From Candidatus Delongbacteria bacterium (lineage in GTDB: Bacteria > UBA4055): 53,238 nucleotides of DNA. Location: contig JAFGVM010000001.1 of assembly GCA_016937995.1 (NCBI GenBank), forward strand, positions 1 through 53,238. Reading direction: 5' to 3'. Position 1 is the stretch's first letter. Every line of letters starts with the position of its first letter. The notes under the pieces are model-generated. The model was not told where the DNA came from. It saw only the letters and a list, made by a program, of their open reading frames with translations, and did no database searches. The translations under genes and the position numbers were made by a program. Below, piece by piece: positions 1 to 53,238 of the stretch.

Positions 1-803
1 ACTACTATCTCAAATTGCGAGAATACGCTTTGTTTTTCGACATTGCAGAGGGCTTCGAACCCGAAACGGTTCTCTTTCATTCCAAGTAATTCGCTGCGGA
101 TATCATCGGTCAGTATGCCTGTATCGCCTTTGATGATCTTGTAGTTTTCAAGCAGGATGTCTTTCTGGTCGGAGAAAACGATCTTTCCGTTGTTGATGAA
201 AGTAATGTAATCGGCTATTTTTTCAAGATCGGAAGTGATGTGCGTCGAGAATAGGATAGATTTGTTCTCGTCCTGAATTTCTTCGCGGAGTATGTCCATG
301 AGCTTGTCGCGGAATACGGGGTCAAGTCCGGATGTCGGTTCGTCAAGGATCAGAAGTTCGGCGTTGTGCGAGAGAGCTACGGCAAGCGAGAATTTCATTT
401 TTGTTCCTTTTGATAGATCTCTGATTTTCTTATTCGGGAGGAGCTCAAATATCCCGCAGTATTCGTCGAATTTTTCATCATCCCACCTGCTGTAGAACGG
501 TGCGATTATCTCTTTCATTTTCTTTACGGTCAGATGCTCATAAAAATAGCTTTCTTCATATACGAAACCGATCCTGTCCTTTATCGCCACTTCATCTATC
601 GAATTATCCATTCCGAATATTTTGATGTCGCCGGAATCTTTCTTCAATAAATTCATTATAAGCCTGATAGTGGTCGTTTTTCCTGCCCCGTTAGGCCCGA
701 TGAAGCCCATCACAAACCCTTTATCGAGGTTGAAGTTTATATTATCCAGCTTAAAACCGTCAAACTCTTTCGAAACATTCTTTATATCTAATATTTTATT
801 CAT
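1..803 (-). CDS. ABC transporter ATP-binding protein (3' end cut by window edge)
   Basis: This is the nucleotide-binding subunit of an ABC-2/YtrB/BcrA-type exporter; it would hydrolyse ATP at the inner membrane for an unseen permease. My translation from the ATG at 803 gives MNKILDIKNVSKEF, then Walker A (GPNGAGKTT) near residue 37, a signature LSKGTKMK, Walker B (LLILDEPTSGLDP) and the H-loop (STHITSDLEKIADY). The reading frame stays open for 267 codons to the left edge, so the C-terminus is missing. An AGAGGAG ribosome binding site lies 7 bases before the start. The gene follows a YtrA-type GntR regulator on the same strand, the usual arrangement of ytr/bcr export operons, so the substrate may be an envelope-active compound or antibiotic (inference). 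About 180 bases of repeats separate the two genes. Confidence 0.93.
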   Translation of the reverse strand, partial: MNKILDIKNVSKEFDGFKLDNINFNLDKGFVMGFIGPNGAGKTTTIRLIMNLLKKDSGDIKIFGMDNSIDEVAIKDRIGFVYEESYFYEHLTVKKMKEIIAPFYSRWDDEKFDEYCGIFELLPNKKIRDLSKGTKMKFSLAVALSHNAELLILDEPTSGLDPVFRDKLMDILREEIQDENKSILFSTHITSDLEKIADYITFINNGKIVFSDQKDILLENYKIIKGDTGILTDDIRSELLGMKENRFGFEALCNVEKQSVFSQFEIV

Positions 804-817
804 TTTATTTCTCCTCT

Positions 818-853
818 GTCATTGCGAGGATTTTATTAAATCCGTGGCAATCT
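818..853 (-). repeat. Hairpin repeat P3, copy 1
   Basis: Read on the minus strand this is GATTGCCACGGATTTA, a short loop, then AAATCCTCGCAATGAC. The arms pair as ATTGC/GCAAT and GGATTT/AAATCC. It lies in the leader of the ABC ATPase, ending 14 bases before the ATG. A second copy in the same orientation to its gene is at 19453-19486. Confidence 0.75.
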
Positions 854-867
854 TGTTCTTTTTTTTT

Positions 868-898
868 TGTCATCCTCGTGCTCCGACACGGGGATCCA
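868..898 (-). repeat. Hairpin repeat P1, copy 1
   Basis: On the plus strand CCTCGTG at 874-880 pairs, with one mismatch, with CACGGGG at 887-893, inside GTCATCC...GGGGATCC. A near-identical copy with perfect arms is at 10871-10899 and a diverged one at 33329-33360. Confidence 0.75.
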
Positions 899-920
899 TT
901 TTTATGTTTGTTAATCCGTT

Positions 921-950
921 TCGGGGTCGACCGTTGGGCGACCCCTACGA
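921..950 (-). repeat. Palindrome repeat P2, copy a
   Basis: GGGGTCG at 923-929 pairs with CGACCCC at 939-945 and is followed by the shared flank CTACGA. It belongs to a family of at least nine palindromes in this window that keep GGGG...CCCC but change the rest of the stem. Confidence 0.75.
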
Positions 951-953
951 ACT

Positions 954-981
954 ATCAACTGTCAACTTTCAACTGTCAACT
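954..981 (-). repeat. Heptamer repeat array (AGTTGAN unit), locus 1
   Basis: On the minus strand four 7-base units of the form AGTTGAC/AGTTGAA/AGTTGAT run in tandem. The first unit overlaps the TAG stop codon of the GntR gene. Similar 7-base arrays lie at 16641-16665 and 19376-19411. Confidence 0.7.
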
Positions 982-1348
982 ACTCATACAACGCATCCAA
1001 CATCTCCCTTAATTCTTTCTTCTTCAATCCAAGCATTCTTGCTTCATCAACTGCTTCGATTAATTTATTTTCAATTATTTTCAATTTCTGTTCTTTGATA
1101 AATTCTTTATTCTGATGTGCTACAAAAGTTCCCTTTCCACCGACAGTTTCCAAAAAACCTTCTCTCTCCAGATCTTCATAACTTCTCTTGGTCGTTATAA
1201 CACTGATCCTAAGTTCTTTAGCAAGATTTCTTATAGATGGAAGAGCATCTCCGGCTTTTAGTTCACCGGTGATCATCAAACCTCTAAACTGATCAGAGAT
1301 CTGCTTATAGATAGGATCGGGAGATGAATTTTTAATTATAATTTTCAT
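980..1348 (-). CDS. GntR-family transcriptional regulator, YtrA subfamily
   Basis: This is a DNA-binding repressor. The 122-residue protein has the GntR winged helix-turn-helix at residues 10-75 (PIYKQISDQFRGLMITGELK, then LPSIRNLAKEL) and only about 45 residues after it. That short helical C-terminus is characteristic of the YtrA subfamily, which usually controls a linked ABC transporter. The ATG is preceded by GGAG at about 9 bases. The next gene on the strand is an ABC ATPase, which fits. A perfect 8-base inverted repeat lies 31 bases upstream of the start and is a likely autoregulatory operator. The stop codon merges with a heptamer repeat array. Confidence 0.92.
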   Translation of the reverse strand: MKIIIKNSSPDPIYKQISDQFRGLMITGELKAGDALPSIRNLAKELRISVITTKRSYEDLEREGFLETVGGKGTFVAHQNKEFIKEQKLKIIENKLIEAVDEARMLGLKKKELREMLDALYE

Positions 1349-1379
1349 GGTTTTCGACTCCGTGCATTTTGTGTTTGCC

Positions 1380-1398
1380 GTATATATGCGATATATAC
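1380..1398 (-). promoter_or_regulatory. Probable GntR/YtrA operator
   Basis: GTATATATGCGATATATAC is a perfect inverted repeat with 8-base arms and a 3-base centre. It fits the general GntR operator form GT(N)xAC. It lies directly upstream of the GntR gene, so binding there would repress the gntR-ABC unit (inference). The AT-rich arms could also contain the promoter -10 box. Confidence 0.6.
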
Positions 1399-1442
1399 AA
1401 TTTAACGAATAATTTTTACCGTGTCAAGTGTTTTTTATGACA

Positions 1443-1467
1443 TAAAAAAGCCCCATCAAAGATGGGG
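1443..1467 (-). terminator. Rho-independent terminator for the lipoprotein gene at 1533-2684
   Basis: On the minus strand CCCCATC-TTT-GATGGGG is followed by CTTTTTTATG. It lies 66 bases past the stop codon of the upstream minus-strand gene. Confidence 0.8.
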
Positions 1468-1489
1468 AATTATGTGATTTAATTAAATT

Positions 1490-1516
1490 CGTAGGGAACG
1501 CAGATCTGCGTTCCGT
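1490..1516. repeat. Palindrome repeat P2, copy b
   Basis: GGAACGCAGATCTGCGTTCC at 1495-1514 is a perfect 20-base palindrome, preceded by the family flank CGTAGG. It lies between the stop codon of the lipoprotein gene and its terminator. Confidence 0.7.
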
Positions 1517-1532
1517 ACAATGTCAATGGAAT

Positions 1533-2684
1533 TTAATAATCATAAAATTTAATATTCCTACCTTTCTCATCGTCAAATTCATCCGCATTAAAATAAATCA
1601 GCTTATCACCTATGAATCTAATCCTGTAATACAATTTTGATCCCGTTCCATCATAGTAGACTAGATCTTTAAATTGAATAGAATTCTGATATATTCCATT
1701 TTTGAATATATCAACATACATGCCTGAAAGATTTTCAGAATTTCTCTCATTAGTTGCAAGTACCCATAATCTGTTATATTTGTCTACAAATATTTCGTTT
1801 ATAGCTCTCTTTTTTATATTACCAAATTTTTCTTTCATGTTAATACCATTCAATTCACTCATTCTATCCATTTCGATATCTTTGTAGAAGTAACTTCTGA
1901 AATCTTTTTTAATTTGATACTTCTTATCTCCTGTATTAGAGTCGTAAACATCTATCTTGTATTCACTATCACTTATCCAAGAGATATACAGATTAGTTTC
2001 ATTCCCACATATAAATGGGTACATTTGAGAACTGGCTGCTACACCATGTTCGATAATTTTATAAAATCTGTCAACAACTTTGATCTGATTAAAATCATTA
2101 TCCATTAGTATATTTTCTATTGTTAGCTCATCACTGTCTTTATCCAGAGTAAGATGTTCCCATTTTGTAGCTATAATTCTATGTTCTGAAAGTTTATGAA
2201 TTTCAGTTACAATGAAACCTAGGTTGAATGATTCAATGTATTCTCCACTAAGATCAAAAATATTAACTTTATCACTATTACTAAAAAAGGCATAGATCTT
2301 ATTATTGATGATTATTGTTCCTGAATATCCCTCATTTTCACCGGGTCCTTGCCCAGTTGGTGAAAATGATCTTATGAATTTAAAATTACTATTATACAAA
2401 GTTAATCTTCCTTTAGGATTATAACCCTGAACTAAAATATTATCGCCTGGCAGTTTATGAACTGTTGACATCCAAAAGAACCCTAGAGAATCTTCTGCGC
2501 TACGATTACTGTTAATCTGACCGGTATATTTCAGATTAACCTTTAGTTCCGGATCATCAGAAATCTTTTTGTTGATGATCACTTTACCGTCTTCAGTTTC
2601 AACAACGGTATAATTCGTTTTCTTTTCACATGCGTTAAAGATCAACAACATTACAACAATGCCAAACAAAATCACTTTTCTCAT
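1533..2684 (-). CDS. 6-bladed beta-propeller lipoprotein (DUF5128-like)
   Basis: This is a predicted surface or periplasmic lipoprotein of unknown function. The N-terminus is a type II signal peptide with a lipobox ending FNAC about 20 residues in, followed by a charged EKK. The body contains the SPTGQGPGENEG segment typical of the Bacteroidetes 6-bladed propeller (DUF5128) family, and repeated beta strands such as NKIYAFFSNSDKVNIFDLSG. I chose the second ATG (2684): GAGAGAGG lies 6 bases before it but directly abuts the in-frame ATG at 2690. A paralogue of the same length and plan is at 20496-21659. The family often lies near outer-membrane uptake genes, but none is seen here, so no substrate can be proposed. 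Confidence 0.85.
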   Translation of the reverse strand: MRKVILFGIVVMLLIFNACEKKTNYTVVETEDGKVIINKKISDDPELKVNLKYTGQINSNRSAEDSLGFFWMSTVHKLPGDNILVQGYNPKGRLTLYNSNFKFIRSFSPTGQGPGENEGYSGTIIINNKIYAFFSNSDKVNIFDLSGEYIESFNLGFIVTEIHKLSEHRIIATKWEHLTLDKDSDELTIENILMDNDFNQIKVVDRFYKIIEHGVAASSQMYPFICGNETNLYISWISDSEYKIDVYDSNTGDKKYQIKKDFRSYFYKDIEMDRMSELNGINMKEKFGNIKKRAINEIFVDKYNRLWVLATNERNSENLSGMYVDIFKNGIYQNSIQFKDLVYYDGTGSKLYYRIRFIGDKLIYFNADEFDDEKGRNIKFYDY

Positions 2685-2903
2685 TCTCATCCTCTCTCAA
2701 TTTGATATTTTAAATTTTTTACCTATCCGAAAGTATGAAAACTAGTTTATTTTCAGAAATTATACAATTTAGTAGTGATGAAATGCTTAAAATATGGTGT
2801 GAATGGAATAAGTATATTGCAAAATGTGTTTTTTTTCTCTTTGACTCTTTTTACGATTTTAACTACATTAAATCATCAAAATAAATATTACAACGGAGGA
2901 TTT

Positions 2904-4334
2904 ATGCTCAAAAGGTTAACAGTATTACTTTTATTTGTAGTTACAACTACAGTCTTTTTCTCTTGTACTGAAGATGATTCAACAGATCCGATAATTTATG
3001 ATGAGTTTACCGTTCAGACTGACTGGTCCGGTGGAGGTACTCAGGTAGATATGCTGGATTCGAATAAATTTAATGTTTCAGCAGGTATTGACTTCACATC
3101 CACACCAGGAGAAATTACTATTTCAGGTGATTATTTTGTAACTAACGATGCTCAGACTTACAACGGTAAATTATATGTCTGTGTCACCGGATACGGTACA
3201 TTTGAATATGATCCAACATCAGATGTATGGAAACTTAGTCTTGCAGGTCACTACTGGAGATTCTCTTATGTATTTGATGGAAAACTTTACACTTTGTACT
3301 CAGGTGTTGAAATAAAAACTTACGATGGAACAACAAACGATTATGGTCTAGGTCCAAACGGTTGGGCCGTTTTCAATAATGATGGACTACCTGCATACGG
3401 TGAAGTTGATCCTTACCTCAATATTTTTGATTTTACAGAGTTCAATTCAGAACTATATGCATGTGGTGGTCTCTGGAATGGTACAACAAACCAGTCTGCT
3501 GGAGGTCAGGTATATAAATTTAATGGTACTGCATGGGAACAGGTTGGTGCAACTACTGAGAACTCATCTAATGCTATTGTAGCTTACGATGGAGAACTTT
3601 ATTGGGGAACTCACTGGAGTGGTGATCTTTTTAAACTTGTAGGTGGAGTTTGGACATACACAGGTCATTCTTTCGGGATGTCAGTTACTGATCTTGTTGT
3701 ATGTAATGATAAATTATATGTTGCTTCTTGGAACACATCTTATGTAACAGGTTATGTTGATGAATTTGATGGTACGAACTGGGTAAGAAGATATAACGGT
3801 GAGGCTGTAACAGAGCTTACTGTACATAACAATATGATAACATGGGGTACTAATCCCGGAGGTAAGATATTTCAATTATCAAATGATCCCGCTCCTTGGG
3901 TTGTGAATCTTTACGATCTAGGTATTACCTGCATAAGTGGACTAGTTTCAGTTAATGGTGATCTTTATAACGGTTGTGGTTATCAAACAGCTCCGAATGT
4001 AAGAGATAATTTTATTTATAAGAACGGAGTTCAGGAAAAGAAATTAGAATGCTGTATGTTAGTATCATCAGGTTATTCTTCTATTGAGAACACTTGGGGT
4101 AACATTGTATGGAATTGTGACGAACCAGCAGGCACAGGTGTGGAAGTATGGGTTCAGGGAAAAGACTCTGCTGCTGCATGGCCAATGTACACTGAATATA
4201 ACTGGACTCAAATGGTAAATGATACTCCTATTGAACTTGATGGACAGGATATGAGATATAAAGTTTATCTATGGTCGACTGAAGACGGTGTAACACCAAC
4301 TTTTGAAGATATTTCACTAAAGGTAGAGCAATAA
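2904..4334 (+). CDS. Kelch-like beta-propeller lipoprotein
   Basis: This is a 476-residue predicted lipoprotein of unknown function. The signal peptide ends in a lipobox VFFSC near residue 21. The body holds about seven similar modules in which Y/F-(N/D)-G-x-LY starts a strand and a W-containing strand closes the blade (for example YNGKLYVCVTGYG, FDGKLYTLYSG, YDGELYWGTHWSG, CNDKLYVASWN, VNGDLYNGCGY). This resembles a kelch-type propeller with binding surfaces rather than an enzyme. Codons are open upstream to 2775, but GGAGGA sits just before the ATG at 2904 and the signal peptide begins there. The gene diverges from the propeller lipoprotein at 1533-2684 and ends at a bidirectional hairpin. 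Confidence 0.85.
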   Translation: MLKRLTVLLLFVVTTTVFFSCTEDDSTDPIIYDEFTVQTDWSGGGTQVDMLDSNKFNVSAGIDFTSTPGEITISGDYFVTNDAQTYNGKLYVCVTGYGTFEYDPTSDVWKLSLAGHYWRFSYVFDGKLYTLYSGVEIKTYDGTTNDYGLGPNGWAVFNNDGLPAYGEVDPYLNIFDFTEFNSELYACGGLWNGTTNQSAGGQVYKFNGTAWEQVGATTENSSNAIVAYDGELYWGTHWSGDLFKLVGGVWTYTGHSFGMSVTDLVVCNDKLYVASWNTSYVTGYVDEFDGTNWVRRYNGEAVTELTVHNNMITWGTNPGGKIFQLSNDPAPWVVNLYDLGITCISGLVSVNGDLYNGCGYQTAPNVRDNFIYKNGVQEKKLECCMLVSSGYSSIENTWGNIVWNCDEPAGTGVEVWVQGKDSAAAWPMYTEYNWTQMVNDTPIELDGQDMRYKVYLWSTEDGVTPTFEDISLKVEQ

Positions 4335-4339
4335 ATGTA

Positions 4340-4377
4340 TAAAAAACGGGGACGGAAAAATCCGTCCCCTACATTTT
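4340..4377. terminator. Bidirectional terminator, also palindrome P2 copy c
   Basis: AAAAAA is followed by GGGGACGGA (4348-4356), four A, TCCGTCCCC (4361-4369) and TACATTTTT. It lies between two convergent genes with A/T runs on both sides, so it can stop transcription both ways. Its GGGG/CCCCTAC frame places it in the P2 family. Confidence 0.75.
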
Positions 4378-5144
4378 TAATTGTCAAATATTTTAAACAG
4401 TTTTCTCGTATTTTCTAACGTGACCTTAGAAACTTCCTCAATGCTGATATTTTTTAAATCAGCGATCTTCTGAGCGATATATCTCAATTTTGAAGGATCA
4501 TTCCTCTTACCCCGAAAAGGAACAGGGGTTAAAAACGGAGAGTCTGTTTCAAGCAGTAAACGATCCAGAGGCAAAGCTTTTATAACTTCTTCTCTGTCAT
4601 TTTTTTTATAAGTGATATTCCCGGTGAAAGAAATATAAAATCCTTTATCTATCAATTCCAGGGCCGTATCTGCAGATCCTGCGTAACAATGAAAAACACC
4701 TGTATAATTATCTGAAACTTCATTTATAACTTTCATAGTCTCTATTTCTGCATCTCTGCTATGAATGATTACAGGAAAATTTTCTTCGAGAGATAATTCA
4801 AGCTGCTTTATAAAATATTTTCTCTGTGTTTCGAAAGGGACTTTATCCCAGTAAAGATCCAATCCTGTTTCGCCCAATGCAACAACCTTATCATGCTTCA
4901 AAAGCTCTCTGATCTCTTTTACAGCATCATCAGAATTACTTTTTAGATCTGTAGGGTGCAAACCAACTGCAGCATAGATCCTATCATATTTTTCTGCAAG
5001 CCTGATCGATTGATATGAAGTTTCAATGTCAACACCAACGTTGATAATTCCATCGATCTCAGTTGAAAGAAGCTCATTAATAAGTTTGTCCCTGTCCTCA
5101 TCATAATGTTCAAAATATAAATGTGCATGAGACTCGAAGAACAA
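4377..5144 (-). CDS. tatD: TatD-family metal-dependent hydrolase/DNase
   Basis: This is a cytoplasmic metal-dependent nuclease-type hydrolase of the TatD superfamily. The 255-residue protein shows the N-terminal metal motif ESHAHL (H6, H8), GLHPTD, the glutamate motif ALGETGLDLYW, IIHSRDAE, FHCYAGS and the C-terminal LLLETDSPFLTP. These are all hallmarks of the family at its normal length. The start is a TTG codon: no in-frame ATG precedes the essential HAH motif, and GGAG lies 6 bases before the TTG. It follows the M50 protease gene by 11 bases and is probably co-transcribed with it. Confidence 0.93.
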   Translation of the reverse strand: MFFESHAHLYFEHYDEDRDKLINELLSTEIDGIINVGVDIETSYQSIRLAEKYDRIYAAVGLHPTDLKSNSDDAVKEIRELLKHDKVVALGETGLDLYWDKVPFETQRKYFIKQLELSLEENFPVIIHSRDAEIETMKVINEVSDNYTGVFHCYAGSADTALELIDKGFYISFTGNITYKKNDREEVIKALPLDRLLLETDSPFLTPVPFRGKRNDPSKLRYIAQKIADLKNISIEEVSKVTLENTRKLFKIFDN

Positions 5145-5155
5145 AACTTACTCCA

Positions 5156-5830
5156 CTATAAAAATAATATTCTAATGAAAAATTCTGCTACAGGAAATAT
5201 AGCCATTCCGAAAATAGAGAATTTAAATACATTACCTATCACTATCAAACCGATAAGGATACCTATACCGTATCTGCTCACAGCTTCAAACTTATCAGCC
5301 TGCTCATGTGTTAAAAATCCCATAAGTATCTTAGAACCATCCAAAGGTGGTATCGGGAATAGATTGAATATCATCAGGACAGTATTTATAAGAACAGCAT
5401 AGAAAAAGAAATTCTCCAGATAGGTTTGATGCTCCGGTGAAAAAATTATATATGGATCTATTCTGTCCATTCCTACGATAAGTAATATCTTGTATAGTAT
5501 TATTGATACAATGATAAGAAGAAGATTAGAAAGCGGTCCCGCAGCAGCAGTGATAGCCATATCTCTTTTCATATTTTTAAAATTAAAAGGATTCACAGGA
5601 ACGGGCTTTGCCCCCCCGAACATTATTGACCAGCCTGAAAGAAGACCTAACATAAGTGGCAGCATGACTGTCATCATCGGATCAATATGAGGCATTGGGT
5701 TTAAAGTTAATCTGCCCATTCTCTTGGCAGTAGGATCACCAAGGTAAAATGCTGTTACTCCGTGAGATACTTCATGAAATACCACTGAGAACAGCAGTAC
5801 TATGATCATTATAATTATTCCAGGACCCAT
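5156..5830 (-). CDS. Site-2-protease-like M50 membrane metalloprotease
   Basis: This is an integral inner-membrane zinc protease of the M50B (YwhC-like) group, which cuts within membranes; its substrate is unknown. The first helix carries the HEVSH motif (H19, E20, H23), followed by GDPTAKRMGRLTLNP, which is conserved in this group. Near residue 160 PIPPLDGSK supplies the third zinc ligand (Asp). About five hydrophobic segments span its 224 residues, and it lacks PDZ domains. It sits between two small outer-membrane-type proteins and TatD on the minus strand with gaps of 7-11 bases. Confidence 0.9.
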   Translation of the reverse strand: MGPGIIIMIIVLLFSVVFHEVSHGVTAFYLGDPTAKRMGRLTLNPMPHIDPMMTVMLPLMLGLLSGWSIMFGGAKPVPVNPFNFKNMKRDMAITAAAGPLSNLLLIIVSIILYKILLIVGMDRIDPYIIFSPEHQTYLENFFFYAVLINTVLMIFNLFPIPPLDGSKILMGFLTHEQADKFEAVSRYGIGILIGLIVIGNVFKFSIFGMAIFPVAEFFIRILFL

Positions 5831-5837
5831 AATTTAT

Positions 5838-6554
5838 CTAAAACTTATAACTTAACATTAACTTATGATTAACATGACCTGTATCGTCAAGAGACTGAAT
5901 TATCTCTGTCTTTAACGCAGGTGCTCTGTATGAAGCATTTATTGCACTTACTAGATGATTTAGTGCAATTGCCCCGATAGTGTAAAAGAACCTTGTATTG
6001 CCGTCTTCTGAGGATATTCTTATGTCATCGTAATCTTTTCTAACCGACGTTGATGACCAGTCCCAGAAATCTGAAGGATTATCATATCTGTTATTAAAAT
6101 CCCTGTCAATATTTCTCTGGGCATTATAATCTTCTACGTTATCGTAATTTGCAATGTCCACCCAGTATCTCTCATCTTTTCCCGATGGATCAACACCTGC
6201 CTTCAACGCGGCAAGGTCCTTATAATCATCCTCTCTTATAGAAGAGTAATAACTAAATCCGGCTGCAACAGCTATTAAACTCACTTCTGTGATAAAAAAA
6301 GTCGCAGCCTCTTTCTTTCTTCCCAGCTTATACTCCCCCCATCCCGGAACAATAAATGAACGGATGAAGTATTTAAAACTGTCAGTTTTTTTCTTTTTAT
6401 CTTTATCTCCCTTACCGTACCTGTCCCTAACGAATGACATCTCTTTTTCAAAATCATTTAGATTATTGAAAGGAACTATATCCTCGGCAACAAGGACCCG
6501 ACAGAATAAAAAGATCATTATCAGAGAAATAATATGTCCGTATCTTAAATTCAT
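5838..6554 (-). CDS. DUF5683-like envelope protein
   Basis: Not assigned a function. An N-terminal signal segment (IISLIMIFLFCRVLVA) is followed by SFIVPGWGEYKLGRKKEA, the glycine-rich PGxGxxYxG signature of DUF5683-type small membrane proteins, and then a hydrophobic helix. The C-terminus ends in a beta strand finishing in Phe (LMLSYKF), as outer-membrane proteins do. I place the start at the ATG at 6554, six bases after the upstream stop codon, with no clear Shine-Dalgarno; it is probably translationally coupled. The gene directly upstream is a longer relative with the same plan. Confidence 0.7.
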   Translation of the reverse strand: MNLRYGHIISLIMIFLFCRVLVAEDIVPFNNLNDFEKEMSFVRDRYGKGDKDKKKKTDSFKYFIRSFIVPGWGEYKLGRKKEAATFFITEVSLIAVAAGFSYYSSIREDDYKDLAALKAGVDPSGKDERYWVDIANYDNVEDYNAQRNIDRDFNNRYDNPSDFWDWSSTSVRKDYDDIRISSEDGNTRFFYTIGAIALNHLVSAINASYRAPALKTEIIQSLDDTGHVNHKLMLSYKF

Positions 6555-6559
6555 CAAAT

Positions 6560-7687
6560 TTACCAGTTGACCGAGTAGGTCAGTTTATAATTATCTAATC
6601 CCAGGACATCAGCCTTATCATTGTTTTCGATCCTGAGCTTTGTTTCAATAGAATATTTGGATTTGATAACATATGCGGCATCAAAAGCTGAAGCAACATG
6701 ATTTAACAAGGTCACCATAAGAAAGTTCTGCCCCATTTCATAAGCTATATTAGCTTCATTTCTGAGATCCTCATAGAAATCTACATGTTCCGCTGAATTA
6801 TGATCATTAAAGTTAAATGCACTTGACTCATTCAACTTTAACTTAGGCCTAAGTACTGCTGTTGTGTCAGTTCCGTTTATTGCATATTCCGTAACGTATA
6901 TTATCTCTCCCTCAGCATCTCTTTCATAACCCTCATAATCGTCCCATCCACCGGCGAACTGATGATACTTACCTATCATTTCATAGTACTGCTGAGTTTT
7001 TCCGCTCGGCAGGTTATGTGTAAATTCTTTTAATGCAATGTCACCTTCAGCAAAGGTCATTACATCCGCCAAAGGCAGACCCAGATAGTATAATGAAGTA
7101 TCTGTCATAGACATTTCCATCATGTCCAGAACACAAAATTCTGTATCGTTATCCCAGTCAATATCATCATCCCAGTACCAGTTATCTCTATCTTTAAAAT
7201 AATCAAGGCTCCAGATATCCACTGCATTAACAGCAGGATTGGCATTTAAATATACCAGAAAATTCTGGGACATACCCATTAAACCGCCATAATAACGGTC
7301 TTCACTAAAACTGGAATTGGCATAATCTTCAAACTCTGCAGTTTTATCATCACCGTCAGAATCATATACATACCATAAAGAAACCGCAACTGCCTCAATA
7401 CCAAAAAATATACCGCTTCTGATATAGTCCTTTGCATAGAATTCACCTGCTCCGGGCAGTAATATCGAAAGACCTGAAGCGATCATAGGGCTCATTCCGT
7501 CCTTATATTCCGCTTTCTTTTTGCTTTTTATCCTTGGAGTTGATGCTTCAGTTTCAACAGTCTCAGCTGTATCATCATTTTGAGCCAACATTATACCTGA
7601 TATACCATTATAATTGACCGCCTGGCCATACATAGATACTAAAAATCCAAGTATCATCACTATAATTGATATTCTCTTATTTTTCAT
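6560..7687 (-). CDS. DUF5683-like envelope protein, long paralogue
   Basis: Function unknown. A signal peptide (ISIIVMILGFLVSMYGQA) leads to a linker and then SPMIASGLSILLPGAGEFYAKDYIRSG, split here as SILLPGAGEFYAKDY followed by a hydrophobic helix. This is the same PGxGxFY plan as the gene that follows. A long acidic middle (residues 120-300) is unique to this copy. It ends in LTYSVNW, with the terminal aromatic residue typical of outer-membrane proteins. A GTG at 7696 is possible, but GGGTGAG spaces better to the ATG at 7687. It probably forms one transcription unit with the paralogue, the M50 protease and TatD. Confidence 0.7.
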   Translation of the reverse strand: MKNKRISIIVMILGFLVSMYGQAVNYNGISGIMLAQNDDTAETVETEASTPRIKSKKKAEYKDGMSPMIASGLSILLPGAGEFYAKDYIRSGIFFGIEAVAVSLWYVYDSDGDDKTAEFEDYANSSFSEDRYYGGLMGMSQNFLVYLNANPAVNAVDIWSLDYFKDRDNWYWDDDIDWDNDTEFCVLDMMEMSMTDTSLYYLGLPLADVMTFAEGDIALKEFTHNLPSGKTQQYYEMIGKYHQFAGGWDDYEGYERDAEGEIIYVTEYAINGTDTTAVLRPKLKLNESSAFNFNDHNSAEHVDFYEDLRNEANIAYEMGQNFLMVTLLNHVASAFDAAYVIKSKYSIETKLRIENNDKADVLGLDNYKLTYSVNW

Positions 7688-7759
7688 TGTTCTCACCCGT
7701 ATGCTTAATTAAATATTATCCTTTTTGTCTTCGCTGAATTAGTTCATTATATCTTGTAA

Positions 7760-7800
7760 TATTTTTTATTCTGTCATGCTGATCCCGATTTCGAATTATC
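7760..7800. repeat. Possible degenerate P1 remnant
   Basis: CTGTCATGCTGATCCCGATTTCG resembles the left half of the P1 family (GTCATnCnnG...GATCC) but has no pairing arm. It lies in the gap between two minus-strand envelope genes. Confidence 0.3.
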
Positions 7801-7809
7801 AATTGCTTC

Positions 7810-10800
7810 CTAAAAATCAATAAAATCGAACAGTACTGTCAAATAACTTCTTACCTCATGTCCGTATGTAACATCCTCATTCACAAATTTATCAAGTCCA
7901 TATGCCACTGTATAATCAACTGAAAGAGGGAATCCGTAGAATATGGTACCGAACATCCTTATGTTCAATCCTACACTTTTTTTCAGGTCCTTCATTGAAT
8001 CCTTTATTGCCTCATCTGTCCATCCTGTTCCCGCTCCAAATAGTATTCCTGCATACAGATTTTTAAAATTATATATTCCTAATAGTTTATCTGTTCTTTT
8101 AACAATCGGAAATCTGATCATTGTGGATGCATAAGCTGTTTTAGTTCCACCGAGACTATAGAAAGAATACCCCTGTAATCCTGTCAGACCACCTATGTAA
8201 TTATAATAGAACGAATCTATATTCTCATCATCAAGATAAGAAAATTTCATTTTGAGTGTTAATCCTGATTCCAGAGGAAGCTTAAAATACTCTTTTATAT
8301 CAAGGTCGTACTGATTATAATTGTATTTTCTGTAATCTTCCTGCAAAGTACCGTAATCTGAGTTCAGAGAGAAACCTGTAATAAAATCAGTAATATGCCT
8401 TGAATATGTAAAGGTAACATCTCTTCCATAAGTTCTGTTGATATAGTGGTTGAACCTGAATTTATTGCTGGCAAGATTTAATTTAACATTATAACTCTTC
8501 TCTTTGAAGTAAGTGTACTTCAAAACAAAATCACCGTAATCAGCAGCTGCATCACTCCTTACATAAGTAAAGAATGCTTCCATATCAAGTTCGCCGAGAG
8601 GATATTTGAAAATTTTCGGTTTTAATGTAAAAGGTACCTTTATTCCAAAATCAAGCTCCATGATATCGTAAGTAAAGTCAATATCATTTATCTCATACTC
8701 AGGAATATCAGTTCCATCTTCAAGACTGTCAACATGAACAATTACCCTGTCATTGATAAAAGTATTATCATCTGTTCTGACCATATTGAATGCCATACCG
8801 TATATAGTAGGCAACAGGAATTTGAATTCAGTCATTGCGAACAGGTCGGAATCACCGTTCATCCCTCTGTTGTAACCTCCGAAAAGTGATACTTTGTCAA
8901 GGTAGTCACTTAGGAAGAAATATATTCCGGGTTTAAAATTATTATTATCAAAAGCCAGCCTTGGCACTATCATTATGCTCTGAAAATCATTCATATATCT
9001 TCTTGAATCTTTCAGGTAGTCCAAAGTTGTGATCGAAAGAAAATTATTATCATAAACCTCGTAATCTCTGTATTCACATTTGGATGTTTCGATCGGTTCA
9101 ATATCTTTGATCTCATAGATATTTGTTCTGATACCGTTGTAATTAACATAGACAAGTGTATCCTGCTGCAGTTCAGGATAGAATGCACCACCTCTTACAT
9201 TAGTTACTGTCTCATCAAGTCCCGAGGCAATATCTCTCCTGTATATATTGTAAATACCTGTTCTGTCACTTGCATAGTAGACATACTTTTCATCAGGAGA
9301 ATACACAGGATCTCTGTCATCATATTTTGTGGAGATCAGAGTAGTGACATTACCCAGTGTGTCCACTTCCACAATATCCTTTCCATATTCTATTATCGAT
9401 CTGTCAATAAGTATCTTTGAACCGTCTTTACTCCATTTTGGAAGAAAATACTGAGTACCGTCATCTTTTTTAGTAAGATTCAATGCAACATCTTTCTCAA
9501 TATCATATATGTACAGGTTCCTTGTACCGTCATGGGTTGCCACAAAAGCTATCTTTTTACCATCAGGAGACACTTCAGGGTTCGCTGCTCTCATACCGTG
9601 AGTGATCTGCTCCTCTTCATCTTCTTTGATATCATAATGATAAATGTCCAGATAATTGTTTCCGTAAATGCTGTGTTTATCCGATCTTGAGAAATATATT
9701 GATCTGCTGTCAGGTGTCCATGAGTATGAAGAGAACATCACAGCAGGTATTTTAAATTTAATAGAATCTGTCTTTAGGTCTTTTATGTGCAGATCCCTTT
9801 TGTAAAAAGAGGGCTCTCCGCCTATCTTAGTTGATAAGAAAGCAAGATATTTTCCGTCAGGTGAAAATTTAGGATTGGAATTCACAAATGCAGAATCAGA
9901 GATATCCTTACCCTGAACCAGATTATTTTCCACATTTTTGATCTCCTGTCTGTACTTTTCTCTAAGATCATTTATCCACTCTGAGTAAAGCTCATCACCT
10001 CTTTTACCCGTAACTCTTTTTATAGCCTCCTCGAATGAAAAAGAAAATGCTTTCCCCATCTCCTCGGAGATCTTATAAGGGACATCCTTGCCATATTTTT
10101 CAAAGATATATTTTACGAAAGCAAAACCGGTGTTATAGATACTCTCAGCTTCGTGAGAACTTCTGTTGTAGAAGTCTGTCAACTGGGAATATTTAAGCTC
10201 TTTTCCTTCGAGAATCCTTTCTCTGAGGAGCATGTCTCTGTTAGCATCCCAGAAATCGTAATGTAATGTATCCGGATCCTGATTCTGAGCAACACCTTCA
10301 GCGAACCATGGAGGTATTATATTCATCGGAATATTTGCGGAAGATAATATATTCGGGAACCCTGTCAGCACATCTTCTCTTTTCTCATCTTCGTAACCTG
10401 TCCATTGCAAATACAGTCCGGGAAACATTTTCGATGCTTTCCTTGGAACCTGAAGCTGGATCATATGTGAAAATTCATGAGCGAATAGATTGGTATACCA
10501 GAAATGGTCACCTCTGAGTATCGTATCGAATGCTGGTGCCCAGAGTGAAATTTTATCATTGTAATAGTAAGCACCGCCGTTCGCCATATCATCGTAATCG
10601 TTTATTATCACATGGATCTTGTAGTCGGGATAGAAATTATAAAGTTTTGTTATCGTACCGTAAATACTTTCACCTACAGATGCAAATCTGACCGCGCTTT
10701 TCTCCGTTCCCTGATGATAATGAAATATGAAATGCTCAGTGTCAAAGGTTCGCCATTGCAACTCAGGATGATTGTGCATATCAAGTATCTGCGCACTAAG

Positions 10801-10854
10801 CATAGTAAATACTGATGATATTAGAAGAATGTATGTGTAAATTGTTTTTTTCAT
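7810..10854 (-). CDS. Secreted zinc peptidase / PD40 propeller / outer-membrane barrel fusion
   Basis: This is a 1014-residue three-part protein. A signal peptide (TYILLISSVFTMLSAQ) is followed by a gluzincin-type peptidase-MA domain with HEFSH (H126, E127, H130) and the downstream glutamate in PPWFAEGVAQ (E186). Residues of about 310-600 carry PD40/TolB-like propeller repeats (for example NPKFSPDGKYLAFLS, PEVSPDGKKIAFVA, PVYSPDEKYVYYAS). From about 620 to the end are amphipathic strands ending in LFDFIDF, like a BamA/surface-antigen barrel. The likely picture is a barrel-anchored protein displaying a propeller and peptidase, with active-site residues intact. No Shine-Dalgarno is visible; the upstream gap holds P1 and P2 repeats. 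Confidence 0.85.
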   Translation of the reverse strand: MKKTIYTYILLISSVFTMLSAQILDMHNHPELQWRTFDTEHFIFHYHQGTEKSAVRFASVGESIYGTITKLYNFYPDYKIHVIINDYDDMANGGAYYYNDKISLWAPAFDTILRGDHFWYTNLFAHEFSHMIQLQVPRKASKMFPGLYLQWTGYEDEKREDVLTGFPNILSSANIPMNIIPPWFAEGVAQNQDPDTLHYDFWDANRDMLLRERILEGKELKYSQLTDFYNRSSHEAESIYNTGFAFVKYIFEKYGKDVPYKISEEMGKAFSFSFEEAIKRVTGKRGDELYSEWINDLREKYRQEIKNVENNLVQGKDISDSAFVNSNPKFSPDGKYLAFLSTKIGGEPSFYKRDLHIKDLKTDSIKFKIPAVMFSSYSWTPDSRSIYFSRSDKHSIYGNNYLDIYHYDIKEDEEEQITHGMRAANPEVSPDGKKIAFVATHDGTRNLYIYDIEKDVALNLTKKDDGTQYFLPKWSKDGSKILIDRSIIEYGKDIVEVDTLGNVTTLISTKYDDRDPVYSPDEKYVYYASDRTGIYNIYRRDIASGLDETVTNVRGGAFYPELQQDTLVYVNYNGIRTNIYEIKDIEPIETSKCEYRDYEVYDNNFLSITTLDYLKDSRRYMNDFQSIMIVPRLAFDNNNFKPGIYFFLSDYLDKVSLFGGYNRGMNGDSDLFAMTEFKFLLPTIYGMAFNMVRTDDNTFINDRVIVHVDSLEDGTDIPEYEINDIDFTYDIMELDFGIKVPFTLKPKIFKYPLGELDMEAFFTYVRSDAAADYGDFVLKYTYFKEKSYNVKLNLASNKFRFNHYINRTYGRDVTFTYSRHITDFITGFSLNSDYGTLQEDYRKYNYNQYDLDIKEYFKLPLESGLTLKMKFSYLDDENIDSFYYNYIGGLTGLQGYSFYSLGGTKTAYASTMIRFPIVKRTDKLLGIYNFKNLYAGILFGAGTGWTDEAIKDSMKDLKKSVGLNIRMFGTIFYGFPLSVDYTVAYGLDKFVNEDVTYGHEVRSYLTVLFDFIDF

Positions 10855-10870
10855 TTATTTATTTCTATGT

Positions 10871-10899
10871 TGTCATCCCCGTGCTCAGACACGGGGATC
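10871..10899 (-). repeat. Hairpin repeat P1, copy 2
   Basis: CCCCGTG (10877-10883) and CACGGGG (10890-10896) are perfect arms around CTCAGA, inside TGTCATCC...GGGGATCT. It lies 17 bases upstream of the start of the peptidase-barrel gene. Confidence 0.8.
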
Positions 10900-10910
10900 T
10901 TTTTTTTTAA

Positions 10911-10936
10911 TAGGCGAATGTTGATTCGCCCCTACT
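10911..10936 (-). repeat. Palindrome repeat P2, copy d
   Basis: GGCGAAT (10913-10919) pairs with ATTCGCC (10924-10930) and is followed by the family flank CCTAC. On the minus strand the order is P2, P1, gene, matching locus 1. Confidence 0.75.
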
Positions 10937-10973
10937 TCATCATTGGATGTTCCGTGTTGAATATTGATATTCA

Positions 10974-13937
10974 TTATTTAATTACCGCAACCTTTACTTT
11001 ATACTTTTCTGTTTTACTTCCAGCTACGAACTCCAACACAGCAGTATAAATCCCTGTTGGTTTACCTGAAACATCCCATTCGATCTCGAAATTATCTCCT
11101 GATTCTGTGAAAGTCTCTGATAATTCTTTAATTTTATTTCCGTTAAGATCATAGATAGTAATGTTTACAGTGCCTGGTTCATTCAGGAAGAACCTGAAAT
11201 GAGTTAAATCCCCTTTTACAGGATTCGGCCAGTTGTAAACGCTTTTTTTGTTCGTAATATTGCTTGTTGTTGATGCATCTTCAGGAGACAGCAGAATAAA
11301 TCCATTCTGCAGCTGTAAATATGAATCAATTGTTCCTTCATTCAATGGGTAAACGTTAAGTGTTCCAAGCTTATCATAAGAGTAAATACATACCTGTCCG
11401 TTTGACTGAAGTAAACCTATGTTGTTAATGTCTGATCCAAGTGTAAAGTTCTCTGTTCTGACATAACCACCATCAAATGAATATGAACCGCAATTCATAG
11501 CATTGTCAACAAAAGTACAGAATTTACCATCGTCAGTTTCGTAAGTGAAAATATTATCTATCTGATCAACTCGTGTATCCAAAGGGAATCCATTTTCCAT
11601 ATATCCATGTTCATTATAGACCTCAATTGTACCTTCATTAGCTATTAGATAGTCAATGTTTCCATCCTCGTCAAGATCATTAAGTGAAGTTGAGCCATTA
11701 AAGTCAAGATATTTTATGGCCTCTTGGAAATTATTCTCTAAAAGATGGAACATATTATACCTAATTATGTTTGTATCCTCAACAATAATAACATCTTCTA
11801 TTGCATCGTAAGATTTTCCAATTATAGAGACCTTGCTATTCCCTGTAATATTATCGTTGTTGTAAGGAATAAATATTCCCAATCCTTGATCAATATAAAG
11901 TAGCCTATCTTTTATTGCAGCTATGAAGTAAGCATCCTTACTTCCATCATAGGTTACTGCAACATCAGTGATATTTTTTATCTCTGTTTCAACATTCCAG
12001 GATAAAACATCTGTCCAAATATGTAATCCTTCTTCTGTTGGTATTACACCCGGTTTTATCTGCCCAGTTACTTTTGATACTGGAGTATTAATAATTACAG
12101 GTGCATTCATATTTATTGTCGTTAAACCAAGTGAATCTGCTTGAACCAGCACCAAATTATCCTTATAATCAACTGGTTCGAATTTTTCAGATAGTGCAAC
12201 TCCAGTGTTATCTGAGAATATCAGCGAATCTTCCTTCTGTATCCTGATCTCTCCGTCATTTCTGTAGAATAAGTGATATAATTCATCATTGTAGTAGAAC
12301 GGCATATAGTTTGAATTTTCTAATCCTGAATTTATCGGATAACCTGATAATTGATTCTCCAGTTCATAAGAAAATCTCATCGATCTGCTTATACCGGAAA
12401 AATTGAATAATCTAATACCTGTATCTGTTCCTTCGTTCGTATCTGAACGTGGATATGATTTATTACTGAATTCAACACTGTTAAGGTCTTTATTTGAATA
12501 TTCAAGCCACATTTCGTTACTGCCAAAAAAGAAATCAAAATACCATCCAAGCTCGGTACCGTAACCAGCATCGAACAACCAGTAATCCTGACCGATATCA
12601 AATGAACCGTCACCTTCTTCCAGATACACACCCCTATTATCATGATCATCATTGACAGCATTGTTCACAATATTTTCCGGTGTAGTTTTTCGTTTATCAA
12701 TATGCCAGACAAGTATCCCGCCTGTTCTTACTGATAATGGATCTCCATCTTCAAGATCAAAACCGTAAGTCAAAGGAAAATCATAATCGTTATCCTGGAT
12801 AGATACCAATGTTTTGAAACCTTCATCGACAATTTCGTATTCTTCTAACCCGTATTTTCTTATAGTAAACCTTATTCTTTTGCCGTCTCTGTCGTATCCG
12901 AATATAGTAGAGTCTGAATTTGTGTAGTGAACAGGTGTTCTGTTCTCGACCAGAAAATATTCATCAGTGTTTATAGGAATTCTGTATATTGTCGAATTTG
13001 AATCCACAGCTATAGAATCACGTGACACTGTCAGATCCTCAATAGTTGTCCATCCCTGCTGTTCTTTTACCCATGCGCATACCGAGGACGGTATCATTCC
13101 TGAGAAATTGGCTGAACCCTGATCCATCAGTCCAAATTTTCCAATACAGCTTTGTCCATTTTCACTACTATAAAGGTTCGGGATTCCTAGATGGTGAGCA
13201 AACATCAAGGTAGAAATACCACCCATTCCTGCATAATACCATTTATCGTTGGATATTTGCCACTCACATTCAGGTAGAATAATACAATTATCAACTTTTA
13301 CATTCTTATCATTGATTGAATCATATAAAACTACCTCTTTTTCGTTTAGATCACTTAAAGAAAAGTATACAGATGGAATATCAAATGGTGTATCATCATA
13401 TCCTGCACTGAATTCCTGACCTGATCCGGCATGAAAAATTACGAATGTATCATAATTACTGAAAGGAATTGAATGATCATTTGATAACTTTCTCCACGAA
13501 TCCTGATAAAATTCATAAAGTTTTTCTTCGAGATTTTCGTCAGTGTAATTCTGATTATAATACCAGATCGGGTGATTAAGTGTAAAAACTGTATCAAGAA
13601 CAGTAATGTTTTTTACGATAGTATCTCCTGACATAGCATAGAAATAATTCTTAACGTAAGTAAGCTGATCAGTAAAATATTCAGCGTTATGTTCTACTGC
13701 ATCAAGTAAAAGAGTATCCGGATATTCATAACCGGAGTTGAAAGTTCCATCCCCTGTAGTATAATCAAGCGTGTCAGTTTCAAATTCAACCATGATCGCA
13801 AGTACGTTCAGGCCGGTTGCTTTCTGAGATGAAATTCCTAAAGCTGATTTCGAAAGATCTATCTTGGTTTTGCTGAAAATAGTCATTGTTGAAATAAGCA
13901 AAGTTATACACAGATATTTTAAAAATTTGTTTATCAT
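10974..13937 (-). CDS. M6-like metalloprotease homologue with altered active site and T9SS-type sorting domain
   Basis: This is a large secreted protein of 987 residues. After a signal peptide (LKYLCITLLISTMTIFSK), residues 40-300 match the M6 (immune inhibitor A-like) family: AGSGQEFSAG, then GISTLMFAHHLGIPNLYS, then GLMDQGSANFSG and CAWVKEQQGW. The expected HExxHxxGxxD is LMxxHxxGxxN, so the first zinc His (L244), the catalytic Glu (M245) and the Asp (N254) are replaced. The protein is probably not a conventional protease. The last 85 residues begin NWPNPV and contain VNITIYDLNGNKIKEL and end in VKVAVIK, a type IX secretion-like C-terminal domain. It lies 16 bases downstream of a PorV-like gene. 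Confidence 0.88.
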   Translation of the reverse strand: MINKFLKYLCITLLISTMTIFSKTKIDLSKSALGISSQKATGLNVLAIMVEFETDTLDYTTGDGTFNSGYEYPDTLLLDAVEHNAEYFTDQLTYVKNYFYAMSGDTIVKNITVLDTVFTLNHPIWYYNQNYTDENLEEKLYEFYQDSWRKLSNDHSIPFSNYDTFVIFHAGSGQEFSAGYDDTPFDIPSVYFSLSDLNEKEVVLYDSINDKNVKVDNCIILPECEWQISNDKWYYAGMGGISTLMFAHHLGIPNLYSSENGQSCIGKFGLMDQGSANFSGMIPSSVCAWVKEQQGWTTIEDLTVSRDSIAVDSNSTIYRIPINTDEYFLVENRTPVHYTNSDSTIFGYDRDGKRIRFTIRKYGLEEYEIVDEGFKTLVSIQDNDYDFPLTYGFDLEDGDPLSVRTGGILVWHIDKRKTTPENIVNNAVNDDHDNRGVYLEEGDGSFDIGQDYWLFDAGYGTELGWYFDFFFGSNEMWLEYSNKDLNSVEFSNKSYPRSDTNEGTDTGIRLFNFSGISRSMRFSYELENQLSGYPINSGLENSNYMPFYYNDELYHLFYRNDGEIRIQKEDSLIFSDNTGVALSEKFEPVDYKDNLVLVQADSLGLTTINMNAPVIINTPVSKVTGQIKPGVIPTEEGLHIWTDVLSWNVETEIKNITDVAVTYDGSKDAYFIAAIKDRLLYIDQGLGIFIPYNNDNITGNSKVSIIGKSYDAIEDVIIVEDTNIIRYNMFHLLENNFQEAIKYLDFNGSTSLNDLDEDGNIDYLIANEGTIEVYNEHGYMENGFPLDTRVDQIDNIFTYETDDGKFCTFVDNAMNCGSYSFDGGYVRTENFTLGSDINNIGLLQSNGQVCIYSYDKLGTLNVYPLNEGTIDSYLQLQNGFILLSPEDASTTSNITNKKSVYNWPNPVKGDLTHFRFFLNEPGTVNITIYDLNGNKIKELSETFTESGDNFEIEWDVSGKPTGIYTAVLEFVAGSKTEKYKVKVAVIK

Positions 13938-13953
13938 TAACTAGCCGGATAAA

Positions 13954-15036
13954 TTAAAAACCAATATTAAGAGAAAATCTCATTGTGTCTGTCAGAGGAT
14001 GTCCTTCACCGGCATCCAGGTAAGAAAAATCAAAAATATATGAATCATATCTTAAACTACAACCGTAAGTGGAAGCGCTTATTTCACCCATATCATCATT
14101 CCAGAATCCCAATCTGAGACCTATCATTTTATTGTACCAGTATTCTGCTCCAAGTCCCCAGATAATGTCCTTTACACCATCCTCATCAGTCCATGAAGTA
14201 AAGATAGCTTTGTAAATCGGATCTGTCTGGTTCCATTCATCATCATCCTCAATATCACCGTCACCATTAAGATCTTCACCTTTTTTTACCAGAAGTTTAT
14301 TCATGTCACCTGTAAGAACCAATGAATTATAGTCGTCATAGAACATATAGTATGCAAATCCCAGTTTCATATTCGTAGGTAAAGGATCAGCCTGTTCGTA
14401 GTCTATATAAGATACTTTTGGTCCCATGTTCGATATCGTTAATCCCCAGTCAACATCGTAATCTGTCTGATATAACAATCCAAGGTCCATAGCAACACTG
14501 TGACCTGTACCTGAACCCTTTTCATTTCCGGCACCGTAGTCTGATAAGTGTGAATATATGAATTTTGTATTGATACCTATGTAAAGATCATCTGATATGT
14601 CTGTTCCGTAAGAAAGTGTTGCTGCAGTCTCATAGGTCTTGAAAGTACCGAGTTGAGTTCCTGATTCATCAGTTCTGATCTGCTCACCAAGGTAAAAGTA
14701 AATGATGTGACCTCCGATAGTTCCTAAACCGGGTATCTCCTGTTTGTAAGCTATGAAATCATAGTAAAGATCATCAAAACCGAATCCGGGTAACCAGCTT
14801 GCATGCATCATTGTGACCTCTCTTCCACCCTGACGTCCAAGACCGGCCGGATTCCACCATGATGCTGTGGCATCATCTGCAATAGCTACAAATGAGTCAC
14901 CCATACCAGTAGGCCTTGCTCCCGGAGAAATTGTTAAAAAGATAACTCCAGCCTCTGAAGGTCGGGCAAAAACAGAGGTTGAAATAATTATCATCAATAG
15001 AGAGATAGTTAATTTTAGTATGTTCACGGATTTCAT
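13954..15036 (-). CDS. PorV/PorQ-family outer-membrane protein
   Basis: In type IX secretion systems PorV is the outer-membrane shuttle that takes cargo carrying C-terminal sorting domains from the translocon to the attachment machinery. This 360-residue protein has a signal peptide (LTISLLMIIISTSVFA) followed by the PorV/Q signature ISPGARPTGMGDSFVAIADD and ASWWNPAGLG. The rest is a series of beta strands ending in MRFSLNIGF, as expected for a FadL-like barrel. AGGA precedes the ATG by 8 bases. The next gene encodes a protein with a sorting domain, which supports a carrier-cargo relationship (inference). No PorKLMN or Sov gene is in the window. Confidence 0.88.
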   Translation of the reverse strand: MKSVNILKLTISLLMIIISTSVFARPSEAGVIFLTISPGARPTGMGDSFVAIADDATASWWNPAGLGRQGGREVTMMHASWLPGFGFDDLYYDFIAYKQEIPGLGTIGGHIIYFYLGEQIRTDESGTQLGTFKTYETAATLSYGTDISDDLYIGINTKFIYSHLSDYGAGNEKGSGTGHSVAMDLGLLYQTDYDVDWGLTISNMGPKVSYIDYEQADPLPTNMKLGFAYYMFYDDYNSLVLTGDMNKLLVKKGEDLNGDGDIEDDDEWNQTDPIYKAIFTSWTDEDGVKDIIWGLGAEYWYNKMIGLRLGFWNDDMGEISASTYGCSLRYDSYIFDFSYLDAGEGHPLTDTMRFSLNIGF

Positions 15037-15120
15037 TTTTGGTCCTGTTATAATTCTAATTTACTATTATCGTATCTTGTTAAACTCATTCATCATAACT
15101 TTGTTCAAAAGCTTAGACAA

Positions 15121-15993
15121 TTATTTTGTTTGAATTTCAACTGCTTTGAGAAGATTGTTTAAAAGAGCTGTATTAGTCAACGGGCTGACTCCACCCGGTA
15201 CCGGTGTTACAGCTGCTACTTTATCATTCACAGAATTAAAATCAACATCACCTGTAAGAATATAATTTCCTTCCTTATCGATTGATTCGTTCATCCCGAC
15301 ATCAACTATGACCTGATCAGGATTTGTAAACTCTTCTGTAATAAAATTCGGTGACCCTATTGCAGCGATCAATATATCCGCTGAACGGCAGATATCTTTC
15401 AGGTTCTTTGTTCTTGAGTGGCAAACTGTTACTGTTGCATTAGCACCTTCAGCTTTCTGGATCAATAGATTTGCTAGCGGTTTACCAACAATATTCGATC
15501 TGCCTACGATAACTACATGCTTTCCTGAAACTTCTATCTGGGAATAATTCAGTATATCCTTGCTTGCCTGAGCTGTGCTTGGAACAAAAGTCTCTTCACC
15601 CAGAACGTTCTTACCTGCATTCACAGGGTGTACCCCGTCAATATCTTTGTCCGGAGAAATTGTGTTCAATATTATTTTTTCATCTATATGTGACCAGAGC
15701 GGAAGCATCATTATCAGTCCATGCACCAAAGGGTCTCTGTTAATATCAACTATTTCCGAAGCAAGTTTTTCAGTATTGATATTTTCTGAAAATCGATAAA
15801 GTTTAAATACTGCACCAACTTTTTCACAGTTCTTCTCGATCATCGCCGTATAAACCTCGACTGCAGGATCGTTACCGGCTATCAATACACCAAGTGTAGG
15901 TATGATACCCTGTGAAATATACTTTTCTATTTTAGCTTTAATTTCTTTCCTGATGACTTTAGCTATCGGGCCGCCTTTCAGCAAAATGGACAT
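15121..15993 (-). CDS. folD: FolD-family methylene-THF dehydrogenase, cyclohydrolase residues altered
   Basis: FolD oxidises 5,10-methylene-tetrahydrofolate to methenyl-THF and hydrolyses it to 10-formyl-THF in the cytoplasm. The 290-residue protein has family length and motifs: SPDKDIDGVHPVN, the NAD(P)-binding GRSNIVGKPLANLL, and PVPGGVSPLTNTALL. The catalytic segment normally read as YVxxK reads YTAMI (Y48, I52), so the key Lys is absent. The VQLPLP motif reads MMLPLW, so the assisting Gln is Met96. The Asp of KDxDG is kept. Loss of Lys in studied FolD enzymes abolishes cyclohydrolase but can spare dehydrogenase activity, so this may be dehydrogenase only. AGAAGG lies 7 bases before the ATG. 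Confidence 0.9.
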   Translation of the reverse strand: MSILLKGGPIAKVIRKEIKAKIEKYISQGIIPTLGVLIAGNDPAVEVYTAMIEKNCEKVGAVFKLYRFSENINTEKLASEIVDINRDPLVHGLIMMLPLWSHIDEKIILNTISPDKDIDGVHPVNAGKNVLGEETFVPSTAQASKDILNYSQIEVSGKHVVIVGRSNIVGKPLANLLIQKAEGANATVTVCHSRTKNLKDICRSADILIAAIGSPNFITEEFTNPDQVIVDVGMNESIDKEGNYILTGDVDFNSVNDKVAAVTPVPGGVSPLTNTALLNNLLKAVEIQTK

Positions 15994-16023
15994 TGTATAC
16001 CTTCTGTTAACTAATTTATCGTT

Positions 16024-16551
16024 CTAGTCAAAAGTAATTGATTTAATCTTTACAGGCTGTAACGGATTATCCATCGGACCTTTTGCAACGTTTTCTATTT
16101 CATGGGCAACTTCCAATCCCTCTATGACCTTTCCGAAGACAGTATGTTTACCGTTCAGCCAGTCACAACCGCTTTTTCTTGTCACTATAAAGAATTGTGA
16201 TCCATTGGTATTTGGTCCGGCATTTGCCATTGCGATCGTACCGTAATCAACTGCTGCTTTCAGTTTGCCCATCTCATCGTGACATTCGTCACCGAACTCG
16301 TAACCGGGTCCACCGGTTCCGGTACCTATAGGACATCCGCCCTGGATCATAAAGTCATCTATAACTCTGTGAAATTTTAATCCATCATAAAATGGTTTCA
16401 TGGTCTTTTGACCGGTCATCGGGTCTTCCCACTCTTTTTCACCCTTAGCCAGTGAAACGAAATTATCAACTGTTTGGGGTGCTATGTCCGGCCATAGTTC
16501 GAGCTTAATATTACCTTTATTGGTGTGCATTGTAACTATGATATTTTCCAT
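16024..16551 (-). CDS. Cytoplasmic cyclophilin-type peptidyl-prolyl isomerase
   Basis: This enzyme catalyses cis-trans isomerisation of Xaa-Pro bonds. The 175-residue protein is a compact single-domain cyclophilin with FHRVIDDFMIQGG, ANAGPNTNGSQFFIV and WLNGKHTVFGKVIEG, containing the usual catalytic Arg and Phe positions. It has no signal peptide. The start is the ATG at 16551, six bases after AAAAGGAG; an in-frame TTG at 16557 is less likely. It is the last of four consecutive isomerase genes. It lacks the insertion of about 75-80 residues present in its two neighbours. Confidence 0.95.
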   Translation of the reverse strand: MENIIVTMHTNKGNIKLELWPDIAPQTVDNFVSLAKGEKEWEDPMTGQKTMKPFYDGLKFHRVIDDFMIQGGCPIGTGTGGPGYEFGDECHDEMGKLKAAVDYGTIAMANAGPNTNGSQFFIVTRKSGCDWLNGKHTVFGKVIEGLEVAHEIENVAKGPMDNPLQPVKIKSITFD

Positions 16552-16571
16552 TATCAACTCCTTTTAAAAGA

Positions 16572-16594
16572 GGGGACGAATTTTAGGCGTCCCC
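16572..16594 (-). repeat. Palindrome repeat P2, copy e
   Basis: GGGGACG (16572-16578) pairs with CGTCCCC (16588-16594). It lies in the leader of the cytoplasmic cyclophilin and follows a heptamer array, as at 19.4 kb. Confidence 0.75.
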
Positions 16595-16632
16595 TTCGGT
16601 TCTTTATTCATAATTCAAGTTACGGACGAGTA

Positions 16633-16665
16633 GTGTCTGACACTTACCACTTACCACTGTCCACT
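16633..16665 (-). repeat. Heptamer repeat array (AGTGGNN unit), locus 2
   Basis: On the minus strand AGTGGAC-AGTGGTA-AGTGGTA-AGTGTC is followed by the mini-hairpin GTGTCTGACAC. The array begins directly after the stop codon of the upstream cyclophilin. Confidence 0.7.
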
Positions 16666-17472
16666 TTACTTAACTCTTACCTTTGTCATTACTACGTCTT
16701 TAACAGGCTTGTCACCCTTTCCTTTTTCTACAGCTTCAATTTTAAGAGCAACATCCATTCCTTCGATCACTTTTCCGAAAACAGTATGCTTACCGTTCAA
16801 CCATGGTGTTCCATCTTTTTTAGTTACTATGAAAAACTGGGATCCATTAGTTCCAGGTCCTGAATTTGCCATTGCAATAACTCCGTAATCTACGGTTGCT
16901 TTCAATTTGCCTTTCGTAGCAAATTTTCCTTTAAAACCTGTTTTCTCAATATACCATTCGATAGGATGTTCCATCATCGGTTTTCCGCTTCTTGCCTTAT
17001 TACATTCTTCAATTATTTTTGAAATTTCCTTATCTCTCGTAGTCTCATTATTGGACTGTAAATAAGGTATCACCATTTGTTGAAATACATCTCCAGCCAT
17101 TGTTTCATCTGTAATTTTTCCTGACTTTATCTCTTTTCCTTCGTCAAAACATTCATCCTCAAATTTATATCCTGGATTTCCTGTACCTGTACCCAGCGGA
17201 CATCCACCCTGGATCATGAAATCACTTATTACTCTGTGAAAGATCAGTCCATCGTAAAAAGGTTTTTTTACTTTAGCTTTTGAAATTGGATCTGTCCATT
17301 CCTTAGTTCCATTTGCCAGACCGATGAAGTTCGCAACTGTCTTGGGAGCAATATCTGGCCAAAGCTCGATCTTGATTGTGCCCATTGTTGTTTCCATTGT
17401 AACTATTGGATTAGCAGCATAAAGCTGTATTATGCCTGCAACGAATAATAATGCGATCAGTAATTTTTTCAT
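16666..17472 (-). CDS. Exported cyclophilin with insertion
   Basis: This is a periplasmic peptidyl-prolyl isomerase of 268 residues. A cleavable signal peptide (LLIALLFVAGIIQLYA) precedes a cyclophilin domain with FHRVISDFMIQGG and ANSGPGTNGSQFFIV. Compared with the 175-residue neighbour, about 75-80 residues are inserted between FEDECFDEG and LKATVDYGVIAMA. The insert is charged, includes IPYLQSNNETTRDKEI and IEWYIEKTGFKGKF, and is shared with the next upstream gene. This suggests a subfamily with an added lid or partner-binding element (inference). AAAGGGA precedes the ATG. It belongs to a four-isomerase cluster. Confidence 0.93.
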   Translation of the reverse strand: MKKLLIALLFVAGIIQLYAANPIVTMETTMGTIKIELWPDIAPKTVANFIGLANGTKEWTDPISKAKVKKPFYDGLIFHRVISDFMIQGGCPLGTGTGNPGYKFEDECFDEGKEIKSGKITDETMAGDVFQQMVIPYLQSNNETTRDKEISKIIEECNKARSGKPMMEHPIEWYIEKTGFKGKFATKGKLKATVDYGVIAMANSGPGTNGSQFFIVTKKDGTPWLNGKHTVFGKVIEGMDVALKIEAVEKGKGDKPVKDVVMTKVRVK

Positions 17473-17496
17473 TTCATATCCCTTTAAATTATTTTA

Positions 17497-18390
17497 TCAG
17501 TTGATTACGACCCTTGAAATAATAACATCTTTCAACGGTTTATCTTTTTCACCTGTCTCAACATTTTCTATCTTATGAACAACATCCATTCCTTCAATCA
17601 CCATTCCAAAGACAGTATGTTTACCGTCTAGCCATGGAGTACCTTCTTTTTTTGTAACAATGAAAAATTGTGAACCGTTAGAATTTGGACCTGAATTTGC
17701 CATTGCGATAACACCGTATTTCACATTTGCCTTTAGTCGTTTCGGTATCAACCTTCCCTTATGACCCGTTTTTTCCAGATACCATTCTATCGGATAATCC
17801 TTTATTGGTTCTCCACTTTGAGCTTTATTACATCTTTCAAGAAGGTCCTGAATATCTTTGTCTCTGGTATCTTCATTTGTTCTCTGTAGATAAGGCATTA
17901 TCACTCTGTTGAATACTTCTCCAGCAATATAATCATTTTCAATCTCACCGGATGTCAGTTCTTCACCTACGTCAAAACATTCATCCTCGAACCTGTACCC
18001 AGGACCACCAGTACCGGTTCCTAATGGACATCCACCCTGGATCATAAAATCTTTTATTACTCTGTGAAATATTAGACCATCATAAAAAGGTCTGTTAACT
18101 TTCATACCTGATCGTGGATCTGTCCATTCCTTTTTGCCTGTTGCCAGACCAATAAAATTGGATACAGTCTTCGGAGCAATCTCCGGCCAAAGTTCTATTC
18201 TGATATTTCCGTAGTTTGTTTCTATCGTTGCAAAAGGATTTTTTTGATTCTGAGATTTTGCTTCATGATCCAGAGAAACTTCAGATGATTTATTAACTCC
18301 TTCTGAAGTGTCTGTTTTTTTTTGATCCTGTGAACAGCTTAAAAAAAGGATCAGCATCATTATTGTGAGTACTAAGTTTCTATTGAACAT
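17497..18390 (-). CDS. Cyclophilin lipoprotein with insertion
   Basis: This is a membrane-anchored periplasmic or surface peptidyl-prolyl isomerase of 297 residues. The signal peptide has a lipobox ending LFLSC near residue 19, followed by a 30-residue charged linker and then a cyclophilin domain (FHRVIKDFMIQGG, ANSGPNSNGSQFFIV, WLDGKHTVFGMVIEG). The same insertion as in the downstream paralogue occurs after FEDECFDVG, with the conserved PYLQRTNEDTRDKDI and IEWYLEKTGHKGR. The two probably arose by tandem duplication. CAGGGA lies before the ATG, and the FKBP gene ends 15 bases upstream. Confidence 0.93.
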   Translation of the reverse strand: MFNRNLVLTIMMLILFLSCSQDQKKTDTSEGVNKSSEVSLDHEAKSQNQKNPFATIETNYGNIRIELWPEIAPKTVSNFIGLATGKKEWTDPRSGMKVNRPFYDGLIFHRVIKDFMIQGGCPLGTGTGGPGYRFEDECFDVGEELTSGEIENDYIAGEVFNRVIMPYLQRTNEDTRDKDIQDLLERCNKAQSGEPIKDYPIEWYLEKTGHKGRLIPKRLKANVKYGVIAMANSGPNSNGSQFFIVTKKEGTPWLDGKHTVFGMVIEGMDVVHKIENVETGEKDKPLKDVIISRVVIN

Positions 18391-18405
18391 TTAGATCCCT
18401 GATTG

Positions 18406-19125
18406 TTAATTTACGATTTCCAGTAGTTCTACTTCAAATATCAGTACCGAGTTCGCAGGTATCTTACCTGTAGCTCTTTCACCATAACCGTATTTTGCAG
18501 GAATGTATAATACATACTTACTTCCTGGAGTCATAAGTCTGATACCTTCCTGCCAGCCTTTTATTACTTTTCCAAGTTTAAATTCAAGCGGTTCGCCTCT
18601 GTCATAAGAGCTGTCAAAAACCTCTCCGTTTATCAAAGTGCCTTTGTAGTGGACCTTAACTGTATTTACTGTCATAGGATGCTTGCCAGATCCCTCTCTT
18701 ATCACTTTATACTGAAGACCGGAAGGAGTTACTTTCACACCTTCTTTAGTTTTATTTTCTGCAAGAAATGCTTCACCGAGCTTTAGATTTTCCTCAGGAG
18801 ATATACCATCCACTGAAACACCATCATCTTCTTTCTTTTTAGCTACCATTTCCTTACCATCACTTTTTATTCTCATGATCTCTTCCTGGGAAAGAAGCAA
18901 AGGGTAATTATCAGCTTCATCTTTAAATCCCTGTAGAAATGGTTCAATTTTAAATTCAGGACTAGCAAGAAGTTTTCTCGCAAGATCTATTCCAAAAGTA
19001 TAGCTTGATTTATCTTCTTTCGTCTTTAGATCTTCCTTGTTCAATCTGCTCTTTTTTTGCTCTACACAGCTCATCAGTGCAATAACAATTGCCAATGCTA
19101 AAATTATCCGTAAGATCATTTTCAT
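18406..19125 (-). CDS. FKBP-type peptidyl-prolyl isomerase lipoprotein (FkpA/Mip-like)
   Basis: This is a periplasmic folding catalyst of 239 residues. It has a lipobox (IALMSC) near residue 21. An N-terminal helical dimerisation segment follows (YTFGIDLARKLLASPEFKI ... EENLKLGEAFLAENKTKEGV). The C-terminal FKBP domain (residues 125-239) shows VKVHYKGTLINGEVFDSSYD, VIKGWQEGIRLMTPG, YGYGERATGKIPANSVLIF and FEVELLEI. This is the FkpA/Mip plan. AAAGGAG lies 7 bases before the ATG. It is the first gene of the four-isomerase run and has a 384-base intergenic region upstream. Confidence 0.94.
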   Translation of the reverse strand: MKMILRIILALAIVIALMSCVEQKKSRLNKEDLKTKEDKSSYTFGIDLARKLLASPEFKIEPFLQGFKDEADNYPLLLSQEEIMRIKSDGKEMVAKKKEDDGVSVDGISPEENLKLGEAFLAENKTKEGVKVTPSGLQYKVIREGSGKHPMTVNTVKVHYKGTLINGEVFDSSYDRGEPLEFKLGKVIKGWQEGIRLMTPGSKYVLYIPAKYGYGERATGKIPANSVLIFEVELLEIVN

Positions 19126-19375
19126 ATTGGTGCTCCTTTAGGTTAATTTGTCAATTTATAGCTAACTCAATACTCTTTTCAACAAAGGAATGTAAATATA
19201 TAAATAATTTCTTAATATGACAAGTTTAATATATAGTCTGAATCAAGCAACTTTGTGCTTGGGAATTTCTTTATAATAATTTATTGTTGTAAATCTTTGC
19301 CGGCATTTATACATTTATTCGTAAAGACAGGACCATATCATGGATACAATTAAAAAAAATTCTTAATTGAGTCAG
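19126..19375. other. Intergenic region between divergent genes
   Basis: No ORF or RNA gene is evident. It should contain the promoter of the isomerase cluster. It holds minor inverted repeats: CAAGCA/TGCTTG at 19244-19261 and CAATTAA/TTAATTG at about 19348-19370. The rest of the gap to 19509 is filled by repeat elements listed separately. Confidence 0.5.
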
Positions 19376-19411
19376 GAGTGAAGTTAGAAGTTAGAAGTTA
19401 GAGGTCAGAGG
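19376..19411 (+). repeat. Heptamer repeat array (AGTTAGA unit), locus 3
   Basis: AGTTAGA occurs three times in tandem, followed by the variant GGTCAGA. It is followed directly by a P2 palindrome and a P3 hairpin, then the methyltransferase gene. Confidence 0.75.
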
Positions 19412-19413
19412 CG

Positions 19414-19438
19414 GGGGAAGGTTTCCACACCTTCCCGG
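19414..19438 (+). repeat. Palindrome repeat P2, copy f
   Basis: GGGAAGGT (19416-19423) pairs with ACCTTCCC (19430-19437) and is preceded by GG. Confidence 0.75.
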
Positions 19439-19452
19439 AATCTTTAAAAAAT

Positions 19453-19486
19453 AGATTGCCACGGATTTAAAAAATCCTCGCAATGA
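19453..19486 (+). repeat. Hairpin repeat P3, copy 2
   Basis: AGATTGCCACGGATTTA, a loop and AAATCCTCGCAATGAC form the same imperfect hairpin as at 818-853. It lies in the leader of the methyltransferase, ending 22-23 bases before the ATG. Confidence 0.75.
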
Positions 19487-19509
19487 CAATAAAACAAAGA
19501 GAAAATAAA

Positions 19510-20310
19510 ATGAATAAATATTACGATACAAATAAGAAGAACTGGAATGAAAGAGTCAACATCCACAAAAATTCAAAGTTCTATGATGTGGAAGGATTTT
19601 TGAAAGGTAAAAGTTCGCTTAAGTGCTTAGAGCTGACTGAGCTCGGTGATGTGAAAGATAAAAAGATACTTCACCTGCAGTGCCATTTTGGGATGGATTC
19701 AATATCTTTGAGCAGAATGGGGGCAGAAGTAACCGGTGCAGATTTTTCATCAAATGCTATTGAACTTGCGAGAGAGCTTGCAGAAAAGACAGGATCAAAC
19801 ACTAGATTTATATGCGCCAATGTGCTTGAACTGAATTGGGCATTGGACGGTAAGTTCGATATTGTCTATGCATCTTACGGTGTTTTCTGCTGGATCGATG
19901 ACCTGAACAGATGGTTTGAGATAGCTGCTCATTTTCTAAAGCCTGGTGGAGAATTGATCATTCTCGATGGACATCCAAGTAATAATCTTTATGAATACAA
20001 TGAGGACAAAGGCGAACTTGAGATTGTAGGCCCGTACTTTAATGACAAAGCACATCGTTATGAGGAACTCTACACCTATACAGACGGAGATGTGAAAATG
20101 GAGAATCATGTTGAATACGAATGGGCTCATCCGGTCAGTGAATTCATAATGGCAGCCGTTAAAAACGGACTAAAGATCACTTCTTTCAAAGAATCTCCCC
20201 TGTGTGGATGGGAAAGATTTCCGAATATGAAGAAAAAAGATGAAGAATACTGGATACTTGAAAGTAAGGATCTGCCTTTCATCTTTTCAATGAAATGTGT
20301 TAAGGAATAA
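19510..20310 (+). CDS. Class I SAM-dependent methyltransferase
   Basis: This cytoplasmic enzyme would transfer a methyl group from S-adenosylmethionine to an unknown acceptor. The 266-residue protein starts MNKYYDTNKKNWNERVN. It carries motif I as ILHLQCHFGMDSISLSR near residue 60, the acidic end of strand 2 in VTGADFSSNAI, motif II/IV in FDIVYASYGVFCWIDD, and LKPGGELIILDGHP. The QCHFG version of motif I recurs in a bacterial subfamily of Methyltransf_11/25 proteins. I start at the ATG at 19510 with a weak AAAGAG upstream; the in-frame ATG at 19483 lies inside the P3 repeat. It appears monocistronic. Confidence 0.88.
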   Translation: MNKYYDTNKKNWNERVNIHKNSKFYDVEGFLKGKSSLKCLELTELGDVKDKKILHLQCHFGMDSISLSRMGAEVTGADFSSNAIELARELAEKTGSNTRFICANVLELNWALDGKFDIVYASYGVFCWIDDLNRWFEIAAHFLKPGGELIILDGHPSNNLYEYNEDKGELEIVGPYFNDKAHRYEELYTYTDGDVKMENHVEYEWAHPVSEFIMAAVKNGLKITSFKESPLCGWERFPNMKKKDEEYWILESKDLPFIFSMKCVKE

Positions 20311-20495
20311 CAGACATCCTCAATTTGTGTGTGACAAAAAACTAAGATACGATCAAAGCACTTCACACTATCATATTAATATTTTAAACTTCATATTATA
20401 CATTTCATAATGTTTTTTAATATTTCCTTGATAATATATTAATTTTTTATTACATTTCTTCATATCGTTAATAAAAATCAATTAAGGAGATTGTT

Positions 20496-21659
20496 ATGAA
20501 GAGAGTAATGTTTTTTACATTAGTATTATCAATTTTAACACTGATCAGTTGCGCTAAGAAAAAAAATTCTATAGAAAAGAATGAAGACGGAGTATCGATC
20601 TATAAGAACTCCACCTCACCATCCAATCCAAATTTTACTTACGAATTCATTGAAGATGGTACGATCCCTTTCTTTGAGGGAGAAAATAATGAAGAAAGAG
20701 ATTTTAAACAACCTACTGCAGTAATTGAAGATAAAGACGGCAACATTTTCGTTGCAGGAAGCAATGTAGCTAAGATATTCAAATTCTCACCAGATTATAA
20801 ATTTATTAATTCTTTCGGTGGAAAAGGATTAGGTCCGGGTGAATTTGAAGGAGGACCTTCATCTTTAACATATCACCGTGGGCAACTTCTTGCACCTTGC
20901 TGGAGAAACACTTCTACCAATGTTTATGATACCGATGGAAATTTCATAGAAAAAATACCTCCGGGAATAAATGCAGGATTCTCAGGTCAAATTTCTTTCA
21001 ATAATAGAATGCTTATGAATACTGAATCAAGAAAAGATGATGATAATGAGGCTATCGTAACTTCTTCAATAGTATTGATAGATACCAGTTTTAAGAGTAT
21101 TGATAAGATTATATACGAAAAAGATACAAGAACACTTTTGAGGACTTTCAGGGTCAGCGACATGTATGTCAGATTTGCAGCAGGTAAGGATATCTTTTAT
21201 GTCGGAGATGTCTCTGAGAATGCTTATAAGATCTTTGGATATGATAAGAATTTTACTAAAACTATGGAGATCAAAAAAAAGTACAGATCAGAAATAGAAG
21301 AAGATTCAATGGCAGTAGTATATTCTTTTAATCCTGATAATCTTGGTGGAAGTTTCGATAGAAAGTATAAAACAAATGCGAAAGATAGAACTCTTTACTA
21401 TAAATCAATAAATCATATGTTCGTTGATGAGAATGACAGACTCTGGGTAGTTTCCCCTACTAAAAACAAGAAAGATCAAAAAGGTCTTTATGTTGATATT
21501 TTTGAAAAAGGAATTTATCTGAACACAATTTATTTACCGTTCTATCAAAGTAAAGACTTCTCTTATGTTTATTCAGCTATGTTCTTGAGAAATGGAAAAC
21601 TATTCTATGTTGATCGCGACAATGCATGTATCAGGGTATATACATATCAAGACAAATAA
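20496..21659 (+). CDS. 6-bladed beta-propeller lipoprotein (DUF5128-like), second copy
   Basis: Predicted lipoprotein of 387 residues, function unknown. Its lipobox LTLISC is near residue 19. It shares the plan of the gene at 1533-2684: an ENEDGVSIYKN-like opening after the signal peptide, FGGKGLGPGEFEGGPSSL matching the family's G-x-GPGE motif, and a C-terminal ENDRLWVVSPTKN strand parallel to YNRLWVLATNERN in the other copy, followed by GLYVDIFEKGIYLNTI against GMYVDIFKNGIYQNSI. AAGGAGA lies 5-6 bases before the ATG. A terminator follows, so it is probably transcribed alone. Confidence 0.87.
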   Translation: MKRVMFFTLVLSILTLISCAKKKNSIEKNEDGVSIYKNSTSPSNPNFTYEFIEDGTIPFFEGENNEERDFKQPTAVIEDKDGNIFVAGSNVAKIFKFSPDYKFINSFGGKGLGPGEFEGGPSSLTYHRGQLLAPCWRNTSTNVYDTDGNFIEKIPPGINAGFSGQISFNNRMLMNTESRKDDDNEAIVTSSIVLIDTSFKSIDKIIYEKDTRTLLRTFRVSDMYVRFAAGKDIFYVGDVSENAYKIFGYDKNFTKTMEIKKKYRSEIEEDSMAVVYSFNPDNLGGSFDRKYKTNAKDRTLYYKSINHMFVDENDRLWVVSPTKNKKDQKGLYVDIFEKGIYLNTIYLPFYQSKDFSYVYSAMFLRNGKLFYVDRDNACIRVYTYQDK

Positions 21660-21699
21660 TACTCTCATCTTATTTATCAAACAACTTCGAAAGCAATTA

Positions 21700-21732
21700 G
21701 GCTAAAAGAATTTAAAACTTTTAGCCTTTTTT
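21700..21732 (+). terminator. Rho-independent terminator
   Basis: GGCTAAAAG at 21700-21708 pairs with CTTTTAGCC at 21718-21726 and is followed by TTTTTT. It ends the propeller lipoprotein transcript. Confidence 0.85.
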
Positions 21733-21814
21733 ATTATTGCATTCTGTTTCATATTGTTTTAAATATTTATAGTTTTTAACCATGCATTAAATCTTCAAAA
21801 TTAGGAGTTTCATT

Positions 21815-24800
21815 ATGAAAAACAACAGCTCTTTAAGATTTATTCCGATAATTTTATTAATTTCAACATTTATCTTTACCAAAAACATTTACTCAAAAAT
21901 AGAAATGGTTATTCAAAGTGAACATTCAGGTAGTATAAATTCTATCGCAATTGACAAGAATGATAAATTCTTATACTCAGCAAGTTTTAATGAGATCAAA
22001 ATATGGAATTACAAGACAGGTGGACTGGCAAAAACATTGAATGTTCTTACCGATCTATACTCAATGACTTTGCATCCAAATGGTAAATACCTAATAACTG
22101 GTAGTTATGGCAAATTGGAATACCGCGACATTAAAACTGGGAAACTTGTTAAGACATTAAGGAAAAGCGAGTTTATTTCAGACAAATTAAAAATTGACCC
22201 TTCTGGGAATTATCTAATTTCTATCGAGAATGAAAAGTTTATCAAAATTTGGGACCTGAAAACTGATCAATGTGCTAGAACAATAAACGGTGACAGACAT
22301 TTTGTTACTGATTATGTTTTTTCTCCTGATGGAAAATATATTTTAACGGTTGGTTTTAGTAATGATATAAATGTATTTGATCTGAAAACCGGAAAACTTG
22401 TAAAAGAAATCTATATCGGTGAAGAAGGTACCAATATAGAAAATGTTGCAATTGATAGTAAGGGCGAAACGATAGTTGCTTCTCAGTATCAAAGGATCTA
22501 CGTTATCGATTTTTATACAGGCAAACAAAAAATGATGATAACACAGTCTGAAAATATAAGTTCACTGGCAATAGATCCTGAAAACAAGTATATCTTAAGC
22601 CCAACTAAGGGAGGGATAATATTTTGGGATATTAGAAATGGGAATATTGCTCAGCAAAGTATAAATCCTTATGGGAAAAAATTTGTATTTAACAACGCAA
22701 AAACCGCTGTGATTACAGGTGTTGAGGGTACACATTTAAACGAAGTAAACCTGAATAATCCTAGTTCAACAAGAAATTTCGGTATTGATCCCGACTTTCA
22801 CAGAGTCACTTTTCTGCATACTGATGAAACAATCTTGATGACATGTGACGATTATGAAGTTTACTTCTGGGACATAGAATCCGGAGCTTTAATTGACCGT
22901 TTCGATCCCGAGCAAGTAAGTAGAGAAGGTGTTTTTCGTGGTGGATTACACAGCATTGCTTTAAGTGATGACAAAAAACAATTTCTCACAGCAGATAAAT
23001 CATCAATAAAAATCTGGAATTACAAGACAAAAAAGCTTATTAAAAAATTTAATGTGACAGACTACAAAAATGGCCACGGGCACGATGGTTGCGGTTATGT
23101 AATTGTCGATCCATTATTCAAATATGCAGTTACTTACGGTAAAGATATTATTCTATGGAATATTTTAACAGGAGAATTTATTACAAAAGTCTCAGACAGA
23201 TCTTATGGTTTCTTTTTAATTGATCCCACGAATAATTTTTTAGTTCATATGCGCTACGGTAATAATGTAGAGATAAGAAAATTAAACAATCTTGAACTTG
23301 TTACTTCTTTTAATCTTCCAAGAAGTGGATTTGCTTCAATGTCATTTGACTTTTCAGGTAAGTATCTTGTTTTTGAGACCGAGGGCAAGGCTTTTGATGT
23401 TTATAATTTTGAAGATAAAAAATGGGAAAAGGGTTCTGAATCATACTTAAAAGACCTAACCGGTTTTAAAACTTCACAAAATAAATATTACAAGAATAAA
23501 GGGTCAGTTTTCTGGAACATCTATTCGCAAAACAGTGCAATATTTGAAAAAGACCAGTTCGGATTATTAAGCAGATCAGGAAAATTGATCATTTCTTCAA
23601 ATCCTGATAAATCGTTACAGATTACAAACTCCTGTTCTCAAAAAAGTTTCAAACTTTTAAGTAGCAGCAATGACTGGGTTATGTTCAATGATGAAGGATA
23701 TTTTGATGCTTCAAGATATGGTGGTAAGTTGGTATCCATGTCTAATGAGAATCTTGAAGTATTTTCAATTGATCAGTTCGCAATAAAAAACAACAGACCA
23801 GACCTGATACTTAAATATATTGGCGTATCAGACAATTTGACCATAGAACACTTTAAACAGCAATATCAAAGAAGATTAAGAAAACTGGGACTTACTGAAG
23901 ATCAATTATCCTCTGATCTTCATGCTCCTGATGCAAAAATAAAAAATATAACAACTTCGTTCAATTTTTCAGAAATCTCATTCTCTTTAACTGATACAAA
24001 ATACGATTTGAATTCTTACAACATTTATGTTAATGATGTCCCTGTGTATGGATCTGATGGGAAAAAGATAGAAGGAAAGAGTATCGAACTATCGGAGAAT
24101 GTTGAGATCACTCAGGGAAATAACAAGATCGAGATTTCTTGTATGAATAGCAAAGGTGTAGAGAGTTATAGAGCTTATACTTATGCAGATTATAAAGAAC
24201 TAAAGAAATCAGCTCTTTATTTACTTTCGTTCGGGGTTTCTGATTATAAAGATAATGCTCTTGATCTAAAATATGCTGCAAAAGATGCAGAAGATATTTC
24301 TGAAGCTTTTTCTAAACTGAATTCAAAACAGTTCTCGAATGTTTATTCCCAAGTATTTACAAATAATGACGTAACTATAGATAATATCAAAAATGCTATG
24401 AGTTTTCAAATGCTTAATGCGCGACCAAACGATTTCTTCGTTTTATTCATTGCCGGTCATGGAATTCACGATAATGACCCCGAAAATACTTACTATTTCC
24501 TCACACACGAATCAGATTTGAACGATCTTAAAAATACAGCTGCGAATTTTGAATTAATTGAGGATATACTTGACGGGATTCCTCCTAGAAATAAACTATT
24601 CCTAATGGACACATGTGAATCAGGAGAGCTTGAGGATGGTGATATCAATGTGTATGCATCAGCTGATGGTTCCAGAGGATTAAAAAGTAGAGGAATAAAG
24701 ATTAATAATACCAATAACTTTAAATCGAAACCTTCAACAGATAGATACATTTACGAAAAGAACAGATATATCTATAACGACCTTGCTAGAAGGACCGGAG

Positions 24801-25057
24801 CGATAGTTTTCTCTTCTTCAAGAGGAGGAGAGCTCTCTTATGAAAGAGATGATATTCAGAACGGATTATTTACTGAAGAGTTAATAAATTGTCTTAAATC
24901 AAGTGATGCCGATACAGACAATGACGGAATTATCTCAACAGAGGAACTCAGGATATTCGTTGGCAAGAAGGTTGCTGAGCAATCCGGAGGACTGCAGCAT
25001 CCTACTATTGACAGAGATAATATTTACCAGAAATTTGGATTTAAGTCTTCAAAATAA
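21815..25057 (+). CDS. Secreted WD40-repeat / caspase-family (C14) peptidase with EF-hand
   Basis: This 1080-residue protein begins with a signal peptide (FIPIILLISTFIFTKNIYS), so it acts outside the cytoplasm. Residues 30-560 are WD40 blades (for example SIAIDKNDKFLYSASFNEIK, IWDLKTDQCARTI, YILTVGFSNDINVFDLKTG). After a linker domain, a caspase fold begins near residue 795 (ALYLLSFGVSDYKDN, YAAKDAEDISEAF). The catalytic His is H882 in IAGHGIHD and the Cys is C934 in LMDTCESGE, both intact. A canonical EF-hand loop follows at residues 1033-1044 (DTDNDGIISTEE), then a QHPTIDRDN tail. Calcium binding might therefore regulate it, as in some metacaspases (inference). Substrate and partner are unknown. 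TTAGGAG precedes the ATG. Confidence 0.9.
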   Translation: MKNNSSLRFIPIILLISTFIFTKNIYSKIEMVIQSEHSGSINSIAIDKNDKFLYSASFNEIKIWNYKTGGLAKTLNVLTDLYSMTLHPNGKYLITGSYGKLEYRDIKTGKLVKTLRKSEFISDKLKIDPSGNYLISIENEKFIKIWDLKTDQCARTINGDRHFVTDYVFSPDGKYILTVGFSNDINVFDLKTGKLVKEIYIGEEGTNIENVAIDSKGETIVASQYQRIYVIDFYTGKQKMMITQSENISSLAIDPENKYILSPTKGGIIFWDIRNGNIAQQSINPYGKKFVFNNAKTAVITGVEGTHLNEVNLNNPSSTRNFGIDPDFHRVTFLHTDETILMTCDDYEVYFWDIESGALIDRFDPEQVSREGVFRGGLHSIALSDDKKQFLTADKSSIKIWNYKTKKLIKKFNVTDYKNGHGHDGCGYVIVDPLFKYAVTYGKDIILWNILTGEFITKVSDRSYGFFLIDPTNNFLVHMRYGNNVEIRKLNNLELVTSFNLPRSGFASMSFDFSGKYLVFETEGKAFDVYNFEDKKWEKGSESYLKDLTGFKTSQNKYYKNKGSVFWNIYSQNSAIFEKDQFGLLSRSGKLIISSNPDKSLQITNSCSQKSFKLLSSSNDWVMFNDEGYFDASRYGGKLVSMSNENLEVFSIDQFAIKNNRPDLILKYIGVSDNLTIEHFKQQYQRRLRKLGLTEDQLSSDLHAPDAKIKNITTSFNFSEISFSLTDTKYDLNSYNIYVNDVPVYGSDGKKIEGKSIELSENVEITQGNNKIEISCMNSKGVESYRAYTYADYKELKKSALYLLSFGVSDYKDNALDLKYAAKDAEDISEAFSKLNSKQFSNVYSQVFTNNDVTIDNIKNAMSFQMLNARPNDFFVLFIAGHGIHDNDPENTYYFLTHESDLNDLKNTAANFELIEDILDGIPPRNKLFLMDTCESGELEDGDINVYASADGSRGLKSRGIKINNTNNFKSKPSTDRYIYEKNRYIYNDLARRTGAIVFSSSRGGELSYERDDIQNGLFTEELINCLKSSDADTDNDGIISTEELRIFVGKKVAEQSGGLQHPTIDRDNIYQKFGFKSSK

Positions 25058-25097
25058 CTTTCTAATTAATATTACAAATTATGATTAATGTGATGGT

Positions 25098-25129
25098 CTA
25101 TAACTCTTATCGGCCATATATTGTTATAG
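25098..25129 (+). promoter_or_regulatory. Inverted repeat upstream of the sensor pseudogene
   Basis: CTATAAC (25098-25104) and GTTATAG (25123-25129) are perfect 7-base arms 18 bases apart in the gap before the sensor gene. A binding site is possible, but AT-rich chance pairing cannot be excluded. Confidence 0.3.
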
Positions 25130-25167
25130 TTAAAGCATTGACCGTAATTTCTGAAAGGAATTAAAGT

Positions 25168-26408
25168 ATGAAAACGAGATTCTATGCTATTACATCTTTG
25201 TATTTTATAGCAACAGGTCTATTTTTATTTTTAATACACGATGCATATAACTCTGAATTAAATACTTACCTGAATAAAAAGACTAATGATCTTCAAATAG
25301 CCTATGATAAAGTTGTTGAAACTTACAGTATTTCCGCAAAATTACTTTTCGACCTTGAAATAGATAACCCTGAGATCATGTCTTTAATATCTCAAACTAA
25401 AAATGCAGATAGTACCGGATTGACAATAATAAGAGAAGAATTATATAATAAACTATCACATACTTACAGGGATATGAGTAAGTATAACTACAGGCAACTA
25501 CATTTTCACTTAAGCGATAATACAAGCTTATTGAGATTCCACCGGCCTGAAAAATTTGGTGATGATCTATCTATTTTTAGAAGTACAGCAAGGAACACTA
25601 ACAAATATCAGACTTATTCACAAGGTTTTGAAGAAGGTGCAACATTGAGTGCTTTCAGATACGTTTTCCCTTTGCTGTACAAAAACGAGCATTACGGTTC
25701 GGTCGAACTGAGTGTTTCATACCTTGGGATAATCTCGAAAATTGAAGAAAATAAAGATATTGCATGCAGTTTCATGATATCAAGAGAAGTCATTAACTCA
25801 AAGATTTATAAATCTGAAAAAAATAATTATTTAACATGCAACGCAAATAAAGATTTCTATGTTGAAAAAGAGGGCCATGACAAGATCATCAAGAAACAGA
25901 TCAATGGAATAGAATACCCAAAAATATTCAAAATATTTTATCAAAATGCTGAAGCATAGGAAATATTCAACTCATTTAAATCGGGAACTCTTATTATATC
26001 TGTTGATGATAAAGATTTTACCGTTACTTTACTTAGGATACTCAATTTTGACAACCATCCTGTTGCTTATATTACCGCTATTGAGAAGGATGAATTCGGG
26101 AATAAGTTACTCCTAACATATACCTTGTACGGTGTCATCAGTTATCTTATAATCATTCTCTTTCTTACACTGCTACTAATCACTTTTTTGAAGAATAGGG
26201 AGCTTGAAAAGGCAAAGGAAAAGATCAAAGTATTAGACGGCCTGTTACCTATATGTTCTCATTGTAAAAGATAAGAGCTGACAATGGAGAATGGGAGCAG
26301 ATAGAAGCTTATATCGATAAGAAATCTGAAGCCAAATTCAGTCATTCAGTCTGTCCTGAATGCGCTAAAGAACATTACGGCTCTTACCTTGACAGCAGAA
26401 ATAATTGA
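25168..26408 (+). pseudogene. Membrane sensor with C-terminal CxxC/CxxC module, disrupted twice
   Basis: The gene encoded a sensor with an N-terminal membrane helix (FYAITSLYFIATGLFLFLI), a periplasmic Cache/CHASE-like domain of about 260 residues and a second helix (GVISYLIIILFLTLLLI). A short cytoplasmic module followed, LPICSHCK...KIRADNGEWEQIEAYI...SHSVCPECAKEHYG. This CxxC...CxxC module resembles a putative zinc-binding element found in many bacterial signalling proteins. Two lesions break the frame. A TAG at 25957-25959 comes before EIFNSFKSGTLI, which continues in frame. The run AAAAG at 26266-26270 appears to lack one A, after which the module continues in another frame to a TGA at 26406-26408. 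AAAGGAAT precedes the ATG. It is probably a decaying gene, unless both are sequence errors. Confidence 0.8.
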
Positions 26409-26514
26409 CCATAAAGCTCTATACAACTTCCAATTTTTCAACTTGCAATTATCAAGTAAAATTTGCATTTTTCATTCTTAATTCATTTAAGAACATAACA
26501 AACCCGGAGTTTAA

Positions 26515-27921
26515 ATGCTTGAAAAGCAAAAAACTATTTCAAATGCTGTTTCGATTTCTGGAATAGGTCTGCACACAGGCTGCAAATCAACAATTATATT
26601 CAAACCTGCATCTGAAGATACAGGTATTATTTTTAGAAGAACTGACCTTGAAACTGTAGTTGACATCCCTGCGAAAATAGAATTTGTTGACAGTATTGCA
26701 AGAGGTACTATACTGAGTAATGACGGAGTCAAAATATATACTGTTGAGCATGTATTAGCTGCTATAATGGGATTATCCATAGATAATATTATCATTGAGC
26801 TTGATGCTGAAGAGCCACCGGTAATGGACGGAAGCGCTATAGATTTTGTAAATATCTTAAAGGGGATCACATTACAGCAGGATAAACCCAGACAATACTT
26901 CGAAGTAAAGGAAAATATTGTTTACAAAGATGAATCCAAAGGTATCGAGTTGATAGTCGTACCTTCAGATAAATTCCAGATCACTTACATGGTCGATTAT
27001 AACAATCCAGCACTCGGAACTCAGTTCACTACTATGTATGATCTTGAAGAAGAGTTCGAAAAAGATTATGCATCTACAAGAACTTTCTGTTTTCTGTCTG
27101 AAGTTGAGCATCTTAAGGAAGCAGGACTGATAAAAGGTGGATCGCTGGGAAACTCTGTGGTCATACTTGACAGAGAGCTAAGTAAAGAAGAAACCTCAAT
27201 GGTAGAAAAGAAACTTGGTATGGGCGAAGGTATTATCCCTGAAACTAAGGGAGTTCTAGGTTCTGTTGAATTCAGGTTTAAGAACGAACCTGTACGACAT
27301 AAAGCTTTGGACCTTATAGGTGATCTTGCATTACTTGGCAAACCTATCAGGGGTCATTTTCTATGTGCGAGAGGTGGGCATGCAGCTCATATTGAACTTG
27401 TAAAACTACTTAAGACTGCTGTTGAAAAACATTCACTTATAAACAAATTTAAAAGAAGTGCTGATGAATCTTATGTTTTCGATGTTAAAGACATTATGAA
27501 TCTATTGCAACACAGATATCCAATGCTATTGGTGGATAAAGTGGTTGAGATCACACCGAATAAAAGTATTGTCGGACTTAAGAATGTAACTTTCAATGAA
27601 GATTTCTTCAATGGACATTTCCCGGGGAATCCTATTATGCCTGGTGTTCTTATCGTAGAAGCTATGGGGCAAACTGGCGGATTATTGCTGATGAATTCAG
27701 TTGAGAATCCTAAAGATAAATTAGTTATGTTTACCGGTATTGACCAGATCAAATTCAGAAAACCGGTAGTACCTGGTGATCAGTTAATGATGCATGTAGA
27801 AATGGTAAGACCTCTATCAAGAGGTATCTGTAAAATGCATGGGGTCGCTTTTGTTGATGGTAAAAAAGCTGCCGAGGCACTTATGACTGCTTACGTTATG
27901 GATAAACCCAGTGATAAATAA
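26515..27921 (+). CDS. lpxC/fabZ: Bifunctional LpxC deacetylase / FabZ dehydratase
   Basis: The N-terminal half (about residues 1-300) is UDP-3-O-acyl-GlcNAc deacetylase, the committed step of lipid A synthesis. It has SISGIGLHTG, the zinc ligand His in VEHVLAAIMG, PPVMDGSA and the HKALDLIGD ligand pair. The C-terminal half (about 320-468) is 3-hydroxyacyl-ACP dehydratase with HRYPMLLVDKV and the catalytic NGHFPGNPIMPGVLIVEAMG. This fusion is common in Bacteroidetes, Chlorobi and relatives and supports the taxonomic placement. All listed catalytic residues are intact. CGGAG lies 6 bases before the ATG. LpxA follows after 17 bases. Confidence 0.96.
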   Translation: MLEKQKTISNAVSISGIGLHTGCKSTIIFKPASEDTGIIFRRTDLETVVDIPAKIEFVDSIARGTILSNDGVKIYTVEHVLAAIMGLSIDNIIIELDAEEPPVMDGSAIDFVNILKGITLQQDKPRQYFEVKENIVYKDESKGIELIVVPSDKFQITYMVDYNNPALGTQFTTMYDLEEEFEKDYASTRTFCFLSEVEHLKEAGLIKGGSLGNSVVILDRELSKEETSMVEKKLGMGEGIIPETKGVLGSVEFRFKNEPVRHKALDLIGDLALLGKPIRGHFLCARGGHAAHIELVKLLKTAVEKHSLINKFKRSADESYVFDVKDIMNLLQHRYPMLLVDKVVEITPNKSIVGLKNVTFNEDFFNGHFPGNPIMPGVLIVEAMGQTGGLLLMNSVENPKDKLVMFTGIDQIKFRKPVVPGDQLMMHVEMVRPLSRGICKMHGVAFVDGKKAAEALMTAYVMDKPSDK

Positions 27922-27938
27922 TATTTAAGGAATTAAAA

Positions 27939-28706
27939 ATGATACACCCTACTGCTATAGTATCAGAAAAAGCTCAAATTGGTAACAATGTTCAGATAGG
28001 ACCATTTACGATAATAGAAGATAAAGTTATCATCGGAGATAATTGTAAAATAGGTGCTCACGTAACAATTGCAGACGGAACAATATTACATAAAGACGTT
28101 GAGATATATAACGGTGCTGTACTTGGTACTGTACCACAGGACCTTAAATTTTCAGGTGAAGAGACCACTCTTGAGATCGGTGAAAGAACTGTGATCAGAG
28201 AATATGCTTTTTTGAACAGAGGTACAAAGGATAAATTTAAGACTGTTATTGGCAAAGACTGTTTTTTAATGGCGTTCGTTCACGTAGCCCATGATTGTTT
28301 TATAGGTGATAACTGTATCATCGGTAACGGGGCACAGATAGCAGGTCATATTTCTATCGATCATCATACAATTCTAAGCGGACATGTACTTGTTCACCAG
28401 TTCAGCAAGATCGGGTCATACTGTATGGTTGAAGGCGGAGCAAAAGTAAAAAGAGATATACCTCACTATTGTATGGCTGTCGGCGAACCTCTAAAATTCT
28501 CCGGATTGAATAAGATAGGACTTCAACGAAACGGATTTTCCACAGAGGATATTCAGGACATCTCTGATGCTTACAGGATAATCTATAGAAACGGACTTAC
28601 AACTGAAAAAGCAGTAGAACAGGTAGAAAAAGATTTTGTTGACAATAACATTGTTCTTAATATCACTGAATTTATCAGAGACTCTAAACGCGGTATTCTC
28701 AGGTAG
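27939..28706 (+). CDS. lpxA: UDP-N-acetylglucosamine acyltransferase LpxA
   Basis: This enzyme transfers a 3-hydroxyacyl chain from acyl-ACP to UDP-GlcNAc, the first step of lipid A synthesis. The 255-residue protein is a left-handed beta-helix made of hexapeptide repeats (IHPTAIVSEKAQIGNNVQIG, IGDNCKIGAHVTI). The catalytic His is H118 in HVAHDCFIGDN. The C-terminal helical part includes SGLNKIGLQRNGFS and matches the family. It follows LpxC-FabZ with AAGGAAT before the ATG and shares its operon. Confidence 0.96.
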   Translation: MIHPTAIVSEKAQIGNNVQIGPFTIIEDKVIIGDNCKIGAHVTIADGTILHKDVEIYNGAVLGTVPQDLKFSGEETTLEIGERTVIREYAFLNRGTKDKFKTVIGKDCFLMAFVHVAHDCFIGDNCIIGNGAQIAGHISIDHHTILSGHVLVHQFSKIGSYCMVEGGAKVKRDIPHYCMAVGEPLKFSGLNKIGLQRNGFSTEDIQDISDAYRIIYRNGLTTEKAVEQVEKDFVDNNIVLNITEFIRDSKRGILR

Positions 28707-28711
28707 CATAG

Positions 28712-29512
28712 ATGAGTATAGAATTTCTTGATACCGGAATTAATACCGGAACTTTTAATATGGCTGTTGATTTCTTCATGGCCAGGAATCATTTGGATAA
28801 ACCTGTTTTCAGGATCTATCGCTGGGACCCTTACTGCATTTCTCTTGGTTATCATCAGAAGCTCGAGGAAATTGATATTGAACGTTGTAAGCAAAACGGA
28901 ATTGATATTGTCAGGAGAGAGACTGGAGGAAGAGCTGTTTATCACTCTGAGGAAATTACTTATTCAATGATAATCCCGAAGAATTCGGAATTTTATTCAG
29001 ACTCCATACTGGAAGTTTACAATAAGATCAGCACTGTTCTTGTTAAAGCTTTAAAACTCTCCGGAATTGAAGGTGCTGAACTGGAAAATGGTAAAGCACC
29101 TGATTTTAAAGAACTTTACAAAGAAAAAATATCATCGGTATGCTTCTCTTCAACATCAACTTATGAAGTAGTGGTAAATGGGAAGAAATTAGTTGGAAGT
29201 GCTCAGAAAAGATTAAAAGAGTCAGTTTTACAGCACGGATCGATACTTTTCGGTAAAAAACATCTTGAGCTTATAGATCATCTTAATGTTGCAGAGAAGA
29301 GAAAACCCAGATTGAAAGAGATGACTTTAAATAAGACTGTTACTATTGAAGATGTTTCTGAAAATAAAGATCTTGATGAGTTCTATAAAACTTTCAAAAC
29401 AAATTTATCATTGGCATTATCTGAAGAATTTAATATATTAGTAGAAGAAGTAACGTTAAATGAAGATGAATTATTAAAAATAAGAGAAGCTGAAAAACAC
29501 TTTGATCTTTAA
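28712..29512 (+). CDS. Lipoate/octanoate acyltransferase (LipM/LplA family)
   Basis: This protein of the biotin/lipoate ligase fold either attaches lipoate or moves octanoyl groups onto lipoyl-dependent proteins in the cytoplasm. The 266 residues show RWDPYCISLGYHQ, the lipoyl-binding loop RRETGGRAVYHSEEITYS and the lysine segment KKLVGSAQKR, followed by QHGSILF. Cys144 in SSVCFSSTSTYEV sits where the nucleophile lies in LipM octanoyltransferases, so LipM-type activity is my first choice over LplA ligase. Family length is normal. It begins 5 bases after lpxA with no clear Shine-Dalgarno, so coupling is likely. Confidence 0.85.
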   Translation: MSIEFLDTGINTGTFNMAVDFFMARNHLDKPVFRIYRWDPYCISLGYHQKLEEIDIERCKQNGIDIVRRETGGRAVYHSEEITYSMIIPKNSEFYSDSILEVYNKISTVLVKALKLSGIEGAELENGKAPDFKELYKEKISSVCFSSTSTYEVVVNGKKLVGSAQKRLKESVLQHGSILFGKKHLELIDHLNVAEKRKPRLKEMTLNKTVTIEDVSENKDLDEFYKTFKTNLSLALSEEFNILVEEVTLNEDELLKIREAEKHFDL

Positions 29513-29524
29513 TTTGGAGGTAAT

Positions 29525-30280
29525 ATGAAGAAATTTTTACTGGTATTGATGATGCTCACAACGATCAGAGCATTCGGAATTTTCGGTTTCGGTGTCCACG
29601 CAGGTGTTGATAATACAAGTGTTGATAAATACGACAGATCCTTCCGTTTTGACATTGTGGGGAATGAATATTCCTATAGTATCACCAGAGATGAAATTTC
29701 AAATCCGTTCGTTTTCGGTGGTCAGGTTTATCTTGATATACCTTTAATACCTATCGGATTTGAGGTTGGATTTGAAGGAGCATGGGCAAGTTACAAATGG
29801 ACAGCTCCCGCTGTGATTACTGATGAAGTTGGAACAAACAATATTCCTCTTGAATTCATAGGTTATGATGTCGGTACATCAGGATACTCAGAAGAATTTT
29901 CTTTTGGAAGATTTTCAACTGATTTTACAGCTAAATGGTATGTTTTCGGATTTCCACCGGTAGTAAAAGTATTTTCATTCTATGTAGGTGGAGGAGCGGG
30001 ATTCCACTTTATTACTCCTTTGGTCTCTGAGGATCTGATAATTGCAGAACTGACAAAAAATACATCTATCCCGGCTTCAACGGAGATAGATATCGAAGCT
30101 CTGGTTGAAAGTAATGTTTCGATGGGATATCATTTTGTAACAGGTTTCAGAATAAAACCTCCTGTTCTGCCGGTTGCGATTAACATTGATTATAAATGGA
30201 CATGGACTGAAGAGAATGACTATGGTGATCCTACAAACAACTTTGGACTTATAAAGGGTTCTTTAAGTATGTATTTCTAG
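29525..30280 (+). CDS. Small outer-membrane beta-barrel protein
   Basis: Unrecognised family. A signal peptide (KKFLLVLMMLTTIRAFG) is followed by 230 residues rich in alternating hydrophobic strands and glycines (FGFGVHAGVD, FVFGGQVYLDIPLIPIGFEVGFEGAW, split here, and SFYVGGGAGFHF). It ends in GSLSMYF, with the terminal Phe of outer-membrane barrels. A role in transport or structure cannot be told. TTTGGAGG lies 4 bases before the ATG, and it closes the lpxC operon before a strong bidirectional terminator. Confidence 0.75.
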   Translation: MKKFLLVLMMLTTIRAFGIFGFGVHAGVDNTSVDKYDRSFRFDIVGNEYSYSITRDEISNPFVFGGQVYLDIPLIPIGFEVGFEGAWASYKWTAPAVITDEVGTNNIPLEFIGYDVGTSGYSEEFSFGRFSTDFTAKWYVFGFPPVVKVFSFYVGGGAGFHFITPLVSEDLIIAELTKNTSIPASTEIDIEALVESNVSMGYHFVTGFRIKPPVLPVAINIDYKWTWTEENDYGDPTNNFGLIKGSLSMYF

Positions 30281-30300
30281 AATTTACAGTCTGCTTCAAA

Positions 30301-30331
30301 AAAAGGGAACGCTATTGCGTTCCCTTTTTTT
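30301..30331. terminator. Bidirectional terminator
   Basis: AAAA-GGGAACGC (30305-30312)-TATT-GCGTTCCC (30317-30324)-TTTTTTT separates the convergent barrel gene and ddl. The stem resembles P2 copy b, but without the CTACG flank. Confidence 0.88.
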
Positions 30332-31316
30332 ATTCCCCTTCTATCAGTAGTTTCATTAAATCAGGAAAACTGTAACCTACCTTACTTGCACATTCCGGAA
30401 CTAACGAAAGCTCTGTCATCCCCGGCAAAGTATTTGCTTCAAGAAAATAAAATTCTCCATTCTTATCCAGAATAAAATCGATCCTGCAATAATCTTCACA
30501 ACCCAGCACTTCATTCATTTTAAGTGCGTAGGTATTTATAGTCTGTAGCTGACTTTGGGTTAATTCCGCAGGACATACATGTTTTGTTACACCCTCACTG
30601 TATTTGTGTTCATAGTCGTAAAAACCTTCATTTGGAATTAATTCTATCACAGGAAATGCTTTTTTATGGATAACAGGTATTGAGAGTTCTCTTCCTGAGA
30701 TATATTCTTCTATCATAAATTCATCATTGATATTATGCATCATAGCTATGGTCATAGGTATATCATCATCACTGTCCAGTATAGAAACTCCTATTGATGA
30801 ACCCTGTGCTAATGCCTTTATAACTACAGGATAGCTGTATTCCTTTGAGATCAGATCCTTTATCTCTCCTTCATCTGTCGTGGACAATATTTGCCATTTC
30901 GCAATAGGTACATTCACTTTCTGAGCATATAATTTACTTTCATTTTTATCCATACAAACTGCACTTGATACCGGGCCAGAACCGATATATTCAATATTCA
31001 GATCTTCAAGCATTTTCTGAACTTCACCATTTTCCCCTTCCCCACCATGCAGACCTATGAATACTTTATCAGGAGCAAGTTTTTTTAAAGTTTTTATCAA
31101 AGCTTCAGATTTATCATCTGTCTTCTGGATATGTAGATCTATTCCGTCATAAGTGAAATTTTCATCTGCTTCCAATACTGTACCGGGAAAAGCAGTGTCG
31201 ATAAAAATACTTTTATATCCGGCAATATGAATACCTTTCACTACAGCTCTGCTTGTTTTTAAACTTATCTCTCTTTCTGTTGAAAATCCACCTGCTAAAG
31301 TAACTATTTTCTTCAT
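30330..31316 (-). CDS. ddl: D-alanine--D-alanine ligase
   Basis: This enzyme joins two D-alanines with ATP for peptidoglycan precursors in the cytoplasm. The 328-residue ATP-grasp protein shows LAGGFSTEREISLKTS, FIGLHGGEGENGEVQ, the Mg-ATP loop IKALAQGSSIGVSIL, EEYISGRELSIPVI and the metal/D-Ala motif RIDFILDKNGEFYFLEANTL. All are family hallmarks at normal length. CGGAG precedes the ATG. A small secreted protein gene lies 13 bases upstream on the same strand. Confidence 0.96.
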   Translation of the reverse strand: MKKIVTLAGGFSTEREISLKTSRAVVKGIHIAGYKSIFIDTAFPGTVLEADENFTYDGIDLHIQKTDDKSEALIKTLKKLAPDKVFIGLHGGEGENGEVQKMLEDLNIEYIGSGPVSSAVCMDKNESKLYAQKVNVPIAKWQILSTTDEGEIKDLISKEYSYPVVIKALAQGSSIGVSILDSDDDIPMTIAMMHNINDEFMIEEYISGRELSIPVIHKKAFPVIELIPNEGFYDYEHKYSEGVTKHVCPAELTQSQLQTINTYALKMNEVLGCEDYCRIDFILDKNGEFYFLEANTLPGMTELSLVPECASKVGYSFPDLMKLLIEGE

Positions 31317-31329
31317 AAAGCAACTCCGT

Positions 31330-31815
31330 TTAAAGACCTTCCATTTTTTGATCTTCCTGTTCCTTTTTCTTCATCTTCTGTCTTGCAGCATACTCTTTTG
31401 TTGATATTATTAAATAATTTTCACTGATCTTATATGCTGCGAAATAGTCGCCTTCCTCTGTTTTCCAGAGTTTATTCTTTGATACACCCTTTGTTTCCAT
31501 TGATTTCCATATTCTCTTTTTGCCGTTCAATTTAAGAATATTGTCAACTTCATTATCTGTGATAGGTAAAGTGATGGATTGATCTTCTTTATCAAGTTTC
31601 ATATATGTTATCGCATCTACTTTGTTCTTGAAATAATGGATCACTATAAAAAATTCACCTTTTTCATACTGGAACAGATTGTTCTCTTCGTCATAGTTCA
31701 CACTCCCTCCATATCTTCGGACGCACTGCTCTCTTGTTTCATCGATCCTTGAAAGTAATTGCTGTTGAAATATGATCGTACTAAGGATGATCAATAATAG
31801 AATTTTAACTTTCAT
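31330..31815 (-). CDS. Small secreted protein of unknown function
   Basis: Not recognised. The 161 residues start with a signal peptide (KILLLIILSTIIFQQQLLS) and continue as RIDETREQCVRRYGGSVNYD, then alternating strands (EGDYFAAYKISENYLIIST). The C-terminus is highly charged (KKKEQEDQKMEGL). A periplasmic location is likely. AGGAG precedes the ATG, and ddl follows after 13 bases. No catalytic motif is visible. Confidence 0.75.
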   Translation of the reverse strand: MKVKILLLIILSTIIFQQQLLSRIDETREQCVRRYGGSVNYDEENNLFQYEKGEFFIVIHYFKNKVDAITYMKLDKEDQSITLPITDNEVDNILKLNGKKRIWKSMETKGVSKNKLWKTEEGDYFAAYKISENYLIISTKEYAARQKMKKKEQEDQKMEGL

Positions 31816-31930
31816 TGTTTGCTCCTGTATTACTTTTGTAGCTTAAGTAAAAAATAAGCATAAACTTTACTTGTAGCAAGAAGGAAAATTGATTCACATA
31901 GTTTTAATCAGATCATAATAAATAAATTCG

Positions 31931-32014
31931 TTGGGGAAGGCTTCTACGCCTTCCCGCTTTGGGTTATTTGAATTGAAAACCATAAGCGGGAGACCGTGGA
32001 AGGTCTCCCCTACG
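31931..32014. repeat. Compound palindrome made of two P2 copies (g, h) and a bridging stem
   Basis: GGGAAGGC/GCCTTCCC (31934-31955) and GGGAGACC/GGTCTCCC (31988-32009) flank a third pair, CCCGCTT (31953-31959) with AAGCGGG (31984-31990). The outer flanks GTTGGGG and CCCCTACG are mirror images of the P2 flank. It lies between the divergent start codons of the small secreted protein and the MFS gene. Confidence 0.75.
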
Positions 32015-32077
32015 CATTTGCATTGGGCTGATTAAATTCACTTGTAATATCACGATATACAAACTATATTTTCAACT

Positions 32078-33328
32078 ATGCAAGAGACATACAACATAAT
32101 AAATAAAGACCCTCAGATCTGGAAATTCAGTTTCTACGGATTTTTCAAAAATCTCAAGTTCTTCGAACCATTCCTGATAATCTTCCTAATGCAGTCCGGA
32201 CTGAATCTCTTCCAGATAGGACTTCTTTATTCAGTCAGAGAAATAATGTCATTTGTCTTTGAAATTCCATCAGGTATTCTTGCAGATAACTACGGAAAGA
32301 AAAAGGAACTACTGCTATGTTTTGCATTCTACATATTTTCATTCACTGTATTCTTCTTCAGCACTGAATTCTGGCAATTTTCTATAGCAATGATATTCTT
32401 CGGTCTCGGAGAAGCGTTCAGATCAGGAACCCATAAAGCAATGATAATGACATATCTGGAAGAAAAGAACTGGTTTATGCACAAGAACTTTGTCTATGGA
32501 AAAACAAGATCTTTCTCAATGATAGGATCAGCGTTTTCATCAATACTATCAATAGTATTCTTATTCCAGTTCGAACAATTGAAATTTTTATTTATAATTT
32601 GTGTAATTCCTTACATTGCAGATATGATACTGATAGCTTCTTACCCTGCATCACTGGATGTAAAGGTCAGGAGCAAATTCAATTTTAAGGAATTTTTCAG
32701 TGACAGTGTAATACATTTCAAGAGAGTTTTAAAGAGCACTGAAATATTGAAGACCATTACATCATCATCATTCTTTGATGCAACATTCTCCAGTATAAAA
32801 GATTATATTCAGCCTATTCTTGCTATTCTTATAACATCCAGCACACTGGTACTTTACTTTAACCTTGACGAAAAACAGACTTTGAAGTTCTCTCTGGCTG
32901 TGATATACATGATCATTTATATTTTCAGTGCTTACGCTTCCAGAAATGTTTATAAATTGAATAAGAAAAGATCATCGGCAAGATTGATGGGCATAACAAT
33001 GAATATTCTTGGATTTACATCATTATTCATAGCATTTTCAGTTAACTTCAACTTATTTCTACTGATAGCATTAAGTTTCTTCTTCCTTTACATACTGAAG
33101 AATGTCCGGAGACCTATGTTCGTAGATGTTATCAGTGATATAATGGAAAAAGACCAGAGAGCTACGGTCCTTTCAGTTGAAAATCAACTGACTGCCATAT
33201 TTACTATAGTATTTGCTCCGGTATTTGGATTCATTGCCGACAATTCTTCTTTCACCGTATTATTTATGATCATTGCTGTTTTAGCTTTCGTGATGAATTT
33301 TATCGCCCGTGTTCCTGAAAAAAGATAA
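32078..33328 (+). CDS. Major facilitator superfamily transporter
   Basis: This is a predicted 12-helix inner-membrane carrier of 416 residues with unknown substrate. After a short cytoplasmic start it has GLNLFQIGLLYSVREIMSF and the loop 2-3 motif A equivalent SGILADNYGKKKELLL. A long central loop (KVRSKFNFKEFFSDSV) lies between helices 6 and 7. The C-terminal half includes RRPMFVDVISDIMEKDQRATVLSV, split here at the conserved DxxxxxxRATVLS segment typical of drug-efflux-like MFS proteins. The ATG has no obvious Shine-Dalgarno and lies 60 bases past the compound palindrome. Confidence 0.88.
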   Translation: MQETYNIINKDPQIWKFSFYGFFKNLKFFEPFLIIFLMQSGLNLFQIGLLYSVREIMSFVFEIPSGILADNYGKKKELLLCFAFYIFSFTVFFFSTEFWQFSIAMIFFGLGEAFRSGTHKAMIMTYLEEKNWFMHKNFVYGKTRSFSMIGSAFSSILSIVFLFQFEQLKFLFIICVIPYIADMILIASYPASLDVKVRSKFNFKEFFSDSVIHFKRVLKSTEILKTITSSSFFDATFSSIKDYIQPILAILITSSTLVLYFNLDEKQTLKFSLAVIYMIIYIFSAYASRNVYKLNKKRSSARLMGITMNILGFTSLFIAFSVNFNLFLLIALSFFFLYILKNVRRPMFVDVISDIMEKDQRATVLSVENQLTAIFTIVFAPVFGFIADNSSFTVLFMIIAVLAFVMNFIARVPEKR

Positions 33329-33360
33329 CTGTCATTCTCGGACTCGATCCGGGAATCCAG
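33329..33360 (+). repeat. Hairpin repeat P1, diverged copy 3
   Basis: TCTCGGA (33336-33342) and TCCGGGA (33348-33354) around CTCGA, inside CTGTCATT...GGAATCC, follow the MFS stop codon directly. Confidence 0.55.
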
Positions 33361-33393
33361 GAGTATTAAAATTTGGATATGTTTTTATTAAAA

Positions 33394-33421
33394 ATGGGGA
33401 CGATAAGAATTCGTCCCCTAC
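33394..33421. repeat. Palindrome repeat P2, copy i (possible terminator)
   Basis: GGGGACGA (33396-33403) pairs with TCGTCCCC (33411-33418), followed by TACATTTT. It lies between convergent genes and may stop transcription from either side. Confidence 0.7.
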
Positions 33422-33435
33422 ATTTTGTAAATAAT

Positions 33436-34317
33436 TTAATCTTTACCACCCTTCGCAACCATTTCCAAAGCATCCTCAATATCTCCCGGTGCTCCCATAA
33501 TGCCCATAAAACTATGGGACCCCATCATAGAAAGGTCAGGAAAGTTTATTGCAATTCTGAACTTTGTATGAAGTGCTATAACTTCTTTACCAGTGATCAT
33601 AATTTCGTAAGGTAAATGAGCGGTTGAACGAATTGGTTTAAAATCGATCTCATCCATGACGAATTTATCAGCTCCTTCACCAACAGATAAAGAGACACCG
33701 AAAACTGTTTCTTTCTTTCCGGGAATATCAATTCTGTAAACTTTTGAAGTACCGCCTGCTTTCATCTCTAACCCTTTTTCAACCATTGAAACAGCCTGCT
33801 CATAGCTATTATACTCTTCCAGCTCTAATACATCTTCAAAATACGGCATCATTATCTTGTAGTGATAATCTTCTATATCTTCTGCTTCTAATCCTTCTTC
33901 CGGACCGAATTCACTGATAAAACCCAATGCTTTTTTCATACCTTCATAGACAGGTTTCATATCACCCTTCATCTGATATGCATAGAACATATAAACAGGA
34001 TTTGTGTAGCTTACCTGTACCTTACCGTTCAATTCTGTTATGGAAATTCTCTGGGCAGCCCCAAACCCTCCATAGTTTGATCTGGATGAAAGCTCTTTTA
34101 ATTTCTCATTGCTCACAATGATTATCATGGAATTTTCGTATGGAGAATACTCCCCTGCAATTTCAAACCCTTCCTTTATCATCTTAGCTTTAACATCTTT
34201 CGCAACAGAATCTATTACACCCTCTTCATGAATTGCCAGTATAAAAGGTTTGTAAAGAATCTCTTTCGCATTCAATATTAAAATCAATGACAATAAAATC
34301 ATTATTATCTTTTTCAT
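33436..34317 (-). CDS. Exported protein, possibly DUF302-like
   Basis: Function unknown. A signal peptide (KKIIMILLSLILILNA) precedes YKPFILAIHEEGVIDSVAKD and GFEIAGEYSPYENSMIIIVS, then GGFGAAQRISI and VSYTNPVYMFYAYQM. This pattern resembles a family of uncharacterised periplasmic proteins related to DUF302, with two similar alpha-beta halves; I recall no biochemical role. Residues 230-293 contain a Met/Gly-rich tail (MMGSHSFMGIMGAPGD). AGGGAGAT lies before the ATG. The gene is transcribed alone, divergently from the PAS gene. Confidence 0.65.
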   Translation of the reverse strand: MKKIIMILLSLILILNAKEILYKPFILAIHEEGVIDSVAKDVKAKMIKEGFEIAGEYSPYENSMIIIVSNEKLKELSSRSNYGGFGAAQRISITELNGKVQVSYTNPVYMFYAYQMKGDMKPVYEGMKKALGFISEFGPEEGLEAEDIEDYHYKIMMPYFEDVLELEEYNSYEQAVSMVEKGLEMKAGGTSKVYRIDIPGKKETVFGVSLSVGEGADKFVMDEIDFKPIRSTAHLPYEIMITGKEVIALHTKFRIAINFPDLSMMGSHSFMGIMGAPGDIEDALEMVAKGGKD

Positions 34318-34373
34318 TATCTAATCTCCCTATTTTTCATAAATGTAACTTACATATTATAATATAAAAATGA

Positions 34374-34430
34374 TATTTAGCATTGTTTTATTAAACAATG
34401 ATATCTATCATCATTTATAGAAAGCTAAAT
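34374..34430. other. Nested inverted repeats in a divergent intergenic region
   Basis: CATTGTTT-TATT-AAACAATG (34381-34400) and ATGATA-TC-TATCAT (34398-34411) are perfect and overlap. Both are enclosed by ATTTAGC (34375-34381) and GCTAAAT (34424-34430). The element may be an operator or a structured leader. Confidence 0.45.
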
Positions 34431-34538
34431 GTAATAATAATTCTTCGGAGATGTTGTAAATTATTCTGATATGAACTATAACCCTTGATTATTTGAACAA
34501 TTATAACTAAATTTAATAAAGTTGAACAATTAAATAAT

Positions 34539-35774
34539 GTGGAAAATATCAAGACTGTTATGGAAAACTTTCAAAAAAAGTCAAAAGAACAACTGATAAA
34601 AGAAATCATGTCGTTGAAGGAAAGAGTTTTGGCCCTTGAGTCAAAATTGAATAACTGTGATAAAAAAGAACTTTTGAATGAGATAGAGGAAAAATATTTA
34701 AACCAGCTTGAAGATAATCCTGCAGCAATGGTAATACATTCTGATGGTAAGATCCTCTATACGAATCGTTCTACCAATAAAATTATCGGTGTAAAGGATT
34801 CCAATGAACTTTTAGGAAAAGAGGTCCTCGAATTTGTTCATCCCGATTCAAAAGATCATAACATTAAAAGAATTGAAGAATTACTTAAAAGTCAAAGACC
34901 GGGAGAATTTTCTCAGGAAATTTTTTTGAAGAAAGACGGTACTCCATTTCATGTTGTTGTTAAAGGTTTTCCCATTGAATTCAAGAAGAAAAAAGCTGTA
35001 CTTGTTGAATTCTGGGATATTTCAAAGAACAAAAAGATATATGATGCTCTTAAAGAAAGTAAGAAACACTATAAAACTTTACTGGACAGTATCGAGGCAT
35101 CAGTGTTTATGTTAGATCTTGATTTTAAATATATTTCTGGGAACAGGATCTTATACGACAGACTTAACATGAAGGAATCTGAAATTCTTGGAAAACATGT
35201 ATCTAAAATTCTTGCTGAAAAAACAGCTGAAGTATTTTTAAAGAACGCTAAGAAAGTGATCGCTGATAAGAACAGCATAACTTTCGAGCTTGAAGTAAAC
35301 ACTAGAACAGGAAAATCGGTCTATCGGGTTAAATTATCACCGGTATTTGATGATGATGGCAATATAACGAACGTTCTGGGTATTTCTAATGATATTACAG
35401 AGCAAAAAAATGCAATATATGAATTATTTCATGAAAACGAAAAATTTAAATACTTAATTGAGCAGGCTGATGATGCAGTATTTAAAGGTGACAGTTCAGG
35501 AAATTTTATTTATGTAAACCCTGCGACAGAATTTATTACCGGATACACCAGCGAAAAGCTTTTAACTATGAACATGTCCGATCTTTTCTCAAAAGATGAA
35601 CTTTCAAACAAACCATTAAAATATGATCTGCTTGATGAAGGTAGATCCGTTCTAATGGTAAGAGATATCATTATCAGAGACGGTTCAACCATAACAGTAG
35701 AAATGAATTCTAAAAAGATGCTTGACGGAACATACATCTGTATAATGCGTGATATCTCCGGAAGAAAGATGTGA
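34539..35774 (+). CDS. PAS-domain sensor protein without an output domain
   Basis: This cytoplasmic protein has no signal peptide or membrane helix. Residues 1-55 form a coiled coil (MENFQKKSKEQLIKEIMSLK). Three PAS/PAC units follow: about 55-165 (ending EFWDISKNKKI), 172-290 (ending LGISNDITEQKN) and 300-411 (ending IMRDISGRKM). The protein stops exactly where a histidine kinase or GGDEF domain would usually start, and a P2 palindrome begins 10 bases past the stop. It may be a truncated kinase or a stand-alone adaptor. The start is uncertain: GTG at 34539 or ATG at 34560, neither with a clear Shine-Dalgarno. Confidence 0.8.
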   Translation: MENIKTVMENFQKKSKEQLIKEIMSLKERVLALESKLNNCDKKELLNEIEEKYLNQLEDNPAAMVIHSDGKILYTNRSTNKIIGVKDSNELLGKEVLEFVHPDSKDHNIKRIEELLKSQRPGEFSQEIFLKKDGTPFHVVVKGFPIEFKKKKAVLVEFWDISKNKKIYDALKESKKHYKTLLDSIEASVFMLDLDFKYISGNRILYDRLNMKESEILGKHVSKILAEKTAEVFLKNAKKVIADKNSITFELEVNTRTGKSVYRVKLSPVFDDDGNITNVLGISNDITEQKNAIYELFHENEKFKYLIEQADDAVFKGDSSGNFIYVNPATEFITGYTSEKLLTMNMSDLFSKDELSNKPLKYDLLDEGRSVLMVRDIIIRDGSTITVEMNSKKMLDGTYICIMRDISGRKM

Positions 35775-35782
35775 TCATTTTT

Positions 35783-35810
35783 TAGGGCGTATTTTGATAC
35801 GCCCCTACGA
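35783..35810 (+). repeat. Palindrome repeat P2, copy j
   Basis: GGGCGTAT (35785-35792) pairs with ATACGCCC (35797-35804), followed by the flank CTACGA. It lies directly after the PAS gene. Confidence 0.75.
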
Positions 35811-35902
35811 ATCAAAAAAATATACCCATAAATTTCTACAAACTTGATTTGTTCGGAATTTATTATTATCTTCTGTCGAAAAAAATAATAAGGAGATACA
35901 AA

Positions 35903-36760
35903 ATGATTAAGGTAAACGGTTTTACTATCAGCGAAAAAGACTTTGACATGGCATGTGCCGAGAGAAAATACTACACTCGTAAAGAACAACTTGATAAAAA
36001 TGACGTTGATGATATCGCTAATCAGCTTATCGAAGCAACACTATTAATGGAAGTTGCAGAGAAAAAAGACATTGAAGTAACTGAACCTGAAATTGATCAA
36101 ATGCTGGCTCAGATAGCTTCAAATTTTGAGACTAAAGAAGCATTCGAGGATGCTGTCGCTAAAACTGGTGAAACTATCGAATCTACAAGGGCAAAAATTA
36201 AAAAAAATATTACTTTGCAGAAATTTGTTCAACAGGACTACGTCGATAAAACTGAAGTATCTGAAGAAGATGCTCAAAAATACTATGATGCAAATAAGAC
36301 TAAATTTATCTCCGGGGAAGAAGTCAGAGCTTCTCATATACTTTTGAAAAAGGAGGACAAAGAGCTTGCAATGGAGATCCATGAAAAACTTACTGAAGGT
36401 GCAAATGGTGATTTTGCGGAATTTGCAAAAGCACATTCCGAGTGTCCAAGTAGAGAAAAAGGTGGAGATCTTGGATTCTTTGGTAGAGGTAAGATGGTTC
36501 CTGAATTTGATAAGGCTGCTTTTGAATTGGAAAAAGATCAGATAAGTGATCTTGTTGAGACTCAGTTCGGTTATCATATTTTGAAAGTTACTGATAAAAA
36601 TATTGGTGGTCTTAAGAAATTTGATGATGTAAAAGATGCTCTTAAACAAAGTATAAAGAACACAGTTATCAACAATAAGCTTTCAAAATTTGCTCAGGAA
36701 TTAAAAGCTGAAGCAACAATTGAGATCAATGAAGAATTACTGGCTAAGAGAATCGCTTAA
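35903..36760 (+). CDS. Parvulin-type peptidyl-prolyl isomerase with SurA-like N-domain
   Basis: This is a proline isomerase/chaperone of 285 residues. The N-terminal helical part (DVDDIANQLIEATLLMEVAE, EPEIDQMLAQIASNFET) resembles the SurA/PrsA chaperone region. Residues 150-245 form the parvulin domain (VRASHILLKKED, CPSREKGGDLGFFGRGKMV, VETQFGYHILKVTD). Unlike SurA it starts MIKVNGFTISEKDF with no signal peptide, so it may be cytoplasmic. Open codons extend upstream to 35849, but AAGGAGAT sits 6 bases before the ATG at 35903. It is the fifth proline isomerase gene in this window. Confidence 0.93.
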   Translation: MIKVNGFTISEKDFDMACAERKYYTRKEQLDKNDVDDIANQLIEATLLMEVAEKKDIEVTEPEIDQMLAQIASNFETKEAFEDAVAKTGETIESTRAKIKKNITLQKFVQQDYVDKTEVSEEDAQKYYDANKTKFISGEEVRASHILLKKEDKELAMEIHEKLTEGANGDFAEFAKAHSECPSREKGGDLGFFGRGKMVPEFDKAAFELEKDQISDLVETQFGYHILKVTDKNIGGLKKFDDVKDALKQSIKNTVINNKLSKFAQELKAEATIEINEELLAKRIA

Positions 36761-36783
36761 TTTTCATTTTCATATCAAAAAAG

Positions 36784-36809
36784 AGGTGTTCGATCGAACA
36801 CCTTTTTTC
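36784..36809 (+). terminator. Rho-independent terminator
   Basis: AGGTGTTCGATCGAACACCT is a perfect palindrome followed by TTTTT. It lies 23 bases past the parvulin stop codon. Confidence 0.88.
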
Positions 36810-36923
36810 ATTTTAATTATAAATCACTGTTTTTCTTTTACGTTACTTTCTCTATAAAAAAATAACTCAATAAATAATCTTGTTAACAGCGAAATAATAA
36901 AAATAAACAAAGCATAATTAACC

Positions 36924-36945
36924 AATATACCATATATTGTATATT
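36924..36945 (+). promoter_or_regulatory. Inverted repeat upstream of rnr
   Basis: AATATAC and GTATATT are perfect 7-base arms 8 bases apart, 36 bases before the RNase R start. It is a possible operator or promoter element in very AT-rich DNA. Confidence 0.3.
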
Positions 36946-36980
36946 AATTGTTTTTAAAAAAAATACATGGGAAATAAAAA

Positions 36981-38993
36981 ATGTCAAAACACAATCATAA
37001 CAATAAGAAAAAATTCATTAAAAGAGAAAATGAAAAAAAGAACGAAAGACCTGCAAAAGAGACCAGAACATATACAGGTATTATTCAACTGAAGAAAAAC
37101 GGTTCCGGAAGAGTGATATGTAACGATATAGAGGCAAATGTTTTCATTCCAAGTATTTATACCAATGGAGCTTTTGATAACGATAGTGTAGAAATATCCC
37201 TGATCGGTTCACCAAAATACTTTGATGTAGAGGGAAAAGTAGTAAGGGTTTTAAAAAGGAACACTTCACAATATGTTGCTGAGATCCACATTAAGAACAA
37301 TCAGTATTTTGCTGTCTGTGATAATGAAATGGTGATCAGGTTAAAAAAGAAAAAAGTTGAAGCAAAATGGAAAGACGTAAAAGAAGGTATTCTTGTCGTA
37401 ATTGATATCGATGACTGGCACGATCCTATTACAGCCCATATCGTTGAAGTTCTGGGTGAAGCAAGTGACCCGCATATATCAATGATAAGAATTGCCCGGA
37501 AGTATGGCTTTAGAGAAGAATTCTCACCGCAGATAATGGACTCTCTTGAAAGCTATTCACAGGAATACATCGAACAAAAATTGGCTGAGAGAACAGATCT
37601 AAGACATGAAACAATATTTACAATTGACCCGACAGATGCTAAAGATTTCGACGATGCGATATCTATCAAAAAAAATGATGATGGTTCATTCGATCTCGGT
37701 GTTCATATTGCTGATGTTTCATCATACATTCCTGAGGATGGACCTTTGGACAAAGAGGCTGCTTACAGAGGCTGCTCTCTTTACTTGCCGTCTTCAGTAA
37801 TACCAATGCTCCCCCGGAAATTATCTAACTATCTTTGCAGTTTAAATCCTGATGTTGACCGGCTTGCATTCAGTTGTTTTATGCGCATTGATAAATTTGG
37901 AAATATTGAGAAATATCATTTCAAAGAAACAGTGATAAGATCAGCAATGAGATTTGACTACATAAATTTCCAGCAACTTTTTGAGACACTGGAAAATGAA
38001 AAGCAGCCTGAAGAAAAATATAACGGTTTTGAAGACCTTGTAAAATGGTCGTATGAGTTAAAAAGAATACTTAAGGAAAAGAGAAAAAATGAAGGAAGTA
38101 TTGAATTTGATCTTCCTGAAATTAAAGTAGTTCTTGATGCGGATGGTAACACAATTGATATTCGTAAATACCAGCTTTTTGAATCGAACAGTGTTATTGA
38201 AGAATTCATGCTCGCAGCAAATATATGTTCTGCAGATTTTCTTGCTCAGAGAGATCAGAAACTTCCGGCGGTATACCGTATTCATGAAAAACCTTCTCAG
38301 GAAAAAATACTGCATTTTTTTGACGATCTTGAAAATAATGGTATAAAAATAAAAAGGATTGAAGATCTTACAGATCATAAATTCATCCAGAATACTCTGG
38401 AACAGGTAAAAAAAGCTCCTAACGGAGATATTATTTCAATGAGCTTTCTCAGAGCAATGATGAAAGCTAAATATTCCACTGATAACATTGGACATTACGG
38501 TCTTGCTTTCAAGCTCTACACCCATTTTACCTCTCCTATCAGAAGATATCCAGATCTCATGGTACACAGACTGATAAAAAAACATTTGAAAAAACTTTCC
38601 ATTAACAAAGCATATGATAATAAAAAAGTGATCGAAGAAAAATGTATGCAGTCAACTGTTAGAGAGATAAGTGCTATAAAAGCCGAGTATGAAGCACGTG
38701 ACCTGAAGATAATTGAATACATGATCGACAAGATCGGAAATAATTACTCAGGTGTTGTTGTAAGTGTAGTCCCTTTCGGAGTTTATGTAAGATTGAAGGA
38801 GATCCCTATCGAAGGACTTATCCGTATGAGAAATGAACACTCAGACCAGTTTGATTTTATTGAGGATAAAAATATTTTCAAGGGCAAAAGAACCGGATTG
38901 GAAATACATACAGGTAAGGATCTTGAAATAAAGATAAGTAACATTGATCGTGAGATGCTTACGATCGATTTTGAACTTGTTAAAAAAAAATAA
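36981..38993 (+). CDS. rnr: Ribonuclease R
   Basis: This is a processive 3'-5' exoribonuclease that degrades structured RNA in the cytoplasm. The 670-residue protein has a basic N-terminus, cold-shock-like RNA-binding domains (TGIIQLKKNGSGRVICND), and the RNB catalytic domain with the metal-binding IDPTDAKDFDDAISI near residue 215. TSPIRRYPDLMVHRLI follows near residue 515, then a C-terminal S1 domain (YSGVVVSVVPFGVYVRL). It is slightly shorter than E. coli RNase R, lacking the N-terminal extension. GGGA precedes the ATG. It appears to have its own promoter after the parvulin terminator. Confidence 0.95.
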   Translation: MSKHNHNNKKKFIKRENEKKNERPAKETRTYTGIIQLKKNGSGRVICNDIEANVFIPSIYTNGAFDNDSVEISLIGSPKYFDVEGKVVRVLKRNTSQYVAEIHIKNNQYFAVCDNEMVIRLKKKKVEAKWKDVKEGILVVIDIDDWHDPITAHIVEVLGEASDPHISMIRIARKYGFREEFSPQIMDSLESYSQEYIEQKLAERTDLRHETIFTIDPTDAKDFDDAISIKKNDDGSFDLGVHIADVSSYIPEDGPLDKEAAYRGCSLYLPSSVIPMLPRKLSNYLCSLNPDVDRLAFSCFMRIDKFGNIEKYHFKETVIRSAMRFDYINFQQLFETLENEKQPEEKYNGFEDLVKWSYELKRILKEKRKNEGSIEFDLPEIKVVLDADGNTIDIRKYQLFESNSVIEEFMLAANICSADFLAQRDQKLPAVYRIHEKPSQEKILHFFDDLENNGIKIKRIEDLTDHKFIQNTLEQVKKAPNGDIISMSFLRAMMKAKYSTDNIGHYGLAFKLYTHFTSPIRRYPDLMVHRLIKKHLKKLSINKAYDNKKVIEEKCMQSTVREISAIKAEYEARDLKIIEYMIDKIGNNYSGVVVSVVPFGVYVRLKEIPIEGLIRMRNEHSDQFDFIEDKNIFKGKRTGLEIHTGKDLEIKISNIDREMLTIDFELVKKK

Positions 38994-39087
38994 TACGACT
39001 TTAATTTTTTTTAGTTTCTTGTACTATACAGGCTTGTTATTTGTTATATTTATTTAAAATTGTTCAGATAATATACGTAAGTTCAAT

Positions 39088-40302
39088 ATGAAATTATTCA
39101 CACCACTTTTACTATTAACAGTAACTCTTTTTTCTCAGGATAACACCTACGAGATTAAAAAGAACATGAGCTTTGCTGTAACAAAGTACAGACAAAAACA
39201 ATTTCGCAGTGCTATGAATTACTTTGAGAAAGTATTTGAACTTGATCCCGATTTTTCTGTTGCACCTGTATCAATTCTGGATAAACAGGCAAGATGTTAC
39301 AAGGAACTGGGATTAAATGATTCTGCTACGATCGCTTACGAAAAATTAAATAAACTTGATCCGGGTAACGAGGTAGCTCAGAAAAATATAGAATACAAGT
39401 ATGTTAAGAACGAGGATTTTTCCAAAGCTGCCGAATTGAGTAAAAGATCAGCTGTTGAACATCCTGATGAACCAGAGCATTGGAGAGATGCAGGTAATTA
39501 TCTTTTCAGAGAAAATAACTTTAAAAAGAACATGGATGATATCTTAAGCTGTTATCAAAAATATTTTTTTAAGAAAAATGATCCTGAGACCATCAAAAAA
39601 ATTATTTCAATCTCACAGTCAAAGTTAACTGACAAGCAATTTGATATTGTAATAAATATCTTTGAGTCAATAGTCAAAAATGGATCTGAAAATACCGATA
39701 TAATTAAGGCTCTGGCCAAAAAATATATTGATCATGATACTGAAAAGCTTGATACTGCTGTTAAGTATCTGACCACTATTGAAAAAAAGATACCGGAAGA
39801 TGTTAAAGTAAAGCAATTACTTGTGGAAGCTTACACCAATTCTAAGAATTTCGATAAAGCATTAGCTTACTCTGAAAAAATATTAAATATAAATGACCTT
39901 GACTACCCATACAATGATTACGACACTTTTTCGAGATTATGTATCGAATTAAATAAATTCGGACAGGCAAGAAATAAGGTCTATAACGGTATGTTGAAAT
40001 ATAACGATCTTTCATTTAGAAAAATCCTTGCGAACATATATAAAGCTTCGGCATCATCTGGGAACAGAGATATTATGTACGATGACAAACTTGTATTCCT
40101 TATTTCATTTGGTCTATATGATGAATGCAATGAAACATCAGTAACATCAAAATTTAAAGTTAATGGACTTTTACCTTCAAGATCTGAATATTTTGTAAAT
40201 AAGGACAAGTTCTATCCAACTGCAGAAAAATATCTTTGGATCAAAAAAGACTGGAAAGAAGTTAAATACATAGAAACTTACTTAAAAGGATTACTTAAAT
40301 AA
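39088..40302 (+). CDS. Exported tetratricopeptide-repeat protein
   Basis: This is a periplasmic protein of 404 residues with a short signal peptide (LFTPLLLLTVTLFSQ). TPR-like helix pairs run through the molecule: AVTKYRQKQFRSAMNYFEKV, YKELGLNDSATIAYEKLNKL, VEAYTNSKNFDKALAYSEKI. It probably acts as a protein-binding scaffold; no partner is known. It ends 1 base before an ATG of the following CarboxypepD_reg gene and 13 bases before its better start, so the two are probably co-transcribed along with PBP4. The start has a weak ribosome binding site. Confidence 0.85.
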   Translation: MKLFTPLLLLTVTLFSQDNTYEIKKNMSFAVTKYRQKQFRSAMNYFEKVFELDPDFSVAPVSILDKQARCYKELGLNDSATIAYEKLNKLDPGNEVAQKNIEYKYVKNEDFSKAAELSKRSAVEHPDEPEHWRDAGNYLFRENNFKKNMDDILSCYQKYFFKKNDPETIKKIISISQSKLTDKQFDIVINIFESIVKNGSENTDIIKALAKKYIDHDTEKLDTAVKYLTTIEKKIPEDVKVKQLLVEAYTNSKNFDKALAYSEKILNINDLDYPYNDYDTFSRLCIELNKFGQARNKVYNGMLKYNDLSFRKILANIYKASASSGNRDIMYDDKLVFLISFGLYDECNETSVTSKFKVNGLLPSRSEYFVNKDKFYPTAEKYLWIKKDWKEVKYIETYLKGLLK

Positions 40303-40315
40303 AATGGAGACAGCA

Positions 40316-40810
40316 ATGAAATATATAGTTTTGATCCTGATATCTATCACATCTTTTCTTTTCTCCGGATTAATAAAAGGTGAGGTTAAAGATAATTCTG
40401 AGAATCCTTTAAGTGAAGCTAATATTACTATTGAAGGAACAACACTGGGTTCAGCTTCTAACGAAACAGGATATTATCTTATTACCGGTGTCAAGAATGG
40501 AACTTACGAGGTCACATGTTCTTACATCGGTTATCATCCTATCACTGCTGTTGGAGTAAAGGCATATGAGGACTCATTAACAATTGTAAATTTCAATCTT
40601 TATCCTCTGGAAATGGAAATGGAGGAGCTTCAGGTTGAGCATGAAGAGGAGGATTATACCGATCAGATGCAATTCAGAAAATTAGAAAGCGTTAAATTTT
40701 ATCAGATCATATATGTCCCGAACCCCGACCAGAATTTAAAAAAACCTGATAAAGTAAAAGTGGGTTTCTTTGAGAGACTTTTTTATAAGATCGGTAAATT
40801 ATTCGACTAA
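40316..40810 (+). CDS. Secreted protein with carboxypeptidase-regulatory-like domain
   Basis: This is a 164-residue exported protein. A signal peptide (KYIVLILISITSFLFSG) leads into a CarboxypepD_reg beta-sandwich (IKGEVKDNSENPLSEANITI, TTLGSASNETGYYLITGVKN, GTYEVTCSYIGYHP). This is the same domain that opens TonB-dependent receptors of Bacteroidetes, but no plug or barrel follows. An acidic stretch (EELQVEHEEEDYTD) and a basic C-terminus (VGFFERLFYKIGKLFD) complete it. The ATG at 40316 is preferred over 40304 because GGAG then lies 6 bases upstream. Confidence 0.82.
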   Translation: MKYIVLILISITSFLFSGLIKGEVKDNSENPLSEANITIEGTTLGSASNETGYYLITGVKNGTYEVTCSYIGYHPITAVGVKAYEDSLTIVNFNLYPLEMEMEELQVEHEEEDYTDQMQFRKLESVKFYQIIYVPNPDQNLKKPDKVKVGFFERLFYKIGKLFD

Positions 40811-40827
40811 AATGTACATCTTGGATT

Positions 40828-42288
40828 ATGAAAAAAATAATAATATACATATCTCTAATTTTTCTTATCGTTTCATGCACAAACACAGTAATAAAGGAGA
40901 AATTACCGACATTACGTTACAGAGATCTGGATACTTCAGAATTACCTGTTGAATTTAACATTCTCGGTGACCCCCGGAGCGGAATGTGGTCAGTAATGAT
41001 CTATGACCTTGACAATAATATCTCACTTTTCGAATACAATAAGAATAAAAATCTTTTACCAGCTTCGAATTTAAAGCTGGTCTCGACCGCTGCAGCTTTA
41101 AAAATACTTGGACCGTTTCACCGGTTTAGGACCGATCTTTTTTATACCGGTAAGATAAACAAGAAATTAAATGTTTTAGACGGTGATATAATTGTTTTAG
41201 GTAGCGGTGATCCAACCATCGGTAAAAATTATTTCAGAGATTCATCCCTTACTGAGTTTAAAATCATTGCAGATTCATTAAAGCTGAATAACAGTATCGA
41301 TTATATCAGAGGAAAAATTAAAGTTTATAATCCAGCAAGACATGATAATATGTATGGAAAAGGATGGGATGTGGATGATCTTTCTGATTACTACTCCGCT
41401 ATTATTTCCCCTGTATCTTTCAATGAGAATTTGACCAAGATAATAATTAAAGATTCAAATATAGAAGTGATCCCACCTTATCCATTCAGATTCAAACTGG
41501 ATACGATTCCAAATATGGAGAGATCTTCTTTCACAAGGGTCCTTGGTACTGATTCAGTGATAGTAAAGTCCGGCTTCATAAGAAGAGTTCAGGGCTATGT
41601 CACAGTTCAAAATCCGGAAAAATTATTTTTAAATTCTTTGGAAAATTATCTTAAGAAAAACGATATATCGGTCATGTCTGAGGATATTCAGGATTCCTCA
41701 GTACTGATTTCTCCTCTTTGTACTATCTTCAGTGACAGTGTTTTTTCAATTATACACAAGTGTAATATCGAAAGTAATAACTTCTATGCAGAACAGCTTT
41801 TCAGAGAAACAGCAAGGATCTTTTCGCTTGATACACTGGTTTCAGACTCACTTAAGAATATTGATCTGAATTATGATAATATCCTGAAACTTAACTCTGA
41901 GTTATACAGCAGATTGTTCGGTATAAATAACTTTGAAATAATGGACGGAAGCGGGTTATCACGTAGAAATTTTTTCTCAGCTGAAAAATTCATTAAAGTT
42001 TTAAAGGTAATGAAAGATGACCGGTACTTTACAACTTATCTATCCTCATTACCAATTCCCGGTCAGGACGGTACTCTTGAATTCAAATTCGTTCATCCCG
42101 ATCTAAACAATGTACTTTTTGCAAAAACAGGAAGTATGAGCGGAGTGAACGATATAACAGGTTACTTGATCACAAAGAAAGGTACAAGGATCGCCTTTTC
42201 TCTGTTAAATAATTATTACAACATATCAAGAGGTATCATGAACAGATATCTTGAAGATATGCTGGTCTATGTGGTCAACAATTATTAA
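40828..42288 (+). CDS. dacB: D-alanyl-D-alanine carboxypeptidase/endopeptidase (PBP4, S13), lipoprotein
   Basis: This periplasmic enzyme trims peptidoglycan peptides and cuts cross-links. The 486-residue protein carries the three serine penicillin-recognition motifs: S80-N-L-K83 (in LLPASNLKLVST), S316-N-N (in IESNNFYAEQL) and K433-T-G (in FAKTGSMSGVND). DGSGLSRRNF is also typical of S13 peptidases. The N-terminus has a lipobox (LIVSC), which is unusual for this family and implies membrane anchoring. All catalytic residues are intact. It lies 17 bases after the CarboxypepD_reg gene. Confidence 0.94.
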   Translation: MKKIIIYISLIFLIVSCTNTVIKEKLPTLRYRDLDTSELPVEFNILGDPRSGMWSVMIYDLDNNISLFEYNKNKNLLPASNLKLVSTAAALKILGPFHRFRTDLFYTGKINKKLNVLDGDIIVLGSGDPTIGKNYFRDSSLTEFKIIADSLKLNNSIDYIRGKIKVYNPARHDNMYGKGWDVDDLSDYYSAIISPVSFNENLTKIIIKDSNIEVIPPYPFRFKLDTIPNMERSSFTRVLGTDSVIVKSGFIRRVQGYVTVQNPEKLFLNSLENYLKKNDISVMSEDIQDSSVLISPLCTIFSDSVFSIIHKCNIESNNFYAEQLFRETARIFSLDTLVSDSLKNIDLNYDNILKLNSELYSRLFGINNFEIMDGSGLSRRNFFSAEKFIKVLKVMKDDRYFTTYLSSLPIPGQDGTLEFKFVHPDLNNVLFAKTGSMSGVNDITGYLITKKGTRIAFSLLNNYYNISRGIMNRYLEDMLVYVVNNY

Positions 42289-42359
42289 CTGATCTATAAA
42301 AAAAAACAAAATAAATATTTTTTCACTTACCGCACAGAGAAAACAGAGAAGAATAATTT

Positions 42360-42755
42360 ATGGAATATTCCAATTACAATAAAAATGCTGCAAAAAAATA
42401 CGGTGCTGATGATTACGGTATGAGAAAATATGTTATGGCATTTTTAAAAAGAGGGCCTGATAGAGTAATTGAAAAAGAAAAAGCTGACGAACTACAGAGA
42501 GCTCATCTTGACAACATCAGTAAGATGGCTGAAGAAGGTAAACTTGTACTGGCAGGTCCTTTCTTTGGAGATGGTGAGTTAAGTGGCATATATATTTTCA
42601 ATGTCAGCTCTATTGAGGAAGCTGAAAAACTAACCAGTACTGATCCTGCAATAAAAGCAGGCAGTCTCGTAATGGAATTAAAAGAATGGTACGGGTCAGC
42701 TGCTTTAATGGCTGTTAATGAGATACATAAAACGATAGCTAAAATTAATATTTAA
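42360..42755 (+). CDS. YCII-related domain protein
   Basis: This is a small cytoplasmic protein of 131 residues with the YCII ferredoxin-like fold: MRKYVMAFLKRGPDR, then ELQRAHLDNISKMAEEGKLV, LAGPFFGDGELSGIYIFNV, SIEEAEKLTSTDPAIKAG and MELKEWYGSA. The His of the AHL/NI helix and the Asp of STDPA are the conserved pair proposed as the active site. The biochemical role of the family is mostly unknown. A 25-residue extension precedes the domain. It is followed by a strong terminator. Confidence 0.88.
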   Translation: MEYSNYNKNAAKKYGADDYGMRKYVMAFLKRGPDRVIEKEKADELQRAHLDNISKMAEEGKLVLAGPFFGDGELSGIYIFNVSSIEEAEKLTSTDPAIKAGSLVMELKEWYGSAALMAVNEIHKTIAKINI

Positions 42756-42770
42756 TAAAACTGTCTACTA

Positions 42771-42798
42771 AAAAAACGGGAATATTCCCGTTTTTTTT
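42771..42798. terminator. Bidirectional terminator
   Basis: AAAAAACGGGA-ATAT-TCCCGTTTTTTTT is symmetrical and lies between the convergent YCII and phosphorylase genes. The stop codon of the phosphorylase overlaps its T run. Confidence 0.88.
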
Positions 42799-45343
42799 AT
42801 TTTATATACCATTTTACATATTCAGGATACATTTCAAATAACAGATCGTCGATTGGTCTTATTCTGATATTGAATCCCTGCTCTCCGGATCCTGTCAGAA
42901 CAAAATTACAAACATATTTGGCAACATTGTCAGCATACCTTTCAACAAATTTCATTTCATTTATCTCATAATTTTCTATTTCAGGATTATAAAATAATTC
43001 AACTTTTATATTTTTTTCATTAACTCCATCAAGGAAAATATAAGCTTCAACGGAAATAGTGTCACTTGAACTAACACTGTGTGAATCTAAATTGGTAAAA
43101 ACATCTTTGAAATTTAAATTATTCCATTTCGGGTCATATTCATCGTGGAGCTTAAGAAGGTCATCGATCAATTTATAATCGTTCTTCTTCAGAACTTCCG
43201 TTCCGATGAATATCTTGTTATAAAATTTATTGTAGTATTCTTTGAACATACGGTGCATATTAAAACCCTTTCCGACGGTGTAGATCGATCTTTTCATGAT
43301 CTCAACCCATTCTTCAGGATAATAACTTTCACCGTGATCATAGTATTTTTCAGCTATTTCATCTTCTATCAGATCGTATATCTGCTGTGCTTCAGCCTGA
43401 TTTTTCAACTCAATATCTGTGTAATGGTCTCCGGCATTTATAGCCCAGCCATTGTCCCCGTCATAACATTCCGCCCACCAACCGTCAAGAACGCTCAGAT
43501 TGATGATACCATTTATTCCTGCTTTAATACCTGAAGTTCCACTTGCCTCCATCGGTTTGATAGGATTATTCAGCCATACATCGACACCCTGCACCATATG
43601 ACGTGCAATATCCATATCATAATCCTCAATGAAAACAATATTGTCCTCCAGGCCGTATTTTACCGTATTGTTTAGAATGTTTTTGATTATTGCTTTCCCT
43701 GCTATATCAGCCGGATGTGCTTTTCCTGCAAAAATGATCTGTACTGTTTTACCCGGTCTGGTCAGAATACTTTTTAATCTTTCAGGATCCTGGAATAACA
43801 GATCAGCTCTTTTATAAGTTGCAAATCTTCTTGCAAATCCAATTGTCAGAAATTGAGGATTTAGAATTTTTGATGCTTTTCTTATGCTTTTTGCCTGTGC
43901 ACCTTTTTTCTGCAGACTGTCTACCACCCTTTTTCTAAGGAATGTTATCAACTGTTCCTTTCTTCTTTTATGAGCATCCCATATCTCATTGCTCGGTATA
44001 GAATCCACACCATCCCAAAGATCAGAACTATTCGCCCTGTGCATATAATCCGGTCCAATGTATCTGTCGAACAAATAAGTGATCTCAAGACTTAACCAGG
44101 TTTGAAGGTGTACACCGTTAGTAACATGGGTGATCGGTATCTCATTATCCTGCATATAAGGGAATATCCCTTTCCACATGTTCCTGGAGACTTCAGCATG
44201 TAACTTTGAAACTCCATTTCTGAATTTTGAGTACTTTATTGCAAAGACAGGAAGCCAGAATATTCTTGAACCATCAACTTTTCCACACTTTAAAAATCTA
44301 TCCATAGGCATTTTTAGAGTTTCAATGTCATACTTAAGATATTCAATTATGATACTGTCATCAAAGTGCTCATTGCCTTCTATTACAGGAGTATGTGTAG
44401 TAAAAACAGTGGATTGAATAACGAGTTGTTTTGCTTTTTCAAAAGTCATTTTCTTTTCCAGGACAAGCTGTTTTATCCTTTCAACTATGAGAAATGCTGA
44501 ATGACCTTCATTAAGATGGAATACTTTCGGTTTAATATTCATTACATCCAGGGCCTTTAAACCTCCCTGACCAAGAATGATCTCCTGCTGGATACGAAGT
44601 TGTTTATCTGCTATATACAAATGGTCTGTTATACATCTGGTTGAAGGATCATTCTGCTGGATATTAGTATCAAGTAAATACAACTTTATCTTACCGACAT
44701 CTATCTCCCAGATCTTTACCCAGATATCCTTATCTTTTATCTTCATTGAGAACAACAAAGGTTCTCCACGATCATTTACGGTCTCACAGATAGGTTTCAG
44801 GCTCCACTGATTCTCACAATACTCTTCATGTTGATAACCGTCAATAGCGATCCTCTGATTCATATAACCATAAGTATACAGCAATCCTATACCTACAAGA
44901 GGGATACCCATGTCTGAAGCAGCTTTAAGATAGTCACCTGCAAGTACACCGAGACCTCCTGAATATATAGGTACTGATTCGTGCATTCCGAATTCCATAG
45001 AGAAATAAGCGATCACATTTTCTTTATCAACCGGCTTATCCTCATTTTCTTCATTTGTGTAAAAACCCTCAAAACTCATATATTGCTTGAACTTGTCATA
45101 TACCTTGTTAAGTTCATAAAGAAACCCGTTATCCTTACTGAGTTTTGCTATGTCCTCTTTGGAAAGGCGGTGAAGAAATTCTACCGGATTATGATGGACC
45201 TCTCTGAAAAGTTCGGGATTTATCCTTCTGAAAAGTCTCTCAGTTTCTTTATCCCAAGTTGACCACATGTTGTAAGATATTTCAAACAAAGGTTTGAGTT
45301 CTTCAGGGAATTTGGGTTTAACATAAAAATTCTTTAACTTCAT
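42797..45343 (-). CDS. glgP: Alpha-glucan (glycogen) phosphorylase
   Basis: This enzyme releases glucose 1-phosphate from glycogen ends using pyridoxal phosphate in the cytoplasm. The 848-residue protein is of the GT35 'alpha-glucan phosphorylase' type with an N-terminal DUF3417-like domain (LFEISYNMWSTWDKETERLF). It has IAYFSMEFGMHESVPIYSGG, HLNEGHSAFL, TTHTPVIEGNEHF and the cofactor-proximal EASGTSGIKAGINGIINLS with GWWAE. A divergent beta domain ends the protein. GAAGGAGA precedes the ATG. It is the last gene of a five-gene glycogen operon. Confidence 0.95.
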   Translation of the reverse strand: MKLKNFYVKPKFPEELKPLFEISYNMWSTWDKETERLFRRINPELFREVHHNPVEFLHRLSKEDIAKLSKDNGFLYELNKVYDKFKQYMSFEGFYTNEENEDKPVDKENVIAYFSMEFGMHESVPIYSGGLGVLAGDYLKAASDMGIPLVGIGLLYTYGYMNQRIAIDGYQHEEYCENQWSLKPICETVNDRGEPLLFSMKIKDKDIWVKIWEIDVGKIKLYLLDTNIQQNDPSTRCITDHLYIADKQLRIQQEIILGQGGLKALDVMNIKPKVFHLNEGHSAFLIVERIKQLVLEKKMTFEKAKQLVIQSTVFTTHTPVIEGNEHFDDSIIIEYLKYDIETLKMPMDRFLKCGKVDGSRIFWLPVFAIKYSKFRNGVSKLHAEVSRNMWKGIFPYMQDNEIPITHVTNGVHLQTWLSLEITYLFDRYIGPDYMHRANSSDLWDGVDSIPSNEIWDAHKRRKEQLITFLRKRVVDSLQKKGAQAKSIRKASKILNPQFLTIGFARRFATYKRADLLFQDPERLKSILTRPGKTVQIIFAGKAHPADIAGKAIIKNILNNTVKYGLEDNIVFIEDYDMDIARHMVQGVDVWLNNPIKPMEASGTSGIKAGINGIINLSVLDGWWAECYDGDNGWAINAGDHYTDIELKNQAEAQQIYDLIEDEIAEKYYDHGESYYPEEWVEIMKRSIYTVGKGFNMHRMFKEYYNKFYNKIFIGTEVLKKNDYKLIDDLLKLHDEYDPKWNNLNFKDVFTNLDSHSVSSSDTISVEAYIFLDGVNEKNIKVELFYNPEIENYEINEMKFVERYADNVAKYVCNFVLTGSGEQGFNIRIRPIDDLLFEMYPEYVKWYIK

Positions 45344-45357
45344 CTATATCTCCTTCA

Positions 45358-46551
45358 TTATAAGCTTTCTTCAAGGTCAGTTAATGCGTTCATAAAATTT
45401 CTGTATGCGTTCTCAGGGGAACTGTACGGGGAGAAATATTTATGAACATCCCCGTCCTGAAAATATTTTGTTGACATGTAATAGTAGTGGTCTGATGTTG
45501 ACAGTTTTCTTGCTTTTTCAAGTAATTCCACTGAACCTGATGCTTTCACTTTTGGTAGTATTTCGTAAAAAGCTTCCAGAGCATTATTCTGAAGATCATT
45601 CTCTTTCCATGCGGACAGGTCCCTTTCCATGTCAGCCCATGATACAGGTTCAGGAAATGATATACTTTCAGGTTTATAATTTGCTTTCTGAAGAACATCG
45701 GAAGGCCATGAAAATTCTATCCTTTTAGTCTTTAATGCTTTCTGTGGAAGATGTTTTACGAATTCAAATATACCTGTCTCTTCCCACTGGTGCTCTCCGA
45801 ATGTCTCATAATCCATGAACAGGTTAAGAAATAGATTTTTCTTTCCCTTTTCAACCATGTTCAGATCATCAACCCATTTAACGAATTTATCAACTGTCAA
45901 AGGATACTCTACCCATCCCTTATTGGAGAAACGGAATGCGATATCATCGGAAAGTGAATAATATTTTAACAGCATGTGCATTGTTTTATTAGGGTTCATG
46001 TAAGCATATAAAGGTGATCTCCAGTCAAGTATCCTGTCAACTCCCTCTGTTATTATTACCTTAAAACCTTCTTCTTCCCAGATGATATCAGATAAAGTAT
46101 CCTGATAAATAAGCTCTGTATTTCTGAAAGTTATCGGTGAGAACCCGAATTCTTCCTGTATGGTCTTTCTATGCATTCGAACCTGTTCAAGAAATTCTTC
46201 TTTATCATACAAAAAAGCAAGAGAATGATAGTAAGTTTCGGATAAAAATTCTACACAGTTGGTTTTTGCGAGATCTCTGAATGAATAAAGAACTTCAGGA
46301 GCATACATTTTAAACTGCTCTATAGCCGTTCCTGTGATAGAGTATGCGATCTTGAATTTACCTTCGAACTTTTCTATCAGCTCTAGCAATAACTTATTCG
46401 TAGGTAAATAGCATTTCTCTGCTACTTTTCTCATAACTTCTTTATTCAGTTTATCGTCGAAAGGATCAAGTCCTTTACCGATATCCAATACAGAAAAGTT
46501 CCTTATTCTGAAAGGTTGATGTACCTGAAAGTAAAATACTATATTTATCAT
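45358..46551 (-). CDS. Glycoside hydrolase family 57 protein
   Basis: This is a retaining alpha-glucan hydrolase or transferase of GH57. The 397-residue protein begins INIVFYFQVHQPFRIRNFS with the family's HQP. The likely catalytic Glu is in ITFRNTELIYQD and the catalytic Asp in LNLFMDYETFGEHQWEE. ISETYYHSL-like FLSETYYHSLAFL is also present. The length is closer to GH57 alpha-amylases than to the longer GH57 branching enzymes. Because no GlgB is in the operon, a branching or disproportionating role remains possible. It lies between the GT4 and phosphorylase genes with gaps of 4-14 bases. Confidence 0.9.
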   Translation of the reverse strand: MINIVFYFQVHQPFRIRNFSVLDIGKGLDPFDDKLNKEVMRKVAEKCYLPTNKLLLELIEKFEGKFKIAYSITGTAIEQFKMYAPEVLYSFRDLAKTNCVEFLSETYYHSLAFLYDKEEFLEQVRMHRKTIQEEFGFSPITFRNTELIYQDTLSDIIWEEEGFKVIITEGVDRILDWRSPLYAYMNPNKTMHMLLKYYSLSDDIAFRFSNKGWVEYPLTVDKFVKWVDDLNMVEKGKKNLFLNLFMDYETFGEHQWEETGIFEFVKHLPQKALKTKRIEFSWPSDVLQKANYKPESISFPEPVSWADMERDLSAWKENDLQNNALEAFYEILPKVKASGSVELLEKARKLSTSDHYYYMSTKYFQDGDVHKYFSPYSSPENAYRNFMNALTDLEESL

Positions 46552-46555
46552 TTTT

Positions 46556-47857
46556 TTATCCGATTGTTTTTATATATACGCTGTTTATTTCGTCACATGC
46601 CTTATCCCATTTGATAGTCTCAACTTCCTTCCTGCCACTTTCACCGAGCTTATTTCTCTTTTCAGTATCTCTTAACAGATCAAGTATACTTGAAGTCAGA
46701 AGATCAACATCCCAGAAATCAACTTTTACAGCATTTTGTATTACTTCAGCCACACCTGACTGCTTCGAAATAATTGTTGCCAATCCGTATGACATAGCCT
46801 CCAAAGGTGCTATACCAAATGGTTCTGATACTGAACTTAGAACATATATGTCAGAATTCGTGAACATTTCAGCAACGTGCTCACCATTCAGGAATCCTGT
46901 AAAAAGAAAACGGTTCTTTAGTCTGTATTTTGCTGATCTGTGAACTATTTTTCTTTCCATATCCCCCGCCCCGGCCATTATAAACCTTACTTTCGGGAAT
47001 TCTTTAAGAATTCTTTTTGATGCTTCAAGAAAATAATCAGGTCCTTTTTGGAGTGTTATTCTGCCCAGAAAAAGAACTACAGGATCTTTGAATATCTTTT
47101 TTCGATTGATGTACCCTCTGACGTTAATGTTGTGTGCATTGTGCACGATGGACACTTTACCCGTATCTATCAGGTACCTAGATATTACCATCTCGGCAGT
47201 GTAACGGGATACTGCTATTACAGAATCCGCTTCTGTCATTCCCGAATATTCTATATTATGTATCCTAATATCTCCACCACCACCGGCTCTGTCAAATTCT
47301 GTTGCATGAATGTGAGTTACAAGTTTTTTTCCGCTGATCGATCTGGCAATTATCCCTGCTGAATATGTCAACCAGTCATGTGCATGAATAATATCAAAAT
47401 CAAGTATCCTTGCATACTTTTCAGCACGCATTGTAAATTCTTTTACTTTTTCGAATATATCCTCTGTACCCTCCAGATTTTCTATGATCTTTTTAAAAGG
47501 TACTTTGGTTGAGTAGGTATATGATCTGGTGAGCTCTTCAAAGTAGGTGGTTATCTCTGCTTTATTGAAATATGATTCCGGAATCGTGTCAAGACCAAGA
47601 TAACTGTATTTTTCGGATACTGAATGAAAAACCTCTTTAAAATATTCTTCCTGTTTACTTATTGAAATGAACTTGACAGGTAATTCATCTGCATCACTTT
47701 CCTTTCTGAGAGGAAAATATATCTCCTCTTTTGACGGAAGTACAAGATCGACCTCAATACCTTTTTTTAAAAGACCTTTAACTATACCGTAGCAGGCTGT
47801 TCCTAATCCTCCGGATATGAGGGGAGGAAATTCCCATGTGAACATCAGAACTCTCAT
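46556..47857 (-). CDS. Glycosyltransferase family 4, glycogen-synthase-like
   Basis: This cytoplasmic GT-B enzyme probably extends alpha-1,4-glucan from a nucleotide sugar. It starts MRVLMFTWEFPPLISGGLG, with the nucleotide-binding GGLG loop of glycogen synthases. DIIHAHDWLTYSAG, VTHIHATEFDR and VLFLGRITLQKGPD follow, and the E-x7-E motif lies in SEPFGIAPLEAMSYG. The open frame extends to 47932, but the ATG at 47857 overlaps the upstream stop codon as ATGA, and GGGAG lies about 7 bases before it. That gives 433 residues. The archaeal-type GT4 synthases are its closest plan (inference). Confidence 0.88.
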   Translation of the reverse strand: MRVLMFTWEFPPLISGGLGTACYGIVKGLLKKGIEVDLVLPSKEEIYFPLRKESDADELPVKFISISKQEEYFKEVFHSVSEKYSYLGLDTIPESYFNKAEITTYFEELTRSYTYSTKVPFKKIIENLEGTEDIFEKVKEFTMRAEKYARILDFDIIHAHDWLTYSAGIIARSISGKKLVTHIHATEFDRAGGGGDIRIHNIEYSGMTEADSVIAVSRYTAEMVISRYLIDTGKVSIVHNAHNINVRGYINRKKIFKDPVVLFLGRITLQKGPDYFLEASKRILKEFPKVRFIMAGAGDMERKIVHRSAKYRLKNRFLFTGFLNGEHVAEMFTNSDIYVLSSVSEPFGIAPLEAMSYGLATIISKQSGVAEVIQNAVKVDFWDVDLLTSSILDLLRDTEKRNKLGESGRKEVETIKWDKACDEINSVYIKTIG

Positions 47858-49890
47858 TTTCTTGCTCCCGGTTTTTGAAAAATATTTTCTATTTCTACTA
47901 ACGCTGCCACACTCCATGCCTGTGCCGGACATCCCTTAGGAAAGTGAGGATTATCTCCGTCCCAGACCTCAGCAACAGAAGATATGTGTCCTTTTAATAT
48001 TCCAAGTTTGAATTTTTCAATATATGTGTCGATCTGCTCTCTCAACTCCGGTCTTTTAAGTTTCTTTTTATGAGTTTTATAAAAAACGTTTACGAACGGC
48101 CCTAATAGCCATGCCCATACTGTTCCCTGATGATAAGAAAGGTCCAGCTGTGTCTGGTTTCCGATGAACTTCTTTTTAAAAGAACTGTTCCTCGGTGAAA
48201 GAGTTCTGATCCCGTACTGTGTTAATAATTCTGTTTCAGCAAGTTTCCAGCTATTATAAAGTATTTCATCACTCCACAGATCAAAAGGCAAAGAAGCAGC
48301 TATCAGCATGTTCGGTCTGTAATCATCTATAGGAATATCATTTTCCAGCCTGTCTGCAAGATGTCCGTCAACAATGAATTTATTTGCATTTTTCTCGATA
48401 TTTTTAATTATACTGTTTATGTCCTTCAGATTAAATTTGATATTTTTTGGTTTGAACTCACTTATCTTCATGTCTTTAGCGAACATCTGAAATGTTTTAA
48501 GAGCGTTATACCAGAGTGAATTTATCTCAACAGGCTTACCGAACCTTGGGGTCACAGGTTTATTGTATACCTTGGCATCCATCCATGTTAAAGCACTGTC
48601 ACTGTATTTGATGTTTATAAGACCATCATCGTTCATTCCGAAAGGCAGAAGATTATTGAAAGCATAATTGCCCACTATTTCGGTAAGATAAGAAAACAAT
48701 CTTTTCTTAAGTTTTTCATCTTCAATCAAAGAATAACTGTCAAACAGTCTTACTGCAAACCATAATGAAGCATCAACTGAATCATAATTTGTACCTTGTC
48801 CTCCCTCTCCTATCACATTCGGCAGTATCCCTTTCTGAAGTTTCTTCCCGTATTTATCAAGGATATTAAAATATTTCTTTATCCCGTTCTTTTCGTAGAG
48901 AAGGGCTTTCATACTTATCATCGTGTCCCTTCCCCATGCTGAGAACCACGGAAAACCTGCAATTATGTCATCTTTTGTAACGAAAGTATCAAATATATTA
49001 TCAAGAATGTTCGTGTATTTCTTTGCCGGGTAAAGATCTTCATCACTGAATTTTACCTTCGATAGAGAATACTCAGTTTTGATCTTATCAGGGTGATCGT
49101 AAGGAAGATCTGATACAGGATATCTTTTATCAATAGTTCCTGAAGTTCTGATGTGATCGTTTATTATCTCATCTGAGTATAGTATTTCAGCTGTTTCTCC
49201 GGGAGTAAGTTCAAATTTCCACAATACCGGGGCAACCACACTTTCTGAAGCATCATAACCCCTCATGGAATCAAGAGGATAAAAAATATTCCTGAAAATA
49301 ATTCTTTCTTCTTCTATTACACCTTTTGAAGTAGAGAAATAAGCTTTAACTCCTGTATCTTTCCTTTCTACTGAACAAATGTTTTCATCTATTGAAGCTT
49401 CTGTTCGGACTGAATCCCAAATATCAATATCGTTCACACTGTGATGATCTCTTAATGAAAACTTCGGTCTTATCTCGAACTCTACTTTAACCGAGCTCAA
49501 ATTCGCAAAAGAGACTTTTACAATATTCTTACTGTGATGCATTTTGATCTTTTTCAGTATCAGAAAGTCATCTGATTTCGGGACAGATGAAAATAATATC
49601 GTTGGAAAAGGGAGTAGCCATGTTTTTACAATATGCTCATATCCATCAGGATAGATACAGTCAGCATAATTGCTTGAATCAAGATATATTTCTCTGGTCC
49701 TCCATCTTACTTTTTCCTCTTGCGACTGTATAAGATGTGTCCGTTTGAATTTATCATCTGACGCGATAAGAAGCCCGTTGTATTTTCTTTTGTTAACGAA
49801 ATTACCGCTTCCCATTGAGTATCCGCCTTTATTATTCGATAATACCCACTCGTGATGTGTTACTTCGTTAAAATAATAATTAAAATCCAT
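47854..49890 (-). CDS. Glycogen debranching enzyme (amylo-alpha-1,6-glucosidase)
   Basis: This enzyme removes alpha-1,6 branches of glycogen. The 678-residue protein has the N-terminal GDE_N domain (HHEWVLSNNKGGYSMGSG, KRKYNGLLIA) and the (alpha/alpha)6 GDE_C catalytic domain from about 300 (IIAGFPWFSAWGRDTMIS, NSLWYNALKTFQMF, LSYHQGTVWAWLLGPFV). The Asp in GRDT and residues near HQGTVW are the expected active-site positions. AAGGAG lies 7 bases before the ATG, overlapping the end of the upstream glycosyltransferase gene. The downstream GT4 gene overlaps by 4 bases. Confidence 0.93.
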   Translation of the reverse strand: MDFNYYFNEVTHHEWVLSNNKGGYSMGSGNFVNKRKYNGLLIASDDKFKRTHLIQSQEEKVRWRTREIYLDSSNYADCIYPDGYEHIVKTWLLPFPTILFSSVPKSDDFLILKKIKMHHSKNIVKVSFANLSSVKVEFEIRPKFSLRDHHSVNDIDIWDSVRTEASIDENICSVERKDTGVKAYFSTSKGVIEEERIIFRNIFYPLDSMRGYDASESVVAPVLWKFELTPGETAEILYSDEIINDHIRTSGTIDKRYPVSDLPYDHPDKIKTEYSLSKVKFSDEDLYPAKKYTNILDNIFDTFVTKDDIIAGFPWFSAWGRDTMISMKALLYEKNGIKKYFNILDKYGKKLQKGILPNVIGEGGQGTNYDSVDASLWFAVRLFDSYSLIEDEKLKKRLFSYLTEIVGNYAFNNLLPFGMNDDGLINIKYSDSALTWMDAKVYNKPVTPRFGKPVEINSLWYNALKTFQMFAKDMKISEFKPKNIKFNLKDINSIIKNIEKNANKFIVDGHLADRLENDIPIDDYRPNMLIAASLPFDLWSDEILYNSWKLAETELLTQYGIRTLSPRNSSFKKKFIGNQTQLDLSYHQGTVWAWLLGPFVNVFYKTHKKKLKRPELREQIDTYIEKFKLGILKGHISSVAEVWDGDNPHFPKGCPAQAWSVAALVEIENIFQKPGARK

Positions 49891-49891
49891 T

Positions 49892-51652
49892 TCATAGCTC
49901 CTTTTTATCTTTGATCGCAGGGATTATATTTTTCGAAACTATGTAATCCCAGTCGATTTTCATTGCAAGTGATTGAGCCGTTTCAAGATGATTTTTCAAT
50001 GCTTTATCATCATTGAAAGAAGTGATCTTTTTGAATATTTCTTCTGCATTTTTTTCTATTTCATACTTCTCGATCTCGGTTCTTCTTTCTACGTTAATAT
50101 CCTGAAGCTGACGGATCGTTAGTCTATTAATATTCTCTGTAAAATCGATTATATGAAAAGAGTTCTCTGAAGAACTGTACTTTTCTTTTATCAGACTGCT
50201 GCAGCCGCAAGCATCCGATAATACTGCCAAGCCACCGAACTGGACAGTTTCTATCTGGGCAATACCGAACGGTTCATAGACTGACATTCCAAGTTCTGCA
50301 TCAGAACCGATCCTGAGATCTATCCATTCAGCACTTCTAGGTATCCTGTTACCGCAACTGTGAGCATTAAAACCGAACTGGTTGATGAAAACACACTTTA
50401 TTGACTTTGACTTTGCATTAAAATGTGATACCATATCGTATATTTTAGATTCAAGACCCACAAGATCAGGCCAACCTTCCTTATGAAGTACAGGCCATCC
50501 GTAATCCTTCTCCATTCTAACTATATCATTTGAAGATCTTCCGGTACCGATAAGTGTTGATAAAAGCACATAAAAACCTGTTTTTGAATTTTTGTGGAAC
50601 AATTCATCAAGTTCTTCAAGCAGCATTATATCTCTCCATAGACCTTTACTGTCAACAAGTCTTGTTACATGAGTAAAAGTATGATCCGGAGTAAAATTAA
50701 ACAAATTCCTGCAGTATTCTTGTACGATCAATTTACTTTTTTTCTTAGCTTCCAGATTTATATTTTTTATCGGGATCCCGTTATATACTGTTGCTATTTT
50801 TTTCTCATCTATACCGGGATTTAGGAACTTTATCTCTTTAGCTGTAAATTGACTTACTGCAAATATATGGTCTACCTTATCAGTTCTTTTCACAAGTTCA
50901 TTTCTGTAAAAATCCGATCTATCTCCGAATATATCCTCCATCGATCTATTCTTTCTCTCTCCATGCTCCAGTATTCCATAGAAACAGATATCCTTCCCTT
51001 CATGACCTTCAATGATATTTCTTGCCGTTGAAACTTCATGGGCATAAAATACGGTCTTACAGTTCTTCCTTCTTCCTTTGTCTCTGTCAATACTGACTTT
51101 TAAAACAGATGGCATTCCCATATATTCATGAGAAAAATGTACTATCCTTTCATCTTTTGATATCACTGCATTGAGAATATCCGTGTATGGAACGGCTATT
51201 CTGACATACTGCTCATAATCCCAATCCCCGTATCTTTCGGACTGGATTCCAAAAGATTCCCATAACATAAACTTCAATTTATCTATATGATCCTGGAACA
51301 TATTGTTTATGTGCACTAGTATCGTTTCGGTTTCCTGATAATCGTTGGGATCTGTCTCGCTACTGACGATCCTTTTACCGTAAACAATGCTTATATTGTA
51401 TTTTTTTTCTATCGGTGAGAAAACATGTGTATACTTGTCAATGTCGTACTGATCCAGACCGGAATAGAGTACCACACCGTCTTTTCCTAAACGTGAAGAA
51501 GCTGTTCCTTCTGTGTTAAAAAGCGGTCCGTAAAGGAATGACCTTCCAAAATATTCTTTATAAGGGTCAGCTGTTATTAATCCTGCTATTACTGAACCTA
51601 TTCCACCTATTTTTTGCACTGCTTCATGGGTAATATGAACTGCGATCTTCAA
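49892..51652 (-). CDS. GT-B glycosyltransferase, possible glycogen synthase
   Basis: This is the first gene of the glycogen operon. The 586-residue protein begins KIAVHITHEAVQKIGGIGS, a GG-loop start reminiscent of GT3/GT5 synthases. It contains FYAHEVSTARN, FAVSQFTAKE, VYNGIPIKN, THVTRLVDSKGLW and the E-x7-E motif in YEPFGIAQIETVQFGG. It is longer than the second synthase-like enzyme downstream and clearly not a recent copy of it. Glucan synthesis or priming is likely from context; the donor sugar is unknown. The start is TTG at 51652 with AAGGG before it; the next in-frame ATG would remove the nucleotide loop. Confidence 0.8.
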   Translation of the reverse strand: MKIAVHITHEAVQKIGGIGSVIAGLITADPYKEYFGRSFLYGPLFNTEGTASSRLGKDGVVLYSGLDQYDIDKYTHVFSPIEKKYNISIVYGKRIVSSETDPNDYQETETILVHINNMFQDHIDKLKFMLWESFGIQSERYGDWDYEQYVRIAVPYTDILNAVISKDERIVHFSHEYMGMPSVLKVSIDRDKGRRKNCKTVFYAHEVSTARNIIEGHEGKDICFYGILEHGERKNRSMEDIFGDRSDFYRNELVKRTDKVDHIFAVSQFTAKEIKFLNPGIDEKKIATVYNGIPIKNINLEAKKKSKLIVQEYCRNLFNFTPDHTFTHVTRLVDSKGLWRDIMLLEELDELFHKNSKTGFYVLLSTLIGTGRSSNDIVRMEKDYGWPVLHKEGWPDLVGLESKIYDMVSHFNAKSKSIKCVFINQFGFNAHSCGNRIPRSAEWIDLRIGSDAELGMSVYEPFGIAQIETVQFGGLAVLSDACGCSSLIKEKYSSSENSFHIIDFTENINRLTIRQLQDINVERRTEIEKYEIEKNAEEIFKKITSFNDDKALKNHLETAQSLAMKIDWDYIVSKNIIPAIKDKKEL

Positions 51653-51798
51653 TTTAAGACCCTTAATTTAATTTTGTATTTTTATGATTTATTCCCTCAT
51701 GTATTAATGTATTCAATTTAACGAATTTTAACCGTTATTCCAAAGTAAATAAAATAAATTAATAGAAGGTGTTTTAGACGTAACTTCTTAAATAGTGC

Positions 51799-52248
51799 CT
51801 AGTATTTCGAAACTTTAATTTCTTTTGCATAAACCGGTTCTTTCAGGTCTTTACCATAACCTTTTATGTAGATCAGTCGTTTTTCATTATCAGGGATCAA
51901 TACTACCTGATATAAATCAGTCGCATTATCTTTTACATATTTGATCAATGGGTCTTCTACCTTATTTCCTGATTCTCCCGGAAAAGGAGTTAATGCTGAA
52001 TTTAAAGTAGGGATCAGTTTATCAACAGCTTTCTTAGGAGTCCATTCTTCATATCCGCTGTCCTGCATACTCCCCAAGGTCATCTCCACAACATCTACTG
52101 CAGTTTTGATCTTATGCAGATTTGCTGCATCAAGATTATTTTTTACGTTCTTTATATTGTCTTTATTTCCGGTGTTTTCTCCGCATGATAAAATTACAAA
52201 AAACATAACTACGGTTAGGATTTTCAATATTATACTGTATTTCTTCAT
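51799..52248 (-). CDS. Small lipoprotein of unknown function
   Basis: Not recognised. The 149-residue protein has a long signal peptide with a lipobox ending VILSC near residue 22, an Asn/Lys-rich linker (GENTGNKDNIKNVKNN), and then a small domain of helices and strands (DVVEMTLGSMQDSGYEEW, LYQVVLIPDNEKRLIYIKGY). AAAAGGAGG lies 5 bases before the ATG, the strongest ribosome binding site in the window. It is upstream of the glycogen operon but has its own 5' and 3' gaps. Confidence 0.75.
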   Translation of the reverse strand: MKKYSIILKILTVVMFFVILSCGENTGNKDNIKNVKNNLDAANLHKIKTAVDVVEMTLGSMQDSGYEEWTPKKAVDKLIPTLNSALTPFPGESGNKVEDPLIKYVKDNATDLYQVVLIPDNEKRLIYIKGYGKDLKEPVYAKEIKVSKY

Positions 52249-52457
52249 TTTAACCTCCTTTTAACTATACTAAGAAATTATCGAATTTCTCATTCCAAGT
52301 CAAGAACTACAAAAAATTAAAATAATTTTTATTACTTTAGGTCATGCAAAAGTAAAGAGAGAATACTTATATTTCATTTTTCTTTCTTGATTTCAACTTA
52401 GTTCAGCTATATATTTTACTAATAATAGTTAATCCCAAAACAACACAGGACAATATC

Positions 52458-53238
52458 ATGAAAAAGTTAATTTTACTATTAGTTATATTCCTATCAGTAA
52501 ACCTCTTTTCATTTGAATTAATGAAATTCATCATCGTCGAATCTCCCAAAGATGACATTTCTGAAATGAAAAAACTCACAAAACCGAATTTCAAGACCGG
52601 TGACACAATGTACATGGTATTCGATCTAAGTAATTGTAATATGAAGAACAACAAAGCATCACTAATATACACTTATGAACTTCAGGCAAACATGAAATCT
52701 GTTTACAAATCTACACCTGAAATTCTCAGACCGGGAACGCAGAGTTTCTGGTATCTGATCGAGCATCAGCTTAATACAGGACCGGGAATGTATGAAGGAA
52801 TTCTTACAGTTAAGGATAATAATTCAGGACAGGAAGAACATAGGACTGTTGTATTCAGATTGAAGAAAGGAAAATCGACTGGATTTGTTAAAACAAAAGC
52901 AGAACCGGTTGTGCAGGAAGAAATTCCTGTATCGATCGAACCAGAGATAAATACTCCGTCGACCGGGAATGTAGATCTTAGTGTATCATCAGGATCATTT
53001 ATCAGCGAGAACGGTCTGCTGTCTCTCGATAAGAATGTTTATTTCCCTGATGAAGAAATCAAAGTAACATTCAAAGTTATGAAACATTTTAGCTCTAGTG
53101 CATGGATAGGAATCCTTCCGTATGACTGTCCTCATGGTTCAGAAAAGGTAAATGATGAGAATGATCTAGGTTACAAACATCTGAAATATGAGAAATACAA
53201 GGGTGGTGGTACTATGATTATGAAAGCTCCGAGGAAAC
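52458..53238 (+). CDS. Exported multidomain protein with Ig-like modules (3' end cut by window edge)
   Basis: Function unknown. My translation from the ATG at 52458 is open to the right edge (260 codons). A signal peptide (KKLILLLVIFLSVNLFS) is followed by a beta-rich domain (NFKTGDTMYMVFDLSNCNMK, TGPGMYEGILTVKDNNSG). A Pro/Glu linker comes next (EPVVQEEIPVSIEPEINTP). A second module starts at SLDKNVYFPDEEIKVTFKV with SSAWIGILPYDCPHG, resembling Ig-like domains that begin 'L.k..Y.pGE.i.V' in secreted proteins. Start support is weak (ACAGGACAA upstream). Confidence 0.75.
   Translation, partial: MKKLILLLVIFLSVNLFSFELMKFIIVESPKDDISEMKKLTKPNFKTGDTMYMVFDLSNCNMKNNKASLIYTYELQANMKSVYKSTPEILRPGTQSFWYLIEHQLNTGPGMYEGILTVKDNNSGQEEHRTVVFRLKKGKSTGFVKTKAEPVVQEEIPVSIEPEINTPSTGNVDLSVSSGSFISENGLLSLDKNVYFPDEEIKVTFKVMKHFSSSAWIGILPYDCPHGSEKVNDENDLGYKHLKYEKYKGGGTMIMKAPRK

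Follow-up and report, generated by a model that had tools for sequence, protein, structure and literature searches.

Intergenic repeats of a Candidatus Delongbacteria genome are arranged in ordered composites that read in the direction of the neighbouring genes, and we think it probable that these are hybrid REPIN-like elements, dispersed by a REP-associated transposase (RAYT), that lie between the stop codon of one gene and the ribosome-binding site of the next and whose parts can be exchanged. The window, by which we mean the whole stretch of 53,238 nucleotides analysed here, is contig C28 of a 2.75-Mb draft assembly in 99 contigs (G000). An earlier note on this DNA, made from four loci, had described a 7-base array and three palindromes (P2, P1 and P3) in fixed order and orientation before a gene, some of them missing at some loci, and had suggested that they make up a single composite, which might be mobile or regulatory and which gains and loses parts.

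Composites in the window

At 801-982, on the minus strand, the order array, P2, P1, P3, ABC start is borne out by the sequence. A heptamer array (950-981, minus strand; units AGTTGAC, AGTTGAA and AGTTGAT) overlaps the stop codon of the GntR gene, and is followed on the same strand by P2 (923-948), a GTAG-tagged palindrome, GTAGGGGTCGCCCAACGGTCGACCCC, that makes up the left end of the composite, by P1 (868-896; GATCCCCGTG..CACGAGGATGACA, in whole GATCCCCGTGTCGGAGCACGAGGATGACA), a hairpin of the CGTC class with a TGTC tag when read on the opposite strand, and by P3 (817-852; GATTGCCACGGATTT..AAATCCTCGCAATGACA, in whole GATTGCCACGGATTTAATAAAATCCTCGCAATGACA), a bulged TGTC-tagged hairpin that makes up the right end. 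The Shine-Dalgarno and spacer of the ABC gene (804-816, minus strand; GAGGAGAAATAAA, with GAGGAG as Shine-Dalgarno) and its ATG start codon (803-801, minus strand) come next. A promoter scan of this locus gave four matches, with 1.5 expected.

The other three loci also read in the order described. On the plus strand at 19376-19510, an array (AGTTAGA)n (19376-19410) precedes a P2-like palindrome, GGGGGAAGGTTTCCACACCTTCCC (19413-19436), and a P3 hairpin (19454-19488); on the minus strand at 16665-16551, an array of AGTGGAC and AGTGGTA units immediately 3' of a stop codon (16638-16665) precedes a P2-like palindrome, GAAGGGGACGCCTAAAATTCGTCCCC (16572-16597), and then TCTTTTAAAA; and on the minus strand at 10972-10854, P2 (10912-10935; GTAGGGGCGAATCAACATTCGCCT) precedes P1 (10871-10899; GATCCCCGTGTCTGAGCACGGGGATGACA). 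Two amendments are needed. P2 is where it was said to be at all four loci, but the GTAG tag is missing from the copies at 16572-16597 (a degenerate GAAG) and 19413-19436 (GCGG instead); and the third of these loci, for which P2 and P1 were given correctly, starts with a degenerate period-7 stretch that had been omitted (10936-10973, minus strand; ATATCAA TATTCAA CACGGAA CATCCAA TGATGAA) and that is seen again with the composite on contig C35. The same order, P2 (33397-33421) then a P1-type hairpin (33331-33357), is found on the minus strand of a convergent gap at 33331-33421.

Order, orientation and spacing in the genome

The window and 60 further stretches give a sample of 1.13 Mb, or 41% of the genome, chosen partly around module-bearing contigs, so that copy density is biased; the choice took no account of order and orientation. 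Module counts depend on the pattern definitions: the P2 pattern has 76 matches in this sample, with about 50 different stems, and the P1 and P3 patterns have 11 and 15 copies in the whole genome, with none in reversed-pattern controls.

Among neighbour pairs (modules within 130 bp of each other), P2 precedes P3 in 14 cases and follows it in none, with none inverted and with tags outward in all these pairs, and the array precedes P2 in seven, with no pair reversed and one inverted. The fixed order claimed from four loci therefore holds for P2 with P3 and for the array with P2, but is partly random for P1, which comes after P2 in seven pairs and before it in four; P1 precedes P3 three times and follows it once. 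A second, generic detector, which looks for tagged hairpins and period-7 tandem arrays, puts the GTAG hairpin before the TGTC hairpin 12 to 0 and the array before the GTAG hairpin 11 to 0 (order-shuffle P ~0.001 for each). The gap between P2 and P3 is 10-16 bp in 8 of the 14 pairs. With gene starts called by a simple open-reading-frame rule, P2 lies in 45 co-directional, 14 convergent and 3 divergent gaps, and in the co-directional ones it reads with the genes 40 times and against them five times; the corresponding figures are 17 and 4 for P3, 16 and 9 for P1, and 10 and 3 for the arrays. The odds ratio for P2+ and P1/P3+ in the same gap is 9-10 (P 1e-5 to 2e-7), and the roughly 10-fold enrichment of P2 together with P1/P3 holds in long gaps as well.

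The heptamer arrays are a class of their own in this genome: 108 kb of intergenic DNA contains 40 arrays of period 7 and 15 of period 14, a harmonic of 7, whereas the remaining periods of 4 to 15 together account for four arrays and a Markov control for one. In being tandem, forward, intergenic 7-mers they are like the TAACTGA repeats known from Beggiatoaceae, cyanobacteria and Bacteroidetes. The units are related (AGTTATC is obtained by rotating the complement of TAACTGA), and the forward orientation predominates, as it does in Beggiatoaceae (PMC4679880). However, the Beggiatoaceae repeats lie near the next start codon (PMC4679880), whereas the forward arrays here begin at the upstream stop codon, at a median of 2.5 bp inside the upstream gene by the generic detector. 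They also differ in often leading into a GTAG palindrome and in having many unit sequences, and we do not assign them to the TAACTGA type, defined by that unit directly 5' of a start codon. Arrays in reverse orientation are nearer to the downstream start codon (L078, L083, L097, L106), and five forward-reverse pairs were seen, in co-directional gaps. Several contigs of G000 (C4, C12, C36, C46, C66) end in 7-base arrays, which for that reason probably broke the assembly there.

Gain, copying and exchange of parts

The comparison of presence and absence proposed in the earlier note was made at the few loci for which draft assemblies had usable orthologues, G001 and G002 (taken as Candidatus Delongbacteria isolate GH31) being of the same genus as the window genome; composites are missing at the orthologous junctions of several relatives. 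The gap between the GntR and ABC genes is 8 bp in G008 and G009, 18 bp in G001 and 23 bp in G006 and G010, against 143 bp in G002 and 176 bp in our genome, and the Shine-Dalgarno and spacer at 804-816 are alike in sister genomes whether or not these have the composite. In G002 the gap contains a TAGGGAT-type 7-mer array, another GTAG hairpin, P3 and an identical Shine-Dalgarno; P1 is absent and is thus extra in our genome relative to G002. The module order is common to both species, with a different 7-mer unit and GTAG hairpin. At two further loci our genome and G002 have composites where the other relatives with an orthologue have 5-23 bp, and other composite junctions are likewise empty in several relatives, so that by this comparison the presence of the composites is derived.

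Parts are also swapped or dropped elsewhere. At 10855-10973, our genome has P2 and P1 between an A-run and the start codon, and G002 has in the same place, from the same A-run to the start codon, a GTAG-type palindrome (tag GTAA) and P3; G001 has P2 and a CACAGAG-type repeat. At 16552-16665 the genes overlap in G002. The earlier suggestion of an element that gains and loses parts agrees well with these differences, and that of mobility with the copying of whole composites between unrelated junctions: the composite at 10854-10976 of the window matches one on C35 (91% over 109 bp), that of L079 matches L094 (94% over 141 bp), and a part of the window's first composite (850-965) matches L091 (82% over 114 bp). 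In all three cases homology stops at the composite, and the neighbouring DNA and genes are unrelated. None of the compared loci shows the unit inserted exactly, in a single step, at a site that is otherwise identical. Taken together, the empty orthologous sites, the copied composites and the differing parts in sister species support the view that the composite disperses as a unit, with parts lost or exchanged later.

Among 386 genomes, hybrid P2-P3 pairs were found 12 times in our genome, five times in G002, once each in three distant genomes and four times in G183, also distant, where the matches may be a related cluster. All five G002 pairs have the same polarity and lie 5' of an ORF start, as far as the sequence reaches. 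P3 alone occurs in Gastranaerophilales, Gracilibacteria, Helicobacter, Oscillospiraceae and a deltaproteobacterium, where its neighbours are mostly different; in Gastranaerophilales (L156-L187) it follows a TGTCATCCTGAGCGAAACGAAGTGAAGTCGAAGGATCTT-type repeat at near-constant distance, which is another composite. An Rfam search matched no family, and a literature search for repeats in Delongbacteria returned nothing relevant.

The class of the repeats

Repetitive extragenic palindromes (REPs) have been split into a GTAG-tagged and a CGTC-tagged superfamily (Di Nocera 2013, PMC3733652). P2 is a REP of the GTAG class: the copies at 923-948 and 10912-10935 are palindromes of 20-40 bp with an unpaired GTAG at one end, and, as in the GTAG REPs and RAYTs known as REPtrons (PMC3733652; Nunvar 2010, PMC2817692), the palindrome is short and intergenic and has many stem subtypes. 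It is unlike known GTAG REPs in that its partner is often not a second P2 but a palindrome from the other superfamily, and in having one polarity relative to genes.

CGTC-tagged REPs, which occur in several phyla, often have TGTC as tag and a stem that opens with AT; no transposase is known for them, and whether they are moved by RAYTs was an open question in the 2013 survey (PMC3733652). By tag and stem, P1 and P3 can be assigned to this CGTC/TGTC class. Both end in TGTC or CGTC on the opposite strand and have stems that open with AT, so that they resemble dRS3 and RPE-4/RPE-6 (TGTC-AT-stem-AT on the other strand, TGTC being a listed tag variant; PMC3733652). P1 roughly fits the stem of 8-9 bp and loop of 4-5 of CGTC REPs, and TGTCATATTCGG..ATCC followed by P1 at several loci makes head-to-head dimers, again as in CGTC REPs (PMC3733652). 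P3, in contrast, has a bulged stem in two parts (an outer stem of 5 bp, a bulge and a separate inner stem) with an exchangeable inner hairpin. Published REPs sit closer to the 3' end of the upstream gene (PMC3733652), whereas P1 and P3 often come after a GTAG REP and before a start codon. The hairpin TCCCGATAAATCGGGA is present inside both P3-type and P1-type frames (L077:1422, L082:1572, L119:14443-14510, L067:18112), and it therefore seems that parts are exchanged even within hairpins.

REPINs and BIMEs are pairs of REPs with their tags outward that disperse as a unit, and REPINs are symmetric, with one type of REP. The P2-P1/P3 pair resembles a REPIN in its outward tags and in dispersing as a unit, since three composite pairs have been copied with unrelated flanks. 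However, because P2 is of the GTAG class and P1/P3 of the CGTC class, it is a hybrid head-to-head pair, GTAG on the left and TGTC on the right, and being a hybrid it has a direction. As its two REPs are not both of one RAYT-linked type, we call the composite REPIN-like and do not file it as a REPIN.

Association of P2 with RAYT genes

A Pfam search found Y1 transposases in 6 of 13 genomes of the family. As in known REPtrons, a RAYT gene of the genus (L331, in G001) is flanked by the same palindromes as P2, GTAGGGAACGCAGGAATGCGTTCC being present on both sides. Unlike in known REPtrons, several RAYT genes carry palindromes inside the reading frame: GTAG-type palindromes are in frame in RAYT genes of G001, G002 and G007 (L308:4589-5203, L335:1486-2097, L337:565-1227, L118:10188-10772 and L305, the list including our own genome). 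L118:10188-10772 is the full-length RAYT-like gene of our genome, with P2-type palindromes inside (tag GCAG), and protein comparison found two remnants besides it. The best NCBIfam match of the P2-linked RAYTs is 'REP-associated tyrosine transposase', all below the curated cut-off. Of the six palindrome subtypes from the RAYT genes compared, five have 4-8 dispersed copies each in the G000 sample and the sixth (L335) has one; reversed controls gave none. No RAYT among those examined is flanked by P1 or P3. L001, the only strong Y1_Tnp gene of our genome by Pfam, was considered as the source of P2 and set aside, its flanking repeats being unrelated.

In the scenario that we favour, a RAYT, as a single-strand Y1 transposase, would mobilise the P2 end, and the P1/P3 end would be carried along. 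Most surviving copies would be those that lie after a stop codon and before the next Shine-Dalgarno and that read with transcription, and we propose that this is because neither gene is disturbed there; the orientation would be kept for the same reason. Later recombination and new insertions would then replace single modules. A more tentative idea, which we would rather bet against than for, is that one RAYT of the genus moves an element that is hybrid in its ends, one being a GTAG REP and the other a CGTC REP. If this were true, the RAYT would be the missing transposase for CGTC REPs, and REP composites would have a direction, a conserved order of modules and modules that can be exchanged. 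With GTAG and CGTC palindromes going together as one polar unit that disperses, this genus allows the question of the CGTC transposase to be put to the test, and its sites between neighbouring genes, which occur empty, partly filled or full, make the effect of REP insertion on expression measurable.

Alternative explanations

The main rival is that of independent repeat families, each with its own positional preference, from which the fixed order would arise by itself in the absence of any composite element. By the generic detector, arrays and GTAG hairpins do favour the side of the stop codon (the latter at 0.34 of the gap) and TGTC hairpins that of the start codon (at 0.80 of the gap, 17 bp before the start). 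Furthermore, P2, P1, P3 and the arrays all occur singly too, and at one locus P3 stands in one sister genome where P1 stands in another; the single modules, and the presence of P1 on either side of P2 (7 to 4), also speak against the hybrid element. This rival explains the order, but not the narrow spacing of P2 and P3, nor the enriched co-occurrence of P2 with P1/P3, nor the recurrence of whole composites, spacers included, between unrelated genes, and we consider it rather unlikely. The claim of 'one element' thus has to be moderated: composites are copied whole, but parts are also found alone, and the order may come in part from separate positional preferences. That a few low-complexity repeats had fallen into this order by coincidence could have been argued when four loci only had been seen, two with P2-like copies devoid of the tag; the genome-wide counts, controls and sister-genome comparisons refute this reading, to which we give practically no credit.

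Orientation raises other questions. A selected regulatory cassette, with P2 as a terminator or protector of the mRNA 3' end for the gene before it, P1/P3 as a 5' UTR hairpin for the gene after it and the array as a stop in all frames, would agree with the fact that P2 follows the gene strand and not the contig strand (18 versus 4, in stretches of up to 20 kb with genes on both strands). It would also agree with the predicted fold of the RNA at 801-982, in which P2, P1 and P3 form separate hairpins and the Shine-Dalgarno remains free (z = -4.55), with the order kept between sister species despite different sequences, and with P3 inner stems and P2 stems that vary between copies and are mostly still paired. 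Against this, a T-rich tract follows only 18 of 70 forward P2 hairpins and 3 of 9 reversed ones, i.e. with no enrichment, which speaks against P2 as a general intrinsic terminator; the same gene pairs do without composites in relatives, and no Rfam family was matched. A regulatory role of the composite is possible on this evidence, but the cassette as the explanation of the whole pattern seems to us doubtful, about as much as independent families. The orientation could also come from replication, if insertion by a single-strand transposase takes place on one replication strand and it just happens that genes tend to be on the leading strand; IS200/IS605-type enzymes are described as targeting the lagging strand template (PMC6006769). 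The count of 18 to 4 for the gene strand weakens this explanation, which we find improbable.

Other observations

A promoter-like motif, GCAAAAGGTCACTATTTGACC with TATATT about 17 bp later, is present 5' of RAYT and other accessory genes (L077:1482, L078:8132, L083:7708, L106:7383, L331:1255, L335, L337 and L305), and the RAYT gene of G007 (L305) has a tandem repeat array between two in-frame GTAG-type palindromes. In the window, three related genes lie in tandem at 16024-18390, with segments that are 67-81% identical, one of them coding for a cyclophilin-type isomerase, and positions 21815-25057 code for a protein with WD40 repeats and a caspase-type C14 peptidase domain.
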